DNA of 64,000 bases, taken from Sphingobium sp. JS3065 (lineage in GTDB: Bacteria > Pseudomonadota > Alphaproteobacteria > Sphingomonadales > Sphingomonadaceae). The translations under genes were made by a program, and so were the position numbers. The notes beneath the pieces are model-generated. The model did no database searches and had not been told where the DNA came from. It worked only from the letters and a program-made list of their open reading frames with translations. Positions 1 through 64,000 of the stretch are shown here, one piece after another (positions within the stretch are counted from its first letter, which is position 1; every line of letters starts with the position of its first letter). The stretch spans positions 124,001 to 188,000 of the forward strand of contig NZ_CP102666.1 of NCBI RefSeq assembly GCF_026427355.1, in the 5' to 3' direction.

Positions 1-51
1 GCCTATTCCGGCCTCGATGATCGTTGAAAGGGCATTGGAGGGGATTGAACC

Positions 52-606
52 TTAAGCCGCCCGTGCATCGCCATGTCCCCGTCCGTAAATGGTCTGAGCG
101 AGGATGTTAAAGTCCAATGCCATCGAACGGGTGCGGACATATTCGCTGTCTAGCGCGGCAAGACGTGACGGGTCGGACATGTCCACGCCCTGGATCTGCG
201 CTAGCCCCGTAATGCCGGGGCGAGCTGAGAATACGCCGCGCGCCGCGCGCTCGGCGATTAGTTCGCTATGTGAGGGTAGACCGGGGCGCGGGCCGACGAG
301 ACTCATGTCTCCGCGGATCACACAGATTAGCTGGGGCAATTCGTCGGCTTTGAACTTGCGGATCAGCCTGCTCAATCGTGAGATGGTGACGATGGGAGCG
401 TGATGCGACGGCAGATCGCCGGTATTCGGCGGCATGGTACGAATCTTATAGATCTGGAAGGGTTGCTGACCCCTGCCCACCCGCCATTGGATGAATAGCG
501 GGTTCGCGCGAAATTCGCACCACGAGAGAAACGCCGCGATGATGCAAATGGCTACCGCCGGCAAGAACAGGATCAGTGAAGCCGCCAGATCAAACACACG
601 CTTCAT
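52..606 (-). CDS. Undecaprenyl-phosphate sugar-1-phosphate transferase, exopolysaccharide
   Basis: Predicted membrane enzyme that transfers a sugar-1-phosphate to undecaprenyl phosphate, the first step of exopolysaccharide repeat-unit assembly at the inner membrane. The 184-residue protein is the short catalytic form of the WcaJ/PssA/TuaA family. It has one hydrophobic segment (about 8-28), then the family core with KADELPQL (86-93) and RGDMSLVGPRP (98-108). The N-terminal multi-helix region of long family members is absent, which is normal for PssA-like members. The start is the ATG at 606 with AAGG about 10 bases upstream. It lies on the opposite strand to the other polysaccharide genes, separated from them by an IS element. 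Family is clear; the sugar specificity cannot be told. Confidence 0.9.
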   Translation of the reverse strand: MKRVFDLAASLILFLPAVAICIIAAFLSWCEFRANPLFIQWRVGRGQQPFQIYKIRTMPPNTGDLPSHHAPIVTISRLSRLIRKFKADELPQLICVIRGDMSLVGPRPGLPSHSELIAERAARGVFSARPGITGLAQIQGVDMSDPSRLAALDSEYVRTRSMALDFNILAQTIYGRGHGDARAA

Positions 607-1092
607 GTCAAACTACCTTTGTCGTCGAGCGGAAGCGCATCGGAAACGCTGCCGCGAATCGTATCGTCGCTAGCGAAGCTGGAGCGCCAAGGTCCCCATG
701 CCGCACTCCGGCAACGGCGTGTAAAGCCCAGAGATTAATGTGGCGCGCTGGGCAGCGCACGACCGCACCGTAGGTTTGCGCCACCACCTCGACTGAGGGA
801 GGGTGAAATATTCCATATGGCAATTCTAACATTGGGCAACAATCAATTTTCGTCCAAGAATCCACATGGTTTCGAATTTGTCAAACAAAGAAACCAAACA
901 CCTGTATGTTTCTCATTGCATTGCGGAATCTAAAATGGATAGTGTGCCGGTTGTGATGGCACTAGCCTCTCTTATTCACGACGCTCGGTTTCGGGCCCGC
1001 TCTGGGCATTTGCTGCGGCTGGCTGTATTGCGCGGACGACCGGCATCGCTGGCGTTTGTTTCACCGCATTCGGATTGATGGGCTTTTCGGGT
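607..1092. other. Stretch without a convincing gene, upstream of the sugar transferase
   Basis: About 490 bases between the sugar transferase start and the IS element. Short open frames exist on both strands, including 608-865 (minus) ending one base before the transferase start and 866-1078 (plus). None has a recognisable domain or a good ribosome-binding site. It probably holds the transferase promoter and sequence disturbed by the IS insertion. Confidence 0.4.
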
Positions 1093-2586
1093 TGAAGGGC
1101 TGGGCTCGGAGTTCTGCGGCGCTGCCGCATGGGCTACGTCGGCGCAGGCTTCAGCCGGAGAACGAGGGCGCGGAACAGGTCGGCATCCGGACAGGCGGAA
1201 GCGAAGGCAATGCGGATGCGGCTAGCACTTTCTACGACGCGCGCAGCGACCTTGAGCAGCCGCAGGCGCAAGGTGGTAAACTCCGCGCTTGCCAGAGCAG
1301 CGGTCCTGGGCATCGCCTGCTGGATGCGCCATAGCAGCCAGTATGCGGCAGTGTGCAGTATCAGGCGCATCTGATTGGCATTGGCCGAGCGGCACGAGGT
1401 TCGGTCGCTGGCGAGCTGGGACTTGTGGCGCTTGATCAGGTTCTCGGCCTGACCACGCGCGCAGTAGAGCGTGTCGTAGATGTGCTCGGCCGATCCTGTT
1501 GCCAACGAGGTGACGACATAGCGGATGTCCATGCCCAGCGTGCTGGCCTCGATCCGTGCAACGACGCGACGCTGGCACTTCCAGGTCTTTGCCCCATAGC
1601 GGGTCTCGGCATAGTTGCGCAGGACGGGACACTGACGCTGGGCGCGCTTGACCGCGCAGGCATCGGCGACCGCAACAATGGCGGGATCGGCGCGCAGCGC
1701 TGAATTGGTGGGCAGGCCGAACACGTAATCGACGCGGGCCGCATCGCAGTAGGCCATGACCTCGGGTCGACCATAGTGCCCGTCGCCGCGGATAGTGATG
1801 TGGGTATCGGGCCAATTACGGCGCAGGTGACGCACCAGGCGTCGGATGTGCCCCGCCGCCTCCTTTCCAGAAGGCGTCTTGCCTGTGCGCAGCAGCATGG
1901 CCACCGGCCTGCCGGTCGCGGTGTCGTAGATATGGATCGGTAGGAAGCAGCGCTCCCCATGATGCCCGTTCCAGAACGAGAGCTGTTGATAGCCATGCAC
2001 GACGTCGCACGTGTCGTCGATATCCAGCGTGACCGCTGTCGGAGGGGCGGGATAGCTGGCGCAGTAGATGTCGATCATCGCGGCCATCATGCTGGCCAGT
2101 TCGCGCGTAGTCGGTGCATTTTCCCACCGGCTCATCGTCGGTTGGCTGGCCAGCCCCGCGCCCGATTCCGGCAGCTTGCCGAGCGCCAGGCGGAAGCCTG
2201 GATCGTCGCGCAGAGCATCGAGATCATCGGCATCCTCATAGCCGCACGCAATCGCGAACACACGGGCACGCAGAATGTCATCCAGGCGATGGATCACCCG
2301 CGCTGGATCGCGCGGATCGGCAATACAAGCCGCCAGGCGCTGGCAAATCCCCATCGCGCGCTCGGCCTGTGCAAGCAGTAGAACACCGCCATCCGAGGTA
2401 AGCCGGCCACCGTCGAACGCAGCTGTGATTTTCTTGCGGCCGACTGCTGGGAATCCAAATGAGCTTGCGATATCATCGTTCATGGCGGGTGTGGCCCGTG
2501 GCATTTTCTGCCCTGCGGCAGGTTCGGCTTAGACACCCAGTTCCTAATTCAGATCAGAGGCTTACGCCACTCCCGCCAACCCTTCA
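1093..2586 (-). mobile_element. IS1380-family insertion sequence (approximate limits)
   Basis: A single-transposase element lies between the sugar transferase and the O-antigen ligase gene. The limits come from a short imperfect inverted match flanking the transposase gene, TGAAGGGCTGG at 1093-1103 and the complement of TGAAGGGTTGG at 2576-2586 (10 of 11). I could not find a longer terminal repeat or a clear target duplication, so the true ends may lie some tens of bases further out. The transposase frame is intact, so the element may still be active. Confidence 0.45.
1134..2504 (-). CDS. IS1380-family DDE transposase
   Basis: Transposase catalysing cut-and-paste movement of its insertion sequence. 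The 456-residue protein shows the IS1380-type layout: an N-terminal FDGGRLTSDGGVLLL motif (30-44), first catalytic Asp region LDIDDT (160-165), second Asp in IRGDGHYG (238-245) and the Glu in GQAENLIKRHK (351-361). Length is normal for the family and no frameshift or stop is seen. A second in-frame ATG eight codons in (MNDDIASS) is an alternative start. It stands alone on the minus strand inside a polysaccharide locus, as expected for an inserted element. Confidence 0.93.
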   Translation of the reverse strand: MPRATPAMNDDIASSFGFPAVGRKKITAAFDGGRLTSDGGVLLLAQAERAMGICQRLAACIADPRDPARVIHRLDDILRARVFAIACGYEDADDLDALRDDPGFRLALGKLPESGAGLASQPTMSRWENAPTTRELASMMAAMIDIYCASYPAPPTAVTLDIDDTCDVVHGYQQLSFWNGHHGERCFLPIHIYDTATGRPVAMLLRTGKTPSGKEAAGHIRRLVRHLRRNWPDTHITIRGDGHYGRPEVMAYCDAARVDYVFGLPTNSALRADPAIVAVADACAVKRAQRQCPVLRNYAETRYGAKTWKCQRRVVARIEASTLGMDIRYVVTSLATGSAEHIYDTLYCARGQAENLIKRHKSQLASDRTSCRSANANQMRLILHTAAYWLLWRIQQAMPRTAALASAEFTTLRLRLLKVAARVVESASRIRIAFASACPDADLFRALVLRLKPAPT

Positions 2587-2782
2587 GGACACTTTTGGTG
2601 AATAAGGCGGGCTAGGGGTGTGCCGTTGTGATGGCTGCTAGATGAGGGGTGTATCAGGATGCTTACAAGCTCAGGTTGGCGGCCGTTGACAGCTAGCGCG
2701 TGTTGGCGCGGCCGTGGCTGATGCGAGTTAGATTGCCATTGGTGTGTGAATGTATCGCGCCGTGGGCGCTGGAAGATGTTTG

Positions 2783-4141
2783 ATGATTATGCCTGCAGTT
2801 AGGCATTTTTTGCCGGGAAGGCCAACGGCCGCCTCCTTGTTGTTTGTGACCTTTGTCTCATTGCTCCTGGCGGCGGGAGGAGCGTCTCATGCGGACGTCA
2901 TGGGTCAGGTCGTGACTCGCTCGGTCGCATGGCTGACGCTGGTCATCGCGATCCTGTGCGGCCTGAAGCCGGACATTATTAAAACCGGAGCGGTGGCATG
3001 GTTGTTCCTGGCGGCGCTCCTGCTCGTTCTGCTACAGCTGGTGCCGCTACCACCCGCTGTCTGGACGCTGTTACCGGGCCGCGGACCGTTTCTCGAAAGT
3101 GCTCTTGGCGCTCCGCCCTGGCGTCCCTGGGCGATCGTGCCATGGGCCACGATGAATGCGGCATCCTCGCTCATTGTTCCTGTGGTCACGTTCTATCTTC
3201 TGAGCGTTCTTAACGATGATGAAAGGGAGCGTCTCCCGGGTATTCTGCTCGGCATGATCTTTCTGTCGGCGCTGGTCGGATTGTGGCAGTTTTGCGGATT
3301 TTCCTTCAACCATCCCTTGGTCAACGACACGGATGGAAGCGTCAGCAGCATCTTTGCCAATCGCAACCATTTTGCCCTTTTCCTGGCGATGGGATGCCTT
3401 GTTGCACCTGTCTGGGCCTTTTCGGGACAGCAGGGCCGTCATTGGCGGGCGCCTGTCGCATTCGCCCTCGTCATCCTATTTGCGCTGACCATTCTTGCGA
3501 CAGGATCAAGATCCGGGATCCTGACGGGCCTTCTGGCCATCGGGATGGGACTGATGTTCAGCTGGCGCGACATCCGGCACGCGTTTCGCCGCGCGCCACC
3601 TTGGGTATTCCCGGTGTTGGTCGTCGCAATCATCGGCATCATCGCGCTTCTTGTCCTGATCAGTATTGCTGCTGACCGGGCTGAATCCATCAATCGCGCC
3701 ATCGAGCTGGACCCCGGAGAGGACATGCGCCGCCGCGGGCTTCCCACCGTACTGGCCATGATCGGCGCCTATTTCCCGGTAGGAACGGGCTTTGGCAGTT
3801 TCGATCCGATGTTTCGGATATATGAACCGCTTGAGCTGTTGAAGCGAACCTATTTCAATCATGCGCATAATGATTTTCTGGAGATCCTGCTCGATGGCGG
3901 ATTGCCCGCGCTGGTGCTGCTTCTCGTGGCGCTGGGATGGTATATCCGCGCGAGCATTCGAGCATGGCGGGCCGATCCGGCCTATTATGGATTGGCCCGG
4001 ATCGGGTCGGGAATGCTGCTCCTGATTCTTGTCGCCAGTGTTTTCGATTACCCGGCACGAACCCCCATTTTTATGGCGATTATTGTGATTGCTGCGATTT
4101 GGCTCGGTCAGGGCGCATCACGCATCGCTTTACGCAGGTAG
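2783..4141 (+). CDS. O-antigen ligase/polymerase family membrane protein
   Basis: Predicted polytopic inner-membrane protein of the O-antigen ligase (Wzy/WaaL, Wzy_C) family, which polymerises or ligates polysaccharide on the periplasmic side. It has about ten to twelve hydrophobic segments and the family region around FANRNHFALFLAMG and LATGSRSG. A large periplasmic loop near the C-terminal third contains HAHNDFLEILLDGG, matching the H-x-H-N-x-(F/Y) feature of the family. The start at 2783 is preferred because GGAAG lies 7 bases upstream; an ATG at 2750 would add 11 residues. It is the first gene of a rightward run with the Wza- and Wzc-like genes, so polymerisation of an exported polysaccharide is the likely job. 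Polymerase versus ligase is not decidable from sequence. Confidence 0.85.
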   Translation: MIMPAVRHFLPGRPTAASLLFVTFVSLLLAAGGASHADVMGQVVTRSVAWLTLVIAILCGLKPDIIKTGAVAWLFLAALLLVLLQLVPLPPAVWTLLPGRGPFLESALGAPPWRPWAIVPWATMNAASSLIVPVVTFYLLSVLNDDERERLPGILLGMIFLSALVGLWQFCGFSFNHPLVNDTDGSVSSIFANRNHFALFLAMGCLVAPVWAFSGQQGRHWRAPVAFALVILFALTILATGSRSGILTGLLAIGMGLMFSWRDIRHAFRRAPPWVFPVLVVAIIGIIALLVLISIAADRAESINRAIELDPGEDMRRRGLPTVLAMIGAYFPVGTGFGSFDPMFRIYEPLELLKRTYFNHAHNDFLEILLDGGLPALVLLLVALGWYIRASIRAWRADPAYYGLARIGSGMLLLILVASVFDYPARTPIFMAIIVIAAIWLGQGASRIALRR

Positions 4142-4191
4142 GATCAGCATCTAATGCAGATCCAATTCTTTTGGTCGCGGAATTCATATAC

Positions 4192-4902
4192 ATGCGGAAA
4201 ATTCTTGTTTCACTGATTATTGCGACGAGTGTCGCTGGATGTGCAGGAATGCCTCCGCCCCAGCCGAGCGGGCAGCTGACGGTCGTGCCGGACAGCCAGG
4301 GGCTTCCAGCCCCCCATCGCAGCGATCTGGGCGCGGCTGACCGGCCGGCCCTCATCGGTCCGCTCGACACGATCGGCGTGGACATTTTCAATGTTCCCGA
4401 GCTCAGCCGGGAAATGCAGGTCGATGCAAGCGGGCGCATTTCCATGCCGCTTATCGGCACGGTCGATGCCCGCAACAAGACCGCCGACGAACTGGCGCGG
4501 ACCATCGAGAATGCGCTCAAGGGGCGCTATGTTCGCAATCCCCAGGTGACGGTCAATATCAAGAGTTCGGTCAGCCAGGTGGTCACGGTCGATGGCGAGG
4601 TGACCGAACCGGGGCTCTATCCTGTCACCAACCAGATGACGCTGATGCGGGTCATCGCCTCGGCCAAGGGTCTCAACGAGTTCGCCAAGCAGGAACAGGT
4701 GGTGATCCTGCGCACGGTCGACAACCAGCGCATGGCTGGCCTGTACGACCTCGGCGCGATCCGCCGTGGGGCTTATGTCGATCCGCCCATTTATGCCAAT
4801 GACGTGGTGATCGTTGGCGATTCCCCGGAACGCCGGCTGTTCCGCGACATCGTTTCCCTGGCGCCTCTGGTCGCCGCTCCGCTTGTCGCCATCTTGCGCT
4901 GA
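4192..4902 (+). CDS. Polysaccharide export lipoprotein, Wza/GumB family
   Basis: Outer-membrane polysaccharide export protein. The N-terminus is a lipoprotein signal with lipobox VAGC (Cys17), followed by the Poly_export domain (LIGPLDTIGVDIFNVPEL and MPLIGTVDARNKTADEL) and one SLBB-type domain (TVDGEVTEPGLYPV). At 236 residues it is the short GumB-like form. The ATG at 4192 is chosen because it gives the lipoprotein signal; the same frame stays open upstream into the ligase gene but has no signal peptide there. The next gene, a Wzc-like co-polymerase, begins 13 bases after the stop. The two proteins probably form the trans-envelope export channel for the polymer made by this locus. Confidence 0.92.
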   Translation: MRKILVSLIIATSVAGCAGMPPPQPSGQLTVVPDSQGLPAPHRSDLGAADRPALIGPLDTIGVDIFNVPELSREMQVDASGRISMPLIGTVDARNKTADELARTIENALKGRYVRNPQVTVNIKSSVSQVVTVDGEVTEPGLYPVTNQMTLMRVIASAKGLNEFAKQEQVVILRTVDNQRMAGLYDLGAIRRGAYVDPPIYANDVVIVGDSPERRLFRDIVSLAPLVAAPLVAILR

Positions 4903-4915
4903 GGCCTGCAGTCAC

Positions 4916-7120
4916 ATGAATAGCATTGTTTCCAAGCTTGGCGGCGACACGGCATTGGCTGCGCTGCATCAGTCGCAATCCGAAGAAGCTTCGGTCCCCA
5001 TCCTGCGCCAGTATCTGCGGATGGCCATGCGATGGCGCTATGTCATCCTGGGGGCAGTCGCGATCTGCTTCCTGATTGGGCTGGTGGTCACGCTTTTGAT
5101 GACCCCCCAATATACGGCGTCCTCTACCATCGAGATCTCGCGGGAATCGGACAAGGTCACCGATCTGCAAGGGGTCGAGCGCGATGCGAGCATTGCCGAC
5201 CAGGAATTCTACCAGACGCAATATGGATTGCTGCAGTCCCGCTCGCTCTCAGAACGCGTTGCAGCCGAGCTCAAGCTCATCGATTCCCCGAAATTTTTCG
5301 AGATGTTCGATTTCGAGAGCGAAGACCCTGCCTTCAAGCTGGTCAATGGGCGCTTTGCACCCGCCGGCCGCGCGACCCGGCAGCGCGTGGCAGGTGAAAT
5401 TCTCCGCAAGCATCTGAGCGTCAATCCTACGCGGCTGTCACGTCTGGTAGATGTGAGTTTCACCAGTCCAGATGCTGCTTTTTCCGCGAAGGTCGCCAAT
5501 GTCTGGGCCCAGAATTTCATCCAGACCAATCTCGACCGCAAGATCCAGGCGACGTCCTATGGCCGCAATCTTCTGCAGGGCCAATTGGCCCAGCTCAAGC
5601 AGAAGCTAGATGAATCCCAACGCCAACTGGTATCCTATGCGTCGCACGCGAAAATCATCAATCTGCCCGCCCAATCGGGCAGTGGGGATTCAAGCGCCGA
5701 GCGATCCATCGTGGTCGATGATCTGGCGGCCCTCAACGGCGCGCTCGCGCAGGCTACCGCCAACCGGATCGCGGCGCAGACCCGCTATGAGGAAAGTGGC
5801 AAGGCCGGGGCGTCCGCCCAGGCGCTGAGCAACACCGCGATCAACGGTCTGCGGCAACGCCGGGCCGAACTGGCGGCCGAATATCAGCGGCTGATGACGC
5901 AGTTCGAGCCGGGATATCCTGCCGCTGACGCGGTGAAGGCGCAGATAGACCAGCTCGATAGCAGCATCGCGAAAGAGGAAGGCCGCGTCTCCAATTCGCA
6001 ATTGGCTGACTATCGCCAGGCCCAAGAACAGGAACAGGCTCTCAAAGCGAAGGTCGAGCAACTTAAGGGAGACTATCTCGACCAGCGCCGCAGGAGCATC
6101 CAGTATAATATCTATCAGCAAGAGGTCGATACCAACCAGGCCCTCTATGATGGCTTGCTGCAGCGATACAAGGAGATCGGCGTAGCCGGCGGTGTAGGCG
6201 TCAATAATATCGCTGTCGTTGATCCGGCGCAGGCGCCTAAGCTGCCCTCGAGCCCCAGGCTACTCATCAATCTTGCAATCGCCATTCTGGCGGGTCTCGG
6301 GATCGGCGCTGCCCTCGCATTCGGTCTTGAGCAGATCGACGAAGGGATCACTGACCCCGCAGAGGTCAAGCGAGCGCTCGGGCTGCCGTTGCTGGGTTCC
6401 ATTCCCAAGGTGGACGCGGCGCCCAGAGACATCCTGCTCGACCGCAAATCGGATCTGGTGGATGCCTATCTTGCAGTACAGACCAATCTGTCCTTTTCGA
6501 CGGATCATGGCGTTCCCCGTGCCTTCGCCGTCACCTCGACGCGCCCGAGCGAAGGCAAGTCGACAACGTGCCTTGCGCTGGCCTCCACGCTGGCCCGCGC
6601 CGGGAAAAACATCATCCTGGTCGATGGTGACATGCGGAATCCGTCCATCCATCAACTGGGGGGTGTTGCGAACCGGCGTGGTCTCAGCAATTTCCTGAGC
6701 GGGGAAGACGATATCGCGTCGCTGCTGTTCTCGATGGAGGATCTGGGTTTCGTGGCCATGTCAGCCGGGCCGCTTCCGCCCAATGCAGCGGAGCTTTTGA
6801 CCGGCGATCGCCTCGCGCATCTGATAGGCCGCCTGCTTGAAACCTATGACCATGTGATTATCGATTCCCCGCCGGTCATGGGTCTGGCGGACGCGGCGCT
6901 CATCGCCACAAGGGTGGAAGGCGTCATTTACGCTGTGGAGTCGCATGGCATCCGCACCAATCTTGTCAAGGATGCGATCGGTCGTCTTCTCACGGCCAAC
7001 GTCCGGATCATCGGTAGTGTTCTGACGAAGTTCGATGCGAAGAAGGCGCATTATGGCTACGGCTATGGCTATGAATATGGCTACAGCTATGGCCGCAAGA
7101 CTGAAGCCCAAGCGGCCTGA
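4916..7120 (+). CDS. Polysaccharide co-polymerase with BY-kinase domain, Wzc/GumC/ExoP type
   Basis: Inner-membrane Wzc-like protein controlling polymer length and export, with an autophosphorylating bacterial tyrosine kinase fused at the C-terminus. In order: a cytoplasmic N-terminus, a membrane helix (about 40-62), a Wzz domain with a long coiled-coil region (about 210-420), a second membrane helix (about 455-475), and the kinase with Walker A RPSEGKST (about 541-548), Walker A-prime VDGDMRNPS and Walker B VIIDSPP. The last residues (about 711-729) are a tyrosine cluster, YGYGYGYEYGYSYG, the expected phosphorylation tail. The start at 4916 follows the exporter stop by 13 bases; the frame is open further upstream but overlaps that gene. 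Length 734 is normal for a fused Wzc. Confidence 0.93.
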   Translation: MNSIVSKLGGDTALAALHQSQSEEASVPILRQYLRMAMRWRYVILGAVAICFLIGLVVTLLMTPQYTASSTIEISRESDKVTDLQGVERDASIADQEFYQTQYGLLQSRSLSERVAAELKLIDSPKFFEMFDFESEDPAFKLVNGRFAPAGRATRQRVAGEILRKHLSVNPTRLSRLVDVSFTSPDAAFSAKVANVWAQNFIQTNLDRKIQATSYGRNLLQGQLAQLKQKLDESQRQLVSYASHAKIINLPAQSGSGDSSAERSIVVDDLAALNGALAQATANRIAAQTRYEESGKAGASAQALSNTAINGLRQRRAELAAEYQRLMTQFEPGYPAADAVKAQIDQLDSSIAKEEGRVSNSQLADYRQAQEQEQALKAKVEQLKGDYLDQRRRSIQYNIYQQEVDTNQALYDGLLQRYKEIGVAGGVGVNNIAVVDPAQAPKLPSSPRLLINLAIAILAGLGIGAALAFGLEQIDEGITDPAEVKRALGLPLLGSIPKVDAAPRDILLDRKSDLVDAYLAVQTNLSFSTDHGVPRAFAVTSTRPSEGKSTTCLALASTLARAGKNIILVDGDMRNPSIHQLGGVANRRGLSNFLSGEDDIASLLFSMEDLGFVAMSAGPLPPNAAELLTGDRLAHLIGRLLETYDHVIIDSPPVMGLADAALIATRVEGVIYAVESHGIRTNLVKDAIGRLLTANVRIIGSVLTKFDAKKAHYGYGYGYEYGYSYGRKTEAQAA

Positions 7121-8364
7121 TGAAAGGGGCAAGAATCCGGCGGCAGCGACGTGCTCGACCCAATTGGGTCGCGCGGCTCGCACTGGCGGCGATTGCGGCC
7201 CTGCTGGGCTATTTCTCAGTTATGCAGTCGCTGGCCCTGGTGTTGCCGAACAGCAGGATCGAAGAGGCCTACGCCCTTGCGCCCGGCAATGGTCATGTAG
7301 CAGCGCGTTTCTCGCAGCAACTAAGTGGTCCCGAGGCCTCGCTTCAAGACCGTGCGCGCGCCGTCGCTGCGGCGCACGAGGCCTTGCGGCATGATCCGAC
7401 CGCGGTTGAGGCTGTCGCAACGCTTGGGCTTGATGCAATGCTCAGGGGCGATGAGTCCAAGGCAGACCGTCTGCTCGCCTATTCGCAAAGAATGTCGCGG
7501 CGGGATCTGCGCACGCAGCTCACGGCAATCGAACTTGCTGTTGCGCGCGACGATATCCCAGGCGCCCTTCATCATTATGACATCGCGTTGCGGACCAAGA
7601 AGGATGCGCCAGGCCTCCTCTTTCCCGTGCTGGCCTCGGCGCTTGGTGATGACGCGATCCGGACGGGTCTCGTGCGGACGCTGGCCGATCGGCCGATCTG
7701 GGCCCTCGACTTTGTCCGCCATGTCGCGCGAAGCGACGCCGATCCGGTTGCGGCCGCCGCCTTTTTCCGCGCTTTGACAGCGCAGCGCTTTCCGGTTCCC
7801 GATAGCGCCAGCTCTGCTGTCGTGAACAAGCTTTTGACGGGGGGGCTGTCCGAGGATGCCTGGTCCTATTATGCCGCGACCCGCCAGGGGGCTGACAGGC
7901 GCAGTTCGCGCGATCCCAATTTTAGGAGCCTTCTGGAAGCGCCAAGCGCTTTCGATTGGGTTGCCATGAGCGGTACGGGTGTGTCGACGGCCCTTGTTCC
8001 TGATCCGGCAAACGGACTTTTCGACTTCACGGTCTCGATGGGCAATGGGGGGGCGCTGTTGCAGCAGCTGCAGATGCTTCCCCAAGGCGATTATATACTG
8101 GAAGGGCGCAGCCGCGGCATTGAGCAGCCCACGGGATCGCGGCCCTACTGGACCGTCCGCTGCCGGAACGGGCAGGAGGTTGCGCGGGTTGAGGTGACCA
8201 ATTCATCACAGGCGAAGGGACGCTTCGAGGGACAGGTCCGCATTCCGGCAAATTGCCCTGTCCAGACGCTGGCACTGGTGGCGCGTTCCTCTGATGATGC
8301 CGCGGGGGTGACGGGACAGATCACCCATATCCTGCTACGTCCTGCGAATGCGCGCCGGTCATGA
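7120..8364 (+). CDS. Membrane-anchored TPR-like protein of the polysaccharide operon
   Basis: Function unknown. The ATG overlaps the kinase stop by one base (TGATG), so the two genes are probably translationally coupled. The 414-residue protein has an Arg-rich cytoplasmic tip, one membrane helix (about 17-40), helical repeats that look TPR-like (about 50-220), and a C-terminal beta-rich part (about 270-405) with several Cys. I infer a periplasmic scaffold working with the Wza/Wzc exporter. The evidence for that is gene position, not a recognised family. Confidence 0.7.
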   Translation: MKGARIRRQRRARPNWVARLALAAIAALLGYFSVMQSLALVLPNSRIEEAYALAPGNGHVAARFSQQLSGPEASLQDRARAVAAAHEALRHDPTAVEAVATLGLDAMLRGDESKADRLLAYSQRMSRRDLRTQLTAIELAVARDDIPGALHHYDIALRTKKDAPGLLFPVLASALGDDAIRTGLVRTLADRPIWALDFVRHVARSDADPVAAAAFFRALTAQRFPVPDSASSAVVNKLLTGGLSEDAWSYYAATRQGADRRSSRDPNFRSLLEAPSAFDWVAMSGTGVSTALVPDPANGLFDFTVSMGNGGALLQQLQMLPQGDYILEGRSRGIEQPTGSRPYWTVRCRNGQEVARVEVTNSSQAKGRFEGQVRIPANCPVQTLALVARSSDDAAGVTGQITHILLRPANARRS

Positions 8365-8687
8365 TGGGAAAGCGGACAAATTCCTGCAAGCTCGTCATAT
8401 TGGGAGTTCTTCTGCTCCTCGCCCGTCCCGTTGGGGCCCAGGAGGCCGCGCCACAACAGGGGCATCTTGCTGATTCCGCCGTCGGAGAAGTGGGGCAGCG
8501 CCAGACGAAAAGCAATTCGCCGACTGGCGCCGGACCTATGGGGCGCTTGAACAGCCGCGTGGCGAACCGCGTCCAAAGTCGCCTCCGTAACCGGATCGAC
8601 CGATATTATGATCCGCGTGCCAATACGACATCGCCGTTCGAGGTGGCCGCAGAACGCAGCACACGCGTTCAAACTCCCCGCCGATAG
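8361..8687 (+). CDS. Small exported protein, end of polysaccharide operon
   Basis: Unknown function. It overlaps the previous gene by four bases (ATGA). The 108-residue product has a signal peptide (hydrophobic VILGVLLLLARPVGAQ, cleavage probably after AQ near residue 26). The remainder is short, Arg/Gln-rich and low in hydrophobics (RVANRVQSRLRNRIDRYYD), likely a soluble periplasmic or surface-associated peptide. No catalytic motif is seen. It closes the run that begins with the O-antigen ligase gene. Confidence 0.65.
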   Translation: MMGKRTNSCKLVILGVLLLLARPVGAQEAAPQQGHLADSAVGEVGQRQTKSNSPTGAGPMGRLNSRVANRVQSRLRNRIDRYYDPRANTTSPFEVAAERSTRVQTPRR

Positions 8688-9374
8688 CGGGCCTTGTTCG
8701 CGAGAAAACGGGCCTATCCTGCGATCTCAAGGAACGAGCGACGCGGGGAACCTGCTTTGCTGAGAGATCTGGAGATGAATGCCTGGACCGTGCACCGTCA
8801 CACTCCTCTCTGAAAAGAATCGGTGCCCGGATGCTGTGATAAAACTCCCATATTTGTTTCGACTCCGATCTGATTATTGAATAGCGTGGAAAAGATCCTG
8901 CCTGACGATTCCCTCGTCTTTGACCCGAGGCGGGGTCCTGAAGTTTGCCAAACCCTTTGCGGCCTTCAGCGTCCCGGTGCCCCAGCCGCTTTCAGCGGCG
9001 CGACCAACCCCCTGGGCGCCGGGACATTCCATTTTTTCATGTGTGCTCTCATGCATTCTCGAAGCAGGTGGCATCAACTGCGGACTCGGGAAAGCGAAAA
9101 AAGGAGCGTGCGCGTACAGCATGGGGCTGTCGGGCGGGACCGCCGACAGGTCATGCCCGAACCCCTTGCAGATCCTGTGCGGCCGGTCCTGGAGCCCTAT
9201 CGCTCGGACAGGATCCGGATCGCGTGAGGAAACGGCTGACCGAACGGATGCGCTCAAGCAATCGGACAGCAATCGACCGTTCAGCCGAGGCAATGGTGCG
9301 ATGAGTCGAATAAGCGCACATATCGATGTTTGTTCAATATGTTAGAACGCCCGGGAATAGCGAGGAGTTGAGCA
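8688..9374. other. Intergenic region without recognisable gene
   Basis: About 690 bases between the polysaccharide operon and the next lipoprotein gene. Overlapping open frames on both strands (for example 8874-9293 minus and 8920-9345 plus) have Arg/Pro/Ser-rich shadow-like composition and no domain. No strong terminator hairpin was found after 8687. Confidence 0.4.
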
Positions 9375-10064
9375 TTGAAGCAATTTGCACTGTCGGTATC
9401 TGTCTGTGCGCTCCTCTTGGCAGGCTGCTCCGATCCCAAGGAGGCGAGCAAGGGAAATTTCAAAACGGCTATCAATGGCTGGATCGAGAAGCATCCGCCA
9501 TGCATCTCGGTTCCGCGGGGACAGGTATCGCCCGCCGAGAAGAGTAATGCGGCATTTCCGCGTTATGTGGACGCATCGCCGCTGACGGCAAAGTTCGCGC
9601 AGGAAAGCCGGGCGCGCGTGGAAGCGCCGCTTGCCGCGTTGGCCGATGCTGGCCTGTTGACGGTGAAGGACGCCAGCATCCAGATCAAAGCCGGTCTCTT
9701 CGGCGATGGACTGAAGGAAATACCGGTGCATGCCTATGAATTGTCGGATGACGGCAAGAAGGCGGTTGCGACAGAAGGCGAGCAGACCGCCTTCAATGCA
9801 GCCGCGCCGAAATTCTGTTACGGGACGCCAACGGTGGACGAGATCCTTCAATATACAGAGCCGGCCGAGGCGATGGGCATGAAGCTTTCCCAGGTGACCT
9901 ATCGTTATCACCTCAATGATGTGCCGACCTGGGCGGGAAACTCCAAGCTGAAGGCGACCTATCCTGACCTGGTGCGGAACACCGCCGCAAGTCTCGAGGG
10001 GAAGGCGGCGGTCATTCTCACCAACGAGGGCTGGGTTCACGAGAAAGCCAGCGGTTTGCATTGA
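9375..10064 (+). CDS. Hypothetical lipoprotein
   Basis: Predicted lipoprotein of unknown function, 229 residues. The lipobox is LLAGC with the lipidated Cys at 18, followed by a soluble region with one Cys pair (about 42 and 157). The start codon is TTG at 9375; it is chosen because GAGGAG sits 8 bases upstream and because this start gives the full signal sequence. No family was recognised. The next gene starts shortly after on the same strand and may be co-transcribed. Confidence 0.7.
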   Translation: MKQFALSVSVCALLLAGCSDPKEASKGNFKTAINGWIEKHPPCISVPRGQVSPAEKSNAAFPRYVDASPLTAKFAQESRARVEAPLAALADAGLLTVKDASIQIKAGLFGDGLKEIPVHAYELSDDGKKAVATEGEQTAFNAAAPKFCYGTPTVDEILQYTEPAEAMGMKLSQVTYRYHLNDVPTWAGNSKLKATYPDLVRNTAASLEGKAAVILTNEGWVHEKASGLH

Positions 10065-10113
10065 TCCGATGATTGGAACGCCCTGGCATCTGGCTCAGTG
10101 CTGCAATAACCGG

Positions 10114-11229
10114 ATGAAAATGCGATCTTGGGCTTCCGCAGGGATTTTCGGTCTGGCAATGTCGGTTGCGCCCGTTGCCGCCCAACCGTCGACCGACCAG
10201 TTGTCGGGTCGTTACTATCTGTCCGGAGTGATGGAAACCGGCTCCGAATTGCTCCTGCGCCCCGATGGCAGCTTTGAATGGGCTGTGACCTATGGGGCGG
10301 TCGATGCGGCTGCAACCGGCCATTGGTCAATTGACGGCAGGGCGATCAGGCTGCAAGCCACGCGGCGGCCTCAGTCCGAAGGCGCGGCCTATCGATTGGG
10401 CGAAAGAGGCGCCTGGAGCGGACGGGCAACCCACGCGCTGGAGTTACGGCGAGAACGGGGAGCGATGGCAGAGCGGGCTGCCCGTTGCCCCTTGCCGTCG
10501 CTTGCCGAGGAGGTCGTGCCGGACCTCAGCCTGGTCGCCTATGGCGACAAGCAACCGTCACCAACCGAGATTGCGCAAGTCGAGGCGGAGGCTCGGCGGG
10601 CCCGTGATACCGCGCAGCTGGCACTCGATCGGCTAAGGCGGACCGCCGCCTGGCAGGCGAATAAAGCGCTGATCCTCGAAAGCGAAGCGGCGATCCAGGC
10701 TTTTCAAGCCAGATTGAGCGCGGCGCAGGGCCTTCACGCAGCAAGCGGGACGCACGGCCCCGAGCTGGCCCCATTGAAACTTCCGGCTGAATGCCAGCTC
10801 CCCGACCCGGAAAGACTGGCACGAACATTTCGCGGTGCGGCGATCCAGCTTTTCGATCGGGACCGCTATCTGAGGGGCGAGGGTATTTGCATAGAGGCGC
10901 GCTATGACAAGCGCGCGCCGATAAGCGATGTGGTGGAACGGGGCTATGCCTTTTTCCCGGTTGCAGACGACGAGCGGATCGTAGGACTAACCCTTTCTGC
11001 GCCGGGAACGCAGGTGGGAAAAGGGACGACCTTGTCGGTCAGTCTCCCGGCGGGTGTGGTCCAGATCATCGACGCGGATCTGGCAGGCACCGTGACGCCG
11101 CCATTCCAGGAGATCGTCCTGCCCGTTGGCGCCGATCGATCTCTGGGCGCCCAGGCGTTGTTCCGTCGGGGCGCGTACAGGAAAGCCGTCGATGCATCCT
11201 CCGATTCCGGTCACAGAAATTTGCGATGA
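10114..11229 (+). CDS. Hypothetical exported protein
   Basis: Unknown function, about 371 residues. The N-terminus is a signal peptide (MKMRSWASAGIFGLAMSVAPVAAQ, cleavage after AAQ). The frame is open from 10069, but starting at 10114 gives a proper signal sequence. A beta-rich domain follows (GRYYLSGVMETGSELLLRPD to HWSIDGRAIRLQ), resembling small lipocalin-like exported domains, then an alpha-helical coiled-coil-like segment (about 150-230) and a second beta-rich part. It probably acts in the periplasm. No confident family assignment. Confidence 0.65.
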   Translation: MKMRSWASAGIFGLAMSVAPVAAQPSTDQLSGRYYLSGVMETGSELLLRPDGSFEWAVTYGAVDAAATGHWSIDGRAIRLQATRRPQSEGAAYRLGERGAWSGRATHALELRRERGAMAERAARCPLPSLAEEVVPDLSLVAYGDKQPSPTEIAQVEAEARRARDTAQLALDRLRRTAAWQANKALILESEAAIQAFQARLSAAQGLHAASGTHGPELAPLKLPAECQLPDPERLARTFRGAAIQLFDRDRYLRGEGICIEARYDKRAPISDVVERGYAFFPVADDERIVGLTLSAPGTQVGKGTTLSVSLPAGVVQIIDADLAGTVTPPFQEIVLPVGADRSLGAQALFRRGAYRKAVDASSDSGHRNLR

Positions 11230-11428
11230 GCTCGCAGCGGAAAGTTCTGCTTGGCCCCGCTAATACGCCGCGCGCGCGGATTTTTCACAGGCCGGGGCGG
11301 CGTTCAGCAGGTCGGCCGTAAGATGGGCATGGAGAAAGGGGGTGCTGTCGCAGCAGCAGGCTCAGCACAACCATGCCTGGCTCTGCATCTTCCTCACCTC
11401 CTTTCGCTGACGAGGCGGGAAAGGATAT

Positions 11429-11689
11429 TCAGGTCGGACGGTCATTATCAGAGGGCTCATCCTGATGCTCCGCCACATCCTTCAGCATCCCGGCCCAGCA
11501 TCCCAAAATCATTCCTTCCGCTTCATCCGCCTGGCTGGTGGCGACCGCATAAAGCCCGAGGAGATCGGCGAGTTCGCTCATGTCGGCAATGCCGCGGCGG
11601 GTCAGGAGGGTCGCGAAGATGGAAAGGGCGCCGCCCATCGCTCTTACCAGGGCAGCGTCAGGCAGAGGAACGTCTTCAGCAGGCGACAT
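11429..11689 (-). CDS. Small hypothetical protein
   Basis: An 86-residue acidic helical protein of unknown function. The start at 11689 is chosen over 11776 because AAGGA lies 8 bases before it and the longer version begins with an atypical Phe-rich stretch. The sequence (ADMSELADLLGLYAVATSQ) suggests a compact helical bundle with no transmembrane segment. It stands alone between two plus-strand genes. Confidence 0.5.
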   Translation of the reverse strand: MSPAEDVPLPDAALVRAMGGALSIFATLLTRRGIADMSELADLLGLYAVATSQADEAEGMILGCWAGMLKDVAEHQDEPSDNDRPT

Positions 11690-11822
11690 GGCGATTATCC
11701 TTTCTGGCAGGATCCAGAGCTTATCGCCAGGCATTGCGAAAAAAAGGAAGAAATGATTCAATCGCTCATAAAGCATTCATGCGCGATTGCTTTTAGAGAT
11801 GACCGGAACACGGGAGACAATC

Positions 11823-12218
11823 ATGGGAAAGCAATTTATGGGTCTGGTATCGGCGATGGCCGTGGGCCTCACGCTCGTTTCAGGGGTGGCGGATGCCAAG
11901 CCTTCCCATCATCGGAAAGACGACAGGGCGCGCTACGAGTGGCGCGGCAACCAGCGCAATTGGGAGCCATCGCGCAGCTACCGGAGCGGCAATTATCGCG
12001 AGCGCCGTCTTGGCCGTAATGACCAGATCTTCCGGGGTCATGATGGCCGCGCTTATTGCCGTCGTTCCGATGGGACGACCGGGCTTGTCATTGGCGGCGT
12101 TGGGGGCGCGCTCCTGGCGAATCTTGTCGGGGGCAAGACGCTCGGCACGATTGCAGGCGGCGTGGGCGGCGCGCTTCTTGGCCGCGAAATCGATCGCGGC
12201 AAGGTGAAGTGCCGGTAA
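11823..12218 (+). CDS. Glycine-zipper 2TM-domain exported protein
   Basis: 131-residue envelope protein. It has a signal peptide (about 1-25, ending VADAKP), a basic Arg/Tyr-rich middle, and a C-terminal glycine-zipper 2TM motif (GLVIGGVGGALLANLVGG and IAGGVGGALLGREIDRG) as in the SlyB/Rcc01698-type proteins of alphaproteobacteria. It probably associates with the outer membrane. The ATG at 11823 gives the signal peptide. A strong hairpin terminator follows at 12367-12403. Confidence 0.8.
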   Translation: MGKQFMGLVSAMAVGLTLVSGVADAKPSHHRKDDRARYEWRGNQRNWEPSRSYRSGNYRERRLGRNDQIFRGHDGRAYCRRSDGTTGLVIGGVGGALLANLVGGKTLGTIAGGVGGALLGREIDRGKVKCR

Positions 12219-12366
12219 CAGGATGATTGCCTCATAAATGTTTCAAGGATCGCTGTGACCCCGCATGACGTTGGAAGCATTGCGCCGCTTCCCCGGATTA
12301 TCCGGTCAAGGGGTGGATCATCGGGAGCAGCGAGACGGGCCGCCAGTGCATGAGCCGGCCCGGCGA

Positions 12367-12403
12367 GCCTCCCGGTAAAGGGCACGCCGCTTTACCGGGA
12401 GGC
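12367..12403. terminator. Strong hairpin terminator between convergent genes
   Basis: A perfect 14-bp stem, GCCTCCCGGTAAAG at 12367-12380 and its complement at 12390-12403, encloses a 9-base loop and is followed on the plus strand by TTGTT. It sits between the glycine-zipper gene (plus) and the MucR-like gene (minus, ends at 12427), so it may serve both as a bidirectional terminator. The T-run is short, so efficiency is uncertain. Confidence 0.8.
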
Positions 12404-12426
12404 TTGTTGGGGTCAGCGGCTCGACT

Positions 12427-13170
12427 TCAACCCATGGTTTTGGTCGGCGACCGGCGCTTCGTGGGGCGCCTGCCTGCGCTCCGGACCGGCGATCTGGTTG
12501 GTCCGGGGACTGCGGATTTGTCATCGGTCGATGCCGGGGTCGACCCGCTTTCCTCGCCAGCCGATTTGGGCTTTTCCTGCTCCGCCATCTTGAAGGACAG
12601 GCGCAGTTTTGAAGCGCGCGGCTTCCTGGCGGAGGCCGGCGTCTGCGGAGGCTGCGCCCTGGGGCTTGCGGTCACAGCTGATGGCGCCGGCGACGTCTCT
12701 ATTGCCGCGCGGGCGGGATCTGCATGTGCGGTTGTCTCTGATGGCTGTGGCGGTGGAGAAACCGCGCTCGTCTTGTGACCGAGGCGCAACTTTTGTGCGA
12801 CGGCGCGGCGCGCCTGCGAATAGCTCGGCGCTACCATGGGATAGCTCGCCGGCAATTTGTAGCGGAGGCGATATTCGTCAGGCGTCAATCCGTTTGTCGC
12901 CAGATGCCGCTTCAAAGTCTTGTAGGGCTTCCCGTCGATCAGGCTCAAGATATGGTCAGGCGAGGCAAGGCTTTTGCGGACCGAAACAGCGGGCGTATAT
13001 TCTTTCGCGACGCTGGCGTCCGGGGATGGTGTGATGTCCTGCGTCAGTGCCGCGCGTGTCGTTTTGATCAATTCCGCGAGTTGATCGCTCGGCACGCTGT
13101 TCTTCGAGACAAAGGCGCTCAGCAATTGGACGGTGAGGGTGGTAATGTCGGAACTGGTCTCATCTGCCAT
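12427..13170 (-). CDS. Ros/MucR-family transcriptional regulator lacking zinc ligands
   Basis: DNA-binding regulator of the Ros/MucR family, members of which control exopolysaccharide and virulence or symbiosis genes in alphaproteobacteria. The conserved core is at about 56-131 (PAVSVRKS, SLIDGKPYKTLKRHL, LTPDEYRLRYKLPASYPMVAP). The Ros zinc finger uses two Cys and two His. Here the aligned positions read Ser76, Asp79, His89 and Asn/Gly near 93-94, so zinc binding is unlikely. Zinc-free Ros homologues that still fold are known in Mesorhizobium. A Pro/Ala/Ser-rich C-terminal tail of about 110 residues is unusually long. Control of the nearby polysaccharide locus is plausible but inferred. Confidence 0.88.
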   Translation of the reverse strand: MADETSSDITTLTVQLLSAFVSKNSVPSDQLAELIKTTRAALTQDITPSPDASVAKEYTPAVSVRKSLASPDHILSLIDGKPYKTLKRHLATNGLTPDEYRLRYKLPASYPMVAPSYSQARRAVAQKLRLGHKTSAVSPPPQPSETTAHADPARAAIETSPAPSAVTASPRAQPPQTPASARKPRASKLRLSFKMAEQEKPKSAGEESGSTPASTDDKSAVPGPTRSPVRSAGRRPTKRRSPTKTMG

Positions 13171-13261
13171 GTCTGGGCCTCATGATGGGAGGAATGTTGG
13201 GGCGACTTGGGGCGCTGTACAGGAAATATAAGAGCCGTGAACAGTTTTGATGCGGTCGGCG

Positions 13262-14554
13262 TTACAGATGAAGAGCATTCAGCAGCTTTTCCGACAAGGG
13301 GGCGTCTTCCCAGTTCTGTGGAGTGAGCCTCAGCACGGATCTGTCATGGGCAGGAGACGCGGGAGCGCTGATGGGCGCGGGGTCCGAGGCGTCTGGACCT
13401 CTCGCCTCCAGGACAAGCTCACGGACCTCCCCGGTCTTCATGGAGCGTGCCTCGATCAGAAAGTCGGGTCGGCATGAACCGGACTGGGTCAACCGGTCGA
13501 AGACCGGCTTTTCCACCGCAAACTCAATATGATATCGCCGCAGGGAATATTGGACCCGTAACAGCTCCTGCAAGATGGTGCGCTCGAACTCTGATGCCAC
13601 CGGTACGAACCTGCGCCCCGAGAGGATCGGCTGGGCATAGGCCCTGAGCGGAGAATAGCCGCGCGATTCCGGATATTGGCCGACAACAACCAGAACGAGA
13701 TAGGGACCTGCGATACGATTGGTAAGGACCGATGGAGACTGGACGCGGTTGGCGAGATGTACCGGTTCGGCGCCTGCGGCGCTGACGACATTGCCTTCGA
13801 ATTTGTCCGCGAACAGCGCCAGGAATGCCTGTGGCGCATGTCCGGTCGGCCAGGTTTCGGCGAGCCGGCGGAGCGCTGCATAAACCTGTTTTCCATGCAG
13901 TGCTCCAGCATGTGTCCAGAAAAGCCGCCCGAGCTCGATCCCGGGAGCGATCTCGATCTGCCCCGCCGATCGGCCAAGCGCCCTGAATTCGCGAGCGATG
14001 GAATGGTCGCGAGCCGTTTCGGCAAGGGGCGGCAGCCGGTTTACGCCCGATGCATCGATCAGCCGCCAGAGCAGCCGGGCAAGGCGCGGAATGGATGCGT
14101 TGCGAGTACGATCGTCGGTAAGCTCCCTCTCGGGTCTTTGCGCCAGCTTGTCCGGCGCTGGCCTGAGAACCTCGAAAAAGCCGGTCGGCGGGTCGACCGG
14201 GTCCGAATGATTGCGCACATGGGTGATGCGGTTGGTCGCGGAATCGCGAAAGAAGGGGCAATCGGACCGGTGCTCGGGCCGGTTCGTTTGCGTCAACCGC
14301 CGCAAATAATAGGTTTCCGCTTCGCTGAGATATGCCGGCGTCAGAATGGGCGGCAGCGAGGCATGGCCAAGGCAATTGCAGGCGATCCACTTGCCGCCGA
14401 TCCGCGCCTGCTGCACGAGCGTGATGCCCGCGGCTTCGTCGTCCCGGCTGCCGGCGCCTATATACCAGCGTATGAGCGCGTCCTGCAGGACTGCAGGGAG
14501 CGGGATCCGGCGACTGCCTGCCCTGCCGTCGGTCTGCCGGTCGATCAGCCACAT
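13262..14554 (-). CDS. Hypothetical protein with Cys motifs and a C-terminal nuclease-like module
   Basis: 430-residue protein of unknown function. The start at 14554 is chosen because GGGAG lies 8 bases upstream and longer versions run into the divergent transglycosylase gene. An N-terminal region with WIACNCLGHA and later SDCPFFRD suggests a Cys-based metal site, reminiscent of plasmid-borne DUF1173-like proteins. The C-terminal part (about 350-395; EKPVFDRL, RPDFLIEA, ELVLEARG) resembles the 'KPLFD...RPDF...VEvmG' layout seen in PD-(D/E)XK-type modules. Proteins of this style often sit on plasmids and integrative elements. Both resemblances are by eye only. Confidence 0.6.
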   Translation of the reverse strand: MWLIDRQTDGRAGSRRIPLPAVLQDALIRWYIGAGSRDDEAAGITLVQQARIGGKWIACNCLGHASLPPILTPAYLSEAETYYLRRLTQTNRPEHRSDCPFFRDSATNRITHVRNHSDPVDPPTGFFEVLRPAPDKLAQRPERELTDDRTRNASIPRLARLLWRLIDASGVNRLPPLAETARDHSIAREFRALGRSAGQIEIAPGIELGRLFWTHAGALHGKQVYAALRRLAETWPTGHAPQAFLALFADKFEGNVVSAAGAEPVHLANRVQSPSVLTNRIAGPYLVLVVVGQYPESRGYSPLRAYAQPILSGRRFVPVASEFERTILQELLRVQYSLRRYHIEFAVEKPVFDRLTQSGSCRPDFLIEARSMKTGEVRELVLEARGPDASDPAPISAPASPAHDRSVLRLTPQNWEDAPLSEKLLNALHL

Positions 14555-14665
14555 GCATGGTGCTCCCGATGGGATGAACCGCACAAGTTTCGAGCAATGG
14601 GCAGGGCTTGACAAGCTTAAACATGCCGTTCTCTCCTTGAACTCCCAAGCAATGGCGAGGCATTC

Positions 14666-15547
14666 ATGCGGGACATTCTGGCATTCATCGCTGTCATCTT
14701 TCTTCTCCCTGGCACGACATCTGCGCAAACCCTCGACGTGGGACGCGCGGTCCAGCTGATCGAGATGAGAAATCCGGCGCAGCTTCTTGTGGGGCAGGAC
14801 CCTGCGATCCTGGCGGCTCGGGCACAGAAGAGCGAAGACCTGTCGCGGCCTGCTTTCCAGATGTTTCTTGTGGGGCAGGCGGAAACGCAAAAGCCGCCAC
14901 TGTCCCAAGGATCAACGATCGGCGACCAAGACATGTACGGTCAAGCCCGCCCCACGGAGGACGGGATCGCGGCGCTCGAGATCCCCTTGTGGATGAGAAG
15001 CGGACCGTCCGGTCCCCAATTCTCGCCGGGCGACTGCTCGCAGATGGCCTATCGTCCATCGGGCTTCCTCAAAGCGGACGCAGAACGGAGGCGGGCGGCC
15101 CATTTTGGGCTTATGCGGGAGGCGGCCTGCCAACATGGCATACCGGTGGGACTTTTCGATGCCATGATCATCAGCGAGAGCCGCTATAACCCTTCCGTCG
15201 TTTCGCCCAAGGGTGCTTTCGGTTTGACGCAGCTCATGCCGTTGACGGCGGCGGAGCTAGGCGTCAATCGCTATGACAGCGCGGAAAATCTCAAGGGAGG
15301 GGCTCGATATCTGCGGGCCCAGCTGGACCGCTACGGCGCCTATCATCTTGCTCTGGCGGCCTATAATGCAGGACCCGGCCGCATCCGCAACGGCGCGGTG
15401 CCGCAGATTGGGGAAACCCAACGCTATGTTGCCCGGACGCTCGCCAACTGGGATCGGCTTGGCCGGGTGCAGGATCGTGCCTTGATCAATGACATGGAGC
15501 CATCTCGGCCAGCCCCGCGCAGAATGGCGATCGTTACCCTCTTCTGA
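14666..15547 (+). CDS. Lytic transglycosylase, VirB1/SLT type
   Basis: Periplasmic peptidoglycan lytic transglycosylase, likely opening the wall for an envelope machine. The 293-residue protein has a signal peptide (1-20, ending SAQ), a low-complexity middle, and a C-terminal SLT domain (about 145-270). The catalytic Glu171 is in IISESRYNP, followed by GAFGLTQLMP and ALAAYNAGPGRI, all hallmark SLT motifs. It is divergent from the hypothetical gene ending at 13262 with 111 bases between them. Given the F-type transfer operon at 24-44.6 kb, it may serve conjugation as VirB1-like proteins do, but it lies about 8.5 kb away and outside that operon. Confidence 0.88.
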   Translation: MRDILAFIAVIFLLPGTTSAQTLDVGRAVQLIEMRNPAQLLVGQDPAILAARAQKSEDLSRPAFQMFLVGQAETQKPPLSQGSTIGDQDMYGQARPTEDGIAALEIPLWMRSGPSGPQFSPGDCSQMAYRPSGFLKADAERRRAAHFGLMREAACQHGIPVGLFDAMIISESRYNPSVVSPKGAFGLTQLMPLTAAELGVNRYDSAENLKGGARYLRAQLDRYGAYHLALAAYNAGPGRIRNGAVPQIGETQRYVARTLANWDRLGRVQDRALINDMEPSRPAPRRMAIVTLF

Positions 15548-15765
15548 AGCCATTTCCTGGCTCATGGCACTGCGTTGTCGGTCAACATGACCGTCATGCC
15601 TTGGCCATCTACGCACGCAAGGTGGACCTGCGGTGAGGCGGCGACCCTTGCAGTCCTTCAGGAAGGCCGCCGCCTGCGCCTCCCGATAGCAGCCGCGAAT
15701 GACGCGAAGATGAACGAGGATAAAACGCGTTATGGGGTGGAGAGTGGATGGCTACCGGCGACGGT

Positions 15766-16266
15766 TCAACGACCGTGGAACACTAGCAACTCGCGTCCGG
15801 GGCGGTCGCCCTGCTGTCCTGTAGCGCGGAAGCCTAGCTTGTGCAGAAGGTTCCAGGAACCCTCGTTTCCGGTTCTACATTCCGCCGTCACCTGCCGGTT
15901 GGGGTGCAGACGCTGCAATTGTGCTATGACGCCTGCCACGGCTTCGGCCGCATATCCCTGGCGCTGGAAATGTGAACCGATCCAATATCCTACTTCCAAC
16001 CGATCGCGACCGTGTGCGTGGATCCCCACAACCCCGATCAGGTCACCCTGCCTCCAGACACCAAGAAAGCAGTTCGCATCGTTATTGCTGGCGATCAACG
16101 CCTCCGCCTCGCGGACGGTGAAGGGTGAGGGAAGGAAATGAACAACATCCGTTATTGCAGGATCATCCGTGAGGCAAGCGACGGCGGGCGCATCCGTCAT
16201 TGCAAGTGGCCGGATGTTAAGGCGCTCAGTGCTGAGAGGCGAAAAGGCGCAGAGATGTGGATTCAT
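15766..16266 (-). CDS. GNAT-family N-acetyltransferase, RimJ/RimL-like
   Basis: Predicted acetyl-CoA-dependent N-acetyltransferase. The 166-residue frame from 16266 has the RimJ/RimL order: LSTERLNIRPLAMTDAPAV at the N-terminus, central DLIGVVGIHAHGRDRLEVGYWIG, the acetyl-CoA loop HFQRQGYAAEAV (Q/R-x-x-G-x-A), and the C-terminal NEGSWNLLHKLGFRATG. The frame is open to 16356, but no convincing ribosome site supports that longer start. Substrate is unknown. It stands alone between the transglycosylase and the DprA-like gene. Confidence 0.82.
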   Translation of the reverse strand: MNPHLCAFSPLSTERLNIRPLAMTDAPAVACLTDDPAITDVVHFLPSPFTVREAEALIASNNDANCFLGVWRQGDLIGVVGIHAHGRDRLEVGYWIGSHFQRQGYAAEAVAGVIAQLQRLHPNRQVTAECRTGNEGSWNLLHKLGFRATGQQGDRPGRELLVFHGR

Positions 16267-16489
16267 GGTCGCGCCATAACTCTCTTCAGAAGTTCCGCAC
16301 AGGGGCGTTTCCCGCCGCGACGATCGTGGCCCGGCGCTTACCCACGAGTGATCCATGCCGCCATCCAGCCAGTTTGACGATGTTCCTTATTTGTTCTATG
16401 CTCTTCGCAGCAATTTTTCATAGGCTGGCCGGGGCGATGATTGACTCCCGCAATCCCAGCGGCTTTGGTTGACCGGAAGGGGACACGCC

Positions 16490-17395
16490 GTGCAGCAGCA
16501 CACTCTTTGGAACGTTGACGACCGCGCGGAGCCTATTGCCGCGCCGTTCGACGCTGTTCTCGAACTCGGCGCATATGAAGCGCTCTGGTCGGAACACAAT
16601 GCGAGTTTCAAGAGCATCGCCGCCACATTTCGCAATAGTCCTGGAGCGCGTCCCTCCGACCTGGTCCCTGAGAACGAAGCGCGGGAAATCGGACGGCGCG
16701 TGCTGGAGAAGATTCGCGCTCGCACGCCTCACAGATTTGATGTTCGCGTTCATGGCGAATGGGAGTATCCAGAACGGCTCAGAGATGCGACGGACCCAAT
16801 CGAGTTATTCTATTTTCAAGGCAATTGGGCACTCGCAGCTGAGCCGGGGGTGGCGGTCGTCGGCACTAGAAAGCCATCCGAGGAAGGTCGTGCGCGCGCG
16901 GCCTATGTCGCCAAGCGTCTGACGCAGGATAGCCTCACCGTTGTGTCTGGCTTGGCTGAAGGCATTGACACGGCAGCTCATCAGGGGGCGATAGCAGCAG
17001 GCGGGCAAACGATCGCCGTGATCGGCACGCCCTTGGGGCAAGCCTATCCCAAAGCGAACGCTGCACTCCAGGATCTGATCGCGAAAGATTATCTGTTAAT
17101 CAGCCCGATCCCAGTGGAGCGCTACGACGCACAAAACTTCCGAACGAACCGGTTCTTTTTCCCCGAACGCAACAAAGTCATGTCCGCGCTCACCAAAGCT
17201 ACAATCATCGTGGAGGCCGGTGAGACGTCAGGAACGCTTGTCCAGGCGAAGGAGGCGCTCCGACAAGGGCGGAAGCTTCTTATCATGAAGAGCTGTTTCG
17301 AGAGGAGTGATTTGACCTGGCCTGCTCGGTTCGAGAAGGAGGGCGCGATCCGAGTGGATAGTTATGACGAAGTCAGACGACAGCTGGTCGGGTAA
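16490..17395 (+). CDS. DprA/Smf-like Rossmann protein of a two-gene module
   Basis: DprA/Smf family protein. Classical DprA binds single-stranded DNA and loads RecA during transformation. The start is GTG at 16490 with GGAAGGGG about 8 bases upstream. Of 301 residues, the core (about 110-285) carries VGTRKPS (124-130), SGLAEGIDTAAH (153-164), FPERNKVMSAL (224-234) and EAGETSGTL (242-250), all DprA signatures. The usual N-terminal SAM and C-terminal winged-helix domains are missing; instead there is a divergent N-terminal region of about 100 residues. It overlaps a phosphoribosyltransferase gene by 32 bases, so the pair is probably co-translated. Association with a PRTase rather than topA or competence genes suggests a conflict or defence role, which is inference. 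Confidence 0.85.
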   Translation: MQQHTLWNVDDRAEPIAAPFDAVLELGAYEALWSEHNASFKSIAATFRNSPGARPSDLVPENEAREIGRRVLEKIRARTPHRFDVRVHGEWEYPERLRDATDPIELFYFQGNWALAAEPGVAVVGTRKPSEEGRARAAYVAKRLTQDSLTVVSGLAEGIDTAAHQGAIAAGGQTIAVIGTPLGQAYPKANAALQDLIAKDYLLISPIPVERYDAQNFRTNRFFFPERNKVMSALTKATIIVEAGETSGTLVQAKEALRQGRKLLIMKSCFERSDLTWPARFEKEGAIRVDSYDEVRRQLVG

Positions 17396-18029
17396 GCCTC
17401 GCAAAATCACAGAACTCGAACGGGGAGATCATCATCATCTGACTGAGGGTGATGAGTGCTACTTTGTTGGCGAGTATACGCCGCGCGCAGGCTTTGCCCA
17501 CAGCGCCACCAACCAGTTGATTTCGAATTTAAAGAAGAAACCAAGCACGCGCGGCACGTTCCAGTGGAAATACAAGGTTCAGGCTATCGGGGATGCTGCG
17601 GCGGCACTCGCCAGCAGTCTGAATCCGGCATCCCTTGGTTCGTGCGTATTTGTGCCGATACCGCCTTCCAAGCTGCCAGATGACGCTGAATATGACGACA
17701 GGATGGCTAAGGTTTGTAGGGCTATCCATCCCACGGCTAACGTTCTCGAGCTAGTCACTTTGGCTCAAGCTCGCGATGCGGCGCACGAAAATGATGATAC
17801 GCGCGACCCGGATGCCCTACGGGCGAAGCTTCGCCTTGCAGTGTCTATGCTGGAAACACTTCCACCTATCGTTTTTCTCGTCGATGACATGTTGACCACA
17901 GGGTGCAGCTTCAGGGCTTGCAAAGACCTTATTCTGGAACACGCCCCGGAGTCGCGCGTGATTGGCTTTTTCATTTCGCGGCGCGTCCCAACGAGTGGCT
18001 TTGAGGCGATCAACATAGATGATTGGTGA
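17364..18029 (+). CDS. Phosphoribosyltransferase-domain protein paired with DprA-like gene
   Basis: Type I phosphoribosyltransferase fold, distantly ComF-like. The PRPP-binding loop VFLVDDMLTTGCS (170-182) matches the 13-residue family signature completely, including the double Asp. Upstream, VFVPIPPSKLPDDAEYDDRM (95-114) resembles the ComF-type segment before the active site. No ComF zinc ribbon is present at the N-terminus. It starts 32 bases before the end of the DprA-like gene, with no better downstream start. Catalytic residues look intact, so an enzyme acting on a nucleotide, base or PRPP is likely. The substrate is unknown. A role with the DprA-like partner, perhaps in phage or plasmid defence, is inferred from coupling. 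Confidence 0.85.
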   Translation: MTKSDDSWSGKPRKITELERGDHHHLTEGDECYFVGEYTPRAGFAHSATNQLISNLKKKPSTRGTFQWKYKVQAIGDAAAALASSLNPASLGSCVFVPIPPSKLPDDAEYDDRMAKVCRAIHPTANVLELVTLAQARDAAHENDDTRDPDALRAKLRLAVSMLETLPPIVFLVDDMLTTGCSFRACKDLILEHAPESRVIGFFISRRVPTSGFEAINIDDW

Positions 18030-19206
18030 TCGCGGCACACTGCCCTCATGGCGCGAACAGTCACATCAGCACATGAGCGACGAACGCATCGCGATCGCCA
18101 TGATCCGTTCTGCGCCACAGCGGTTGCCGCTCGACCTGTCGTACGAGACCGGCATTTTGCGCTGAAAAGAGCTTCGTACTGCTGCGCGAGGTACCCAATA
18201 GCGGCTGCGGTTGGCACCGCTGTAGCATTGATGACAGGACGGGCCTCGCCTTCCCTCCTTTGCCCTGCGGTTTGCCTCGCCCCATGCCGGACGTGAACCA
18301 AGGGCGCGATGAGCAGGGCAATGGCGGCGAAAAAAGCCCCGACGCTGTGTCATGAAGCCGCTGTAAGCCGCCAGCGTCGGGACAGGCTGGCCGGGAGGAA
18401 AGGGCCCCGTTAACCGGCCGTCGCGACACAGCCCAGACTGTCTGTGTGAGAGCTGAGTCGTTGCGATCATTAGAGATTTGACGCGGCAGAGTCCAAGACC
18501 CCAGACCTGATAGGGCGAAATTTGGTCACGGCGCGTTGGATGGCGGCCAGCGATTGGGTGATTATCAGCGATCAAAGTGCCCCGGCGCAGCGCCATGCCA
18601 CTGAGCATGCAAGGCGCGCACCGGGACAGATGGACGACCGAGGAGAGTGGCCGGCCATAGACTCAACTTGCCGATGGGAAGGCTGAGGCTGAGTCTTCGC
18701 ACAGAGTAACCCACGGAAAAAGCAGAGCGCAAGGTGTCGGCTCCTGGCCTGGGAGGCCGGCGATGAGGGGGCTGTTTTGCACCTTTTATGCAAAGGGCGG
18801 GTCGCCATGTCATAACGTCCGGGCGCTTTGAGCGCATCACCTACCCCTCAGCGGTCGCGATGATATGGGCGCGCGGATCGGGAGGCGCGTTCTTGAGACC
18901 CTGCCTTCCGCAGGGCGGCGAGAGCAGCCGCTAATGGAGCGCGTGCCCTGCTGTAAGCGCACCGCACTTGGGGCTCCTCCCGTGCCTGTCTGTATCCTCG
19001 CGGCGTATCCCGTAATCGCGCTGTTGCCCAATGCGGCCGTATCGCGACGCGCCGATCGCGAATTCGGCGCGGATTTTTCGCAAAGGATGGTTCGATGCAC
19101 GAGGTTGCCCACCTGCCAGCGGAAAGGATCGCTTGATCCGATCGGCTCGCCCGGGAGGTGGGCCGCGCCTCCTGGCGGCGTCAGACATGGGCATCAATAC
19201 CCGCGA
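18030..19206. other. 1.2-kb region with no recognisable gene
   Basis: Between the PRTase gene and the 3' end of glmM. Open frames on both strands (for example 18066-18608 and 18565-18840, minus) have Arg/Pro/Ser-rich shadow-like translations without domains. The only clear structure is a terminator-like hairpin on the minus strand at 18331-18381. The region could hold an untranslated RNA, decayed genes, or the long 3' region of glmM. Confidence 0.4.
18331..18381 (-). terminator. Minus-strand terminator-like hairpin with T-run
   Basis: Read on the minus strand, CCCGACGCTG and its complement form a perfect 10-bp stem (18372-18381 with 18338-18347) around a 24-base loop, followed immediately by GCTTTTTT. 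This is the form of an intrinsic terminator. No coding gene ends near it; the nearest minus-strand gene is glmM, ending about 830 bases away. It may end the glmM transcript or an unrecognised small RNA. Confidence 0.65.
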
Positions 19207-20547
19207 TCATGCAGCAGCCATGGCCACGGCGTTGCAGATCCGCTCGACCACGTCCTTGACCTGGTCTTCCCGGTCGCCTTCGGCCATCACGCGGATCACA
19301 GGTTCCGTGCCTGAAGGCCGGATCACCAGCCTGCCGCCGCCATGCAGTTCCTGTTCGGCCTGTGCAATGACGCGCTTGACCGCGTCATGCTCGAGGGGCT
19401 TGCCGCCTTTGAAGCGGACGTTTCTGAGCAGCTGCGGCACGGGGTCGAACTGGTGCAGCAGCTCGCTCGCCGGCTTGCCTGCGCGGACCAGGGCAGCAAG
19501 CACCTGCAGCGCCGCGACCGTGCCGTCGCCAGTCGTCGCATAGTCCGACAGGATCATGTGCCCTGACTGTTCACCGCCGACATTATAGCCTCCCTCGCGC
19601 ATCTTCTCCAGCACATAGCGGTCGCCTACCCTGGTCCGTTCCAGCCTGATGCCGTGCGCGGCCAGATGGCGCTCCAGGCCCAGGTTGGACATGACCGTGG
19701 CTACCAGGCCGCCGCCGCGCAGGGCGCCTGCCCGCGCAAAATCTCCTGCGATCAACGCCATGATCTGGTCGCCGTCGACGATCGCGCCATGCTCGTCGAC
19801 CACGATCAGCCGGTCGGCGTCGCCGTCGAGCGCAATGCCGATATCGGCGCCCGAGGAGAGCACCGTTTCCTGCAGCAGACGCGGCGCGGTGGACCCGCAC
19901 TGGTCGTTGATATTGGTGCCGTTGGGTGTAACCCCGATCGCCACCACTTCTGCTCCCAGTTCCCAAAGCGCGGAGGGCGCTACCTGATAGGCTGCGCCAT
20001 GGGCGCAATCGATCACGATCCTGAGGCCGTCGAGCCTGAGGTCAGCCGGAAAACTGGATTTGACGGCATGGATATAACGGCCCCGGGCGTCTTCGACGCG
20101 GCGGGCCCGGCCGATATCCTGGGATGCTGCGAGCGGGATGTCCTGGTCGAGCATCGCCTCGATCCTCAGCTCATCCTCGTCCGAGAGCTTGTACCCGTCC
20201 GGACCGAACAGCTTGATCCCATTGTCATAATAGGGATTGTGGCTGGCCGAGATCATGACGCCAAGGTCCGCGCGCATCGAATGGGCGAGCAGCGCTACGG
20301 CGGGGGTGGGGATCGGCCCGAACTGCACCACGTCCATGCCGACGGCGGTGAACCCCGCGACCAGCGCATTTTCCACCATATAACCCGATCGGCGCGTATC
20401 CTTGCCGATCACCACGCGATGGCGGTGGCTGCCACGCTGAAAATGCTTGCCGGCGGCCATGCCGACCCTCATGGCGAGGTCAGCATTCATCGCCCATTCG
20501 TTGGTTCGTCCACGAATGCCATCCGTGCCGAAATATTTCCTGCTCAT
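19207..20547 (-). CDS. glmM: Phosphoglucosamine mutase
   Basis: GlmM interconverts glucosamine-6-phosphate and glucosamine-1-phosphate on the path to UDP-GlcNAc, feeding peptidoglycan, LPS and polysaccharide synthesis in the cytoplasm. The 446-residue length is typical. Visible motifs are the N-terminal [10 protein letters not shown] (4-13), the phosphoserine loop [19 protein letters not shown] with catalytic Ser102, the metal loop DGDADR (about 241-246) and the C-terminal phosphate-binding [15 protein letters not shown]. No usual companion (folP, ftsH, glmU) is adjacent. It is either the housekeeping copy or a second copy supporting the polysaccharide locus; the window alone cannot decide. 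Confidence 0.97.
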
Positions 20548-20805
20548 CTTTGCTGCCTCAATGGTCCGAAATCTTCATCGATTCCTATATCAATCTTTGT
20601 TCGACATTCTACCGGCGAGCCGTCATCGTCGCATGAAAGGTGAAGCATGCGATCTGCAGCGCCTATCGCGGTTTGCCTTCATTTGAATGACAGGGAAGCG
20701 GGGAGTTTTCATGATGGCCGGAGAGCCCGGAGGAACTGTGGCAGATGCGGCAGCCGGTCGCGGCAATGCAACGCCCGCTCATGTCCCGAGCCGCGGAGGC
20801 GTGGC

Positions 20806-21450
20806 ATGGAGGTATTCGTGACCTGTCGTCGAGCCGCCGACATGCTGCTGCGTCTTCAGCTTGCGATAGCTGTCGTGCTCTGCCTGGGCTTACTGTTCCC
20901 TGCGGCTGCCCGGGCGGAGGTCGTCGCCACCTTCTGGTCGCAGGAACTGGGCCGTAATTTCCCTCATGCGTTCTTCACCCTCCACGGGACACGCATTGAC
21001 GGAACACGGGTGCGCGCCAGCTATGGGTTCACGGCCAAGGCGATAACGCCTGCCATCCTGTTCGGCACAGTGCCGGGCCGTATCGAGGAGGCGACTGACG
21101 CCTATATCGCCCGCAGCAACGCTCATTTTTCCGTGGTGCTCACGCAAGCACAGCATGACGCGATCATGAAACTGGTGGCGGAATGGGGTGAAGAAGGCGA
21201 TCATCGTTATCGGCTTAACAGCCGGAACTGCGTGCATTTCGTGGCCGAAGCCATGCGGCGCGCAGGGCTGGTGGTCGTTGAGGACAAGAAGCTGATGAAG
21301 AAGCCCCGCAGCTTCATCCAGTCAATCGAACCCTTGAATGCCGGACGTATCCGATCGATCGAACGGGAGGCGCCGCATTATGTGGAATGGTCCAGGGGCG
21401 AGGAGGTGGAAATCGGGACTGCCGGCGGATCCCCAGCGATGATCCAATAG
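20806..21450 (+). CDS. Exported protein with possible NlpC/LRAT-like (permuted papain) fold
   Basis: 214-residue exported protein. The start at 20806 has GGAGG 6 bases upstream and gives a signal peptide (hydrophobic LRLQLAIAVVLCLGLLF, cleavage after ARA). The mature part has a conserved-looking His in FPHAFFTLHG and a Cys in NSRNCVHFVAEAMRRAG, the order expected for permuted papain-like (DUF4105/LRAT-type) domains. A periplasmic peptidase or acyltransferase activity is possible but not shown. It is unlinked in function to glmM, which is divergent. Confidence 0.65.
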   Translation: MEVFVTCRRAADMLLRLQLAIAVVLCLGLLFPAAARAEVVATFWSQELGRNFPHAFFTLHGTRIDGTRVRASYGFTAKAITPAILFGTVPGRIEEATDAYIARSNAHFSVVLTQAQHDAIMKLVAEWGEEGDHRYRLNSRNCVHFVAEAMRRAGLVVVEDKKLMKKPRSFIQSIEPLNAGRIRSIEREAPHYVEWSRGEEVEIGTAGGSPAMIQ

Positions 21451-21887
21451 GCGAACGGGCGGGCCCCATGCACGAATGGGCGTGAGATCGGGGAACAGGC
21501 CGCGCACTTTATTGATGAGCAGGGATTGATGCAGCTTGTTATCGGCTGCTTCGGTGAAGAAGGCATCGATTGCAGAAGGATGGATCACCCGTGACGTGGC
21601 AACCAAGCCGGACGAGAGAAGCGCGGCAGGAAGTGTTTGCTCGACTTCGTGCTCGGTTTCGATGAACACAGGTGGGTTTCGTTCAAGCGCCGCGCGGGCT
21701 GGACCCAAGCTTTGGGTCATCCGACACTGCGGGTTGATAGCTACTACCACATGATGGGCGGACCACGCGGCAGTCTATGCGGGAGCGAATCGCTCACTAA
21801 CGACCCATCTCCATCGTTGATACATTTGTCGACACAACGTGCCATTCTGGTAATGGAACACTGATGCTGGAACCAAAGGAATGTCTG
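21451..21887. other. Intergenic region before mazEF
   Basis: About 440 bases. A minus-strand frame (21322-21750) has fairly protein-like composition but runs 129 bases into the plus-strand exported-protein gene and shows no domain, so it is not called. The mazE ribosome site AAGGA lies at the right end. Confidence 0.35.
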
Positions 21888-22130
21888 ATGGGTATTCAGG
21901 TAAAGAAGTGGGGTAACAGTGCGGCAATCCGCATCCCCTCCGCCATCATGGCGGCTGCTGCGCTGAATATCGGTCAGGAGGTCGAGGTTCGCCAGGAAGA
22001 TGGCAGGCTCATCATCGGACCCGTTTTGAAGCCTGTTTACACGCTCGACGAATTGCTCGCGGGCATGAAGCCAGAGAGGTTTCACGAGATTGTCGATTTT
22101 GGTCCCCGGATCGGCAATGAAATGCTTTGA
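21888..22130 (+). CDS. mazE: MazE-type antitoxin (AbrB/SpoVT fold)
   Basis: Antitoxin of a MazEF type II system; it binds the toxin and its own operator. The 80-residue protein begins MGIQVKKWGNSAAIRIPSAIM, the classic MazE swapped-hairpin DNA-binding motif, and ends with an acidic toxin-binding tail (YTLDELLAGMKPERFHE). The start at 21888 is preferred over an upstream ATG because AAGGA lies 8 bases before it. The stop overlaps the toxin start by one base (TGATG). The toxin gene is frameshifted. Confidence 0.9.
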   Translation: MGIQVKKWGNSAAIRIPSAIMAAAALNIGQEVEVRQEDGRLIIGPVLKPVYTLDELLAGMKPERFHEIVDFGPRIGNEML

Positions 22131-22466
22131 TGGCCGGTCGCTATATTCCCGACACTGGCGATATTGTGTGGCTGCAATTCGATCCCCAGGCAGGACATGA
22201 GCAGGCGGGACATCGTCCAGCCCTTGTCCTCTCCCCTGCGACGTACAACAAAATGCGGGGCACGATGATTTGCTGTCCTATGACGAGCCAGATCAAGGAT
22301 TATCCTTTCGAAGTGGTTGTCTCTCAGGCACCGCCCAGCGCAGTTCTGTCCGATCAGATCAAGAGCCTTGGTTGGAAGGCGCGAAAGCGCGAAGAAAAAA
22401 GGCTGCGGATCAAAGGTCGTGATCGATGAGGTACGCGCAAAGATAGGCGCACTCTTGGGCTTGTAG
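22130..22466 (+). pseudogene. mazF: MazF-type endoribonuclease toxin, frameshifted near its C-terminus
   Basis: MazF toxins cleave mRNA at short motifs. The reading frame from 22130 gives a 99-residue protein with the catalytic set of E. coli MazF apparently present (Glu24, Arg29, Thr52), then ends at 22429 after a basic tail unlike the family (KRLRIKGRDR). Reading the +1 frame after the A6 run at 22395-22400 restores an ordinary MazF C-terminus, VIDEVRAKIGALLGL, ending at 22466. One extra A in that run explains the break. It could be a real inactivating or attenuating mutation, or a sequencing error in a homopolymer. Confidence 0.82.
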
Positions 22467-22880
22467 CTGGGGCTGAGGCCAGCCTCACAGTAACTTATGA
22501 CCACATTTGCCCGAAAGCAGTGTTCGATGAGCCGGTCTTAGCGGACCCTGGCATCGGCAGTGCGAACAACCAGACAGGGTGGTCAGCGTTCGCGCCCGTG
22601 ATGCACCTGATGATCGCATGGCCGTTTGCGGGGGCACACGCGCCGGTTCGCAGCACGACAGCGCCCTCTGTTTCCTGTAGAAACCACCACGCCTCCCTCC
22701 GTCAGGCCAGGCCGGGCGCGGAGATCGGCTGGAAGGCTCATCCTGCCGTCGGGCGATGTTGAGGTGGATCGTCATATCCACTTCATGGATATGCTCCTCC
22801 GCTTCGGCTCCAGCCCAATATCGCCTGCCTCGACGCTCGGTTGAGTCGACCATGGACGGGCTGCTCGTCCCGCCAGATCA
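22467..22880. other. Intergenic region after mazF
   Basis: About 410 bases. Open frames on both strands have shadow-like composition. No terminator, repeat or domain was seen. Confidence 0.35.
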
Positions 22881-23408
22881 TCAGAGTTCGGTCAGCAGGT
22901 CCCGGCGCAACTGGCACTGCATGACCACTTCCTTGAGCTTCTTGGCGTTCGCAACCGCCAGCGCTTCGGCCCATTCGGGCCTGATAAGTGATCCATCCAT
23001 GCCTTGGATATCCTTGATGGCATTCATGACGAGCAAGGGAAGTGCGACATAAAGGCGCGCAAGGAGGTCAAAGAGCGAGGTGAAGGTCTCATCGCTATAG
23101 TGGCTCGCTTCCATCATGACGGATGCCTGGATGGGATTGAGGCCCATCGCCTTCAATATCAGCAGGATTTCAGCATTCTGCGCTACCCGGCGCTTGCCCG
23201 GGTCGGGATGCAATATATAGCCCAGCCGGGTCTTGTTCAGGCCGCAGACAAGAGCAAGCTTGCGCAGTGTCAGCTTGTCGCGTTTGATTTCTCCCCGGAT
23301 CCAGTCGATCAAGACTGCCTGATCCTGTTCTACGGCAAGACGGATAGCTTCAGCGTTAGCGATCGGTATCGTGATTTGCACGATTGCGCCCCCTATCTGA
23401 TTGTTCAC
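22881..23408 (-). CDS. Helix-turn-helix regulator, XRE-like
   Basis: 175-residue protein with a likely helix-turn-helix at about 45-95 (LTLRKLALVCGLNKTRLGYILHPD, then AQNAEILLILKAMGLN), consistent with an XRE/Cro-type domain. The C-terminal half is helical (SLFDLLARLYVALPLLVMNAI) and may dimerise. The start codon is GTG at 23408; an internal GTG about ten codons later is an alternative. It is divergent from the transfer operon, with traA 630 bases away, so it is a candidate regulator of transfer acting at the repeated sites at 23809-23895. That link is inference. Confidence 0.65.
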   Translation of the reverse strand: MNNQIGGAIVQITIPIANAEAIRLAVEQDQAVLIDWIRGEIKRDKLTLRKLALVCGLNKTRLGYILHPDPGKRRVAQNAEILLILKAMGLNPIQASVMMEASHYSDETFTSLFDLLARLYVALPLLVMNAIKDIQGMDGSLIRPEWAEALAVANAKKLKEVVMQCQLRRDLLTEL

Positions 23409-23808
23409 GCAGACGTAACAATCTGAACAGATATTAATCCTTTGGGCAAGTGCATTTATGATTCTTTGATCACGGCTGACATGAATGCTTTTAGATCCGG
23501 CGCGATTCCTTGGAACGGCTAAAGGTTCCTGCCGATTGGTGGAGGGTGAGCAATCGCGCGTAGAGGCGCTTCGTCAGCGCATCCTGATCTGTGCTCTTCG
23601 CCGACGATTCCGATTTGCACACGGTTTTCAATGACATCCTTCGCATCATGCGCCTTGCTTTCTGCAAGTCCTTCTCCAGGACCGCAGGACGTGCCGCCGT
23701 GCATTTCCCGATTTTTCCCCTCACGGTCACGAAATCATTCGGTTGCGCTTCACAGGAAGAACCATAATGCAGGCGAGGTGATTCGCCGGATCGCGAAGGA
23801 AAAAATAG

Positions 23809-23895
23809 CTTGTCCTCAAGACCGGGACAGGCGGCCTTCAATCAAGGAAATTTTTGTCCCGGCTTTATTGGCACTTGTCCTTGCCTGCGGGACAG
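23809..23895 (+). promoter_or_regulatory. Tandem operator-like repeats upstream of traA
   Basis: Two 22-bp copies of CTTGTCCT-N6-CGGGACAG lie at 23809-23830 and 23874-23895, offset by 65 bp (about six helical turns). Each contains the dyad TGTCC-N9-GGACA. A further TGTCCCGG at 23855-23862 pairs with CCGGGACA at 23822-23829. That makes five TGTCC/GGACA half-sites within 87 bases, 144 bases before the traA start. The layout fits a cooperative operator for the transfer operon or part of a transfer origin. Confidence 0.6.
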
Positions 23896-24038
23896 ACCGC
23901 CCAATTTCTGATGTAATCGACCCTTTATAGCGGGAAATGACGCATTCGCTTCCCTGTCGCTCTTGATGAACCCGCCAAGTGCCTGAAGCCTCTGGTCAGG
24001 CGCAGATCAGCTGTGCCGTTCACCGGAAGGAAACTTTC

Positions 24039-24359
24039 ATGCAGTCTCTCCTTAAATCGGCCGGACGTGCTGAAGCGGCTATGTTTTTCCTGGTTCTTCT
24101 CGCTCTTACGCTTGTCCTGTTTGCGTCGCCGGCCTTTGCCGGCGCCGACGCGACATTCGACACCGCGGAGAACACCTTTACCGGCTTTCTCGAAGGATCC
24201 GGTGGCCGGATCATCACCATCCTGTCTCTGGTAGGCGGCATCGTCGGTCTTGCTTCGGGGCGCTTCTCGCTCGGCCAGATCGCCATTCCCGTTGGCGTCG
24301 GGGTCGGAGCCGGCACCGGCATTCCGATCGTGACCTCGACCGTGACGGCAACGATCTGA
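24039..24359 (+). CDS. traA: F-type conjugative pilin
   Basis: Pilin precursor, first gene of the transfer operon. The ATG at 24039 has GGAAGG about 9 bases upstream. The 106-residue precursor has a long hydrophobic leader with cleavage likely after AFA (34). The mature subunit of about 72 residues has two hydrophobic segments (ITILSLVGGIVGLASG and IAIPVGVGVGAGTGIPIV) separated by the short basic loop RFSLG, as in F pilins. The gene is followed at once by traL and traE. A TraF-type peptidase encoded later in the operon may mature it. Confidence 0.85.
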   Translation: MQSLLKSAGRAEAAMFFLVLLALTLVLFASPAFAGADATFDTAENTFTGFLEGSGGRIITILSLVGGIVGLASGRFSLGQIAIPVGVGVGAGTGIPIVTSTVTATI

Positions 24360-24420
24360 AGCATTCCCGGCTGTGCCTGGGTGGTGATCACTCCAGGTGC
24401 GGCCGGGGGAGGGTGGCGAC

Positions 24421-24711
24421 ATGGCGCAGGGTAAATATGGTGTCCCGGCTCATCTGGACGATCCCGAGCTGATCGGGCTGTGGACGCTGGATGAGTTCCT
24501 GGCAATGGTCCTTCCATTCATATGGGGCATCCTGTCTCAGCATATTCTCATTGGCATGGCGCTTGCCGCGGCAGGCTGGTGGGGTCTGCGGAAAGCAAAG
24601 GCAGGGCGCGCGGTATCCTGGCTCCTGCACCTGGCCTATTGGCATCTGCCCGCCGGCTTCACCGGTTTGCGGGCCACGCCACCCTCCTATCTTCGACTGA
24701 TGGCAGGATGA
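24421..24711 (+). CDS. traL: Conjugal transfer protein TraL
   Basis: Small inner-membrane subunit of the F-type type IV secretion system, the VirB3-like partner in pilus assembly. The 96-residue product begins after GGGAGGGTGG and contains LDDPELIGLWTLDEFLAMVLPF, the conserved TraL region, followed by a hydrophobic hairpin (about 28-62). It sits in the canonical place between traA and traE, with one base between its stop and the traE start. Confidence 0.9.
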   Translation: MAQGKYGVPAHLDDPELIGLWTLDEFLAMVLPFIWGILSQHILIGMALAAAGWWGLRKAKAGRAVSWLLHLAYWHLPAGFTGLRATPPSYLRLMAG

Positions 24712-24712
24712 C

Positions 24713-25279
24713 ATGGACATCTCGTACCAGCATTCGCGCAATCAGCAGATCCTCAAGCAGCGCAATCTGCTGGCATTGAGCGTAGCGGCGCTGGCCTGCC
24801 TGACGCTGGTCCTGCTGCTGGTCCTTGGCACCCGGGACCGCGAAATAATCCTTCAACCGGTTCTGCGCACGCCGCTGACGATCAGCTCTTCAGGCGTTTC
24901 GCATGACTATCTTGAAATGGTGACGCGCGACGCCGCGCTGCTGACCCTCGATCGCAGTCCGCAGAACCTCGATTACTGGCTGGATGCGGTTCTGGCGATC
25001 ACCGCGCCACGCGTCCAGGGAAAGATCAAGGCCGACCTTCTCAAGATCGTCGATGAACAGCGCGGATCGTCCATCGCGCAGTTTTTCACGATCCAGTCGA
25101 TGAAGATCGATACCCGCAATCTGCGCTCGGAAGTGACCGGGGACCTGAGCACGATCGTCGGCAGCAAGGTCGTGTCCAAACAGCATCGCACCTTTCGCTA
25201 TGACTGGGAATATGCGGGGCTGAGCCTCAAGCTCATTGGCTTTGGCATGGTCGAAAATCCTGAGGGGAAGGATCAATGA
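24713..25279 (+). CDS. traE: Conjugal transfer protein TraE
   Basis: VirB5/VirB8-region component of the F-type system, anchored in the inner membrane and needed for pilus assembly. The 188 residues show an N-terminal membrane helix (about 21-41, LSVAALACLTLVLLLVLG) and a periplasmic domain typical of TraE (YLEMVTRDAALLTLDRSP, RTFRYDWEYAGLSLKLIGF). Length matches F TraE. The stop overlaps the traK start by four bases. Confidence 0.92.
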   Translation: MDISYQHSRNQQILKQRNLLALSVAALACLTLVLLLVLGTRDREIILQPVLRTPLTISSSGVSHDYLEMVTRDAALLTLDRSPQNLDYWLDAVLAITAPRVQGKIKADLLKIVDEQRGSSIAQFFTIQSMKIDTRNLRSEVTGDLSTIVGSKVVSKQHRTFRYDWEYAGLSLKLIGFGMVENPEGKDQ

Positions 25280-26079
25280 TGTCGATCTACCTCATGGGCA
25301 GCATCGCGGTGGGCCTCGTCCTCTTCTCGCGGGTCGAATGCCTTGCCAGCAGGTTGACGGGTCTGTGCTTTCTCATTCTGGCGTTCCTGTCGGCAGGCGA
25401 GCCCGCCTTCGCCGATCAAACGGTCATGGCAGCGGACAGCGCGCAGGTGGACTGCCACGCCTCGGCGCGGGATCTGACCCGCATCAGCCTTGTCGATGAT
25501 CAGTTCGCGAGTGTCTCGAAAATCTCCTCCGGCAATCCGGCCGCGGATTTTTCGGTCGTGAACGAGCCGGTGCGTGGGGATATCTACCTGTCGGTGCCCG
25601 ATGGCTTTGCAAAGCCCGCCTTGTCCTTCTTCGGCACCAGCAAGCGCGGTTATGTCTACAAGTTCGTATGCCGCATCCAGGGCGACCAAGCCGTGCAGGT
25701 CTTTGTCTCCAACCCGGCGATCGGCAAGGAACAAAAGGCTGCGGGCGACCTGACCGACAAGGCCGGACCACAAGATGCGGCGATCATGCTGATCCAGGCC
25801 ATGGCCCAGAACAACGAGGCCGAAGGTTACGAGCGGCGGCAGCGATCCTTGAAACCAGTGACGGTCGGCGATCTCCAGGTCCGGATGATCGCGGAATATC
25901 GCGGCGAGGATCTGAGTGGTCAAAGCTTGCGGATCGAAAATCTGGGCAGGACGGCGGTCGCGCTCGACGACAAGATCATCGCGCCGTCCCACGCGCTCGC
26001 GATTTCGATCGCCCAACCGCAACTTGAGCCGGGGCAGGCGACCACGGCCTATCTCGTTTCGCGCAATGGGAGGCCATGA
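25276..26079 (+). CDS. traK: Conjugal transfer protein TraK (VirB9/secretin-like)
   Basis: Periplasmic/outer-membrane protein of the F-type core complex, functionally like VirB9, bridging TraV and TraB. The 267-residue protein has a hydrophobic leader (about 30-46, ending PAFA) and a beta-rich body with ISLVDDQFASVSKISSG, conserved style near the secretin-like domain. The stop overlaps traB by four bases. Two start ATGs occur in tandem. The N-terminus before the leader is longer than usual, so the true start may lie slightly downstream. Confidence 0.88.
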   Translation: MMSIYLMGSIAVGLVLFSRVECLASRLTGLCFLILAFLSAGEPAFADQTVMAADSAQVDCHASARDLTRISLVDDQFASVSKISSGNPAADFSVVNEPVRGDIYLSVPDGFAKPALSFFGTSKRGYVYKFVCRIQGDQAVQVFVSNPAIGKEQKAAGDLTDKAGPQDAAIMLIQAMAQNNEAEGYERRQRSLKPVTVGDLQVRMIAEYRGEDLSGQSLRIENLGRTAVALDDKIIAPSHALAISIAQPQLEPGQATTAYLVSRNGRP

Positions 26080-27404
26080 TGGGCTTGTCCGATCTCTTTG
26101 CCCGCAAGCCCAGGGGCAGCGGCGCCGGCAACGGGGACGACATCTCGCCTGTGTCCTCCGACCCTGGCGGCAACGAGGCGGTACGCAGACGGCAGCGCTT
26201 CCTGCTTGCCGGCGCCTCTCTTGCTGGATTGCTCGCATCGTCTTTCTGGGTCTTTGGCGGCGGCGAGAAGAAGGTCGATCCAGGCGATGATGGGGTGAGC
26301 GACGTCACCGTCTCCACCAGGGATCTTGTGAACCGCAATCTCTCCCAGCAGGAATGGATGGCGCTTTCGGAAAATCAGTTCGAGGCCCAGGAAAATCAAC
26401 TCAAGGCCGTTGGCGGTCAGCAGCAGCGTATCGACGCGCTGGCGGCGCAGGTCGAGGCCTTGAAAGGGCAAAACCAGGCGATGCAGGCCGACGGTCAGAG
26501 GGTGCTGACCGCCTATCAGGCCGAAAACGACCAACTCAAGCGCCAGATCGCGCAAGAGCGCTCATCCAGCCCCCCTGCGCCGGGTCCCGCAGCGCTTTAT
26601 GGCCCGGGCGGGACGCAGGCCTATCAACGGCCCGACGCATCCGATGGCAAGGCGCCGCCCATAGCCGTTGCGCCTGGACCTGAAGTGAAAATGGTGAGTT
26701 TCTCAGGGGTTGAGCAGGGGACCGCTTCGAAAGTCGAGAAGGGCGACACCGTCTATACCGACAGCGCGAACTATCTGCCTCCCAACAGCTTTGCCCGTGC
26801 GCGCGTCATTGTCGGGGTGGACGCCAGCGCCGGCGTCAACAGTCAGACCGATCCGCTGCCTGTTGTCCTGCGCGTCACCGGGCCGGCCCGTTCGGTCTTC
26901 GCCGATGGCAAGCTCCTTACAACCCGGATCGAGGGATGTCTGGTGAACGGTGCGGCGCGCGGGGATCTTTCGAGCGAGAAGGTCTATGTCAAACTCCAGA
27001 AAATGACCTGTCCCCAACCGGGCGGACGTTATGCCGTCTCCCAGGTGAAGGGGTTCATCGCCTTTGGCGGCAAGACAGGTGTCAGGGGAAGAGTGGTATC
27101 GCGCGAGGGCTCGCTCGTCACGCAAGCCTTCATGGCCGGATTGGTCGGCGGTTTTGGCCGAGGCTTTTCGGCCAACGCCAATAGCGTGTTTCAGGGCACC
27201 AACATCAGCACCGGCGGCAAGCGGGACAAGCTTTCCACCTCCGAGATCCTGGAAGGCGGGCTCGGCGAAGGCGTCGCCCAGACCGGGGACATGGTGTCCA
27301 GATATCTGATCGAGCGTGCCGAGCAATATCAGCCGGTCATCGAGATGCCGACCGGCATCGATGTGGAAATCGTCTTCCTGGAAGGTGTCTATGTCCGCAA
27401 TTGA
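26076..27404 (+). CDS. traB: Conjugal transfer protein TraB (VirB10-like)
   Basis: VirB10-like energy-sensing scaffold spanning both membranes. The 442-residue protein has a cytoplasmic N-terminus, a membrane helix (about 43-62, LLAGASLAGLLASSFWVFGG), a coiled coil (about 95-160), a Pro-rich linker, and the C-terminal TrbI/VirB10 beta-barrel domain (about 210-440) including GCLVNGAARGDLSSEKVYVKL. It overlaps traK by four bases and the dsbC-like gene by 14 bases. Confidence 0.93.
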   Translation: MMGLSDLFARKPRGSGAGNGDDISPVSSDPGGNEAVRRRQRFLLAGASLAGLLASSFWVFGGGEKKVDPGDDGVSDVTVSTRDLVNRNLSQQEWMALSENQFEAQENQLKAVGGQQQRIDALAAQVEALKGQNQAMQADGQRVLTAYQAENDQLKRQIAQERSSSPPAPGPAALYGPGGTQAYQRPDASDGKAPPIAVAPGPEVKMVSFSGVEQGTASKVEKGDTVYTDSANYLPPNSFARARVIVGVDASAGVNSQTDPLPVVLRVTGPARSVFADGKLLTTRIEGCLVNGAARGDLSSEKVYVKLQKMTCPQPGGRYAVSQVKGFIAFGGKTGVRGRVVSREGSLVTQAFMAGLVGGFGRGFSANANSVFQGTNISTGGKRDKLSTSEILEGGLGEGVAQTGDMVSRYLIERAEQYQPVIEMPTGIDVEIVFLEGVYVRN

Positions 27405-28260
27405 GATCATCCGCCGTCTTGGCTGCGCCCTCCGGCCCTCGCGCGTCTTGCTGTCCGCGACGGCGTTCGCGGGGCTGGGTAGCCTCGCCCTTGCGGCTGA
27501 CGTAAACCAAGAGGACAGCGCCGTGCGCAACCTGCTCAAGGCGCGCCTTCCCAAAACACAGGTGAGCGAGGTGAACTGCGCCAAGGTCAGGGGACTTTGC
27601 GAGGTCACGGCGGGATCGAACCTCTTCTATGTCGACGGCTCGGCGCGTTATCTCATTATCGGCCGCATCTACGACATGCAGACGCGTCAGGACGTCACGG
27701 CAGCCCGGCTGCTGGAGATGAACCCCGACATGCTGGTAGGTGCGGCGGCTTCGGCCAATGCGGCTGCTACAAGCGGGGAAGTGCAAAAGACAGCCGCCAC
27801 GCACGCCATGGCTTCCCATGTCGTGCCGGATTCCCCGCATATCCTGTCGCTCGCCGGATTGCCCGGGGATGGCGCGATTATCTGGGGCAAGGCTGCGGCG
27901 CCTTCCGTGACGGTCTTCTCCGATTTCCGGTGCAGCTATTGCCGTGCCCTCTCGAATGAATTGCGATCGATGAACGTCAGGGTGGTCGAGCGGCCCATTT
28001 CCTCGCTCGGGAGCCGTGACCTGTCGGAGCGGGTCTATTGCGCCAGGAATCGGGAGGAGGCCCTGCACGCGGCCTATGCCGGAGAGCCGATCAAGCCAGG
28101 ACCGGCCTGCGATACCAGCGGTCTTGACGCCAACGAAGCCTTCGCGGCGCGGAATGGGCTGAATGGCACGCCGGTCATCGTGCGCAGCGATGGCGCGGTA
28201 CTGGAGGGCTATCGCCCCAGAGCGTTCCTCGAAAAATGGTTGAAGGAGGTTCGGTCGTGA
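27391..28260 (+). CDS. dsbC: DsbC-family disulfide isomerase of the transfer operon
   Basis: Periplasmic thiol-disulfide isomerase helping fold the Cys-rich transfer proteins (TraU, TraN, TraH). The start at 27391 lies 14 bases inside traB and gives a signal sequence ending ALAAD. The protein is 289 residues. The N-terminal DsbC dimerisation region (about 35-115) includes GLCEVTAGSNLFYVDGSARY, and the thioredoxin domain has the redox motif FSDFRCSYCRAL (Cys181, Cys184). The cis-Pro loop is NGTPVIV. DsbC homologues inside F-like operons are common outside F itself. Confidence 0.92.
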   Translation: MSAIEIIRRLGCALRPSRVLLSATAFAGLGSLALAADVNQEDSAVRNLLKARLPKTQVSEVNCAKVRGLCEVTAGSNLFYVDGSARYLIIGRIYDMQTRQDVTAARLLEMNPDMLVGAAASANAAATSGEVQKTAATHAMASHVVPDSPHILSLAGLPGDGAIIWGKAAAPSVTVFSDFRCSYCRALSNELRSMNVRVVERPISSLGSRDLSERVYCARNREEALHAAYAGEPIKPGPACDTSGLDANEAFAARNGLNGTPVIVRSDGAVLEGYRPRAFLEKWLKEVRS

Positions 28261-29111
28261 GCCGAGGCGCGATTCCCGCACCGGCCGGGCGGGCGGCGGC
28301 GGTGGCGGGGTGCATCGTCCTTGCCGCGCTGCCTGGCTGCGTCGGGCTGGGGGGCAATGTGAAGAGCAGCTTTGCCTGCAGGGCGCCCGACGGCATCTGC
28401 GCGCCCAGTGCCGTCATCGACGACCGGGCGCTTGCCATGATGAGCGGGGACCCATCGTTCAGCGCCGAGCCCGTCGCGTCTGCGCCCACAGTCGCCAAAT
28501 CCGCCTCGAGGCAGGCGGTACGCGGGCCGGTTGCCGCAGACGCCGGGAGAACGCGAGACCGCGTGATGCGAATTGTGTTTCCCGCCTATATCGATGAACA
28601 GGGGCGGCTGCATGAAGCGAGCGCGATCCATGCCGTAGTGGCGCCTGGCGAATGGCAGGCGGTCGCTGCCGAAGCTTCGCCTGCGCGCAATGCGCTTGCC
28701 GCCGCGCCGCAGATGCAGGAGCGCGCCAACGCCGCCCGCACCGGCAATCCTTCGGAGCTTGAGGTCGATCCTCACCTCCCCCATCCCGATGCCGTCGCGG
28801 CCGCCCGCAGGCGCGGTGCCGATCCCATCGCGCAGATCAAAGCCGATGTGCAGCGGCGCCTGGCGTCCCCGCCGCGGCGCGGCGAAGGGCAAGCGCCCTC
28901 GGCTTCGGACGCGCGCACGACCGCCCTGACGTCGTCCGGCGGGAAACAGGGGACAGGGCCCCTACACCGCGCGGGGGTTCCCATTGTGCGAGAGAAACTG
29001 GTCCCGGGGTCCCGGCCGACCTCTCGCAGCGCGGATGCGCCGCCGGTTCCGTCTTCAATCCACACGGTGCGGGCGGGAAGCTTTCCAGCCTCCGTTCCGG
29101 AAGATCAGTGA
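28257..29111 (+). CDS. traV: Conjugal transfer lipoprotein TraV (VirB7-like)
   Basis: Outer-membrane lipoprotein anchoring the TraK/TraB core complex. The start is GTG at 28257, overlapping the dsbC stop by four bases. The lipobox is ALPGC (Cys28), and the TraV signature follows directly: NVKSSFACRAPDGICAPSAV. At 284 residues it is longer than F TraV (171) because of a long Ala/Arg/Pro-rich low-complexity C-terminal half (about 150-284), probably a periplasmic spacer. traC starts one base after the stop. Confidence 0.88.
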   Translation: MSRGAIPAPAGRAAAVAGCIVLAALPGCVGLGGNVKSSFACRAPDGICAPSAVIDDRALAMMSGDPSFSAEPVASAPTVAKSASRQAVRGPVAADAGRTRDRVMRIVFPAYIDEQGRLHEASAIHAVVAPGEWQAVAAEASPARNALAAAPQMQERANAARTGNPSELEVDPHLPHPDAVAAARRRGADPIAQIKADVQRRLASPPRRGEGQAPSASDARTTALTSSGGKQGTGPLHRAGVPIVREKLVPGSRPTSRSADAPPVPSSIHTVRAGSFPASVPEDQ

Positions 29112-29112
29112 C

Positions 29113-31698
29113 ATGGCGCAGAAAGGTCTTGTGGAAAGGGCGATGGCCGGTCTGTTGGGCTGGATGGGCCGTCCGGACGCTGAGCGACCGGCGATTGGCG
29201 TCCCGATGCTGGCCCATTGGCTTCCCTATCGCAGCTACGACGCGAAAAGCGGCATATTCTACAACAGCGCCTCACGCGGCTTCGTGCTCGAAATGGCGCC
29301 CATGGTCGGGGCTGACGAGCGCAGCGGCGAGATTTTGACGCAATTTCTCTCCGAGGCGATCCCCACTCCTGGCTGCCTTCAGTTCCATCAATGGATGAGC
29401 CCGCGCGTCAGCGAGCTGCTTTCGAAATGGTATATCCCCCGATACAGGGCGCGCGGGCTCTATGAGCAGATGGCCAGGCATCGCATCGCGCTGATGACGC
29501 AGGGTGTCTGGTCTTCGCTCTCGGCCGACGCACCTTTCTTCCTGCGCAATCACCGCGTTGCCGTCTCCTATTCGACGCCGGAAAATTCAAAAGTATCCAA
29601 TGAGGACATTGCCGGTGTCATGGACGGCCTGGTGTCCGCGCTCGCCTCCATCAATGTGAGCGCCCGCAAGATGGACCCTGCAGCCCTCATAGCCTGGATC
29701 GACGACATCACCTCTCCCACGACGGCACCGGGAGAAGATGCCGTTAGTTACAATCCCTTCGACAGCATCGCCGATCAGGCGATCCGCCGCGACATCGAGA
29801 TGCGGGTGGAGGCAGACCGGATATTGCTGCGCACCGAACGCTTTCGCCCAACGGGCCGGGAACTCGACGACACGCCTGAAATCGGTGAAATCTATCCCGA
29901 TTGCTTCGACGTACGCGCATTTTCCGTGCGCAATCTGCCCCAGCATTGGGCGCCCTGGGATGTTGCCCGGCTGATCGGGGACATGTTCACCGACAAGCTG
30001 CGTATGCCTTGCCCTGTCTCGACCAATCTTTGCATCGACTTTCCCGATGCCGAGGCCGCTGCGAGCAGGGCGGGCTTCAAATATATGCGAACGACGAGCC
30101 TGGCGGACAGCAGATCGGCGCGGTTCCTGCCGCAGCTTAAGGAACAGAGCCGGGAATGGGCGCATGTGAATGATGAGATGAAGCAGGGACGCAAGCTGGT
30201 GCGCCTCTTCTACTCGGTGACATCCTTCTCGCCGCACGGGAGGGGCGATGCCCATGAACGGATCCTCAAATCCGTTTATCGCGCTGCCGGCTGGGATCTG
30301 CTCGACGACCGCTATCTCCAGGTCATGGGCCTTCTTTGCGCCATGCCCATGACCATGGCCAATGGACTGTCGAAGGATCTGGAACGCATGAAGCGCATGC
30401 GCACCATGCTGACGACGACAGCCGCCAACCTTGCCCCTCTGCAGGGAGAATATCTCGGCGGAGCGATCCCCCACATGCTCCTGATCGGCCGGCGGGGCCA
30501 ACCCTTCTTCTGGAGTCCGTTCGAAAACAGAGCGGGCAATCACAATGTCGCGGTGTTCGGAAAATCGGGCTCCGGCAAGTCGGTCGCGTTGCAGGAGCTG
30601 TGTGCCTCGCTGTGCGGCGCGGGCGCGCGCGTGGTGGTGATCGACGATGGCCGCTCCTTTGAGCATTCCGCCAGGCTCCAGGGTGGCGCCTTCGTCGAAT
30701 TCACGATGTCCGCCGGCTTTTGTCTCAATCCCTTCAGCATGATCGATGAAGCCCAAGCGGCGCGAGACGAGGATTATCTGCTCGATTGCATGGCGATGCT
30801 CAAGGCCATCGTCAACCAGATGGCGCGTCACATCGACAAGCTGAACGATACCGAGCGCGGACTGATCGATGGAGCGGTCAACCGTGTGTGGGAAGAGAAG
30901 GGGCGAGCCGGGTCCATCGATGACGTCATCGCCGCCCTTGACGCGACCGACAATCAGATGGCGCGCGATCTTGGCATTGCCATGGGGCCGTTCTCCTCGC
31001 GCGGGACATATGGCAAATTCTTCGAGGGAGAGGTCTCGTTCGAACTGTCAGCGTCGTTGACCGTGTTCGAGCTGTCCGATCTTTCTTCGCGCGAGGAACT
31101 GCGCAGCGTCGTGCTGACGGCAATCATGTTTCTTTCCCAGCAGATGATGCGCAAGGTGGATCGCGCCATTCCCAAGGCGCTGCTGCTCGATGAAGCCTGG
31201 CAGATGCTGCGCGGCGGAGCGATGGCCGATTTCATCGAAACCTATGCGCGCACCTGCCGCAAATATGGCGCATCTCTGGTGACAGCGACGCAGTCACTCA
31301 ACGATTATTACAAATCGGCGGGCTCGATTGCTGCGCTCGAGAATAGTGACTGGTTCTTCATTCTGCAGCAGAAGCCGGAGACCATCGCCGATTTCAAGAA
31401 GCATGATCGCTTCGAGATGGACGATTACACAGATGCCCTGCTGAGGTCGCTTAAGCGCAACGGTTTTGAATATTCCGATATTTTGATCAAGGGCCCCGAG
31501 ACATTGGCCCTCGGACGCCTGGTTCTTGATCCTTATTCGGCCGCCCTGTTCTCGTCCAGTCCCGATACATTTGCCGCGATCGAGCAGATGGTCGGGCAAG
31601 GCATGAGCATGGAACAGGCGATCGAGCGCGTCGCCTTTCCTGACGATCCTGAAAAATGGTCGGCGGCGGCGCCCGGCGCCGCGCTTGCTGCGGAGTAG
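29113..31698 (+). CDS. traC: Conjugal transfer ATPase TraC (VirB4 family)
   Basis: VirB4-family ATPase energising pilus assembly at the inner membrane. The ATG at 29113 follows traV by one base; the frame is open further upstream inside traV. The 861-residue length is close to F TraC (875). Walker A is VFGKSGSGKSVALQEL (about residue 480), Walker B is KALLLDEAWQML (about 690), and a later SLVTATQSLNDYYKS matches the conserved motif after Walker B. A large antisense frame (29587-30831) is only a shadow. Confidence 0.95.
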   Translation: MAQKGLVERAMAGLLGWMGRPDAERPAIGVPMLAHWLPYRSYDAKSGIFYNSASRGFVLEMAPMVGADERSGEILTQFLSEAIPTPGCLQFHQWMSPRVSELLSKWYIPRYRARGLYEQMARHRIALMTQGVWSSLSADAPFFLRNHRVAVSYSTPENSKVSNEDIAGVMDGLVSALASINVSARKMDPAALIAWIDDITSPTTAPGEDAVSYNPFDSIADQAIRRDIEMRVEADRILLRTERFRPTGRELDDTPEIGEIYPDCFDVRAFSVRNLPQHWAPWDVARLIGDMFTDKLRMPCPVSTNLCIDFPDAEAAASRAGFKYMRTTSLADSRSARFLPQLKEQSREWAHVNDEMKQGRKLVRLFYSVTSFSPHGRGDAHERILKSVYRAAGWDLLDDRYLQVMGLLCAMPMTMANGLSKDLERMKRMRTMLTTTAANLAPLQGEYLGGAIPHMLLIGRRGQPFFWSPFENRAGNHNVAVFGKSGSGKSVALQELCASLCGAGARVVVIDDGRSFEHSARLQGGAFVEFTMSAGFCLNPFSMIDEAQAARDEDYLLDCMAMLKAIVNQMARHIDKLNDTERGLIDGAVNRVWEEKGRAGSIDDVIAALDATDNQMARDLGIAMGPFSSRGTYGKFFEGEVSFELSASLTVFELSDLSSREELRSVVLTAIMFLSQQMMRKVDRAIPKALLLDEAWQMLRGGAMADFIETYARTCRKYGASLVTATQSLNDYYKSAGSIAALENSDWFFILQQKPETIADFKKHDRFEMDDYTDALLRSLKRNGFEYSDILIKGPETLALGRLVLDPYSAALFSSSPDTFAAIEQMVGQGMSMEQAIERVAFPDDPEKWSAAAPGAALAAE

Positions 31699-31702
31699 GG
31701 CG

Positions 31703-32029
31703 ATGAGCGGCGGCAAGGACGAGAGAAAAACGCGGTATGTCCCGATTGGACGAAGCGATTGGGCGGGCCTTGCATGGTTGATCCTCGACATGTCGGCCTT
31801 CCTTGCCGGCATAGTACTCATGACCTGGGGCCTGTTCGTCTTTGCCTTCCTGTGCCTGGGAGGATTTTCGCTCGATGGCATGATGCATCAGCTGACCAAT
31901 CTCTCCTCGCGCTACATCGCGGCCAGCCCGGAGCGCGCCCTGTCTTTCCAGATGCTGCTGCTGATCTCCCACCTTCTCCTCTCGCTCATCCTCCTCTTCC
32001 TGCGAAGGCATCGCATTCCCCATGTCTAA
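31703..32029 (+). CDS. Small membrane protein in transfer operon, unknown
   Basis: 108-residue protein with two membrane helices (about 26-54 and 84-101) and a short periplasmic loop between them. It starts 4 bases after traC and overlaps trbI by 8 bases, so it is an integral operon member. I know no F-plasmid homologue at this position. A role in assembling or anchoring the TraC complex is possible from position only. Confidence 0.75.
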   Translation: MSGGKDERKTRYVPIGRSDWAGLAWLILDMSAFLAGIVLMTWGLFVFAFLCLGGFSLDGMMHQLTNLSSRYIAASPERALSFQMLLLISHLLLSLILLFLRRHRIPHV

Positions 32030-32687
32030 GCCGACACAACTCGACCTCACCCTTCCGCCTCCTCCCACGCCTTCCGCCGCTGCGCAGCGGCGCAGGCCGG
32101 TTTTCGCCGGATACAGCCGCGGTCAGATCCTGGTTGGGGCTGTGATCCTCCTGGGGTTCATCTGGGCAATGTGGGTGACAAGGACGCTTCTTGCGCCGCG
32201 CCGCGACCAGATCGTTTCCGCCCGGCTGTCGGCCATTGTCGGTGAATATGTGCAGGCGCAGGCGCGATCAGCCTCGCCGCCCGAACAGATTGCGGCGGAG
32301 ACGCGCCGTTTCATGGCGAGGCTGGAAGGAGAATTGCAGCGCCGCTCCCATGCCGGGCAGGTAGTGATGGCAGGAGAAGCGGTGCTGAGCAGGAACGTGC
32401 CGGATATCACCGAGAGCGTCAAAAAAGCGGTCTATTCTTCGGGCATTTCCCTGCCGAGGCAAGCGCGTGTGCGGGAAAAGGAACCGCCTGTGCAAGGGGC
32501 CGTGCCGGCCGCGGCTGCCGCTGGCGAAGGACCGGACCTGCCAGACCCTTTTGCCGCCGCTGCACCCCCGGCGCAACGGACAACTCCGGGCGCACAGGGC
32601 GTAAGCGATGCGACCGCCGCGCCGGGCTTTGCCGCAGGCGCCTCGGTCGCGACCTTTGGAGGAACCGATGGCGCGACCGCACGGTGA
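32022..32687 (+). CDS. trbI: TrbI-like F-type transfer protein
   Basis: F-type TrbI, an inner-membrane protein affecting pilus extension and retraction, normally found just after traC. The 221-residue protein has a cytoplasmic tip (LDLTLPPPPTP), a membrane helix (about 36-55), then a periplasmic helical domain with the family segment SHAGQVVMAGEAVLSRNVPDI. A Pro/Ala-rich C-terminal tail makes it longer than F TrbI (128). It overlaps the following peptidase gene by 20 bases. Confidence 0.8.
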   Translation: MSKPTQLDLTLPPPPTPSAAAQRRRPVFAGYSRGQILVGAVILLGFIWAMWVTRTLLAPRRDQIVSARLSAIVGEYVQAQARSASPPEQIAAETRRFMARLEGELQRRSHAGQVVMAGEAVLSRNVPDITESVKKAVYSSGISLPRQARVREKEPPVQGAVPAAAAAGEGPDLPDPFAAAAPPAQRTTPGAQGVSDATAAPGFAAGASVATFGGTDGATAR

Positions 32688-33204
32688 TAGCGCGCCCCGG
32701 CCGTGGCGGGCGGCGAGACGTCGATGGTTGCTGCTCACAGGCGCAGTCCTGTTGTGCCTCGCCCTGAGCGCGCTCCAGCATTGGCGCAGCTCTCACCTCC
32801 TGTTGATCAACCTGACCCAATCGCTGCCGAATTGGGCCTTCCTGGTCGAGCGGGACCGATTGCCGGCGAGGGGTGACTATATTTTCTTCCAGCCGCCGCC
32901 CGGAGCGCTGCTCCGCCGCCATTTTGGCGAAAGGCGCCAGCCCTTCGGCAAGCTGGTTCTGGGCATGCCTGGCGATGTCGTAGCGCATCAAGGCGCCCTC
33001 GTGACCATTAACGGGCGTCCGGTGGTGACGATGAAGCCCCGTACGCGCCTTGGCGAACCTCTGACCCCGGGACACACTGGCCCCGTGCCGCGCGGCTGCT
33101 ATTTTGCGGGGTCCGCGCATAAGGATGGGTTCGACAGCCGTTATGCCGAAATCGGCTTTGTCTGCAGTCGCCAGATTATTGGCACAGGGGTTCCGATCCT
33201 GTGA
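32668..33204 (+). CDS. traF: TraF-type conjugative signal peptidase (S26)
   Basis: Membrane serine protease of the S26 family, like RP4 TraF, which matures and cyclises pilins in P-type systems. The 178-residue protein has one membrane helix (about 19-37), the catalytic Ser52 in LTQSLPNWAFLV and the general-base Lys95 in PFGKLVLGMPGDVV. The C-terminal box HKDGFDSRYAEIGFV resembles the S26 box E region. It overlaps trbI by 20 bases and traW by four. The F plasmid has no such gene; it uses host LepB. Its presence suggests a dedicated pilin-processing step here. The symbol is shared with the unrelated thioredoxin-like TraF at 39536. Confidence 0.87.
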   Translation: MARPHGDSAPRPWRAARRRWLLLTGAVLLCLALSALQHWRSSHLLLINLTQSLPNWAFLVERDRLPARGDYIFFQPPPGALLRRHFGERRQPFGKLVLGMPGDVVAHQGALVTINGRPVVTMKPRTRLGEPLTPGHTGPVPRGCYFAGSAHKDGFDSRYAEIGFVCSRQIIGTGVPIL

Positions 33205-33857
33205 GGCGGCTCTTGTCCGGCGCCGGCATTTTGGGGTCTCTGGCGGGGGCTGCGTTCGCCATCGGTTCGATGGGCGCAGACGCGAAGGATTATGGGCAGG
33301 CCGGACAGACATTCCCCGTCGTTGAGCCGGACCTTCTTGCAACGATCGAGAGCCGGCTGAAGCGAGCCGAAGCCAGCGGTGAGATCGCACGGATGAACGA
33401 GCAGTTTGCCCGGCGGGTCGAAGCAAAGGTGCGCAGACCTGATCCGGTGAGCGGGCTATCTCCAGCCAACCGGCCGAAGGAATGGGATTTCGATCCGTCG
33501 GTCATTTTGGAGCGGGACATTCGGGACCAGAAGGGGCGACTGATCGCGGCGGCCGGACAGAAGATCAATCCGCTCGATTTCCTCAAGATCGCTCAGGACC
33601 TTGTCTTCATAGACGGCGAAAATCCTGCCCAGATGGAATGGGCGACCTCGCGTTACGATGAAAGCCAGGCCAAGATCATCCTCGTGGCGGGCTCACCGAT
33701 CGAGGAAATGACCCGCCGCCAGCGGCGTTTCTATTTCGACCAGCAGGGCCGCCTTACCGCCAAGTTCGGCATTCGGCACACACCGGCCGTGGTGAAGCAG
33801 GCGGGCAAGGTCATGCGCGTGCGCGAGATCCTGCTGGAGAAGGGGAGGGCGAGCTGA
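33201..33857 (+). CDS. traW: Conjugal transfer protein TraW
   Basis: Periplasmic F-pilus assembly protein that works with TrbC and TraU. The start is GTG at 33201, overlapping the peptidase stop by four bases. The 218 residues include a signal peptide (ending GADAKDY, about residue 28), a coiled region, and the conserved TraW body (KEWDFDPSVILERDIRDQKG, INPLDFLKIAQDLVFIDG, IRHTPAVVKQAGKVMRV). Length matches F TraW (210). Confidence 0.92.
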   Translation: MRRLLSGAGILGSLAGAAFAIGSMGADAKDYGQAGQTFPVVEPDLLATIESRLKRAEASGEIARMNEQFARRVEAKVRRPDPVSGLSPANRPKEWDFDPSVILERDIRDQKGRLIAAAGQKINPLDFLKIAQDLVFIDGENPAQMEWATSRYDESQAKIILVAGSPIEEMTRRQRRFYFDQQGRLTAKFGIRHTPAVVKQAGKVMRVREILLEKGRAS

Positions 33858-34126
33858 TGCCTCTCTGGTTGGAACTGCTGCGCACGCCGATGGCGGCCCC
33901 GGAGACCGCGCGTCTACGCCGGCTGCGCATGGCCTGGCAGCTTTTGTGTGTTTTGACGGCCCTTTGCGTCGCCTTCTTCTCAACGATGCGCGCGCTGATG
34001 GGAAGGGCCGCCCTCTATCTTGTCGCGATCATCCTTGCGCTCACCCTTTTGCAGAGCCTCCTCTACTGGAATGCCAAGCAGCGCGCCGACAATCGCCTGT
34101 TCGATAGCGGGGAAGAAGGGGAATGA
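33857..34126 (+). CDS. Small membrane protein in transfer operon, unknown
   Basis: 89-residue protein with two hydrophobic helices (about 26-46 and 50-68) and charged ends, starting on the traW stop (one-base overlap) and overlapping traU by four bases. No family recognised. Its place between traW and traU suggests a membrane accessory to pilus assembly. Confidence 0.72.
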   Translation: MPLWLELLRTPMAAPETARLRRLRMAWQLLCVLTALCVAFFSTMRALMGRAALYLVAIILALTLLQSLLYWNAKQRADNRLFDSGEEGE

Positions 34127-35142
34127 ACCGTCTCCTGCGGCACTCGGTCCTTGCTCTGACGGCCCTGCTGTCCATTGTTGCGATGGCGCCTGCGGCCATT
34201 GCCGCGCCGAGCTGCAATGGCAAGTTCGTCAATCCCATCACCGATGTCTGCTGGTCCTGCCTCTTCCCCCTGTCGGTCGGCGGGCTCAAGATCTGGCCTG
34301 GCAATCGGCCCGATGCCAGTAATCCGTCCTCGCCTGTCTGCGCCTGCGCCGACCCCATTCCGCGCATCGGCATTTCGATCGGCTTCTGGGAGCCGGCAAG
34401 GCTCGCCGATGTCACGATGAAGCCCTGGTGTTTCCCTAATCTTGGCGGGGTGCGGATCGCGCCGGGCTTCGATATCGGCCAAGGCTATATGGCAGGCCCA
34501 TCGATGGTCGGTGGCCGGTCGCAAAGCACCGCCAAATGGCACGTTCACTGGTATGTCTATCCGCTCCTTTACTGGATGGAGCTGCTCACGGACTTTCTCT
34601 GCTTCGAGCAGGCGAGCTTCGATATAGCCTATATGACCGAGGTTGACCCGCTCTGGCAGGACGATGCCTTGTCGGGCCTCATCAATCCGGAGGCGATCGT
34701 GTTCGCCAATCCCGTCGCGCAGGCCGCCTGCGCCGCCGACTGCGTAACGGCGACAGCTTCCATGCCGATCGACACGCTGTTCTGGTGCGCGGGCTGTCAG
34801 GGCTCCATGTATCCCATGAACGGGAACATTCCCTCCTCGATCGGACATGTTCAGTCTTCCCGCCTAGCGCTCTCGCGGTTCGCGTACAAAATGCATCGCC
34901 AAGGGCTTGCCTGGGGAACGATGGGGTCGAAGGGGCTGTGTGAAAAATATGTCATGCCGATCATGCGAAAACAGCAATATCGGTTCCAGATGGTGAACCC
35001 GATCCCGACGGTGTCGGGTCGCTATGCCTGCTCGCCGATCGGCGCATCCACCATGCCTCCAGGAACTGGACGCTCCTACCCCGCCGGCGGCGAGGACATG
35101 GGCTACCTTGTCTGGAGGAAGAGGAATTGCTGCGTGCTATGA
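34123..35142 (+). CDS. traU: Conjugal transfer protein TraU
   Basis: Periplasmic Cys-rich mating-channel protein. The 339-residue product has a signal peptide (about 1-27, ending AIAAP) and the TraU pattern: CNGKFVNPITDVCWSCLFPL at the mature N-terminus, then IGFWEPARLADVTMKPWCFP, and many paired Cys through the body, ending KRNCCVL. Length equals F TraU (330) within 10 residues. The Cys content explains the DsbC-like gene in the same operon. Confidence 0.95.
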   Translation: MNRLLRHSVLALTALLSIVAMAPAAIAAPSCNGKFVNPITDVCWSCLFPLSVGGLKIWPGNRPDASNPSSPVCACADPIPRIGISIGFWEPARLADVTMKPWCFPNLGGVRIAPGFDIGQGYMAGPSMVGGRSQSTAKWHVHWYVYPLLYWMELLTDFLCFEQASFDIAYMTEVDPLWQDDALSGLINPEAIVFANPVAQAACAADCVTATASMPIDTLFWCAGCQGSMYPMNGNIPSSIGHVQSSRLALSRFAYKMHRQGLAWGTMGSKGLCEKYVMPIMRKQQYRFQMVNPIPTVSGRYACSPIGASTMPPGTGRSYPAGGEDMGYLVWRKRNCCVL

Positions 35143-35603
35143 GCGAGCCGAGGGCAGCCCAAAGCCTCGTGACGGACGCCTTGACCGCAGAGGGAGGCGC
35201 TGCGTCGGCGCTGGGCACGGCATTCCGCCGGATCGGTCATGTGCTCGAGGGCCGCGAACTTTCCGGGAGAATTGATCGGCATGAGCAGGATATTCTCGAT
35301 GTCGCGCGGGCTTCATTGACCCTTCTTGACGAAATCGAGGAGGGACGCAGCGGTAGCTGGGCAGCGAGACACTTGCGTGATCTTCTTGAAAGGCAATTGG
35401 TAGCTGGCCGCAGGGGCGATATCGGCGCTCCGCGCATCCGGGGTAAGGGCGTCAGGTCCGCCCTGCTTGGCCTAAGCCTCCTCTCCGCGATGGTTCTTGC
35501 CGTCGTTTTGACGCTCGGCGCCAGGAACGGAGAAGCGGACAAAGGCGAATTGCACGCCCCCCACATGCAGCTCTCGACGGCAATGGAGGAGCCTGGACGA
35601 TGA
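35139..35603 (+). CDS. Membrane-anchored protein in transfer operon, unknown
   Basis: 154-residue protein that overlaps traU (ATGA) and trbC (ATGA), so it is tightly coupled to both. Start chosen at 35139 rather than 35127 for this overlap. The cytoplasmic N-terminal 100 residues are helical and charged (RIDRHEQDILDVARASL, LRDLLERQLVAG). One membrane helix follows at about 110-132 (ALLGLSLLSAMVLAVVLTLG) with a short tail. No family recognised. Confidence 0.72.
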   Translation: MSEPRAAQSLVTDALTAEGGAASALGTAFRRIGHVLEGRELSGRIDRHEQDILDVARASLTLLDEIEEGRSGSWAARHLRDLLERQLVAGRRGDIGAPRIRGKGVRSALLGLSLLSAMVLAVVLTLGARNGEADKGELHAPHMQLSTAMEEPGR

Positions 35604-36349
35604 AGCATGCCTGGACATATGTCGCTGTCGCTATTCTGCCTGGCGTTGTCGGGGTTTCGGCGCTTGTGGCGCAGAAGGCCGATGGCTTGGACATCCAGGC
35701 CGTCAAACGTCGGGCCGCGAGCATCCAGAGCGACGCCGAAGCGTTTGCCAGCCATGTGAAGGATCGGGGCGAGGCTTTCCGCGAAGACGCCCTTGCCGTG
35801 CAGGCCGGTGGCACCGCCAATATGCGCAAGGTCGCGACGGCGAGTCTGCCCGACGGTCCGGACGGTCCGATAGATTTCGATGAGATCGTCTCGGGCGCCG
35901 CCGCCAATCTGGAAGGCGGTCGTGGCGAGGCCCCGCAATTCATCGCCTTCGCCAGCCTGTCGATGCCGCCAGCATCTCTTCGGCAGATGGTTCAAGATAC
36001 CGCGAAGGCCCGAGGCGTCGTCGTATTTCGCGGATTTCCTCGCAACAGCATGAAGGTTTTTTCGACCGCGCTTGCCAGGGTGGTCGATGAAAAGGATTTC
36101 CCGGCCATCGGGATTGATCCGCGGCTTTTTCGCGCGTTCGATGTCAGGGCAGTCCCCACTTATGTCGCGGTGTCGTCGGATTTCGACCCATGCTCAGGTT
36201 TCAACTGCCGGACCAGCGTCCCTCCCTATGATCGCATGACCGGCAATGTGACGGTGCAATATGCGCTGGGCAGCTTCGTCGATGGAAATGGTCCAGGAGC
36301 GCAAATCGCGGCCGTTGCTCTTGCCAACCTTGAGCGAAACCGTCGATGA
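35600..36349 (+). CDS. trbC: Pilin assembly protein TrbC (F-type)
   Basis: Periplasmic F-type TrbC, which works with TraW in pilus assembly. The 249 residues have an N-terminal hydrophobic leader (about 5-24), a helical linker, and the thioredoxin-like TrbC domain (about 113-245) with IAFASLSMPPASLRQMV, VVFRGFP and FRAFDVRAVPTYVAV. The stop overlaps traN by four bases. In F, TrbC and TraW are separate as here; in other systems they are fused. Confidence 0.93.
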   Translation: MKHAWTYVAVAILPGVVGVSALVAQKADGLDIQAVKRRAASIQSDAEAFASHVKDRGEAFREDALAVQAGGTANMRKVATASLPDGPDGPIDFDEIVSGAAANLEGGRGEAPQFIAFASLSMPPASLRQMVQDTAKARGVVVFRGFPRNSMKVFSTALARVVDEKDFPAIGIDPRLFRAFDVRAVPTYVAVSSDFDPCSGFNCRTSVPPYDRMTGNVTVQYALGSFVDGNGPGAQIAAVALANLERNRR

Positions 36350-39150
36350 AGCGGTTCACCTCCCTTCTGTTGCTGGCCTTCCTTGGGCTTGCCATGCCGA
36401 CGTCGGCGCAAATGACGAGCCAGCAGGCCCGCGAGGAAGGTAAAGCTCTCGGCGCGGCGATGCGCAGTGATGAAAACTGGGTTCCGACGCGCGAGTCCCA
36501 GGCGGCGGTCGTACCTGGCTACCAGGGTGTGGAACTCCCCGAGGCGGACTATTTCAGCAATCCTGACAAGCTGGCCAGCGACGCCAATGCGCTTAAAGGG
36601 ACAAGCCAAGCTTATCAGATCTCGACCGACGCCGCAAAAAGCCGGCCCACCTTCTCTCTCGATGAGATCAAGGCGGTGACGGCCAATGCTTCCGCAATCG
36701 AGAAGGATCCCTCCACGCAGCTGGGCGGTGAGACCATCAGCGGCGCCAGCGGCGAGTGCAAACCTCTGCCGGCGCAAGAAAGCCAGATCTATTATGATGC
36801 CACCTGCGACACCGGCGTCGTCGTCAATTCCGTGCCGGCTGAGACGATCTATAGCTGCCCTCCCGAATGGACGCTCGATGGCACGACATGCTTGATGACG
36901 GAAGTGGTCCCAGCCAATATCAGCTATAGCTGCGATGCAGATTGGACGTTGGACGGTTCACAATGTGCGCAATCACAGCCCGCCAATGTGAGTGCCTATA
37001 GCTGCCCGCCGGGCTGGAGCCTCAGTGGTAGCCGATGCAGCCGCACCTTGTCGCAAGAGGCCTCTGTGACGGGCTATGCGTGCCCCGATGGATACAGCCT
37101 CGCCGGATCGACTTGCCAGACGACAATAACGAGCGCGGCGAGCCCTAACTATTCCTGCCCGAGCGGCTATTGGCTCGCGGGAACGATGTGCGTGCGCAAT
37201 TTCAATTATCAGGCCACGGTAACCTATTCATGCGAAGCAGGCTGGACGCTCAATGGATCGACCTGCACGCGGCAGGTCACACAGCCGGCCACGCAAAGCT
37301 ATTCCTGTCCACCTGGATATGGCCTGGACAATGGAACCTGTACGCAGAGCGCCAACTATCAGGCAACGGCGACCTATAGCTGTCCCAGCGGCGGAACGGT
37401 GCAGGGCGACAAGTGCGTTACCACCAGCACGACATCGGCCACCCCGGCTTATGCCTGTCCCTATTATTATTATAATCCCACCGGCTTTTCGGGTGGGCCT
37501 CATTGCGTGATGCGCAAGGCGGAATTCGCAAGCCGGAAATGCGCTCCCACGGTCGACAGGCCCGGTAGTATCGAGTTCGTTCGGGAAGAGAAGAAATATG
37601 GCGATAAATGGTGCCTGTACAAGCCCCTGACGACCTATACCTGCCCCAGCGCATTCTGGAATTTCGATCCTGCCTATAGCCAGTGCGTGTCAAACATCGT
37701 GCAGGATGGCACGGTCACCTATACATGTCCGCAAGGTGGCAATTTGCAGGGGACAAGCTGCTATCGCACCAATGTAACAGGCGCCACCGTCACACATGTC
37801 TGCCCTGCAGAATATACGTTATCTGGACAAACATGTGTGAAATCGGAATATAAGTCCGCCAACGTCCAATATGGCTGCCCTGGCGGGGGCGCTCTGTCTG
37901 GCGCAACCTGCTCGGCAAGCGAGCAGATCGCCGCCTCGGTGACCTATTCCTGCCCTTCGGGATACAGCCTCGACGGTACAAGCTGTTCGCGCACCGAAGC
38001 ACTGGCTGGTACGCCGATTTATGCCTGTCCCACAGGCTATGCGCTGAGCGGTGCCACATGCAGCAGGCTGGAAGATCAGGGGGCGACACCGATCTACGCC
38101 TGCCCCGCAGGCTATGTGCTCTCGGGCTCGCAATGCACCGCGACCGTGGCGGCGCAGGCCAATCATTATTGCCCGGTGGATTATACGTTATCGGGCCAGC
38201 AATGCTCCAAGGTCCACAGCCAGGCAGCCTCCTCTCATCAGCAATGTCCGGCAGGATCGAACAGTAACCCCGACGGGACGTGCTATACTGAAGACCCGCA
38301 AACGGACTGCGGCGATCTCCAGGCAAATCCGCAATGCAGCTGGAAATACGATAATTGTCTGGACGAGACTCCGTCCGGCGACGTCTGCAAGATGACCGAG
38401 CGCGTCTTCCGATGTCCGGTACCAGGTGGAAAGATCGAACAGCCGGCCGAATATGTGTGCGGCGACGATGTCTACTGCATCAACGGTGATTGCGAGGCGA
38501 TCGAGCGCGAAGCTTCCACCGAGTTCAAGGATGCGCTGACGGCTCTCCATGCGGTCGACACCGCCGGGAAGGATTTCGATCCGGACGACATGCATGTTTT
38601 CCCCGGCGAGCGCGACACATGCAGCAAGAAGATCTTCGGTGCCGTGAACTGCTGCGCGGGCAAGGTCTCCGGATTGGTGCCGCTGGGCGTCGGCGGCGCC
38701 GCGCTCGCAGGCGCTATCAGTGGCAATGTCGCCGCACTGGCGGGAGTCGCGACGCAATTTCTTACCACCTTCATGTGTTCTACCGAGGAGAAAATGCTCG
38801 ATGTGAAGGATCGTATGGGCTTCTGCACCTTCGTTGGAAGCTATTGTTCTTCCAGCATCCTGGGCGTCTGCACCACCAAGCGGAAGACCTATTGCTGCTT
38901 TGAAAGCAAGCTGTCGCGTATTCTGCAGGAACAGGGCCGCCCTCAGATCAACAAGCCTTTCGCAAAGCCCAGAAACGAACAGTGCGAAGGCTTCACGGTC
39001 GATGAATTTTCGCGCCTCGATCTCTCGGTAATGGATTTCACGGAAGTCTATGCAGATTTCATGGATGCGGTTCGGATGCCCGACGAAGTTCAGACGATGA
39101 CCGATATCCAGCAAAAGATACAGGACTATTATGAACTTCACAGCCAGTGA
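36346..39150 (+). CDS. traN: Mating-pair stabilisation protein TraN, repeat-expanded
   Basis: Outer-membrane protein that stabilises contact with the recipient cell. The 934 residues are well above F TraN (602). A signal peptide (1-21, ending TSAQ) is followed by about 150 residues, then roughly 18 tandem Cys-rich units of about 24 residues (about 169-650; pattern Y-x-C-P-x-G-x-x-L-x-G-x-x-C). The conserved TraN C-terminal domain then follows (DTCSKKIFGAVNCCAGK, MGFCTFVGSYCSS, KRKTYCCFESKLSRILQEQG). The start overlaps trbC by four bases and the end overlaps the next gene by 20. The repeats may form a stalk or a recipient-specific tip. Confidence 0.93.
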   Translation: MKRFTSLLLLAFLGLAMPTSAQMTSQQAREEGKALGAAMRSDENWVPTRESQAAVVPGYQGVELPEADYFSNPDKLASDANALKGTSQAYQISTDAAKSRPTFSLDEIKAVTANASAIEKDPSTQLGGETISGASGECKPLPAQESQIYYDATCDTGVVVNSVPAETIYSCPPEWTLDGTTCLMTEVVPANISYSCDADWTLDGSQCAQSQPANVSAYSCPPGWSLSGSRCSRTLSQEASVTGYACPDGYSLAGSTCQTTITSAASPNYSCPSGYWLAGTMCVRNFNYQATVTYSCEAGWTLNGSTCTRQVTQPATQSYSCPPGYGLDNGTCTQSANYQATATYSCPSGGTVQGDKCVTTSTTSATPAYACPYYYYNPTGFSGGPHCVMRKAEFASRKCAPTVDRPGSIEFVREEKKYGDKWCLYKPLTTYTCPSAFWNFDPAYSQCVSNIVQDGTVTYTCPQGGNLQGTSCYRTNVTGATVTHVCPAEYTLSGQTCVKSEYKSANVQYGCPGGGALSGATCSASEQIAASVTYSCPSGYSLDGTSCSRTEALAGTPIYACPTGYALSGATCSRLEDQGATPIYACPAGYVLSGSQCTATVAAQANHYCPVDYTLSGQQCSKVHSQAASSHQQCPAGSNSNPDGTCYTEDPQTDCGDLQANPQCSWKYDNCLDETPSGDVCKMTERVFRCPVPGGKIEQPAEYVCGDDVYCINGDCEAIEREASTEFKDALTALHAVDTAGKDFDPDDMHVFPGERDTCSKKIFGAVNCCAGKVSGLVPLGVGGAALAGAISGNVAALAGVATQFLTTFMCSTEEKMLDVKDRMGFCTFVGSYCSSSILGVCTTKRKTYCCFESKLSRILQEQGRPQINKPFAKPRNEQCEGFTVDEFSRLDLSVMDFTEVYADFMDAVRMPDEVQTMTDIQQKIQDYYELHSQ
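36850..38297 (+). repeat. Tandem Cys-rich repeat array inside traN
   Basis: About 18 consecutive units of roughly 72-75 bases encode Y-(S/A)-C-P-x-G-(Y/W)-x-L-x-G-x-x-C. Units are degenerate at the DNA level, for example TATAGCTGCCC, TATTCCTGCCC and TATGCCTGTCC at unit starts. One unit (around 37450-37620) is replaced by an irregular insert rich in Tyr and Lys. Such arrays can change length by recombination. Confidence 0.85.
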
Positions 39151-39526
39151 CGCGCCTTCGCGGCATCAGCCATTTGATTGGGAGATGACGGCCTTTGAGC
39201 TTGCCGTTTTCATTTGCATCTATCGAAGTCCAACCTCTCTCTTGCTTGATGAGGTCCGTCGGGAAGTCAGTCTATGGTTTGAGCGGGTGATCGGTTCCGA
39301 GGACCTGAAAGGCTGCATTGGATATATGCTGGGACGGGGATGGCTGTTGCAATCGGGAGACCGGCTTCGGGCCAGCAACAGGGGCCGGATCATAGCTCGT
39401 CCTCTCGTGAACGGCCTCATCCGGATGCTGGATCAGGGGACCCGGCTCCTCGATGTAGCGCTGATGATGTCGATCCTTCGGCTGACGCATGACCAGTTGG
39501 CCAATCCTGTTGAAGATGATGGGTGA
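39131..39526 (+). CDS. Small winged-helix-like protein in transfer operon, unknown
   Basis: 131-residue soluble protein overlapping the traN end by 20 bases and ending 9 bases before traF. The sequence (LLLDEVRREVSLWF, LKGCIGYMLGRGWLLQSGDRLRASNRGR) has the helix-helix-beta-hairpin rhythm of a winged helix. No signal peptide is seen, unlike nearly all its neighbours. A cytoplasmic regulator embedded in the operon is possible; the function is unknown. Confidence 0.68.
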   Translation: MNFTASDAPSRHQPFDWEMTAFELAVFICIYRSPTSLLLDEVRREVSLWFERVIGSEDLKGCIGYMLGRGWLLQSGDRLRASNRGRIIARPLVNGLIRMLDQGTRLLDVALMMSILRLTHDQLANPVEDDG

Positions 39527-39535
39527 CAAGGAACC

Positions 39536-40354
39536 ATGGCGATGACGAAGACGATTACGCAAATCGCGACCTTGCTACTCGCTGCAATAGTCTCGCCAGG
39601 GGTGGCCATGGCACAGGTTACGTCTTCCGAAGCCATGCAGGCTGAGGATCACGAAGACGGCTTTTACTGTCGCGAGCGGCGACTGGGACAGTGGTTCTAT
39701 TGCACCAGGCCCAAGGTTCCCGAGCGCCCTTCTTTGGTTCCGCAGGCCAGCGCCGCGGAACGAATGGCGGCCATCAGCCGGGAGCTCGATGAGCTGAAGG
39801 CCAGGGCGATACTGGAACCGACGCAAGAGAATGTCATCGCCTATGTGCGTTTCCAGCGCGAACAACTCGACCGAGCATCGACATTCTCCGATACATGGCA
39901 ACGGGCGCTGTGGCAGAATCCGGATCTCGACTACACGCTTCAGCGCCCTGTGAATACCGTGGGCAAGCGGGCCTGGCTCGACAATCGCAAAGCCGATCGC
40001 GATACTGTTCTGACCAATCTCGGGCAGCGCTACGGTCTGTTCTATTTTTATGCGCAAAGCTGCGGGGCCTGCGAGATTTTCGGGCCCATACTCCGTTCGG
40101 TTGCCGATAGTCATGGGATGACCGTGATGGCCGTTTCCATGGATGGTGGCCCGAACCGGGACTTTCCCAATTATGTGGTGGATTCAGGGCAGCGCGCCCG
40201 CATGGGTGTTGCCGGCAACCAGACGCCCGCGCTGGTGCTGTTCGACACCGCCACCAGGCGCACCATCCCTGTAGGTTTCGGTCTCCTCTCCGCTGAGGAG
40301 ATAATGGATCGGATCTTCATGTTGACCAACACGAAGGTAGGGAGCGACTTCTAA
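39536..40354 (+). CDS. traF: Thioredoxin-like pilus assembly protein TraF (F-type)
   Basis: Periplasmic F-type TraF needed for pilus assembly. The 272-residue protein has a signal peptide (about 1-26, ending AMAQ), the DGFYCRERRLGQWFYC N-terminal segment, and a thioredoxin-like domain with a redox-type motif YAQSCGACEIF (Cys176, Cys179) and cis-Pro region NQTPALVL. In the F plasmid the CxxC is, as I recall, carried by TrbB rather than TraF, so this version may combine both roles. It overlaps traH by one base (TAATG). Confidence 0.93.
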   Translation: MAMTKTITQIATLLLAAIVSPGVAMAQVTSSEAMQAEDHEDGFYCRERRLGQWFYCTRPKVPERPSLVPQASAAERMAAISRELDELKARAILEPTQENVIAYVRFQREQLDRASTFSDTWQRALWQNPDLDYTLQRPVNTVGKRAWLDNRKADRDTVLTNLGQRYGLFYFYAQSCGACEIFGPILRSVADSHGMTVMAVSMDGGPNRDFPNYVVDSGQRARMGVAGNQTPALVLFDTATRRTIPVGFGLLSAEEIMDRIFMLTNTKVGSDF

Positions 40355-41820
40355 TGCCGGAAGGACATGAAACCGGTTGGTCTCGCCGCATGCTCAAACG
40401 TGCAGGCTCCGCCATAACCATGGTTGTCGCCGTTCACCTGGCGCTCGTTGGCGTGGCAGATGCAAATGTTGCTTCGGAAATGAACAATTTCTTCAGCGAG
40501 GCGGGCGGCGCGGCCAATGTGACGGGGCCTTCGTCGTTCCAGGGTCAGTCAGCTGGCTATTATTCGCTCGGGAATGTCTGGACGCGCTTCCCTCAAAAGA
40601 GCGTTGCTCCCTTCAATCTTCAGCTTCCCGGCGCGCGAGCCGGCTGCGGCGGCATAGACCTGTTCAGTGGGAGCTTCTCCTTCATCAATGCTTCCGAGAT
40701 CGTGGCGATGCTCAAGGCTACGGCCAACAACGCGCTCGGCTTCGCCTTCAAGCTGGCCATCGATTCGGTTTCCCCCGAGATTGGCAAGGTCATGGACGAG
40801 TTCAGCCAGAAGGCGCAGCTCCTCAACCAGATGAATATCTCGAGCTGCGAGACGGCCCAGGCTCTTGTTGGCGGCCTTTGGCCAACCATGGACACGACCC
40901 GCGCCACGATCTGCGAGGCGGTTGGCAATTCCCAGGGCGTATTTTCCGACTGGGCTGCATCCCGCCAGGGTTGCAATAATGGTGGAAGCCGCGACAGCAC
41001 GATCGCCGGCAATGCTGACGCTGCGATGACGGATCAGCTCGTAGGCGAGAATCACAACTACACCTGGGAAGCATTGAAGAAATCAGCCAAGTTCGGCGCC
41101 TTTGACCAGGATTTTTCCGAATATATCATGACGTTGGTGGGGACTATCATCACCCGGCCATCCGCCGATGCCAGCATAGGCGGGAATGTGATCATGTATG
41201 GGCCAGCCGAGGAGGCGGTTGTCACCGCGCTCCTCGACGGCACCGAAAATGGGCCCGCGATCAAGGTGCTCAAATGCAATGATCCAAATTGCTACGATGT
41301 GGGCGAGACCACGCTCGCCATCCCTTCTTCCGCGGCTCTCCGTCCCCGGATCAGGCAAATGATCAGGGACATGAGCATCAAGGCTCGCACAAACGGGACC
41401 CTGACATCGGCGGAGAAGCAACTGCTCAATATGGCGACTATCCCGCTCTACAAGATCGTCACGGTGCAGGCTTTCGCTCACAACGCGCTGACCGATGGCG
41501 AGATAGAGGCCTTGTCCGAGATGGTGGCTGTGGACATGTTGAACGCGATGCTGGACAATATGCTCGATCGTGTCGAGCAGGCCAGGGTTCACTATCAGAC
41601 CGCGGACCAGGCAACCGCAGAGCAATGGAAGGCACAGATTGCGGCCACCCGGCAAAAGTTCGGCGCCCGGGAAGTCAAGCTCAGCAACAAGCTGCAATTG
41701 ACCTATCAGGTTATCAATCGAAGCATATTCCTTGAATCGACATTGCAGAACAGCATGTCGCCGGGCATGTCCGCTGCGCTCAATTTCTCACGCGGCCTCA
41801 GCGCCCAGGGACTCCAGTAG
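40354..41820 (+). CDS. traH: Conjugal transfer pilus assembly protein TraH
   Basis: Periplasmic/outer-membrane TraH, required for pilus assembly. The 488 residues include a signal peptide (about 18-38, ending VADANV), MNNFFSEAGGAANVTGP, the Gly/Cys segment GARAGCGGIDLFSGSFSFIN, and a long helical C-terminal half. Paired Cys at CETAQ, TICEAV and QGC are as expected. The ATG shares a base with the traF stop. Length is close to F TraH (458). Confidence 0.95.
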   Translation: MPEGHETGWSRRMLKRAGSAITMVVAVHLALVGVADANVASEMNNFFSEAGGAANVTGPSSFQGQSAGYYSLGNVWTRFPQKSVAPFNLQLPGARAGCGGIDLFSGSFSFINASEIVAMLKATANNALGFAFKLAIDSVSPEIGKVMDEFSQKAQLLNQMNISSCETAQALVGGLWPTMDTTRATICEAVGNSQGVFSDWAASRQGCNNGGSRDSTIAGNADAAMTDQLVGENHNYTWEALKKSAKFGAFDQDFSEYIMTLVGTIITRPSADASIGGNVIMYGPAEEAVVTALLDGTENGPAIKVLKCNDPNCYDVGETTLAIPSSAALRPRIRQMIRDMSIKARTNGTLTSAEKQLLNMATIPLYKIVTVQAFAHNALTDGEIEALSEMVAVDMLNAMLDNMLDRVEQARVHYQTADQATAEQWKAQIAATRQKFGAREVKLSNKLQLTYQVINRSIFLESTLQNSMSPGMSAALNFSRGLSAQGLQ

Positions 41821-41831
41821 GCGCTCGGGCC

Positions 41832-44606
41832 GTGCTGGAGGTCTTCACGGTTGGCGGTGGCGAATATCTCGTCAACATGTTCAACGCCGTGGCTGCCTGG
41901 ACCGGGGGCGGCGGCTATCGCTCCATGATCCGCGTGATCATGGTGATGGGCCTTATCTATTCGCTGTTCGTGGTGGCTTTCACGCTCAACTACAAGGCGT
42001 GGCTCAACTGGTTCATCCAGGCCACCGGCATCTACATTTGCCTGATGGCCCCGACAGTGGACGTCAAGGTGACGGACCGGATCAATCCGGGGCTCGCGGC
42101 GGCGACGGTCGCCAACGTCCCGCTCGGGCTTGGGGTTCTTGCCAGCTTTACGACCCAGATCGGGGATTATCTGACGCGAACGGCCGAGACGGTCTTTGTG
42201 ATGCCGGCCGAGCTCAATTACAGCCGGAACGGCCTGGTATATGGCGCGCGCCTGTTCGATGCGGCACGCCATTTCAATATTCAGGACGCCGAATTTTCTG
42301 CCAATCTTGATCACTATATGAAGCAATGCGTCTTTGGCGATATCATGCTCTATCAAAAGTCCCTGACCGATCTTGCGAAGGCGACAAATCTTTGGGCGGC
42401 CATTGGCTCGACCGCTGAATCGCGGTCGCAGGAATGGCTCGAACGCAGCGGCGGGACGGTCGCGGCCTATATCGTGACGTGCCGGGATGCCTATGCGATG
42501 CTTGATGCACAATGGGCTTCTATGATCGATGCAAATTCGAAGCTATGGGGTCTGGAAGTCTATCCCAAGCTCAGTGAATCGATCGCCCAGGCCAAGCTTC
42601 GCAACGACGTGCCGATCGCGAACCAGGCCTTCACGCAATCGACGGACGGTTTTGCCGAGACGATGCGGCAGAACACCGCCATTCATGCATTCATGCGGGC
42701 TCGCAACAATATGAGCGGCAGCACCATTGATGCGTTCGCACAAACCCGCGCGGACATACAGGCCCGCAACACCTATAACAGTATCGCGCAACAGGCGATG
42801 ACATGGGTGCCGATCCTGAACATCGTACTGACGGTTGTTTTCTTCGCCATGTTTCCGGTCATCTTTCCGCTTTTCCTGATGCCCCAGACGGGTGTCTCCG
42901 CGCTCAAGGGTTATGCGACGGGATTCTTCTATCTTGCAGCCTGGGGACCGCTCTATGTCATTTTGCACATGATCTGCATGACGCGCGCCGAGGCCGCCGC
43001 GGCAGGGGTGGCCAAGGGCGGCGTCACATTGGGGACCTATGCCGGCATCGATGCGGTGAACGCAGAGACGGCGACCATCGCCGGCTTCATGCTGATGAGC
43101 GTGCCCTTCCTTGCCGCAGGCCTGGCGCGCGGCGCGATGTCCATCGCGGGCCAGTCCATGTCCATGCTGGCGCCAGCGCAAAATGCGGCAGAGGCTGCCG
43201 CACTGGAAGAGACGACTGGCAACTACGCCTATGGCAATGTCAGTTGGGCAAACCAGACGTCGAACATGCGTCAAAGCGATCAGTGGAACACGGCGCCCGC
43301 CTACCAGACGGGAAGCTCGGCGTTCAGCGTTCGCCAGGCCAATGGCACAATTGTATCGAGCTTTGGCAACGGGCAGGAGGTGATCGACACCTCCCATGCG
43401 ATTTCCCGCCTTGGCTTCGTGCCGACGGCGAGCACCGGGTTCGTGTCCGAGATGCGGGAGCAGGCCCATCAAGCCCATCGCCAGGCCCAGGTCTATCGTG
43501 CGGCGGCCAATGATATTCTCACCAACACGCATACGGATCGTAGTTCATCCGGCATGTCGTCCGAGCGCAGCTCGGGATGGGACAGCAGCTCTGGCCGGAG
43601 TGCGAACAGCTCAATGGAGGAATTCGACCGGCAATCAGGAAGCAGTTCATCGGGTATCGACCAGAGAAGCTCGACGGGCTTTGGACAATCTGAAAGCCGT
43701 GGGCGGGATTGGTCACAATCGTGGATCGAACAGGTGGGCAGCTCAATCAACGGTCAACTGGGCTTGGGAGGAAAGGGCGGTGCTGGCGCATTGGGGTCCG
43801 GGATAAGTGGAAGCATCGGATTTTCTGGCAATCAGCAGGATAACCTGAGCCAGGGCTCCAGAGAATCGCGGTCCCATGAGGAAACCAGCAGCGCCTACAG
43901 CGGCGTTCGGGACGAGCATTCAACCGGTAACAATATTTCGATGTCTGATGGCACTTATGAGAAGGATGGAGTGTTCAGCCGCGCTTCTATCGCGTCGTCT
44001 TCCTTCCAGGGGCGGGAAGAGGCGCTCTCCCGTGCCCGTTCCTATCAGGAATCGGCGGAAAAGCTGGAAGAGCTGTCGCAGCAGCTTTCTCGAGACGCAA
44101 GCTATGCCGAAACCCACGGGATGCAGTTGAGCGAGAATCTCAGCCAGGATCTGGCCCAGTGGTACCGCAGGCAGCAAATGGATAACCCAGGCCTTGATGC
44201 TCCCGAACTATGGGCGACGGATCTGACCGATCATCAGCGCATGGCGCGAGATAGCATGATCAGCCGCTGGATGGGTGAGAAGCAGGACTCGATCCGCGCG
44301 AACGTGCAGAACGGCTTGCATGAACCCGCTCTTGTCGATGTGCCTCATCGTTCTGTTGGGGATGCCGACGATGTTAGGAAAACATATCATCCCCAAGGCA
44401 TCTCGGGTTTGCCAAGGGAGCCGGACATTGGCAATCCTGATGCTGCATCCGCATTCATCGAGCAAGGAAAGAAGGCCTTGGCGACGGACAAATCTGTCGC
44501 TGCGGTCGTGAGAGCTGGGCACATCGAGGCAGGCGCAGAATTACAAGATAATGTGAACCACGAGACGGGCCGAAAATTCTTCCAGTCTGGCTTACCGGAC
44601 GATTGA
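41832..44606 (+). CDS. traG: Conjugal transfer protein TraG (pilus assembly and mating-pair stabilisation)
   Basis: Inner-membrane TraG: the N-terminal half acts in pilus assembly, the C-terminal half in mating-pair stabilisation and, in F, entry exclusion. The start is GTG at 41832, 11 bases after traH. The 924 residues (F: 938) show several membrane helices in the first 110 residues and around 330-460, VANVPLGLGVLASFTTQIGDYL (split by me at about residue 95), and a Ser/Gly-rich low-complexity periplasmic or cytoplasmic tail (about 560-720). It is the last gene of the rightward transfer operon; no traS, traT, traD or traI follows. Confidence 0.94.
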   Translation: MLEVFTVGGGEYLVNMFNAVAAWTGGGGYRSMIRVIMVMGLIYSLFVVAFTLNYKAWLNWFIQATGIYICLMAPTVDVKVTDRINPGLAAATVANVPLGLGVLASFTTQIGDYLTRTAETVFVMPAELNYSRNGLVYGARLFDAARHFNIQDAEFSANLDHYMKQCVFGDIMLYQKSLTDLAKATNLWAAIGSTAESRSQEWLERSGGTVAAYIVTCRDAYAMLDAQWASMIDANSKLWGLEVYPKLSESIAQAKLRNDVPIANQAFTQSTDGFAETMRQNTAIHAFMRARNNMSGSTIDAFAQTRADIQARNTYNSIAQQAMTWVPILNIVLTVVFFAMFPVIFPLFLMPQTGVSALKGYATGFFYLAAWGPLYVILHMICMTRAEAAAAGVAKGGVTLGTYAGIDAVNAETATIAGFMLMSVPFLAAGLARGAMSIAGQSMSMLAPAQNAAEAAALEETTGNYAYGNVSWANQTSNMRQSDQWNTAPAYQTGSSAFSVRQANGTIVSSFGNGQEVIDTSHAISRLGFVPTASTGFVSEMREQAHQAHRQAQVYRAAANDILTNTHTDRSSSGMSSERSSGWDSSSGRSANSSMEEFDRQSGSSSSGIDQRSSTGFGQSESRGRDWSQSWIEQVGSSINGQLGLGGKGGAGALGSGISGSIGFSGNQQDNLSQGSRESRSHEETSSAYSGVRDEHSTGNNISMSDGTYEKDGVFSRASIASSSFQGREEALSRARSYQESAEKLEELSQQLSRDASYAETHGMQLSENLSQDLAQWYRRQQMDNPGLDAPELWATDLTDHQRMARDSMISRWMGEKQDSIRANVQNGLHEPALVDVPHRSVGDADDVRKTYHPQGISGLPREPDIGNPDAASAFIEQGKKALATDKSVAAVVRAGHIEAGAELQDNVNHETGRKFFQSGLPDD

Positions 44607-44608
44607 TT

Positions 44609-44800
44609 CTACCGAATGAGGTAACAATAGAGCAGCGTGCCGGCAATCAGTGTCAAGCTAATTGCCCGCCCGATCAGCGCACCCGTTGAGGTACTGCCTC
44701 CATTACGGTCACCGCCGCGGTCAATTGAAGGATCGAGCAGCCTGACTATCGGCTGACCCGAGTTGTGCCGGGTCGCGAAGTAGGTATTCCAGTCCATCAT
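44609..44800 (-). CDS. Small membrane protein convergent with traG
   Basis: A 63-residue frame ending two bases after traG on the opposite strand. The product begins MMDWNTYFATRHNSGQPIVR and ends with one hydrophobic helix (GRAISLTLIAGTLLYCYLIR). GGAGG lies about 12 bases before the first of two ATGs. The frame is open further upstream but that extension has no start signal. Short tail-anchored proteins next to transfer genes can act in entry exclusion; nothing in the sequence shows it here. Confidence 0.5.
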   Translation of the reverse strand: MMDWNTYFATRHNSGQPIVRLLDPSIDRGGDRNGGSTSTGALIGRAISLTLIAGTLLYCYLIR

Positions 44801-45447
44801 CTTCCCAAACCTCCGAATCTGTACTCTACGAAACTCAAAGTTTATTCGCAAGTTTTCAGAAACAGATGGTGCCCGACGTCTATCATCATTGGCTGTATCA
44901 ATCGGAGGTCGCAGAAAGCAGAACGGAGCCAGCCAGAGGTGCGGTTCGGCAATGATGGCCATGTCCCTGTAGGTTGACGATCGCCGACAGGCGCAGGCAG
45001 GAGCTGACGGGTGACCAGAAGGGGAACGGTTCGATGAGGGTCACGACGAGCTGGCGGAAGACCTTCGGGTTGCCACCATCGCCGCCACGTCCCCGAATGG
45101 CGTTCCTTACGCGCAGCTTTCAAGCTGAGTACACCAACACGCCATCAGGTCGTGATAGATTGGCATTTCGCTGGACTGTAGGCAGAATTTTTGCGTCGTC
45201 CAATGTAGGCAATTCGCGTGCGCGTACGTCGCGCTCTATCATGAAGGTTCGAGCAAACTGAACGAACGCAGCGGCCTGGGAGAGGATAGTCATTCCGAGC
45301 ATGCGGCCAAGGCGCAAATGAGGTCACGCATTCGGGCCGACTCCGATGACCGCCCGCCCCGCGGAATGCCGTATCGCCGCGACATTGTCAGGCGATCCTG
45401 CAGGCATTCCCTGCTATATTGCGGCAAATCAAGCGATGGAGTCGCTC
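44801..45447. other. Intergenic region downstream of the transfer operon
   Basis: About 650 bases with only short shadow-like frames. I looked for an oriT-like set of inverted repeats and for traI/traD beginnings and found none. AT content appears higher around 44810-44900. Confidence 0.35.
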
Positions 45448-45630
45448 ATGCCCCGAAACCGCATGACCTTTGATGATCCCCACAACGAACTGTCGCCTGT
45501 GACGATTGAAATTTTCAAGGGCGATTTCCTGCGCTTCACGCAGGTCGATGCTGAGGGACGCCCGAATGTCGTTACACTGTCCCCGCGTCATAGCCTGCCC
45601 AGCGGCACCACCATGCCTGCTTGGAACTGA
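45448..45630 (+). CDS. Small hypothetical protein
   Basis: 60-residue frame from the ATG at 45448, with GGAG about 7 bases upstream. The product (MPRNRMTFDDPHNELSPVTI, then FKGDFLRFTQVDAEGRPNVV) is soluble and beta-rich looking, without Arg/Pro skew. The frame extends upstream to 45346, but the extension lacks a ribosome site. No family recognised. Confidence 0.4.
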   Translation: MPRNRMTFDDPHNELSPVTIEIFKGDFLRFTQVDAEGRPNVVTLSPRHSLPSGTTMPAWN

Positions 45631-45667
45631 CCCGATCAGCCGGTTAAGAATTATGGGTTACCGCTGA

Positions 45668-47161
45668 TCAAGAGTCCTCATCTTTATATCTTTGCCCTTC
45701 TGCAAGCAGCCAGCGGAAATGGCCCTCAACATCCGCGAGAGGCTCGGGCAGTTGACTTGACCATCGCTCGAGCAGGTTATGGAAGACGGCTTCCTTGCTT
45801 TTGGGATAGTCGTGGCAAAGTTGGGCGTGGCGCCCTCGATACAGACGCGCTTCGGAGCGATGTCTCTGAAACTCCTCTACGCCTGCCTCCCATTCTCTGT
45901 TGGCGGTTACCGTCCGCCGGATGGCGTCCTGATCGAGCATATGAGCGCGGTGAGGGACTGGCTCGCCCATCAACATGCGCAGGTCATCCGGCTTCAGAGC
46001 AGCATCGCCCGCGCCGGGTGCGATGGTTTTCGCCTCCGTCAGAATGCTGCGGCAATCGTGGCAAATGAGAATGACTTCAGCTTGGGCGATGATGACCGCA
46101 CCGTCATAGCGGAGGGATCGACGCCTACGGTTGTCCTCGTCATTTTCCTCTGTGTAGACGGAGAATTCGTGGATGCCGGCTGCCCAAGTTCCCTTATTGG
46201 ACTTGCGCACGATCTCGAACTTCGTCCGCTCGCAAATGGGACAGCACCAATTCCCGCCCGCCCGCATCCATGGACCAGGATGCCTCTTGGTCTCATTGAG
46301 CGTGCGAAAATCCGAAAGGCTTGGCACGGCGATCGGCCGACAAGCGGATCGCTTGCCCGTACTCGCCTTGCCATCCGACGCACACGAGCGATCCAGCAAG
46401 GCTCTCGACATATTCAGCGCCGATGCTCGGGACTCTGCTGCGCGCGAGACAAGATCATAGACGATGTCCGCATCACGTCGGTGACGCGACTCCGACGGCA
46501 TTCGCTGAGGTTCGCGATCGTGCAAGCCTTTGGATATGCGATCTACCATCATCGTTGCGAAATCGAGGCGTTGCGCAACATCGGCGCGCAAGCTGTCCCA
46601 GAGCGCGCGGGCCTTCGGAATATCGAGCTGGTGAGCGGCGTTCGGCATCGGTGTGATGAAGGTCGCAATCTCCAATGGCGAGAAGCTGAAATCAGGGTGG
46701 AGTGAGCCGCCAATCTGGAGCTTTGCCGCACCATCAGCCTGATTGCAGTCGCAGCACATGACCGTGCGGCCAAATCGCTCGCTCAGGTCCATGACGGCAA
46801 GGCGCGCGGTCGTGATGCGGACACGCTGCTTCTCGCTGACCCTATCCCGGTCGATCTTCAGCAATTTCTCGACATGATCGCGCAGATGATCATGATGTTC
46901 GTCCAGCTGGCACAGCAAAATGCCTTGGGCCGTCTTGCGCGCGATCTCGGGCTTCGTGCGCTTGCACGCAGGACAGCTCCAGCTCATGCTCGTCGATGCC
47001 CAATTGTCGTTAAGCTGGAGGCCGGTGGCGCCAAACTGCCGAACCAGCGACCTCGTTTGCCTGCTCCACCGACCGTCCAGAAATATCGTGGCGGGATGCC
47101 ACTCGAGAGCGTCATCATCCATCTTGGAGAAATCGGGGATTTCGATCCGTACCGCTACCAT
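45668..47161 (-). CDS. Duplicated HNH-like zinc-module protein
   Basis: 497-residue cytoplasmic protein, unassigned. It contains two copies of one module. The first has CPAC (63-66), DEHHDH (88-93 region) and CCDCNQADG (136-144), the C-x2-C ... H-x-H ... C-x2-C-N order of HNH nucleases. The second has CPIC (307-310), His331 and CHDC (367-370) but lacks the H-x-H and the final Asn, so it is probably structural. Each module is led by a 'W-x-C-P-x-C-x-R-T-K-x-E-I-x-R-K' stretch and trailed by a 'P-x-P-x-x-A-H-x-L-D' motif, which supports an internal duplication. The gene is divergent from an ATPase/subtilase pair, 292 bases away. A DNA-targeting function, perhaps defensive, is inferred. Confidence 0.65.
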   Translation of the reverse strand: MVAVRIEIPDFSKMDDDALEWHPATIFLDGRWSRQTRSLVRQFGATGLQLNDNWASTSMSWSCPACKRTKPEIARKTAQGILLCQLDEHHDHLRDHVEKLLKIDRDRVSEKQRVRITTARLAVMDLSERFGRTVMCCDCNQADGAAKLQIGGSLHPDFSFSPLEIATFITPMPNAAHQLDIPKARALWDSLRADVAQRLDFATMMVDRISKGLHDREPQRMPSESRHRRDADIVYDLVSRAAESRASALNMSRALLDRSCASDGKASTGKRSACRPIAVPSLSDFRTLNETKRHPGPWMRAGGNWCCPICERTKFEIVRKSNKGTWAAGIHEFSVYTEENDEDNRRRRSLRYDGAVIIAQAEVILICHDCRSILTEAKTIAPGAGDAALKPDDLRMLMGEPVPHRAHMLDQDAIRRTVTANREWEAGVEEFQRHRSEARLYRGRHAQLCHDYPKSKEAVFHNLLERWSSQLPEPLADVEGHFRWLLAEGQRYKDEDS

Positions 47162-47425
47162 ATCTGCCCGCCTGTTCCTGTTATGGTCCAGCTATCGCAA
47201 CTCATGTCGATGGCTACAAGGTCCTGCGGCGAACGGGTAGCAGCGATGCGGGTCTGGGGGTGTGCGCTCATGCATTCCACCGGCAAATGCACAGCGCTTT
47301 ACCTTTCGCCCGGTCAGCAGAGCTGGACGCGAACGGTAAAGACCAGCCTCGAGACACTTGTAAAAGCGCCCCTTTGCATTGACGCGGAGCAATCTTCATG
47401 CCTTATCTAAATCGGTAACGGGGGG

Positions 47426-47451
47426 TGTATCGCGAACCATTTCGCGATACA
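47426..47451. promoter_or_regulatory. Perfect 11-bp palindrome directly before the ATPase gene
   Basis: TGTATCGCGAA (47426-47436), four bases, then its exact complement (47441-47451), ending two bases before the ATG at 47454. A GGGGGG run ends at 47425. It may be an operator for autoregulation of the downstream pair, or an mRNA hairpin that controls access to the start. A TTGACG that could be a -35 element lies at 47379-47384. Confidence 0.7.
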
Positions 47452-47453
47452 TA

Positions 47454-48542
47454 ATGGACATGGCATCAGCGCAGCAGCTCATAGGTCTCGTAAAGAGCCA
47501 CGCGGAGGGGGATTCCGATCGCTTCTTCGATCTGGCGATGCAGCTGTCGGCTGCGGAGGAGCAGAAGGGCCACAAGCGCCTGGCCGAGACGCTTCGACAG
47601 TGGGCTAATGCCGGACAGACGCCACCAGCCTCGCACAAGCCGAACCTCACGCCGATCGCAGCTCCGCGCGGTGATCTCGCCGAGTTTCTGTTCGCCTCCT
47701 ATCCCAGCGAGCGCCTGAACAGCGTCATCCTGCCAACGCGCATCGAGGAAGAGCTCGCCCACATCGTCGTCGAGACCCGCATGCGCGAGAAGCTCGAGGA
47801 AAAGGGCCTCAAGCCGCGGCGGCGGATCCTGCTTTCCGGGCCTCCGGGCACGGGAAAGACAATGAGCGCGCACAGTCTCGCCGGGGAGCTCCAGTTCCCG
47901 CTCTTTTCGGTGATGCTGCATGGCCTCATCACCAAATATATGGGCGAGACTGCCCAGAAGCTGAAGCTTGTGTTCGATGCCATCAAATCGACACGCGGCG
48001 TCTATCTCTTCGACGAGATAGACGCTCTTGCTGCAGCGCGCGGCGACGGTAATGACGTCGGCGAGGCGCGCCGGGTCCTGAACTCGTTCCTCCAGTTCCT
48101 TGACGAGGACACCGGCCCTTCAATCGTCGTCGCCACGACCAATCTCGCCGAGATCCTGGATCGAGCGGTCCTGCGACGGTTCGATCTCGTGCTCTCCTAC
48201 GAGTTGCCCGATGCAGCGTCGATCCGTCAGGCTCTCGAGCGTCGCCTCATAGGCTTTTCCCACGCGCGGCTGTCTTGGAAAAAGGTTACGGATTGCGCGA
48301 TCGGCCTGTCGACGGCCGACGTCGTGGCTGCCGCAGAGGATGCGGCCCGTCGCGCGGTTCTGAGCGATCGCAACAGCATAACGACCGTCGATCTGGTGAA
48401 CTCGCTGGAGCGTCGTCGATCGCTGCAGGGGCTGGGAAGAAGCGCGAATGCCACGGAATCTACGTCACTTTCTCCTGAAGGATCTCGGAAAGCCGCACCC
48501 CTTTCGCGCAAAGGGCGGGGGCAGCGGCAAAGCGCCCAGTGA
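47454..48542 (+). CDS. ietA: AAA+ ATPase, IetA-like partner of a subtilase
   Basis: AAA+ ATPase of the IetA type, which in Agrobacterium Ti-plasmid work acts as antitoxin to a subtilisin-like partner. The 362-residue protein has a helical N-terminus, Walker A SGPPGTGKTMSAH (about 128-140), Walker B VYLFDEIDAL (about 183-192), sensor-type VVATTNL and an arginine-finger region RAVLRRFD. The start at 47454 follows a perfect palindrome; there is no ordinary ribosome site, so the transcript may be leaderless or hairpin-controlled. A second ATG two codons later is possible. The gene overlaps the subtilase gene by 95 bases. Confidence 0.85.
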   Translation: MDMASAQQLIGLVKSHAEGDSDRFFDLAMQLSAAEEQKGHKRLAETLRQWANAGQTPPASHKPNLTPIAAPRGDLAEFLFASYPSERLNSVILPTRIEEELAHIVVETRMREKLEEKGLKPRRRILLSGPPGTGKTMSAHSLAGELQFPLFSVMLHGLITKYMGETAQKLKLVFDAIKSTRGVYLFDEIDALAAARGDGNDVGEARRVLNSFLQFLDEDTGPSIVVATTNLAEILDRAVLRRFDLVLSYELPDAASIRQALERRLIGFSHARLSWKKVTDCAIGLSTADVVAAAEDAARRAVLSDRNSITTVDLVNSLERRRSLQGLGRSANATESTSLSPEGSRKAAPLSRKGRGQRQSAQ

Positions 48543-50904
48543 CGTCCTTGATCGTAGCGGTCACGCGCAGGCTCTCCTGCAGGCGATCGATCAGCTTCCT
48601 GCCATAGCGACGGACGGCCTTCCCGGGGTCTATCTGGAAGTCAAAGGCCGACCGGGCGAGCCACTCGCCAAGGATAGTCTGGGATCAAGCGGTATCGCGC
48701 TATTGCGCACCGGGGCTGAAGTCATCAACGGAAACGCTACAGAAACCGCCACCGTTTTCGCCACCGCCAAGGGCGTGCAGAATCTTCGCAAGAAGATCGA
48801 GAAATTCGAGACCGAAGACACGCCGGCTAAGGAAGAAGACGGCAAAATCATCCCCGGCCGTCCTAGGAACGCCAATCTCGTTCAGAGCCTGGCGGCTATC
48901 ACCGAAGCGGGTCTGCGAGCGCTTTGGCGTGGCCCGCAGGACAAATTCCCCGCGAACGCTGGTGCGACGCACTGGGAAATCTGGCTCGAACCCAGCGAGG
49001 CAGAAGCCTTTATCGCCCAGGCCGGCGCATATCATGTCGAGATCGGGGCCGATCGCCTGCACTTTCCCGAAGACGTCGTCGTCATCGGCCGCGGGACACG
49101 GGACCATATTGCACTCGCCGTAAGACGTCTTGGTGCCGTGCGGGCCCTCGCGGCGCCTGCGGTGACCGCCGATCTGTTCGATGCCATGGACGTGCCCGAA
49201 CAAGCGGCCTGGGTTCAGGATCTCATCCAGCGCACCACCTTTTCGGGCGCCGTCAATGGCGGATATGTCACCCTTCTCGATACTGGCATCAGCCGCGCCC
49301 ATCCGTTGACCGCGCCGGTCCTCGCCGCGCAGGACCGCCACGCCGCAGACCCGGCCTGGGGGCTGGACGACGTCAAGGGGCACGGCACCCAGCTTGCCGG
49401 TCTCGCATTGTTCGGTGATCTGACGCTCAATCTCCAGTCGACGATGCCGGTCACCGTCTCGCATCGCCTGGAGTCCGTGAAGCTAATCCCTGACGCCGGC
49501 GCAAATCCGCATCATCTGCTGGGCGTCGTCACGCGAAGGGCGATCAATATCGTCGAACAGACGGTTCGCCGCCGGACTTTTACCATGGCGGTCACGACCG
49601 ACGAGGACACGCCGCATGATGGCGCCCCGACGTCCTGGTCAACAGAAGTCGATCAGCTCGCTGCGGGCGTATCGGGGGCCCGCACAGATCCTCGGCTGAT
49701 GCTGATCTCTGCGGGCAACACCAACAATTTCACGTTCACGGCGGGTCATTATCTCGACAGGTGCGATCATCCCGACAATGAACTGGAGTCGCCGGCGCAG
49801 GCCTGGAACGCCATCAGCGTGGGAGCCTATACCGAGAAGACGATGCTTCCGCCGGCCGAGGGCCTCAACAGCGTTGCGGCTTTCGGCGACCTGTCGCCCA
49901 GCTCTCGAACCGCATCCTGGACTTCGACCTGGCCGCTCAAGCCCGATATCGTGCTCGAGGGCGGAAACTGGGCTGCTGGCGCGGCGCCTCCACCGCTGCG
50001 GCATGGCTGGCTGTCTCTTCTCACAACCCATCATGCCTATCCGCAACGCTCGTTCAGCTTCACCCACGACACGAGCGCAGCGACGGCTATCGCCGCGAAG
50101 CAAATCACTGAACTCTGGTCGGAGTATCCGCAGCTCTGGCCCGAAACTATCCGGGCGCTGTATGTCGCATCCGCACGGTGGACGCCGCAGATGCGGTCGC
50201 ACCTACCTGCTCATTCGAACAAGGGAAGCTATGCCCGGCTGTTTCAGCGCTATGGCTATGGCGTTCCCGATCTGGCACGCGCCCATCGGAGCGCGTCCAA
50301 CGCTCTGACCCTGATCGTTCAGGACGTCATCATTCCCTATGGCCTTTCCGAGAAGACCGGCGGTGACGTCCACAAGGAGATGCGACTCTTCTCGTTGCCA
50401 TGGCCGGTTGAGGAGCTGCGCAAGCTCGGCAACGCGAACATAACCCTGCGTGTTGCCCTTAGCTCCTTTGTCGCACCAAATCCGGCGGAGGCATCGCGTG
50501 GCTCGCGATACCGCTACGCATCGCATAATCTTCGGTTCAAGCTGAACCGTGCCGGAGAGAATGCGCAGCAGTTCATGGCGCGCATCAGCAAAGCCGTCGA
50601 ACCTGCCGGCCCCCAGGTCGATGAAGACGATCTGTGGGAGTTCGGGAGTGTGAGACGCGACGTCGGCTCACTCCATATTGACCAGTTGACCTGCAAGGCC
50701 TCGGACCTTGCCCGTCGCCATCTGCTTGCCGTTCACCCCGTAGCGGGCTGGTGGAAATCCAAGACGATCCTGAAAGATGGAGAGAAAGTCGCCCGGTTCG
50801 CCCTTGTCGTCGAGATCGACACCCAGGGCATCGAGGCAGATCTTTATACCGAGGTGCAAACCGCAGTGGCTGTCCTCAACGCGACGCAAGCAATCATTAT
50901 CTGA
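48448..50904 (+). CDS. ietS: Subtilisin-like serine protease, IetS-like
   Basis: S8-family protease, the toxin-like partner of the preceding ATPase. The 818 residues have an N-terminal region (NLRHFLLKDLG, then a Gly-rich segment and DVLDRSGHAQALLQ) that resembles the IetS N-terminus, supporting the start at 48448 despite the 95-base overlap with the ATPase gene. The catalytic triad is Asp278 in VTLLDTGISRAHP, His312 in GHGTQLAG and Ser543 in HDTSAATAIAAK; the oxyanion Asn is in LISAGNTNN. There is no signal peptide, so it acts in the cytoplasm. ATPase-subtilase pairs of this kind stabilise plasmids and are counted among anti-phage systems, as I recall. Confidence 0.87.
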   Translation: MPRNLRHFLLKDLGKPHPFRAKGGGSGKAPSDVLDRSGHAQALLQAIDQLPAIATDGLPGVYLEVKGRPGEPLAKDSLGSSGIALLRTGAEVINGNATETATVFATAKGVQNLRKKIEKFETEDTPAKEEDGKIIPGRPRNANLVQSLAAITEAGLRALWRGPQDKFPANAGATHWEIWLEPSEAEAFIAQAGAYHVEIGADRLHFPEDVVVIGRGTRDHIALAVRRLGAVRALAAPAVTADLFDAMDVPEQAAWVQDLIQRTTFSGAVNGGYVTLLDTGISRAHPLTAPVLAAQDRHAADPAWGLDDVKGHGTQLAGLALFGDLTLNLQSTMPVTVSHRLESVKLIPDAGANPHHLLGVVTRRAINIVEQTVRRRTFTMAVTTDEDTPHDGAPTSWSTEVDQLAAGVSGARTDPRLMLISAGNTNNFTFTAGHYLDRCDHPDNELESPAQAWNAISVGAYTEKTMLPPAEGLNSVAAFGDLSPSSRTASWTSTWPLKPDIVLEGGNWAAGAAPPPLRHGWLSLLTTHHAYPQRSFSFTHDTSAATAIAAKQITELWSEYPQLWPETIRALYVASARWTPQMRSHLPAHSNKGSYARLFQRYGYGVPDLARAHRSASNALTLIVQDVIIPYGLSEKTGGDVHKEMRLFSLPWPVEELRKLGNANITLRVALSSFVAPNPAEASRGSRYRYASHNLRFKLNRAGENAQQFMARISKAVEPAGPQVDEDDLWEFGSVRRDVGSLHIDQLTCKASDLARRHLLAVHPVAGWWKSKTILKDGEKVARFALVVEIDTQGIEADLYTEVQTAVAVLNATQAIII

Positions 50905-50916
50905 AGACGGCCCAAC

Positions 50917-51303
50917 CTACGCTGTCGGAGCCGCGGCAGGGCCGGTGGAAATGCTCCTCGCCACAAGCGCGATGCCGCTTGACGCAAGGAAGCCGATTGA
51001 CCCGGCATCTCGATCGGCCTCCAACGCCTTCGCCACGACCGCAAAGGGATGCCCGATAAAGTACTGGTTCAGGGCGTCGGCGATCACCTTCGATGCGGTG
51101 GACGACTGGAGTGCCGAGCGGATGGCGGCGGGAACGGTGGTCCCTTGGCCTTCAGCAAGGCAGATCGATCCCGCTTCCTGTCCGAATTGGATGAAGTGCT
51201 GGATCGCCTGATCAACATGCAGCGTAGCGCAGCCAGCCGGCCGCTTTGACCTTGCAGGCGAGCCGCGCCAAGTGGGTCGCGATATCGTAGGCTTGCGCCA
51301 CAC
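50917..51303 (-). CDS. Hypothetical protein, possibly with a disrupted start
   Basis: 128-residue frame convergent with the protease gene. From about residue 30 it reads like a real helical protein (VDQAIQHFIQFGQEAGSICL, ASKVIADALNQYFIGHPFAV). The first 28 residues are Arg/Pro/Ser-rich. In the adjacent frame the same stretch reads more naturally (VAQAYDIATHLARLACKVKA) and continues upstream to an ATG at 51370, ending at 51212. A frame change near 51212-51235 may therefore split one gene. No family recognised. Confidence 0.4.
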   Translation of the reverse strand: MWRKPTISRPTWRGSPARSKRPAGCATLHVDQAIQHFIQFGQEAGSICLAEGQGTTVPAAIRSALQSSTASKVIADALNQYFIGHPFAVVAKALEADRDAGSIGFLASSGIALVARSISTGPAAAPTA

Positions 51304-51379
51304 GCTCGCGCCTGTGATAGGCGCGGGCCCCGCAGTTCAAGGTCGGAGCCGAGCTTTCCCCGACTAACATGGAAATGAC

Positions 51380-52687
51380 ATGACTTCCCCAGCTCGTTCG
51401 ATTGGCATCGACTTTGGGACCACCAATTCGGTTGTGGCACTTGGCGACGCGGATGGTGGGGCAAGGTTGGTCGATTACCCCACATTCGGCAATGCCGGTC
51501 CCATCTTCCGTTCAGCCCTTTGTTTCTGGGAAGATAACGGCGTGCCCGGCAGCATTGCGAGGGAGGCGGGGCCATGGGCGATCGCCGAGTTTCTGGATTT
51601 CCCGCAGGGCAGCCGCTTTCTGCAATCCTTCAAATCCGTCGCCGCCAGCAAGGCATTCGAGCATGCCACCATCTTCGAAAAGCGACTCCGCTTCGAAGAA
51701 TTGGGCCATATCTTCCTCGAACGGTTGCGGGCACATGCGGCCGATGAACTGAAGATGCTGCCAGAGCGCGTCGTCGTTGGGCGTCCGGTTCGCTATGCGG
51801 GGCAGCGACCGGACAATATGCTGGCCCGCCAGCGCTACGATCTCATGTTCGCGGCGCTCGAGCGGGAAGTGCATTATGTTTATGAGCCATTGGGCGCGGC
51901 GTTCAGCTTCGCCGCGCACCTGATAGAACCCGCGACCTTGCTGGTCGCCGACTTTGGAGGCGGGACGAGCGATTTTTCCATCGTGCGGATCGAAGCGCCA
52001 GGGACGCCGCAACGCTGCGTCCCGCTTGGGTCGGCCGGCATCGGCATAGCCGGCGATCGCTTCGACTATCGCATCATGGACAAGCTGGTTCTCCCCATGT
52101 TGGGGAAAGGCGGCACCTATGCGTCCATGGGCAAGACGCTGGAGATAGCAGCGGGCCATTTCGCCGATTTTGGCGACTGGGCGCGCCTTGCGCTGATGCA
52201 CAATCGCCGCGCCATCGCTGAATTGCAGAAGCTGAAGCGAGCCGCGACCGATCCCGCGGCGATAGGTCGCATGATCGCCGTCGTGGAAAATGAGCTTGGT
52301 TACTCCCTCTATGACGCGGTCGGGCAGTTGAAGCGGACGCTCTCCATTGAAGAGCATGCGCATTTCCACTTTGACAGCGACGGCGTGCGTGTGGAGGCGG
52401 ATGTCAGCCGCACCGATTTTGAACAGTGGATCGCTCCGGATCTCGACCGCATCGGCGCGACAGTGGACGAGGCGCTTGCTAAAGCTGGTCTTTCAGCCAG
52501 AGGGATAGATCATGTCTTCCTTACCGGCGGTTCCTCGCTAATCCCTGCGGTGCGACGCCTGTTTGAAGCGCGTTTCCCGGATAACCGCATCGCGGCGGGC
52601 AATGAACTGACATCGATCGCCCATGGGCTGGCGCTGATCGGTCAGGAAACCAACATCGGCGAATGGGCTGCGCACAGTGAGGAGTGA
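51380..52687 (+). CDS. Hsp70-like ATPase, YegD type
   Basis: Hsp70/actin-fold ATPase without a substrate-binding domain, like YegD. The 435-residue protein shows phosphate-1 GIDFGTTNS (9-17), phosphate-2 VADFGGGTSDFS (about 193-204) and the adenosine motif FLTGGSSLIPAVRRLFE (about 384-400). DnaK itself has about 640 residues, so the C-terminal lid and peptide-binding parts are truly absent. No J-protein or GrpE gene is adjacent. A chaperone-like or signalling role is likely, target unknown. A hairpin follows the stop. Confidence 0.9.
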   Translation: MTSPARSIGIDFGTTNSVVALGDADGGARLVDYPTFGNAGPIFRSALCFWEDNGVPGSIAREAGPWAIAEFLDFPQGSRFLQSFKSVAASKAFEHATIFEKRLRFEELGHIFLERLRAHAADELKMLPERVVVGRPVRYAGQRPDNMLARQRYDLMFAALEREVHYVYEPLGAAFSFAAHLIEPATLLVADFGGGTSDFSIVRIEAPGTPQRCVPLGSAGIGIAGDRFDYRIMDKLVLPMLGKGGTYASMGKTLEIAAGHFADFGDWARLALMHNRRAIAELQKLKRAATDPAAIGRMIAVVENELGYSLYDAVGQLKRTLSIEEHAHFHFDSDGVRVEADVSRTDFEQWIAPDLDRIGATVDEALAKAGLSARGIDHVFLTGGSSLIPAVRRLFEARFPDNRIAAGNELTSIAHGLALIGQETNIGEWAAHSEE

Positions 52688-52688
52688 A

Positions 52689-52713
52689 ACAGAGCGGGAG
52701 AGAACCGCTCTGT
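52689..52713 (+). terminator. Hairpin after the Hsp70-like gene
   Basis: Perfect 9-bp stem ACAGAGCGG / CCGCTCTGT with a 7-base loop, starting one base after the TGA. No T-run follows, so it may be a 3' protective hairpin or a weak terminator. Confidence 0.5.
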
Positions 52714-52964
52714 CCAATCACAATGTTCGGATGTGCCAAAACAATAGCAGTAGCAGCCCCGTGAAGCGGTTAGTGATAGTGGTCTTCCATCACTGTTGCT
52801 CCACAGGCTGGTAGGCGATGCCTGCGCCGCAGATTGTGCATTTTGACCGGCGACGGCAGTTTCAGTAGCACTGCGCCTGTCCTGAATAGCGAGGGGAACA
52901 GCCCGTCCGCAGTTGAGAGCGCGAAATTAGGCGCTGAGCGGCTAGGGAAGGGTCGTTATTCGTT
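52714..52964. other. Intergenic stretch before the thioesterase 3' end
   Basis: About 250 bases between the Hsp70-like gene hairpin and the convergent thioesterase gene. Nothing recognisable. Confidence 0.3.
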
Positions 52965-53396
52965 CTATGGTTGCGCATACCCGACCGTCGCTTGCGCCAC
53001 GAGACGATCCTCGCTTCCTTGCCAGATCCGGACATCCACTGTGGATAGCCTGCGCCCGAGTTTTAAAAGGCGGGCGTCGGCATAGATGGGTTTGAATTGA
53101 CAGGCGCGGAGGAAGGAGATCGAAAGGCCATGCGTTACTGCCATCGGCTCAGGCCCGTGGTGCGTCGCAATCACGGCATAGGCTGCCACGTCGGCCAGAG
53201 CCATGAGCGATGGGCCGGATACAATATTACCGGGTCTCGCCATAGCAGGGGTCGGATCGAGGAGCATTCGCACACGTCCGGGAGCGATTTCCACTACCGA
53301 ACCCAGACTGGGGCGCGCTTCGGGCGGAAAGGCTGCTTCGAGAAATGCAGACAGGCCGTCAAGATCGAGCTGGGGTTGAGGATATTCTCTGTTCAT
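52965..53396 (-). CDS. PaaI-family hotdog thioesterase
   Basis: Predicted acyl-CoA thioesterase of the PaaI/4HBT hotdog fold. The 143-residue protein has the fold's helix and loop GNIVSGPSLMALADVAAYAVIATHHG (given in part: GNIVSGPSLMALADVAAYAV), where the conserved Asp/Gly cluster lies, then the strand pattern AVTHGLSISFLR and ADARLLKLGRRLSTVDVRIW. The active-site acid or Asn-Asp typical of PaaI is not obvious, so substrate and activity are uncertain. It stands alone on the minus strand. Confidence 0.82.
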   Translation of the reverse strand: MNREYPQPQLDLDGLSAFLEAAFPPEARPSLGSVVEIAPGRVRMLLDPTPAMARPGNIVSGPSLMALADVAAYAVIATHHGPEPMAVTHGLSISFLRACQFKPIYADARLLKLGRRLSTVDVRIWQGSEDRLVAQATVGYAQP

Positions 53397-53658
53397 CGGG
53401 TCTGGCCTTATCGGACAAAGCAGGTCTCCAACAATAACAACATCGCGAGACGGATCATGACAGCAGCCTTGGCCGTCCTCGATCGCCTGGTTCTTGGGGC
53501 ATGGTTTTGAATAGCTGCCCCTCCGGGCCTACTGATCGGAAATTGGCGGCTGAACGACGACGAAGGTTCGCTGGCGGCAAGCGGAATGGGCATGGAGGTT
53601 CCTGGCAAATCTGGCCTCATGCCGACTGCCTTGGGTCAGTTGCCGCAAAGCGTTCGCA

Positions 53659-54513
53659 TCAGTGCATCATCCCATCCACGTGCCGCAACTTGTCCGGGTT
53701 TCGCATGATATAGATCGCCCTCACGCGACCGTCTTCGATGAGTAGCGCCGTCGTCTGCAACATGCCGTCGGCCTCGCGCGTAACAAAGCCGGGCAGGCCA
53801 TTCACGAACGCCTGCCTCACCAGTTCAGGATCACCGCGGCGCAGACGGATAATCGTGGATAGTCCGCGTAGAACCTCGCCTGCGCCGTTGAGAACACGGC
53901 CCGCCGCCGGGCGTTTGCCTCCTCCATCGGAATGAAAGCGTACATCGTCTGCCAGCAGCGAACCGAGCTTTGTGACATCGCCGGCCCGAGCCGCTTCATA
54001 AAAGGCAGCGGCGATCGCTTGGCCCCGGTCGCGTTCGACAGGAAAGCGCGGCCGCTCGCGCCGCACATGCTCGCGTGCCCGCGCAGCAAGCTGACGGCAG
54101 GCGGCAGCGCCCCGGCCAATGGAGGAGGCGACGTCATCGAAGCTTTCTCCGAACACATCATGCAGCAGGAAAGCCGCCCGTTCGAGCGGAGAGAGACGTT
54201 CGAGCGCAAGCATGAGGGGGAGGGTGACGTCCTCTACGGGCTCGGCCTCCACGATGGGGTCGGGCAGCCACGGGCCAACATAGTTTTCCCGCCGCACCCT
54301 CGCGGATTTCAGGTGATCGAGGCACAGACGCGTCACCGTGCGGCGCAGGAACGCAGCGGGGACACGCACGGTTTGCCTGTCTGTCGCCGCCCAGCGGATG
54401 AATGCGTCCTGCACTACATCCTCTGCGTCAGCCATCGAACCGAGCATGCGATAGGCGACGCGCAGCAGATTGGTCCGCTGCGCGTCAAAGCTCGCAAGGC
54501 GATCGTCGATCAC
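53659..54513 (-). CDS. ECF41-type extracytoplasmic-function sigma factor
   Basis: RNA polymerase sigma factor of the ECF41 group, which carries a fused SnoaL-like C-terminal domain instead of a separate anti-sigma. The 284 residues have region 2 (LLRVAYRMLGSMADAEDVVQ), region 4 (LSPLERAAFLLHDVFGESFDDV) and a C-terminal domain with all three ECF41 motifs: WLPDP (82-86), DGGGK (196-200) and NPDKL (272-276). ECF41 genes are typically next to a carboxymuconolactone decarboxylase, oxidoreductase or epimerase gene. Here the decarboxylase-like gene precedes it with a four-base overlap and a matching promoter, so the operon probably autoregulates. Confidence 0.93.
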   Translation of the reverse strand: MIDDRLASFDAQRTNLLRVAYRMLGSMADAEDVVQDAFIRWAATDRQTVRVPAAFLRRTVTRLCLDHLKSARVRRENYVGPWLPDPIVEAEPVEDVTLPLMLALERLSPLERAAFLLHDVFGESFDDVASSIGRGAAACRQLAARAREHVRRERPRFPVERDRGQAIAAAFYEAARAGDVTKLGSLLADDVRFHSDGGGKRPAAGRVLNGAGEVLRGLSTIIRLRRGDPELVRQAFVNGLPGFVTREADGMLQTTALLIEDGRVRAIYIMRNPDKLRHVDGMMH

Positions 54514-54965
54514 GCCGGCCAGCCAAGCGCGGGGTCGTAGAGATGGAAGCCGACCGCCAGTCGGTTCCAGCCGTTGATGACGTTGATCGCCAGTGTCAGT
54601 TTCACCTGCTCCTCCGCGCTGAATTCCGCTGCAAGGGCGGCATAAACGGCATCAGGCGCGCGCCTCGTGGCAATTTGCGTCAGATGATCGGTCCAGCCAA
54701 GAGCCGCCCGCTCCCGCGCGCTATAACATGGCGCCTCCTCCCACGCGCCGAGCAAATGGATGCGCTGCTCCGTCTCGCCTGCCTTGCGGGCATCATGCGT
54801 GTGCATGTTGAGGCAGTTGGCGCAGCCGTTGATCTGTGAGGCGCGAATCTTGACCAGTTCGAGCAGGTTCTTTTCAAGCCCGGATTTCTCGACCTGCATC
54901 GACAGATCGTACCAGGCTTTGAAAAGCGGCCCGCCACCGGCATAGATATTGGTGCGGTCATGCAT
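54510..54965 (-). CDS. Carboxymuconolactone decarboxylase/AhpD-family protein
   Basis: CMD/AhpD-like protein, 151 residues, probably a thiol peroxidase-type redox enzyme rather than a true decarboxylase. The AhpD core is seen in SQINGCANCLNMHTHDARKAG, with the Cys48-x2-Cys51-x3-His55 pattern. The start at 54965 is preferred over 54983 because AAGGA lies 10 bases upstream. An ECF41-type promoter lies 38 bases before this start. The stop overlaps the sigma-factor start by four bases. It is the presumed target gene of that sigma factor. Confidence 0.92.
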   Translation of the reverse strand: MHDRTNIYAGGGPLFKAWYDLSMQVEKSGLEKNLLELVKIRASQINGCANCLNMHTHDARKAGETEQRIHLLGAWEEAPCYSARERAALGWTDHLTQIATRRAPDAVYAALAAEFSAEEQVKLTLAINVINGWNRLAVGFHLYDPALGWPA

Positions 54966-55002
54966 ATGTCGGCATTCCTTCATCGCAGTTGGATACCCGC
55001 AT

Positions 55003-55029
55003 GACGAGGCAGCCGGAGGCTCTGTGACA
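55003..55029 (-). promoter_or_regulatory. ECF41-type promoter before the CMD/sigma operon
   Basis: On the minus strand TGTCACA (55029-55023), 16 bases, then CGTC (55006-55003). This matches the ECF41 promoter as I recall it (TGTCACA-N16-CGTC). It lies 38 bases upstream of the CMD start, which leaves room for a short leader. Confidence 0.82.
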
Positions 55030-55111
55030 CGCCTAGCGCATTTTCTTTCGGCCCGTATCGGCTATGCGCCAATGCCGGCCAAAGCAGCCAATGGTGTCGG
55101 TCGTCTTCGCA

Positions 55112-55462
55112 TCACTCGCGAAGTATCTTCTCCATCGCCTTCCCCTGTGCGAGCTCGTCGATCAGCTTGTCGAGATAGCGGATCTCCTGCATCAATCCGT
55201 CTTCGATAGCTTCGACCCGAACGCCGCAGACCACGCCTCGGATCAACTTTCGCGAGGGGTTCAGTAAAGGCGCCTGACCAAAAAATTTCTCGAAGCTGCT
55301 TTTCTTTTCCAGCTCCGCGTCGAGCTCTAACCGGGTATAGCCCGTCAACCAGTGGATGATCTCATCGACCTCCGCTTTGCTGCGGCCTTTCTTTTCCGCC
55401 TTGGTGACATAGTGCGGATAGACACTGGCAAAGCTGATGCCGTAGATGCGATGTTCCGCCAT
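55112..55462 (-). CDS. DUF2200 family protein
   Basis: 116-residue protein of the DUF2200 family, function unknown. It begins [25 protein letters not shown] (abbreviated: [20 protein letters not shown]) and continues [10 protein letters not shown] and [19 protein letters not shown], with [13 protein letters not shown] near the end. These are the usual conserved stretches. It is unconnected to its neighbours by overlap. Confidence 0.87.
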
Positions 55463-55919
55463 GATGCGCTTCCCCGTCCGAACCGTTCAGCCACCGCGCG
55501 GCAAAGCTGCCGCCAAACCTATGGCGCCGCCGCGCGCATGACATAAAATCTGTGCGTTCGTAGACGATGTCTGCTGCGCCTGCCAACGGCGTGCGCCCGG
55601 GCCGCCTCAAACGCCGCGCCTGTGTAGACCTTCCTATGGTCGCGACCCGCATTCAAGGCTCGCATGGCAAGGCGTCCTGTTTTGTCCGGGGCGCGCTCTT
55701 TCTCTCGGAACATAGCATGCCAGCTATGCGAAGATCGACTAACGTTTTCGCCGGCAGCAATCGCGAGACCGGCGTCCTTCGCACTGGGCGTACCAAGGAC
55801 TGGACCGGCGCTACCCACCAAGGGAGCCATGACCTGGCTCGCCCGGAAGATGGCGCGTTCGCAGCCCGAAGCGCATCACTGGGTCATGGAGCGTGTGAGG
55901 CAAGGGAAAGCTGGCATGA
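55463..55919. other. Intergenic region, no recognisable gene
   Basis: About 460 bases between the DUF2200 start and the MFS gene end. Frames on both strands (for example 55567-55992 plus and 55519-55830 minus) look like shadows. Confidence 0.35.
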
Positions 55920-57125
55920 TCATTTCTTCCTGGGATCGGGCAACAGGATGGCGAGCAACCCGATCGCGGGCAGGAACGCGCAGATGCCGTAGACCGTCCC
56001 AATGCCCGAACGATCGGCGACCTCACCCAGAACGGCCGCGCCCACGCCCCCCATGCCGAAGGAAAAGCCAAAGAACAGGCCGGAGATCATGCCGATCTTT
56101 CCAGGGACCAGATCCTGCGCGTACACGACGATGGCCGGAAAAGCGGACGCAAGGATCAAGCCGATCGCAACCGCCAGGGGCCCGGTCCAGAAGAGGTTCG
56201 CGTGGGGGAGGAGCAAGGTGAAAGGGAGCGCGCCCAGGATCGAGAACCAGATCACATATTTCCGCCCGAAGCGATCTCCCAGCGGCCCGCCCGCGATCGT
56301 GCCTAGCGCGACGGCGGCAAGAAAGGCGAACAGGTATAGCTGCGCGACGTCGACCGACACGCCAAAACGATGGATCAGATAGAAAGTGAAGTAGCTGGTA
56401 AGGCTCGCCATATAGACATATTTGGAAAAGATGAGGGCGAGCAGTACGGCGATGCCACCCAGCACTTTTCCTTGAGGCGGGTCGACAATGACTTTGCCAC
56501 TGCCTTTCCGTGGGGACAGGCGCGCAAGGCCATGATGTCGATACCATTGGCTGACATTCCAGAGGATGGCGCAGGATAACAGGGCCAGCATCGCGAAAAA
56601 GGCGAGGCTGGTCTGACCCCAGCGCAGGACAATGAGCGCGGCGGCCAGAGGACCGAGCGCGGATCCGGCGTTGCCACCGACCTGGAACATCGACTGGGCA
56701 AGGCCATGTCTGCGCCCGGCGGCCATGCGCGCGACGCGCGAGGATTCGGGATGGAAGACCGAAGAGCCCATGCCCAGCAGGGATGCGCCTGCCAGCAGCA
56801 GCCCGTAGCTGTGTGCAACAGAGAGTACCAGCAGCCCCGCCAGGGAGAAGAGCGTTCCGGCCGGAAGTGCAAGCGGTGTCGGCCGCTTATCGGAGTAAAG
56901 ACCAATGAGCGGCTGCAGGATCGACGCGGTCATCTGGTAGACCAGGGTCACCAGCCCGACCTGGCTGAACGACAGGTCAAGTTCCGTCTTGAGGCTGGGA
57001 TAGATGGCGGGCAACAGCGACTGCAGCATGTCGTTGATGAGATGACAGGCGCTGATCGCCGCGATTATGCCGAAAACCGTTGCGTCGGCGGCGGGGGCGG
57101 GCAGGGCTGATCGTGTGGCGTTCAT
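55920..57125 (-). CDS. MFS efflux transporter, fosmidomycin-resistance (Fsr) type
   Basis: Major facilitator superfamily exporter, 401 residues, about 12 membrane helices. The Fsr-type N-terminus is visible (ISACHLINDMLQSLLPAIYP, QVGLVTLVYQMTASILQP, SDKRPTPLALPAG), and there is a central helix with GMGSSVFHPESSRVARM. The A-motif-like loop in the second half is PLGDRFGRKYVI. Substrate is likely a small drug or metabolite. It is divergent from an AraC-type regulator with 62 bases between starts, a common arrangement for regulated efflux. Confidence 0.92.
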   Translation of the reverse strand: MNATRSALPAPAADATVFGIIAAISACHLINDMLQSLLPAIYPSLKTELDLSFSQVGLVTLVYQMTASILQPLIGLYSDKRPTPLALPAGTLFSLAGLLVLSVAHSYGLLLAGASLLGMGSSVFHPESSRVARMAAGRRHGLAQSMFQVGGNAGSALGPLAAALIVLRWGQTSLAFFAMLALLSCAILWNVSQWYRHHGLARLSPRKGSGKVIVDPPQGKVLGGIAVLLALIFSKYVYMASLTSYFTFYLIHRFGVSVDVAQLYLFAFLAAVALGTIAGGPLGDRFGRKYVIWFSILGALPFTLLLPHANLFWTGPLAVAIGLILASAFPAIVVYAQDLVPGKIGMISGLFFGFSFGMGGVGAAVLGEVADRSGIGTVYGICAFLPAIGLLAILLPDPRKK

Positions 57126-57187
57126 GCTATTCTTGTCCTTGATGACAGAGCGGCCTTAACCCCTCCCGCAAGCGCCCGCATTCCTAT

Positions 57188-58021
57188 ATGGGACTATCAT
57201 CTTCGCGATCGGGACATGCCGTGCCTTGGAACGACCCTGCCTTCGTCGAGCATATCGATCGGCCCATTGTCGGGATCGGCAACGAATATCCGCCTGCCTT
57301 CGAGCTGGACTGGCATCAGCATCGGCGCGGGCAATTACTCTACGCAGCACGTGGGGTCGTGGTCGTCAGCACACCTTACGGTGCGTGGGTGGCGCCGCCT
57401 GAGCGCGCGGTCTGGACGCCAGGCGGCTGCCCGCACGCCATTAGGATGGTCGGCGCCGTCAGTACCCGCGCTGTCCTGATCGAACCCGGCACGGATGGCT
57501 CGCTTGGTGACAGCAACAAGGTGATTCAGGTGTCGCCGCTGCTTCGCGCGCTGCTCGAAGCGGCGTGCGACATTCCGCCGGAATATGATGAGGACGGGCG
57601 CGACGGCAAGGTGATGGCGCTGCTCCTGGCTGAACTGGCGGCGGCGCCCACCGTACCTCTGGCTGTTCCTTTTCCGAAGACAGGGCCGATCGCCGCCCGG
57701 TGCCATGCCTTTCTCGAACGCCCGACCCCGCATGACAGCATCGATCAGTGGTGCGATGATCTGGGCATGGGCCGCCGCGCCTTCACCCGTGCCTTTCGCC
57801 GGGAAACGGGCCTTAGCTTCGGAGCATGGCGGCAGCAGGCCTGTATTCTCATAGCGCTGCCGCGGCTTGCCGAGGGCCAGTCTGTTACCGCGATCGCTTT
57901 CGACCTTGGATATGACAGCGCCGCCGCCTTCTCGACGATGTTCAAACGGCGCGTCGGTGTATCACCAAGCCACTATCTTCCCGCGGGTGAAGGGGGAACA
58001 AATGCAAGTACGGGCCCCTAG
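57188..58021 (+). CDS. AraC-family transcriptional regulator
   Basis: 277-residue regulator. The N-terminal cupin (AraC_binding type; WHQHRRGQLLYAARGVVVV and PPERAVWTPGGCPHAIRM) senses a ligand. The C-terminal double helix-turn-helix starts near 190 (DSIDQWCDDLGMGRRAFTRA and VTAIAFDLGYDSAAAFSTMF), ending in the standard GVSPSHYL. It is divergent from the Fsr-type exporter and probably controls it. The 62-base intergenic space must hold both promoters. Confidence 0.93.
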   Translation: MGLSSSRSGHAVPWNDPAFVEHIDRPIVGIGNEYPPAFELDWHQHRRGQLLYAARGVVVVSTPYGAWVAPPERAVWTPGGCPHAIRMVGAVSTRAVLIEPGTDGSLGDSNKVIQVSPLLRALLEAACDIPPEYDEDGRDGKVMALLLAELAAAPTVPLAVPFPKTGPIAARCHAFLERPTPHDSIDQWCDDLGMGRRAFTRAFRRETGLSFGAWRQQACILIALPRLAEGQSVTAIAFDLGYDSAAAFSTMFKRRVGVSPSHYLPAGEGGTNASTGP

Positions 58022-58117
58022 ACCAAAGCCCATATGCGCAGTCCTCGCCGCTGGGACATGGCCTGATCCAATGGAAGGCCGGGCGGGGGCCTGACCCTTT
58101 TCATGTTACCATGTCGG

Positions 58118-59669
58118 TTAGGATGGTCCGGTCGAAACGGCGGGCGCCAGCCTGTCGACAAGGATGGCGCTGGCCCGGTTGAGACCGATCACTTCCACTC
58201 CAATGCCATGACGGCGCATTTTCATGACGATCTCTTCCAATGCGCCAACGGCCGTGATGTCCCATAAGTGACTGGCGGACAGATCTATGCGAACCATCGA
58301 TGCTGTGTCCCTCAAATCGAACCGATCGGCAAATATGTCTGCGCTGGCGAAGAAAATCTGACCGGAGACGATATAGGTCCGCGTATCCGTCGCCTCATCA
58401 TAATGAGACGCGACATCCATCATGCGCGTCACCTTGAAGGCAAAGAACACGCCGCTCAGGAGCACGCCGACAGCCACGCCCCGCCGAAAGATCATGCGTT
58501 GCGACCGTGACGATCACGGTCGCCATCATGACGATGCCCGATACCTTGGGATGGCGCGCAAGGTCGCGGATCGACGCCCAGGAAAAGGTGCTGATCGATA
58601 CCATGATCATGATTGCGACCAGCGCCGCCACGGGCACCTGCGCGATCCATGGGCGTAGCGGTACCATCACCAGGAGAAGAAAGACGCCGGCGACGAGGGT
58701 GGACAGCCGCCCGCGCCCCCCATAGCGGATATTGCCGACCGTTTGCCCGATCATCCCGCAGCCGGCGATGCCGCCAAACAGCCCCGCCGCGACATTGGCA
58801 AGGCCCAGGCCGGTGCATTCGCGCGCCTTGGAGCTTGTGGTTTCCGTCAGGTCGTCCACGACGCTTGCTGTCATCAGCGATTCAAGCAGTCCTACTGCCG
58901 CCATGGCAATCGCATAGGGAAGCACGATCACCAGCGTCTCCCAATCGAGCGGCACGCCGGGCCAGGTGAGAGACGGCAGGGAAGAGGGCAGGCGGCCAAG
59001 GTCGGCGACCGTGTGGATCGGCATGGGAAAGGCGATGCTGATCGTGGTGAGCACGAGAATGCAGATGAGTGGCGAGGGAATGGCAGTCGTGATCCGGGGA
59101 ACGAGATAGATGATCGCGAGGCCGCCCGCGATCATGGCATAGCTATGCCAGCTCACGTGCAGCATCTGCGGCAACTGCGCGGAGAAGATGAGGATGGCGA
59201 GCGCGTTCACGAAGCCCGTCCGCACCGATCGCGAGACGAAGCGCATGAGTATATCGAGCTTCATGAGGCCGAAGGCGATCTGGAGCAATCCGGCAAGCAA
59301 GGTGGCGGCGAGCAGATATTGCAGCCCATGAGCGCTCACCAGCGCCGCCGCGACCAGCGCAACCGATCCCGCAGCGCCAGAGATCATCGCCGGACGTCCA
59401 CCTGCAAAAGCGATGACGATACCGATGATGAAGGACGCGAACAGCCCGACCTCCGGATCGACGCCGGCGACGAAGGAGAAGGCGATCACTTCCGGGATCA
59501 GCGCGAACGTACCGACCATGCCGGCGAGAATATCGCGCCGGGCGTTGGAGGCACCGTCGAACCATTCAGCGCGGTAGCGCGATAAAGAGGTGCTGTTCAT
59601 GGCTTGCAGAAAACCGTCGAAGTCGCAGGGATGATGTAGCGTGATGTGGCGAATATCAGCCTGCGACAA
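58118..59669 (-). pseudogene. SulP-family anion transporter, frameshifted before the STAS domain
   Basis: SulP inorganic-anion transporter in two frames. 58398-59669 encodes the N-terminus and transmembrane core (RRDILAGMVGTFALIPEVIA, ISGAAGSVALVAAALVSAHG, GMIGQTVGNIRYGGRGRLS). After VTVATHDL it goes out of frame into an Arg-rich tail. The adjacent frame, open at 58118-58495, continues naturally with VAVGVLLSGVFFAFKV and a STAS domain (IVSGQIFFASADIFADRFDL, VRIDLSASHLWDITAV). One extra C in the C4 run at 58479-58482 (G4 on the coding strand) explains the break. It is either a real mutation or a homopolymer sequencing error; the rest looks intact. Confidence 0.87.
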
Positions 59670-60045
59670 ACATTGTCCGGCGGATCGGCGGCCGGAATAG
59701 CCACCCGGATTTTCACCGGGTCCTTACGAATGGGCGGCTCCTAACGTCATGGGCTCACAAGCGCAATTGCCACCTCCCCGCGGGCGACGGGATTGCTGGA
59801 TGGGAAGGTCGCGCATCGCGGGGCAAAGAGGGACACGCCCGCTCACCATGGCGGGCGTGTCGAAAGGCTGCGGCCGCGCACCCATGGTCGGCCCAGGCAC
59901 GGTCGATCCGCAGGCACGCGTTGCACAATGGCCGGGTAGCCAACACTGCAGCCGTCTGGCGTTGCTCTTGCCGGCTAGCGCCGGTTGCGAGCACGCTTCC
60001 CATACCCTAGCAGGAACCGCTCTACCCCATTCGAGAGGTTATATC

Positions 60046-61578
60046 GTGGAAGTCGCTGACCGCGAAGGCAGAAGCAAGCTGCGTCGTTGGTGGAATATCT
60101 GGGTCGTGGGTGGCGTCGATCACGCGGCCGTTCTCGATCAGATAAGCGAGGACTCCGGCTGGTCGGGCCGCTATCTTTTTCTCGTCCTGATTTCCGCTTC
60201 GATTTCCCTTCTTGGTTTGTTGATGCCGTCGGTAGCGGTGCTGATCGGCGCCATGCTGCTCTCTCCCCTGATGATGCCGATCATCGGTTTGGGTTTCGGG
60301 ATCGCAACGCTCGACTTCCGGGAAGTCCGGCGCGCCGCAACCGCCTTGGGCCTTGGATCGGCAGTCGCGATGATCCTTTCAGTTGTCCTGATTTCCCTCT
60401 CGCCGGTCCAGACGATCACGAGCGAAATCGCGGGCCGTACACAGCCCACTTTGTTTGATCTGCTGGTAGCCCTGCTCTCTGCCGTGGCGGGGGCCTACGC
60501 ACTTATCCGGGGGCGTGGCGGCACGGTCGTAGGTGTAGCCATCGCCATCGCGCTCATGCCGCCGCTGGTCGTGGTGGGGTTCGGCATCGCCACCTGGAAC
60601 TGGACCATCTTCTCAGGCGCACTGCTGCTCTTCATCACCAACGCGGTTACGATCTCGCTGACAGCCGCGCTGGTTGCGCGGGTCTATGGCTTTGGCAGTC
60701 ATCTCTCGCCACATCATACCGGATGGCAGTTAGTCCTGTTTTTTGCAGCGCTTGGTCTTCTGTCTGTCCCACTGAGCGCAGCATTGAGGCAAATCGCCTT
60801 CGAAGCCCTCGCCCAGCGTCAGGTGCGCGATACCGTCCGTGCGCGCTTCCCGTCCGATGCACGCCTGAGTCAGGTCGAAATCGACTATGCGCGCTCGCCG
60901 ATCCGCGTGCGCGCCGTCATGCTGACGCCGGGGATCGTTGCCCGAGCCGATGCACTGATCGCCGACGATCTCCAGGCGCGGCTGGGCCGCCCGGTGGACA
61001 TCCATGTTGATCAGCTGCGCACATCCCAAGACGCGGGGGCGACAGAAGCGGCCCAGATCGCGCGGGCGAGCGATACCGGCCGCCAGAATCTCGATGGTAG
61101 CCGCCATCAGGCTACCGCCACTCTCGGCCTGATCGTGGGCGTCGAGCCAACCGCGGTGCGGCTTGAATTGGGGGATCGAACGCTGACAGCGGCCGCCGCC
61201 GTCTTGCCGGGCCTTGGTCTTGAAGGGTATCGCGCGCTCGAGGATCGTGCCCGGCGCGCGCTGCCGGATTGGACGGTGCTGCTGACGCCGCCCGATCAAG
61301 CAGTTTTGCCTGACGTGCGGATCGACCAGGGCGTCGTCGATGGCAAGGTGCTGGATCTTGCAGCATGGGCATCGACACGCAGATCGCAGGAGCTGACCGT
61401 AGAGGGAGGGACGGCCGCTCAACGCCGCGCCATAGCAGAGGGCATCGTTTCCCGAGGAGGACGTGCAAGGGTCGGGGCCGCGGCGGGAGCCATCCGGCTG
61501 GCCTGGATTGAGCGCGAGACGTCCATGCCGGGCGAGGGGCAGGGCGACGCCATCCAGGTCACCGGTCCGCGTCCCTGA
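60046..61578 (+). CDS. DUF389 family membrane protein
   Basis: Polytopic membrane protein of the DUF389 (TIGR00341) family, unknown function. The core has about six helices (SVAVLIGAMLLSPLMMPIIG, RGGTVVGVAIAIALMPPLVV, LLLFITNAVTISLTAALVA) and a C-terminal soluble half with repeated beta-alpha units. The start GTG at 60046 has GAGAGG about 7 bases upstream; the frame is open back to 59749, but that extension is Pro/Arg-rich and not family-like. At 510 residues it is within the family's range. Confidence 0.88.
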   Translation: MEVADREGRSKLRRWWNIWVVGGVDHAAVLDQISEDSGWSGRYLFLVLISASISLLGLLMPSVAVLIGAMLLSPLMMPIIGLGFGIATLDFREVRRAATALGLGSAVAMILSVVLISLSPVQTITSEIAGRTQPTLFDLLVALLSAVAGAYALIRGRGGTVVGVAIAIALMPPLVVVGFGIATWNWTIFSGALLLFITNAVTISLTAALVARVYGFGSHLSPHHTGWQLVLFFAALGLLSVPLSAALRQIAFEALAQRQVRDTVRARFPSDARLSQVEIDYARSPIRVRAVMLTPGIVARADALIADDLQARLGRPVDIHVDQLRTSQDAGATEAAQIARASDTGRQNLDGSRHQATATLGLIVGVEPTAVRLELGDRTLTAAAAVLPGLGLEGYRALEDRARRALPDWTVLLTPPDQAVLPDVRIDQGVVDGKVLDLAAWASTRRSQELTVEGGTAAQRRAIAEGIVSRGGRARVGAAAGAIRLAWIERETSMPGEGQGDAIQVTGPRP

Positions 61579-61929
61579 AACCCGAAATTGCGCCGCGATG
61601 GGCTCTGTCTGGAAATCCCCCTTCAAATCAGCAGGGATACCGCATAGCGCAGGCCATTTGGGGCGGCTGTTTGACAACATAACTGTTGGATTATGGATTC
61701 ACGGTCGGCGAATGCATGTCCCGGCGGCCGCGGCGATCGTACGTTCGGCCCCAACCCAATTGCAGCGGGTGACCCATTTCCCAGGCTGATCTGCAAGGAG
61801 CTCGCCAGCAGCATTGGAGGATGGGCTAAATCCCCAGAAGCTGCATCTGGGGGGCAGGCGAATGAAGCTCATAGCAGGAGCGTTGAGGGATGATGACTCG
61901 CTGCGCTGCGGCGGCAAATCCTTGGGGGC
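61579..61929. other. Intergenic region after the DUF389 gene
   Basis: About 350 bases with only short frames on both strands and no domain or terminator recognised. Confidence 0.3.
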
Positions 61930-62151
61930 GTGCCGCTCGATGAGTGCGACGCCTTCTCCCTTCTATCCGCAATCCACCTCGAAGCAGAAGCGAGTCCATT
62001 CAGCTATGACGGGCTCCTTGCGGCGGGGTTGGGCAGCGCAGGGGCGAGGGTCCGCTGGACGGGCATGGGAGCGCTTGGGCCTGCGCTGAAGTCGCACCAT
62101 CTGAACATCTCCACCCTGCATGGGGCCGTAACGATATGCCAGGTTGGTTAA
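61930..62151 (+). CDS. Small hypothetical protein
   Basis: 73-residue frame from GTG at 61930. The composition is protein-like (LDECDAFSLLSAIHLEAEAS, then SYDGLLAAGLGSAGARVRWT), without the Arg/Pro skew of shadow frames. A GGGGG run lies too close to the GTG to be a good ribosome site, so start and reality are uncertain. No family recognised. Confidence 0.35.
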   Translation: MPLDECDAFSLLSAIHLEAEASPFSYDGLLAAGLGSAGARVRWTGMGALGPALKSHHLNISTLHGAVTICQVG

Positions 62152-62396
62152 CATTTTATTAATGGTCTACTTGAGCGTCGAAGTGGAGCCATAAATGAAC
62201 GGGTCTTCAACCCTGACGCATTTTCTCAGGTCCGCCGGGATGTGTTTGCACTGCTCCGCGCCGGGATCCGGGCCTGCGCCCTTGCGGACAGCAGCGATGT
62301 GCGATAATATCGTAAGACGATATAATTTCTGTTCGGTTGATGGGATCGCAAGGCGCAGCCTGGCAAGCTTTCCAACAACTGAAATGCGAGGCCGCC

Positions 62397-62687
62397 ATGC
62401 CATTGCTGAAAATCCTTGTTGAAGCTGTCGCGCTGATCGGCGGCAGCGTTTTGGCAGCGATGATCTCGGCTGTGCTGGCCTGGAACATCGCACGCCGCCT
62501 GCATTGCCGCCGGCAGGCGTGGCTGATCCTGCTCGCTGCAGCCGCGACGACGCTTCTCGCTTTGGGTGACAGCGAGTTTGTGAGGATGAGTGCGATTCTC
62601 GGGATTGCAGCTTCAGCCGCACTCTATCTCCAGGGCGTGGACGAGGGACGAGGAAAGCGCCAAAATGGCATACAGCGCCATCGTTAA
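62397..62687 (+). CDS. Small membrane protein, unknown
   Basis: 96-residue protein from the ATG at 62397, with GAGG 6 bases upstream. Three hydrophobic segments (LKILVEAVALIGGSVLAAMI, AWLILLAAAATTLLALG, MSAILGIAASAALYLQG) and a basic C-terminal tail suggest an inner-membrane protein. A second small gene follows 15 bases later, probably in the same transcript. Confidence 0.55.
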   Translation: MPLLKILVEAVALIGGSVLAAMISAVLAWNIARRLHCRRQAWLILLAAAATTLLALGDSEFVRMSAILGIAASAALYLQGVDEGRGKRQNGIQRHR

Positions 62688-62702
62688 CAGAGAGGAACCA
62701 GC

Positions 62703-62909
62703 ATGGCCCGGGAGCAACTTTGGTCTTATCCCGCGATTGTCGCAGCGATCGGCCAGGCAAGATTGCCGACGTTCGGCGAGATGCGCTTTTTGATGAGGCG
62801 GATTAGTCGCGAAACCCGTACGGTTCCTGATGATAGCCGGCGCCGCAAAATCATACGGGATCTCGCGGGAGCGATTGTGCAAGGTCAAGAGGCTTCAGGC
62901 GGAGCCTGA
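62703..62909 (+). CDS. Small basic hypothetical protein
   Basis: 68-residue soluble protein, Arg-rich and helical (TFGEMRFLMRRISRETR, RRRKIIRDLAGAIVQG). AGAGAGGA lies about 7 bases before the ATG. No family recognised. It may be co-transcribed with the membrane protein before it. Confidence 0.5.
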   Translation: MAREQLWSYPAIVAAIGQARLPTFGEMRFLMRRISRETRTVPDDSRRRKIIRDLAGAIVQGQEASGGA

Positions 62910-63110
62910 ATTCCGACCTGGCACTGCGCGTTCATGATGGACGCACATGTCCTTCACGCCGGCGGCCGTCGATGCCCGGGGCAATCTTGCTCGCCATCGG
63001 TGGCACGAGCCCAGTCCGCAGGCTGCTTCTCTGCGAACCGCGCCATGGCCTGTCGACGATCAACGCGGTACGCTTGAACTTCATTTCCGCGAAAAGGCTG
63101 ATCGCGCAGA

Positions 63111-63302
63111 TCAGTTATGCTGATCGTCGGACAGGGACAGGATGATGGCGACGAGCGCGTCCTCGGCCCGCTCCCTTCTCTGCGCATCGGTGGCCGAAAG
63201 GTCTGCCCGCAACCATGCCGGAAGGCGCCTCACAAGCTCCCGCAGGTTGTTGTCGCCGATCTCGGTCGGCGGCGCCCCTCCAGTTGACAAGGGGTCATTC
63301 AT
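63111..63302 (-). CDS. Small protein, DUF6771-like
   Basis: 63-residue protein from the ATG at 63302. It reads LRELVRRLPAWLRADLSATD followed by AEDALVAIILSLSDDQ, similar to the short 'PAW-(V/L)-R-x-DL...RAE-(D/E)-x-L-A' proteins (DUF6771 as I recall) common in sphingomonads. Function is unknown. The frame extends upstream to 63377, but the extra residues are Arg/Gln-rich and lack a start signal. Confidence 0.55.
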   Translation of the reverse strand: MNDPLSTGGAPPTEIGDNNLRELVRRLPAWLRADLSATDAQRRERAEDALVAIILSLSDDQHN

Positions 63303-63383
63303 ACAGGTGACCAGAGCTGCAGACTGCTGGTCGCGACCCGGACCGAAGCGACATTTTTTTCGATGGCGAATGGGCAATCCTCA

Positions 63384-63845
63384 TCAGCCATCACCCGGCA
63401 GGCGTTTGAAACCGTGCATTGAATACCACCATTGGATTGCGATGATGGCGCCTTTGGCAGGCTGAAGCAAACCGACCATCAGGATGACGGCAAGCGGCAG
63501 GATAATGGCGACCACCACACCTGCCGAGAGCCCGGCATCCTTTGTCAGCGCAATGATGAGAGGCGCCAGGAGATGGCCCGTCACAAAGATCGATACATAG
63601 GCCGGAAAGTCGTCCGCCTGTTGAGGCGTCCAGTCCTGACCGCATGCGCTGCATTGCGCGACGGGCTTGAGGAATCGCGGGAACAGCCGGTTTTCGCCAC
63701 AACGGGGGCATCGTCCGATCGCACCCCGTCTTACGGCTTCAAGGACTGAGGCGGAGACCGTCGCGCAATTATTCCGAGGGTCTCCGCGCGCAGCCGGGCA
63801 TCGTTCGATGCCGTTGCAGGGGGGCGTGAAGCCTTCCTCAGGCAT
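63384..63845 (-). CDS. DUF983 family zinc-ribbon membrane protein
   Basis: 153-residue protein of the DUF983 family, unknown function. A zinc ribbon (IGRCPRCGENRLF and AQCSACGQDW, four Cys) is followed by DDFPAYVSIFVTGHLLAPLI and two membrane helices, ending in LQPAKGAIIAIQWWYSMHGF. The start at 63845 is chosen because it overlaps the pckA stop by a few bases, with AGGG nearby. Earlier ATGs fall inside pckA. It probably follows pckA in one transcript. Confidence 0.88.
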   Translation of the reverse strand: MPEEGFTPPCNGIERCPAARGDPRNNCATVSASVLEAVRRGAIGRCPRCGENRLFPRFLKPVAQCSACGQDWTPQQADDFPAYVSIFVTGHLLAPLIIALTKDAGLSAGVVVAIILPLAVILMVGLLQPAKGAIIAIQWWYSMHGFKRLPGDG

Positions 63846-64000
63846 CGACCCTGGCCGTGGGGGCGGCCGACCGCACGCTTGCGTCGACATGATCTTCAAA
63901 TTGCGCGAAATTATCGATGAACTTGGCCACCAGCTCTCTTGCGGTTCTGTCATATTCGGCAGGATCAGCCCACGCACCACGCGGATCGAGCAGCTTGTCA
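63838..64000 (-). CDS. pckA: Phosphoenolpyruvate carboxykinase (ATP), C-terminal end only
   Basis: The minus strand from the window edge to the TGA at 63838-63840 encodes about 53 residues without a start: KLLDPRGAWADPAEYDRTAR, then LVAKFIDNFAQFEDHVDAS. This matches the C-terminal end of ATP-dependent PEP carboxykinase ('L-x-P-R-x-x-W-x-D-x-x-x-Y-D ... F-x-x-N-F-x-x-F'). The rest lies beyond 64000. PckA is the committed gluconeogenic enzyme and is usually chromosomal. Confidence 0.8.
   Translation of the reverse strand, partial: DKLLDPRGAWADPAEYDRTARELVAKFIDNFAQFEDHVDASVRSAAPTARVDA

Follow-up and report, generated by a model that had tools for sequence, protein, structure and literature searches.

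An overlapping dprA-like and phosphoribosyltransferase gene pair

The window, that is, the whole stretch of 64,000 nucleotides from Sphingobium sp. JS3065 that was analyzed, carries two overlapping open reading frames on the forward strand. The first one, a shosA-like gene of the DprA family (16490..17395, 301 aa, GTG start), encodes a putative antitoxin, while the second one, a compact shosT-like gene (17364..18029, 221 aa, ATG start), encodes a ComF-like phosphoribosyltransferase (PRTase) and putative toxin. The original prediction had described a DprA-like/PRTase pair with an overlap of 32 bases (17364..17395, forward strand), and the ORFs, coordinates and translations bear this out: VGTRKPS, SGLAEGIDTAAH, FPERNKV and VFLVDDMLTTGCS, the four motifs quoted, are all present in the translations. 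The DprA-like ORF ends at position 17395 and its first in-frame start codon is TTG at 16469. Since GGAAGGGG sits just upstream of the GTG at 16490 and M1 is nearly invariant in a 20-row alignment (A3), this GTG appears to be the best start. The 32-nt overlap suggests that shosA and shosT may be translationally coupled; its counterparts measure 38 nt in four plasmids of Rhizobiaceae and 4 nt in one of E. coli. A promoter-like match (TTGACG-17-TATGCT) was identified upstream of the pair at 16374..16402 on the forward strand; it is weak evidence, the pattern giving 2 matches over both strands vs. a mean of 0.8 in shuffles. A search for repeats and terminators around the pair returned nothing convincing.

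Domain architecture of the two proteins

The DprA-like protein matches Pfam DNA_processg_A far beyond chance (E 4.5e-55) and the PADLOC ShosA model PDLC03961 over residues 24–298 of 301 (E 7.8e-93). It also matches the fold of the solved ShosA 8zva, scoring 71 bits against that protein and 113 bits against pneumococcal DprA. With 153 vs. 191.15 bits it falls below the cut-off of the NCBIfam dprA model TIGR00732, and another dprA of the genome, on contig C1, scores higher with Pfam (244 vs. 187 bits).

The DprA Rossmann domain occupies residues 84–289 (Pfam). The original prediction of a stripped-down DprA core lacking both flanking domains was correct for one of them. The predicted structure has N-terminal helices at 22–32, 40–48 and 61–78, and in fold comparisons the alignment starts with model residue 25 opposite residue 4 for the pneumococcal DprA and with model residue 20 opposite residue 14 for the one from Rhodopseudomonas. 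The N-terminal part of DprA, which we take to be SAM-like, thus looks to be present in the model, and its reported loss is probably an error. At the other end, the model stops where residue 301 of Rhodopseudomonas DprA aligns; the C-terminal winged helix of DprA is presumably positioned beyond this point, and therefore the winged helix is, as judged from the model, absent, in line with the earlier reading.

The PRTase gives a weak match to Pfam Pribosyltran (E 0.0025; 17.6 bits, under the cut-off of 26.3 bits) and a strong one to the PADLOC ShosT model PDLC03962 (E 4.5e-42, residues 15–210 of 221). PDLC03962 is a broad model that also matches large ShosT (180 bits) and gives weak matches in 293 of 298 family genomes and in 13 of 14 control genomes; therefore, only strong matches to it were used. 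A weaker second match in the genome of the window may be a housekeeping comF. The PRPP loop of the window ShosT, VDDMLTTGCS (residues 173–182), is of the DDxxTTG type, a feature of type I PRTases, and its D174, D175, T178 and G180 are invariant in a 45-row alignment. The DDxxTTG loop is shared by 94 of the 101 compact proteins, while no fewer than 105 of the 120 large ShosT proteins have TQG or TEG at this place.

Because the 221 residues of the window ShosT align (model residues 4–209) only to residues 160–364 of the 432-residue solved ShosT 8zvc, the protein is a compact form without the HAD-like N-terminal part. The large-ShosT model PDLC03012 was absent among its PADLOC matches up to E 1. 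Among solved structures it resembles ComFC, a competence PRTase, most closely, and one of the ShosT structures reaches a score no higher than that of an unrelated PRTase. Searching PDB sequences with compact ShosT, either as a single sequence or as a profile (A1), missed the ShosT entries even at E values up to 10, and compact ShosT is linked to solved ShosT by fold comparison alone. A profile comparison gave 45% for compact vs. large ShosT over 123 columns (49% in an earlier comparison with 5 large sequences), 96% for compact ShosT vs. ComF over 130 columns and 94% for large ShosT vs. ComF over 152 columns, the ComF profile being built from 7 sequences assigned to ComF by motif. The idea that the pair is identical to solved ShosTA in every respect is weakened by this profile comparison.

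Plasmid context of the pair

The genome is a 5.1-Mb assembly of 5 contigs. A tested 6-kb segment around the pair (14600–20600) is 99.8% identical to plasmid 3pYBL2-3 of Sphingobium sp. YBL2, which is typed as conjugative with a MOBF relaxase, and the two proteins are 99.7% and 100% identical to their counterparts on this plasmid. An 18-kb match at 99.2% was found in a genome of the genus (G729) that may belong to strain YBL2 itself. The 5' neighbors of the pair encode a GNAT acetyltransferase and a lytic transglycosylase, and a plasmid glmM (phosphoglucosamine mutase) lies on the 3' side at 19207–20547; another Sphingobium plasmid, CFD-2, carries a glmM of 82.5% identity to it. The approximately 1.2 kb between shosT and glmM (18030–19206) are free of annotated genes in the record of the near-identical plasmid, and no remnant of a large ShosTA was found there. 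The G+C content is 55.5% at 17001–18000 vs. 62–66% across glmM, and F-type transfer genes extend from about 24.7 kb of the window onward. Exopolysaccharide-type genes, encoding an O-antigen ligase domain and a polysaccharide tyrosine autokinase, are located at 2750–8364.

About 29 kb from the pair, an IetA-like ATPase gene (47379–48542, PADLOC E 5.7e-69) is overlapped by a gene for an IetS-like subtilase (48448–50904, E 1e-25), so that 47379–50904 probably represents, on sequence matches, a second defence system, IetAS, on the same plasmid. This bears on the question of whether the pair serves the plasmid or its host. A toxin–antitoxin pair on a conjugative plasmid, with relatives on Rhizobiaceae plasmids, might act in plasmid maintenance, with ShosT killing plasmid-free daughter cells and an anti-phage effect being secondary or absent in this host. 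However, other relatives lie on chromosomes, phages and viral contigs, where addiction is unneeded, and a second named defence system, the probable IetAS, accompanies the pair; we consider plasmid maintenance unlikely as its main role.

Distribution and coupling of the two genes

The pair is sparse but coupled. At E 1e-60, compact ShosA was found in 5 of 298 sampled family genomes, with ShosT adjoining in all five, and in 8 of 385 class genomes, counting the one that the window comes from; seven of these eight contain a full or near-full ShosT and one (G609) a fragment. The best 10 plasmid records by ShosA show 53–100% identity with 86% or more of the query covered, and ShosT (E 1e-5) is matched over 87–100% in eight of them, as a 30% piece in one and not at all in one. 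Further relatives of the pair occur on chromosomes and on Burkholderia phage Mana (Peduoviridae) and Pseudomonas phage Riah, and 24 of 26 viral-contig loci are of the compact type. On two viral contigs (L060, L061), the neighbor of a DprA-like protein is a PRTase whose open frame, roughly 400 residues long, fits both the compact and the large group poorly.

Coupling was counted over all fetched loci minus 22 short ones, which were repeats of longer loci or held a housekeeping dprA only. The resulting set comprises 54 compact-ShosT places, 51 of them non-identical, with close relatives counted separately. Compact ShosA lies directly 5' on the same strand in 46 of the 47 non-identical loci with at least 900 nt upstream of ShosT. 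The sole unpaired case is a compact ShosT of a Paracoccaceae assembly (L029:7911–8597), which has no ShosA within the 8-kb flanks on either side. If the homologues were mainly single housekeeping genes, the original prediction would fall; the 46 paired loci and the separate, stronger dprA match in the same genome indicate that they are not. Likewise, the reading as a housekeeping dprA/comF pair was dismissed, given the other dprA of the genome and the presence of compact ShosT in 3 of 94 same-genus genomes (E 1e-20).

With the pair of an E. coli plasmid as query, at least 80% of the pair was detected in 37 of 5426 complete E. coli genomes and a part only in 646 more; among the matches listed, the partial pair lies beside an IS30 transposase in 13 of 20 rows. 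The rarity of the pair and such broken or partial relatives would fit decaying, non-functional cargo, but both window genes are open with their conserved residues in place, and the proteins are 99.7% and 100% identical on 3pYBL2-3, so a mere remnant is extremely improbable.

A tree of 76 DprA-like proteins was built from 37 compact ShosA, 7 large ShosA and 32 others, namely 30 housekeeping-type DprA and the proteins of L060 and L061. Compact ShosA forms a clade of its own (printed support 90) with the window ShosA apart from large ShosA, and large ShosA forms another (printed support 100); the L060 and L061 proteins group with the latter. The tree is silent on one vs. two origins of ShosA, because it is midpoint-rooted and supports were read after re-rooting. 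The distinct compact clade is relevant to a further alternative, in which a DprA–ComFC-like pair would handle incoming single-stranded DNA, for instance in conjugation, as a competence or transfer helper without any toxin. ComFC being the closest structure to compact ShosT, the F-type transfer region of the plasmid, and the interaction of ComFC with DprA in Campylobacter jejuni and pneumococcus together with the binding of ssDNA by H. pylori ComFC, as reported in PMC9005727, all speak for such a role. Against it stand the separate clade, the other dprA of the genome, the possible housekeeping comF behind the weaker PDLC03962 match and the occurrence of the pair on phages, and we regard it as very unlikely.

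Composite loci with large ShosTA

Of the 39 non-identical compact loci in which ShosT is flanked by 2.3 kb or more on each side, 6 (L024, L025, L068, L069, L074 and L095) have a large ShosTA pair, intact or broken, adjoining the compact pair. The four loci on Rhizobiaceae plasmids are convergent and the two in Sphingomonadaceae (genomes G189 and G695) are tandem, and the six loci look like two arrangements rather than six independent events. L069 has an interrupted large toxin, whose pieces are separated by an IS66 transposase. Large ShosA was detected in 1 of 398 sampled phylum genomes at E 1e-50, a count made with one query protein that may miss divergent ones. No large ShosTA was found in the window, where the sole match to a large profile is a cross-match of the window ShosA (88 bits); a hidden second ShosTA was accordingly rejected.

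The neighborhoods were also scanned for defence genes, using 117 ORFs from 13 loci (169 ORFs are listed for these and 220 for 18 loci), a set from which the compact pair was removed, as were ORFs that were small or questionable, and in which the large ShosTA of L074 was kept. Forty PADLOC families were matched at E 1e-10, a plain tally from which no enrichment is claimed. The best 25 of the 40 matched families have one protein each and include a CBASS cyclase, a DRT reverse transcriptase, MzaA, Mads and large ShosTA.

Proposed function of the compact pair

The key findings obtained by computation are the family membership, the gene coupling, the folds, the intact PRPP loop and the patchy spread on mobile elements. 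Taken together, we consider it likely that the pair is a compact ShosTA-type toxin–antitoxin defence module carried as cargo by a conjugative plasmid of Sphingobium type. By analogy with large ShosTA and RqlHI, we infer toxicity, an antitoxin role, a trigger and an outcome for the compact pair, with ShosA both binding the ComF-like PRTase toxin and acting as its antitoxin. ShosA and ShosT would be made from the overlapping genes, and in the resting cell ShosA would bind and restrain ShosT or repair its effects. Phage infection or another DNA stress might then tip the balance between the two proteins, and freed ShosT, through its intact PRPP site, would disturb the pool of PRPP and purine nucleotides. 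This disturbance could lead to DNA damage and growth arrest, whereby phage spread would be stopped.

We hold the toxin–antitoxin reading less firmly because one of the ShosT structures fails to outscore an unrelated PRTase and because, in the RqlHI study (PMC4670107), the PRTase domain of RqlH alone does not inhibit growth. The same study reports that mutants in the PRPP site lose most of their toxicity and that co-precipitation of RqlI with RqlH depends on the PRTase domain of the latter.

A more far-reaching view, which we put forward as doubtful though conceivable, is that the compact pair is a second, separately evolved DprA–ComF toxin–antitoxin lineage with its own chemistry, based on an ordinary PRPP-loop PRTase without HAD-like part, i.e., a competence duo turned defence module and not a trimmed ShosTA. 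In the Alphaproteobacteria, it would have joined large ShosTA at least two times to give four-gene loci, convergent in Rhizobiaceae and tandem in Sphingomonadaceae, possibly as two-toxin units with different triggers.

The mechanism of the ShosTA family is just beginning to emerge, and the compact module adds an intact plasmid-borne member to it. As a 221-residue protein of essentially one PRTase domain, its toxin offers a simpler system for asking how ShosT-type PRTases use PRPP, and the likeness to DprA and ComFC makes an origin of defence from competence testable. Further study should center on the compact architecture and the composite loci.

Comparison with known systems

ShosTA is a named system with models in PADLOC, and structures are available in the PDB for ShosA (8zva, from E. 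coli APEC O1) and ShosT (8zvb, 8zvc and 8zvd). On its sequence matches, the pair is assigned to this known anti-phage toxin–antitoxin type, and the association of DprA with a PRTase is thus not novel. The original prediction was right in seeing a two-gene conflict-type module, but the module is not uncharted. Its statement that DprA–PRTase associations have been predicted as conflict systems agrees with Rousset et al. (2022), who cloned such a pair from a hotspot of P2-like phages and found that it confers protection from T7 and lambda (PMC9122126). These authors, citing shosTA and rqlHI, suggested that DprA senses phage DNA and that the PRTase is the effector. This direction, which the original prediction shared, is unproven; a review recounts after Pu et al. 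(2025) that the toxin ShosT disturbs purine metabolism, that ShosA is a DNA-binding antitoxin countering it and that T7 Gp0.7 is the trigger of ShosTA (PMC12593503). According to a survey of Pseudomonas Pf phages, ShosTA occurs in one phage, with a link to resistance that the survey was unable to tell apart from that of Kiwa (PMC11878078). In the literature covered by our search, we found neither a bench test of the compact form nor a description of a HAD-less form.

The likeness to RqlHI lies in a DprA-like protein that restrains a PRTase-containing toxin; in contrast, RqlH is a RecQ-like helicase fused to the PRTase, and no such helicase is part of the window pair. A likeness to PsyrTA is indicated by the match of the window ShosA to the PADLOC PsyrA model (E 1.3e-30). 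ComFC of H. pylori (7p0h) is the closest structure to compact ShosT, but the four-Cys zinc finger that precedes the PRTase domain of ComFC (PMC9005727) is missing from the window ShosT, where C32 is the only cysteine in residues 1–45. Unlike the ComFC and DprA of competence, the compact pair is patchy and located on mobile elements. Large ShosTA, finally, has a ShosT of 432 aa with a HAD-like part and mostly a TQG/TEG loop, while the window ShosT has 221 aa, no HAD-like part and the DDxxTTG loop of the compact form, suggesting that the solved form of ShosTA is not representative of the family.
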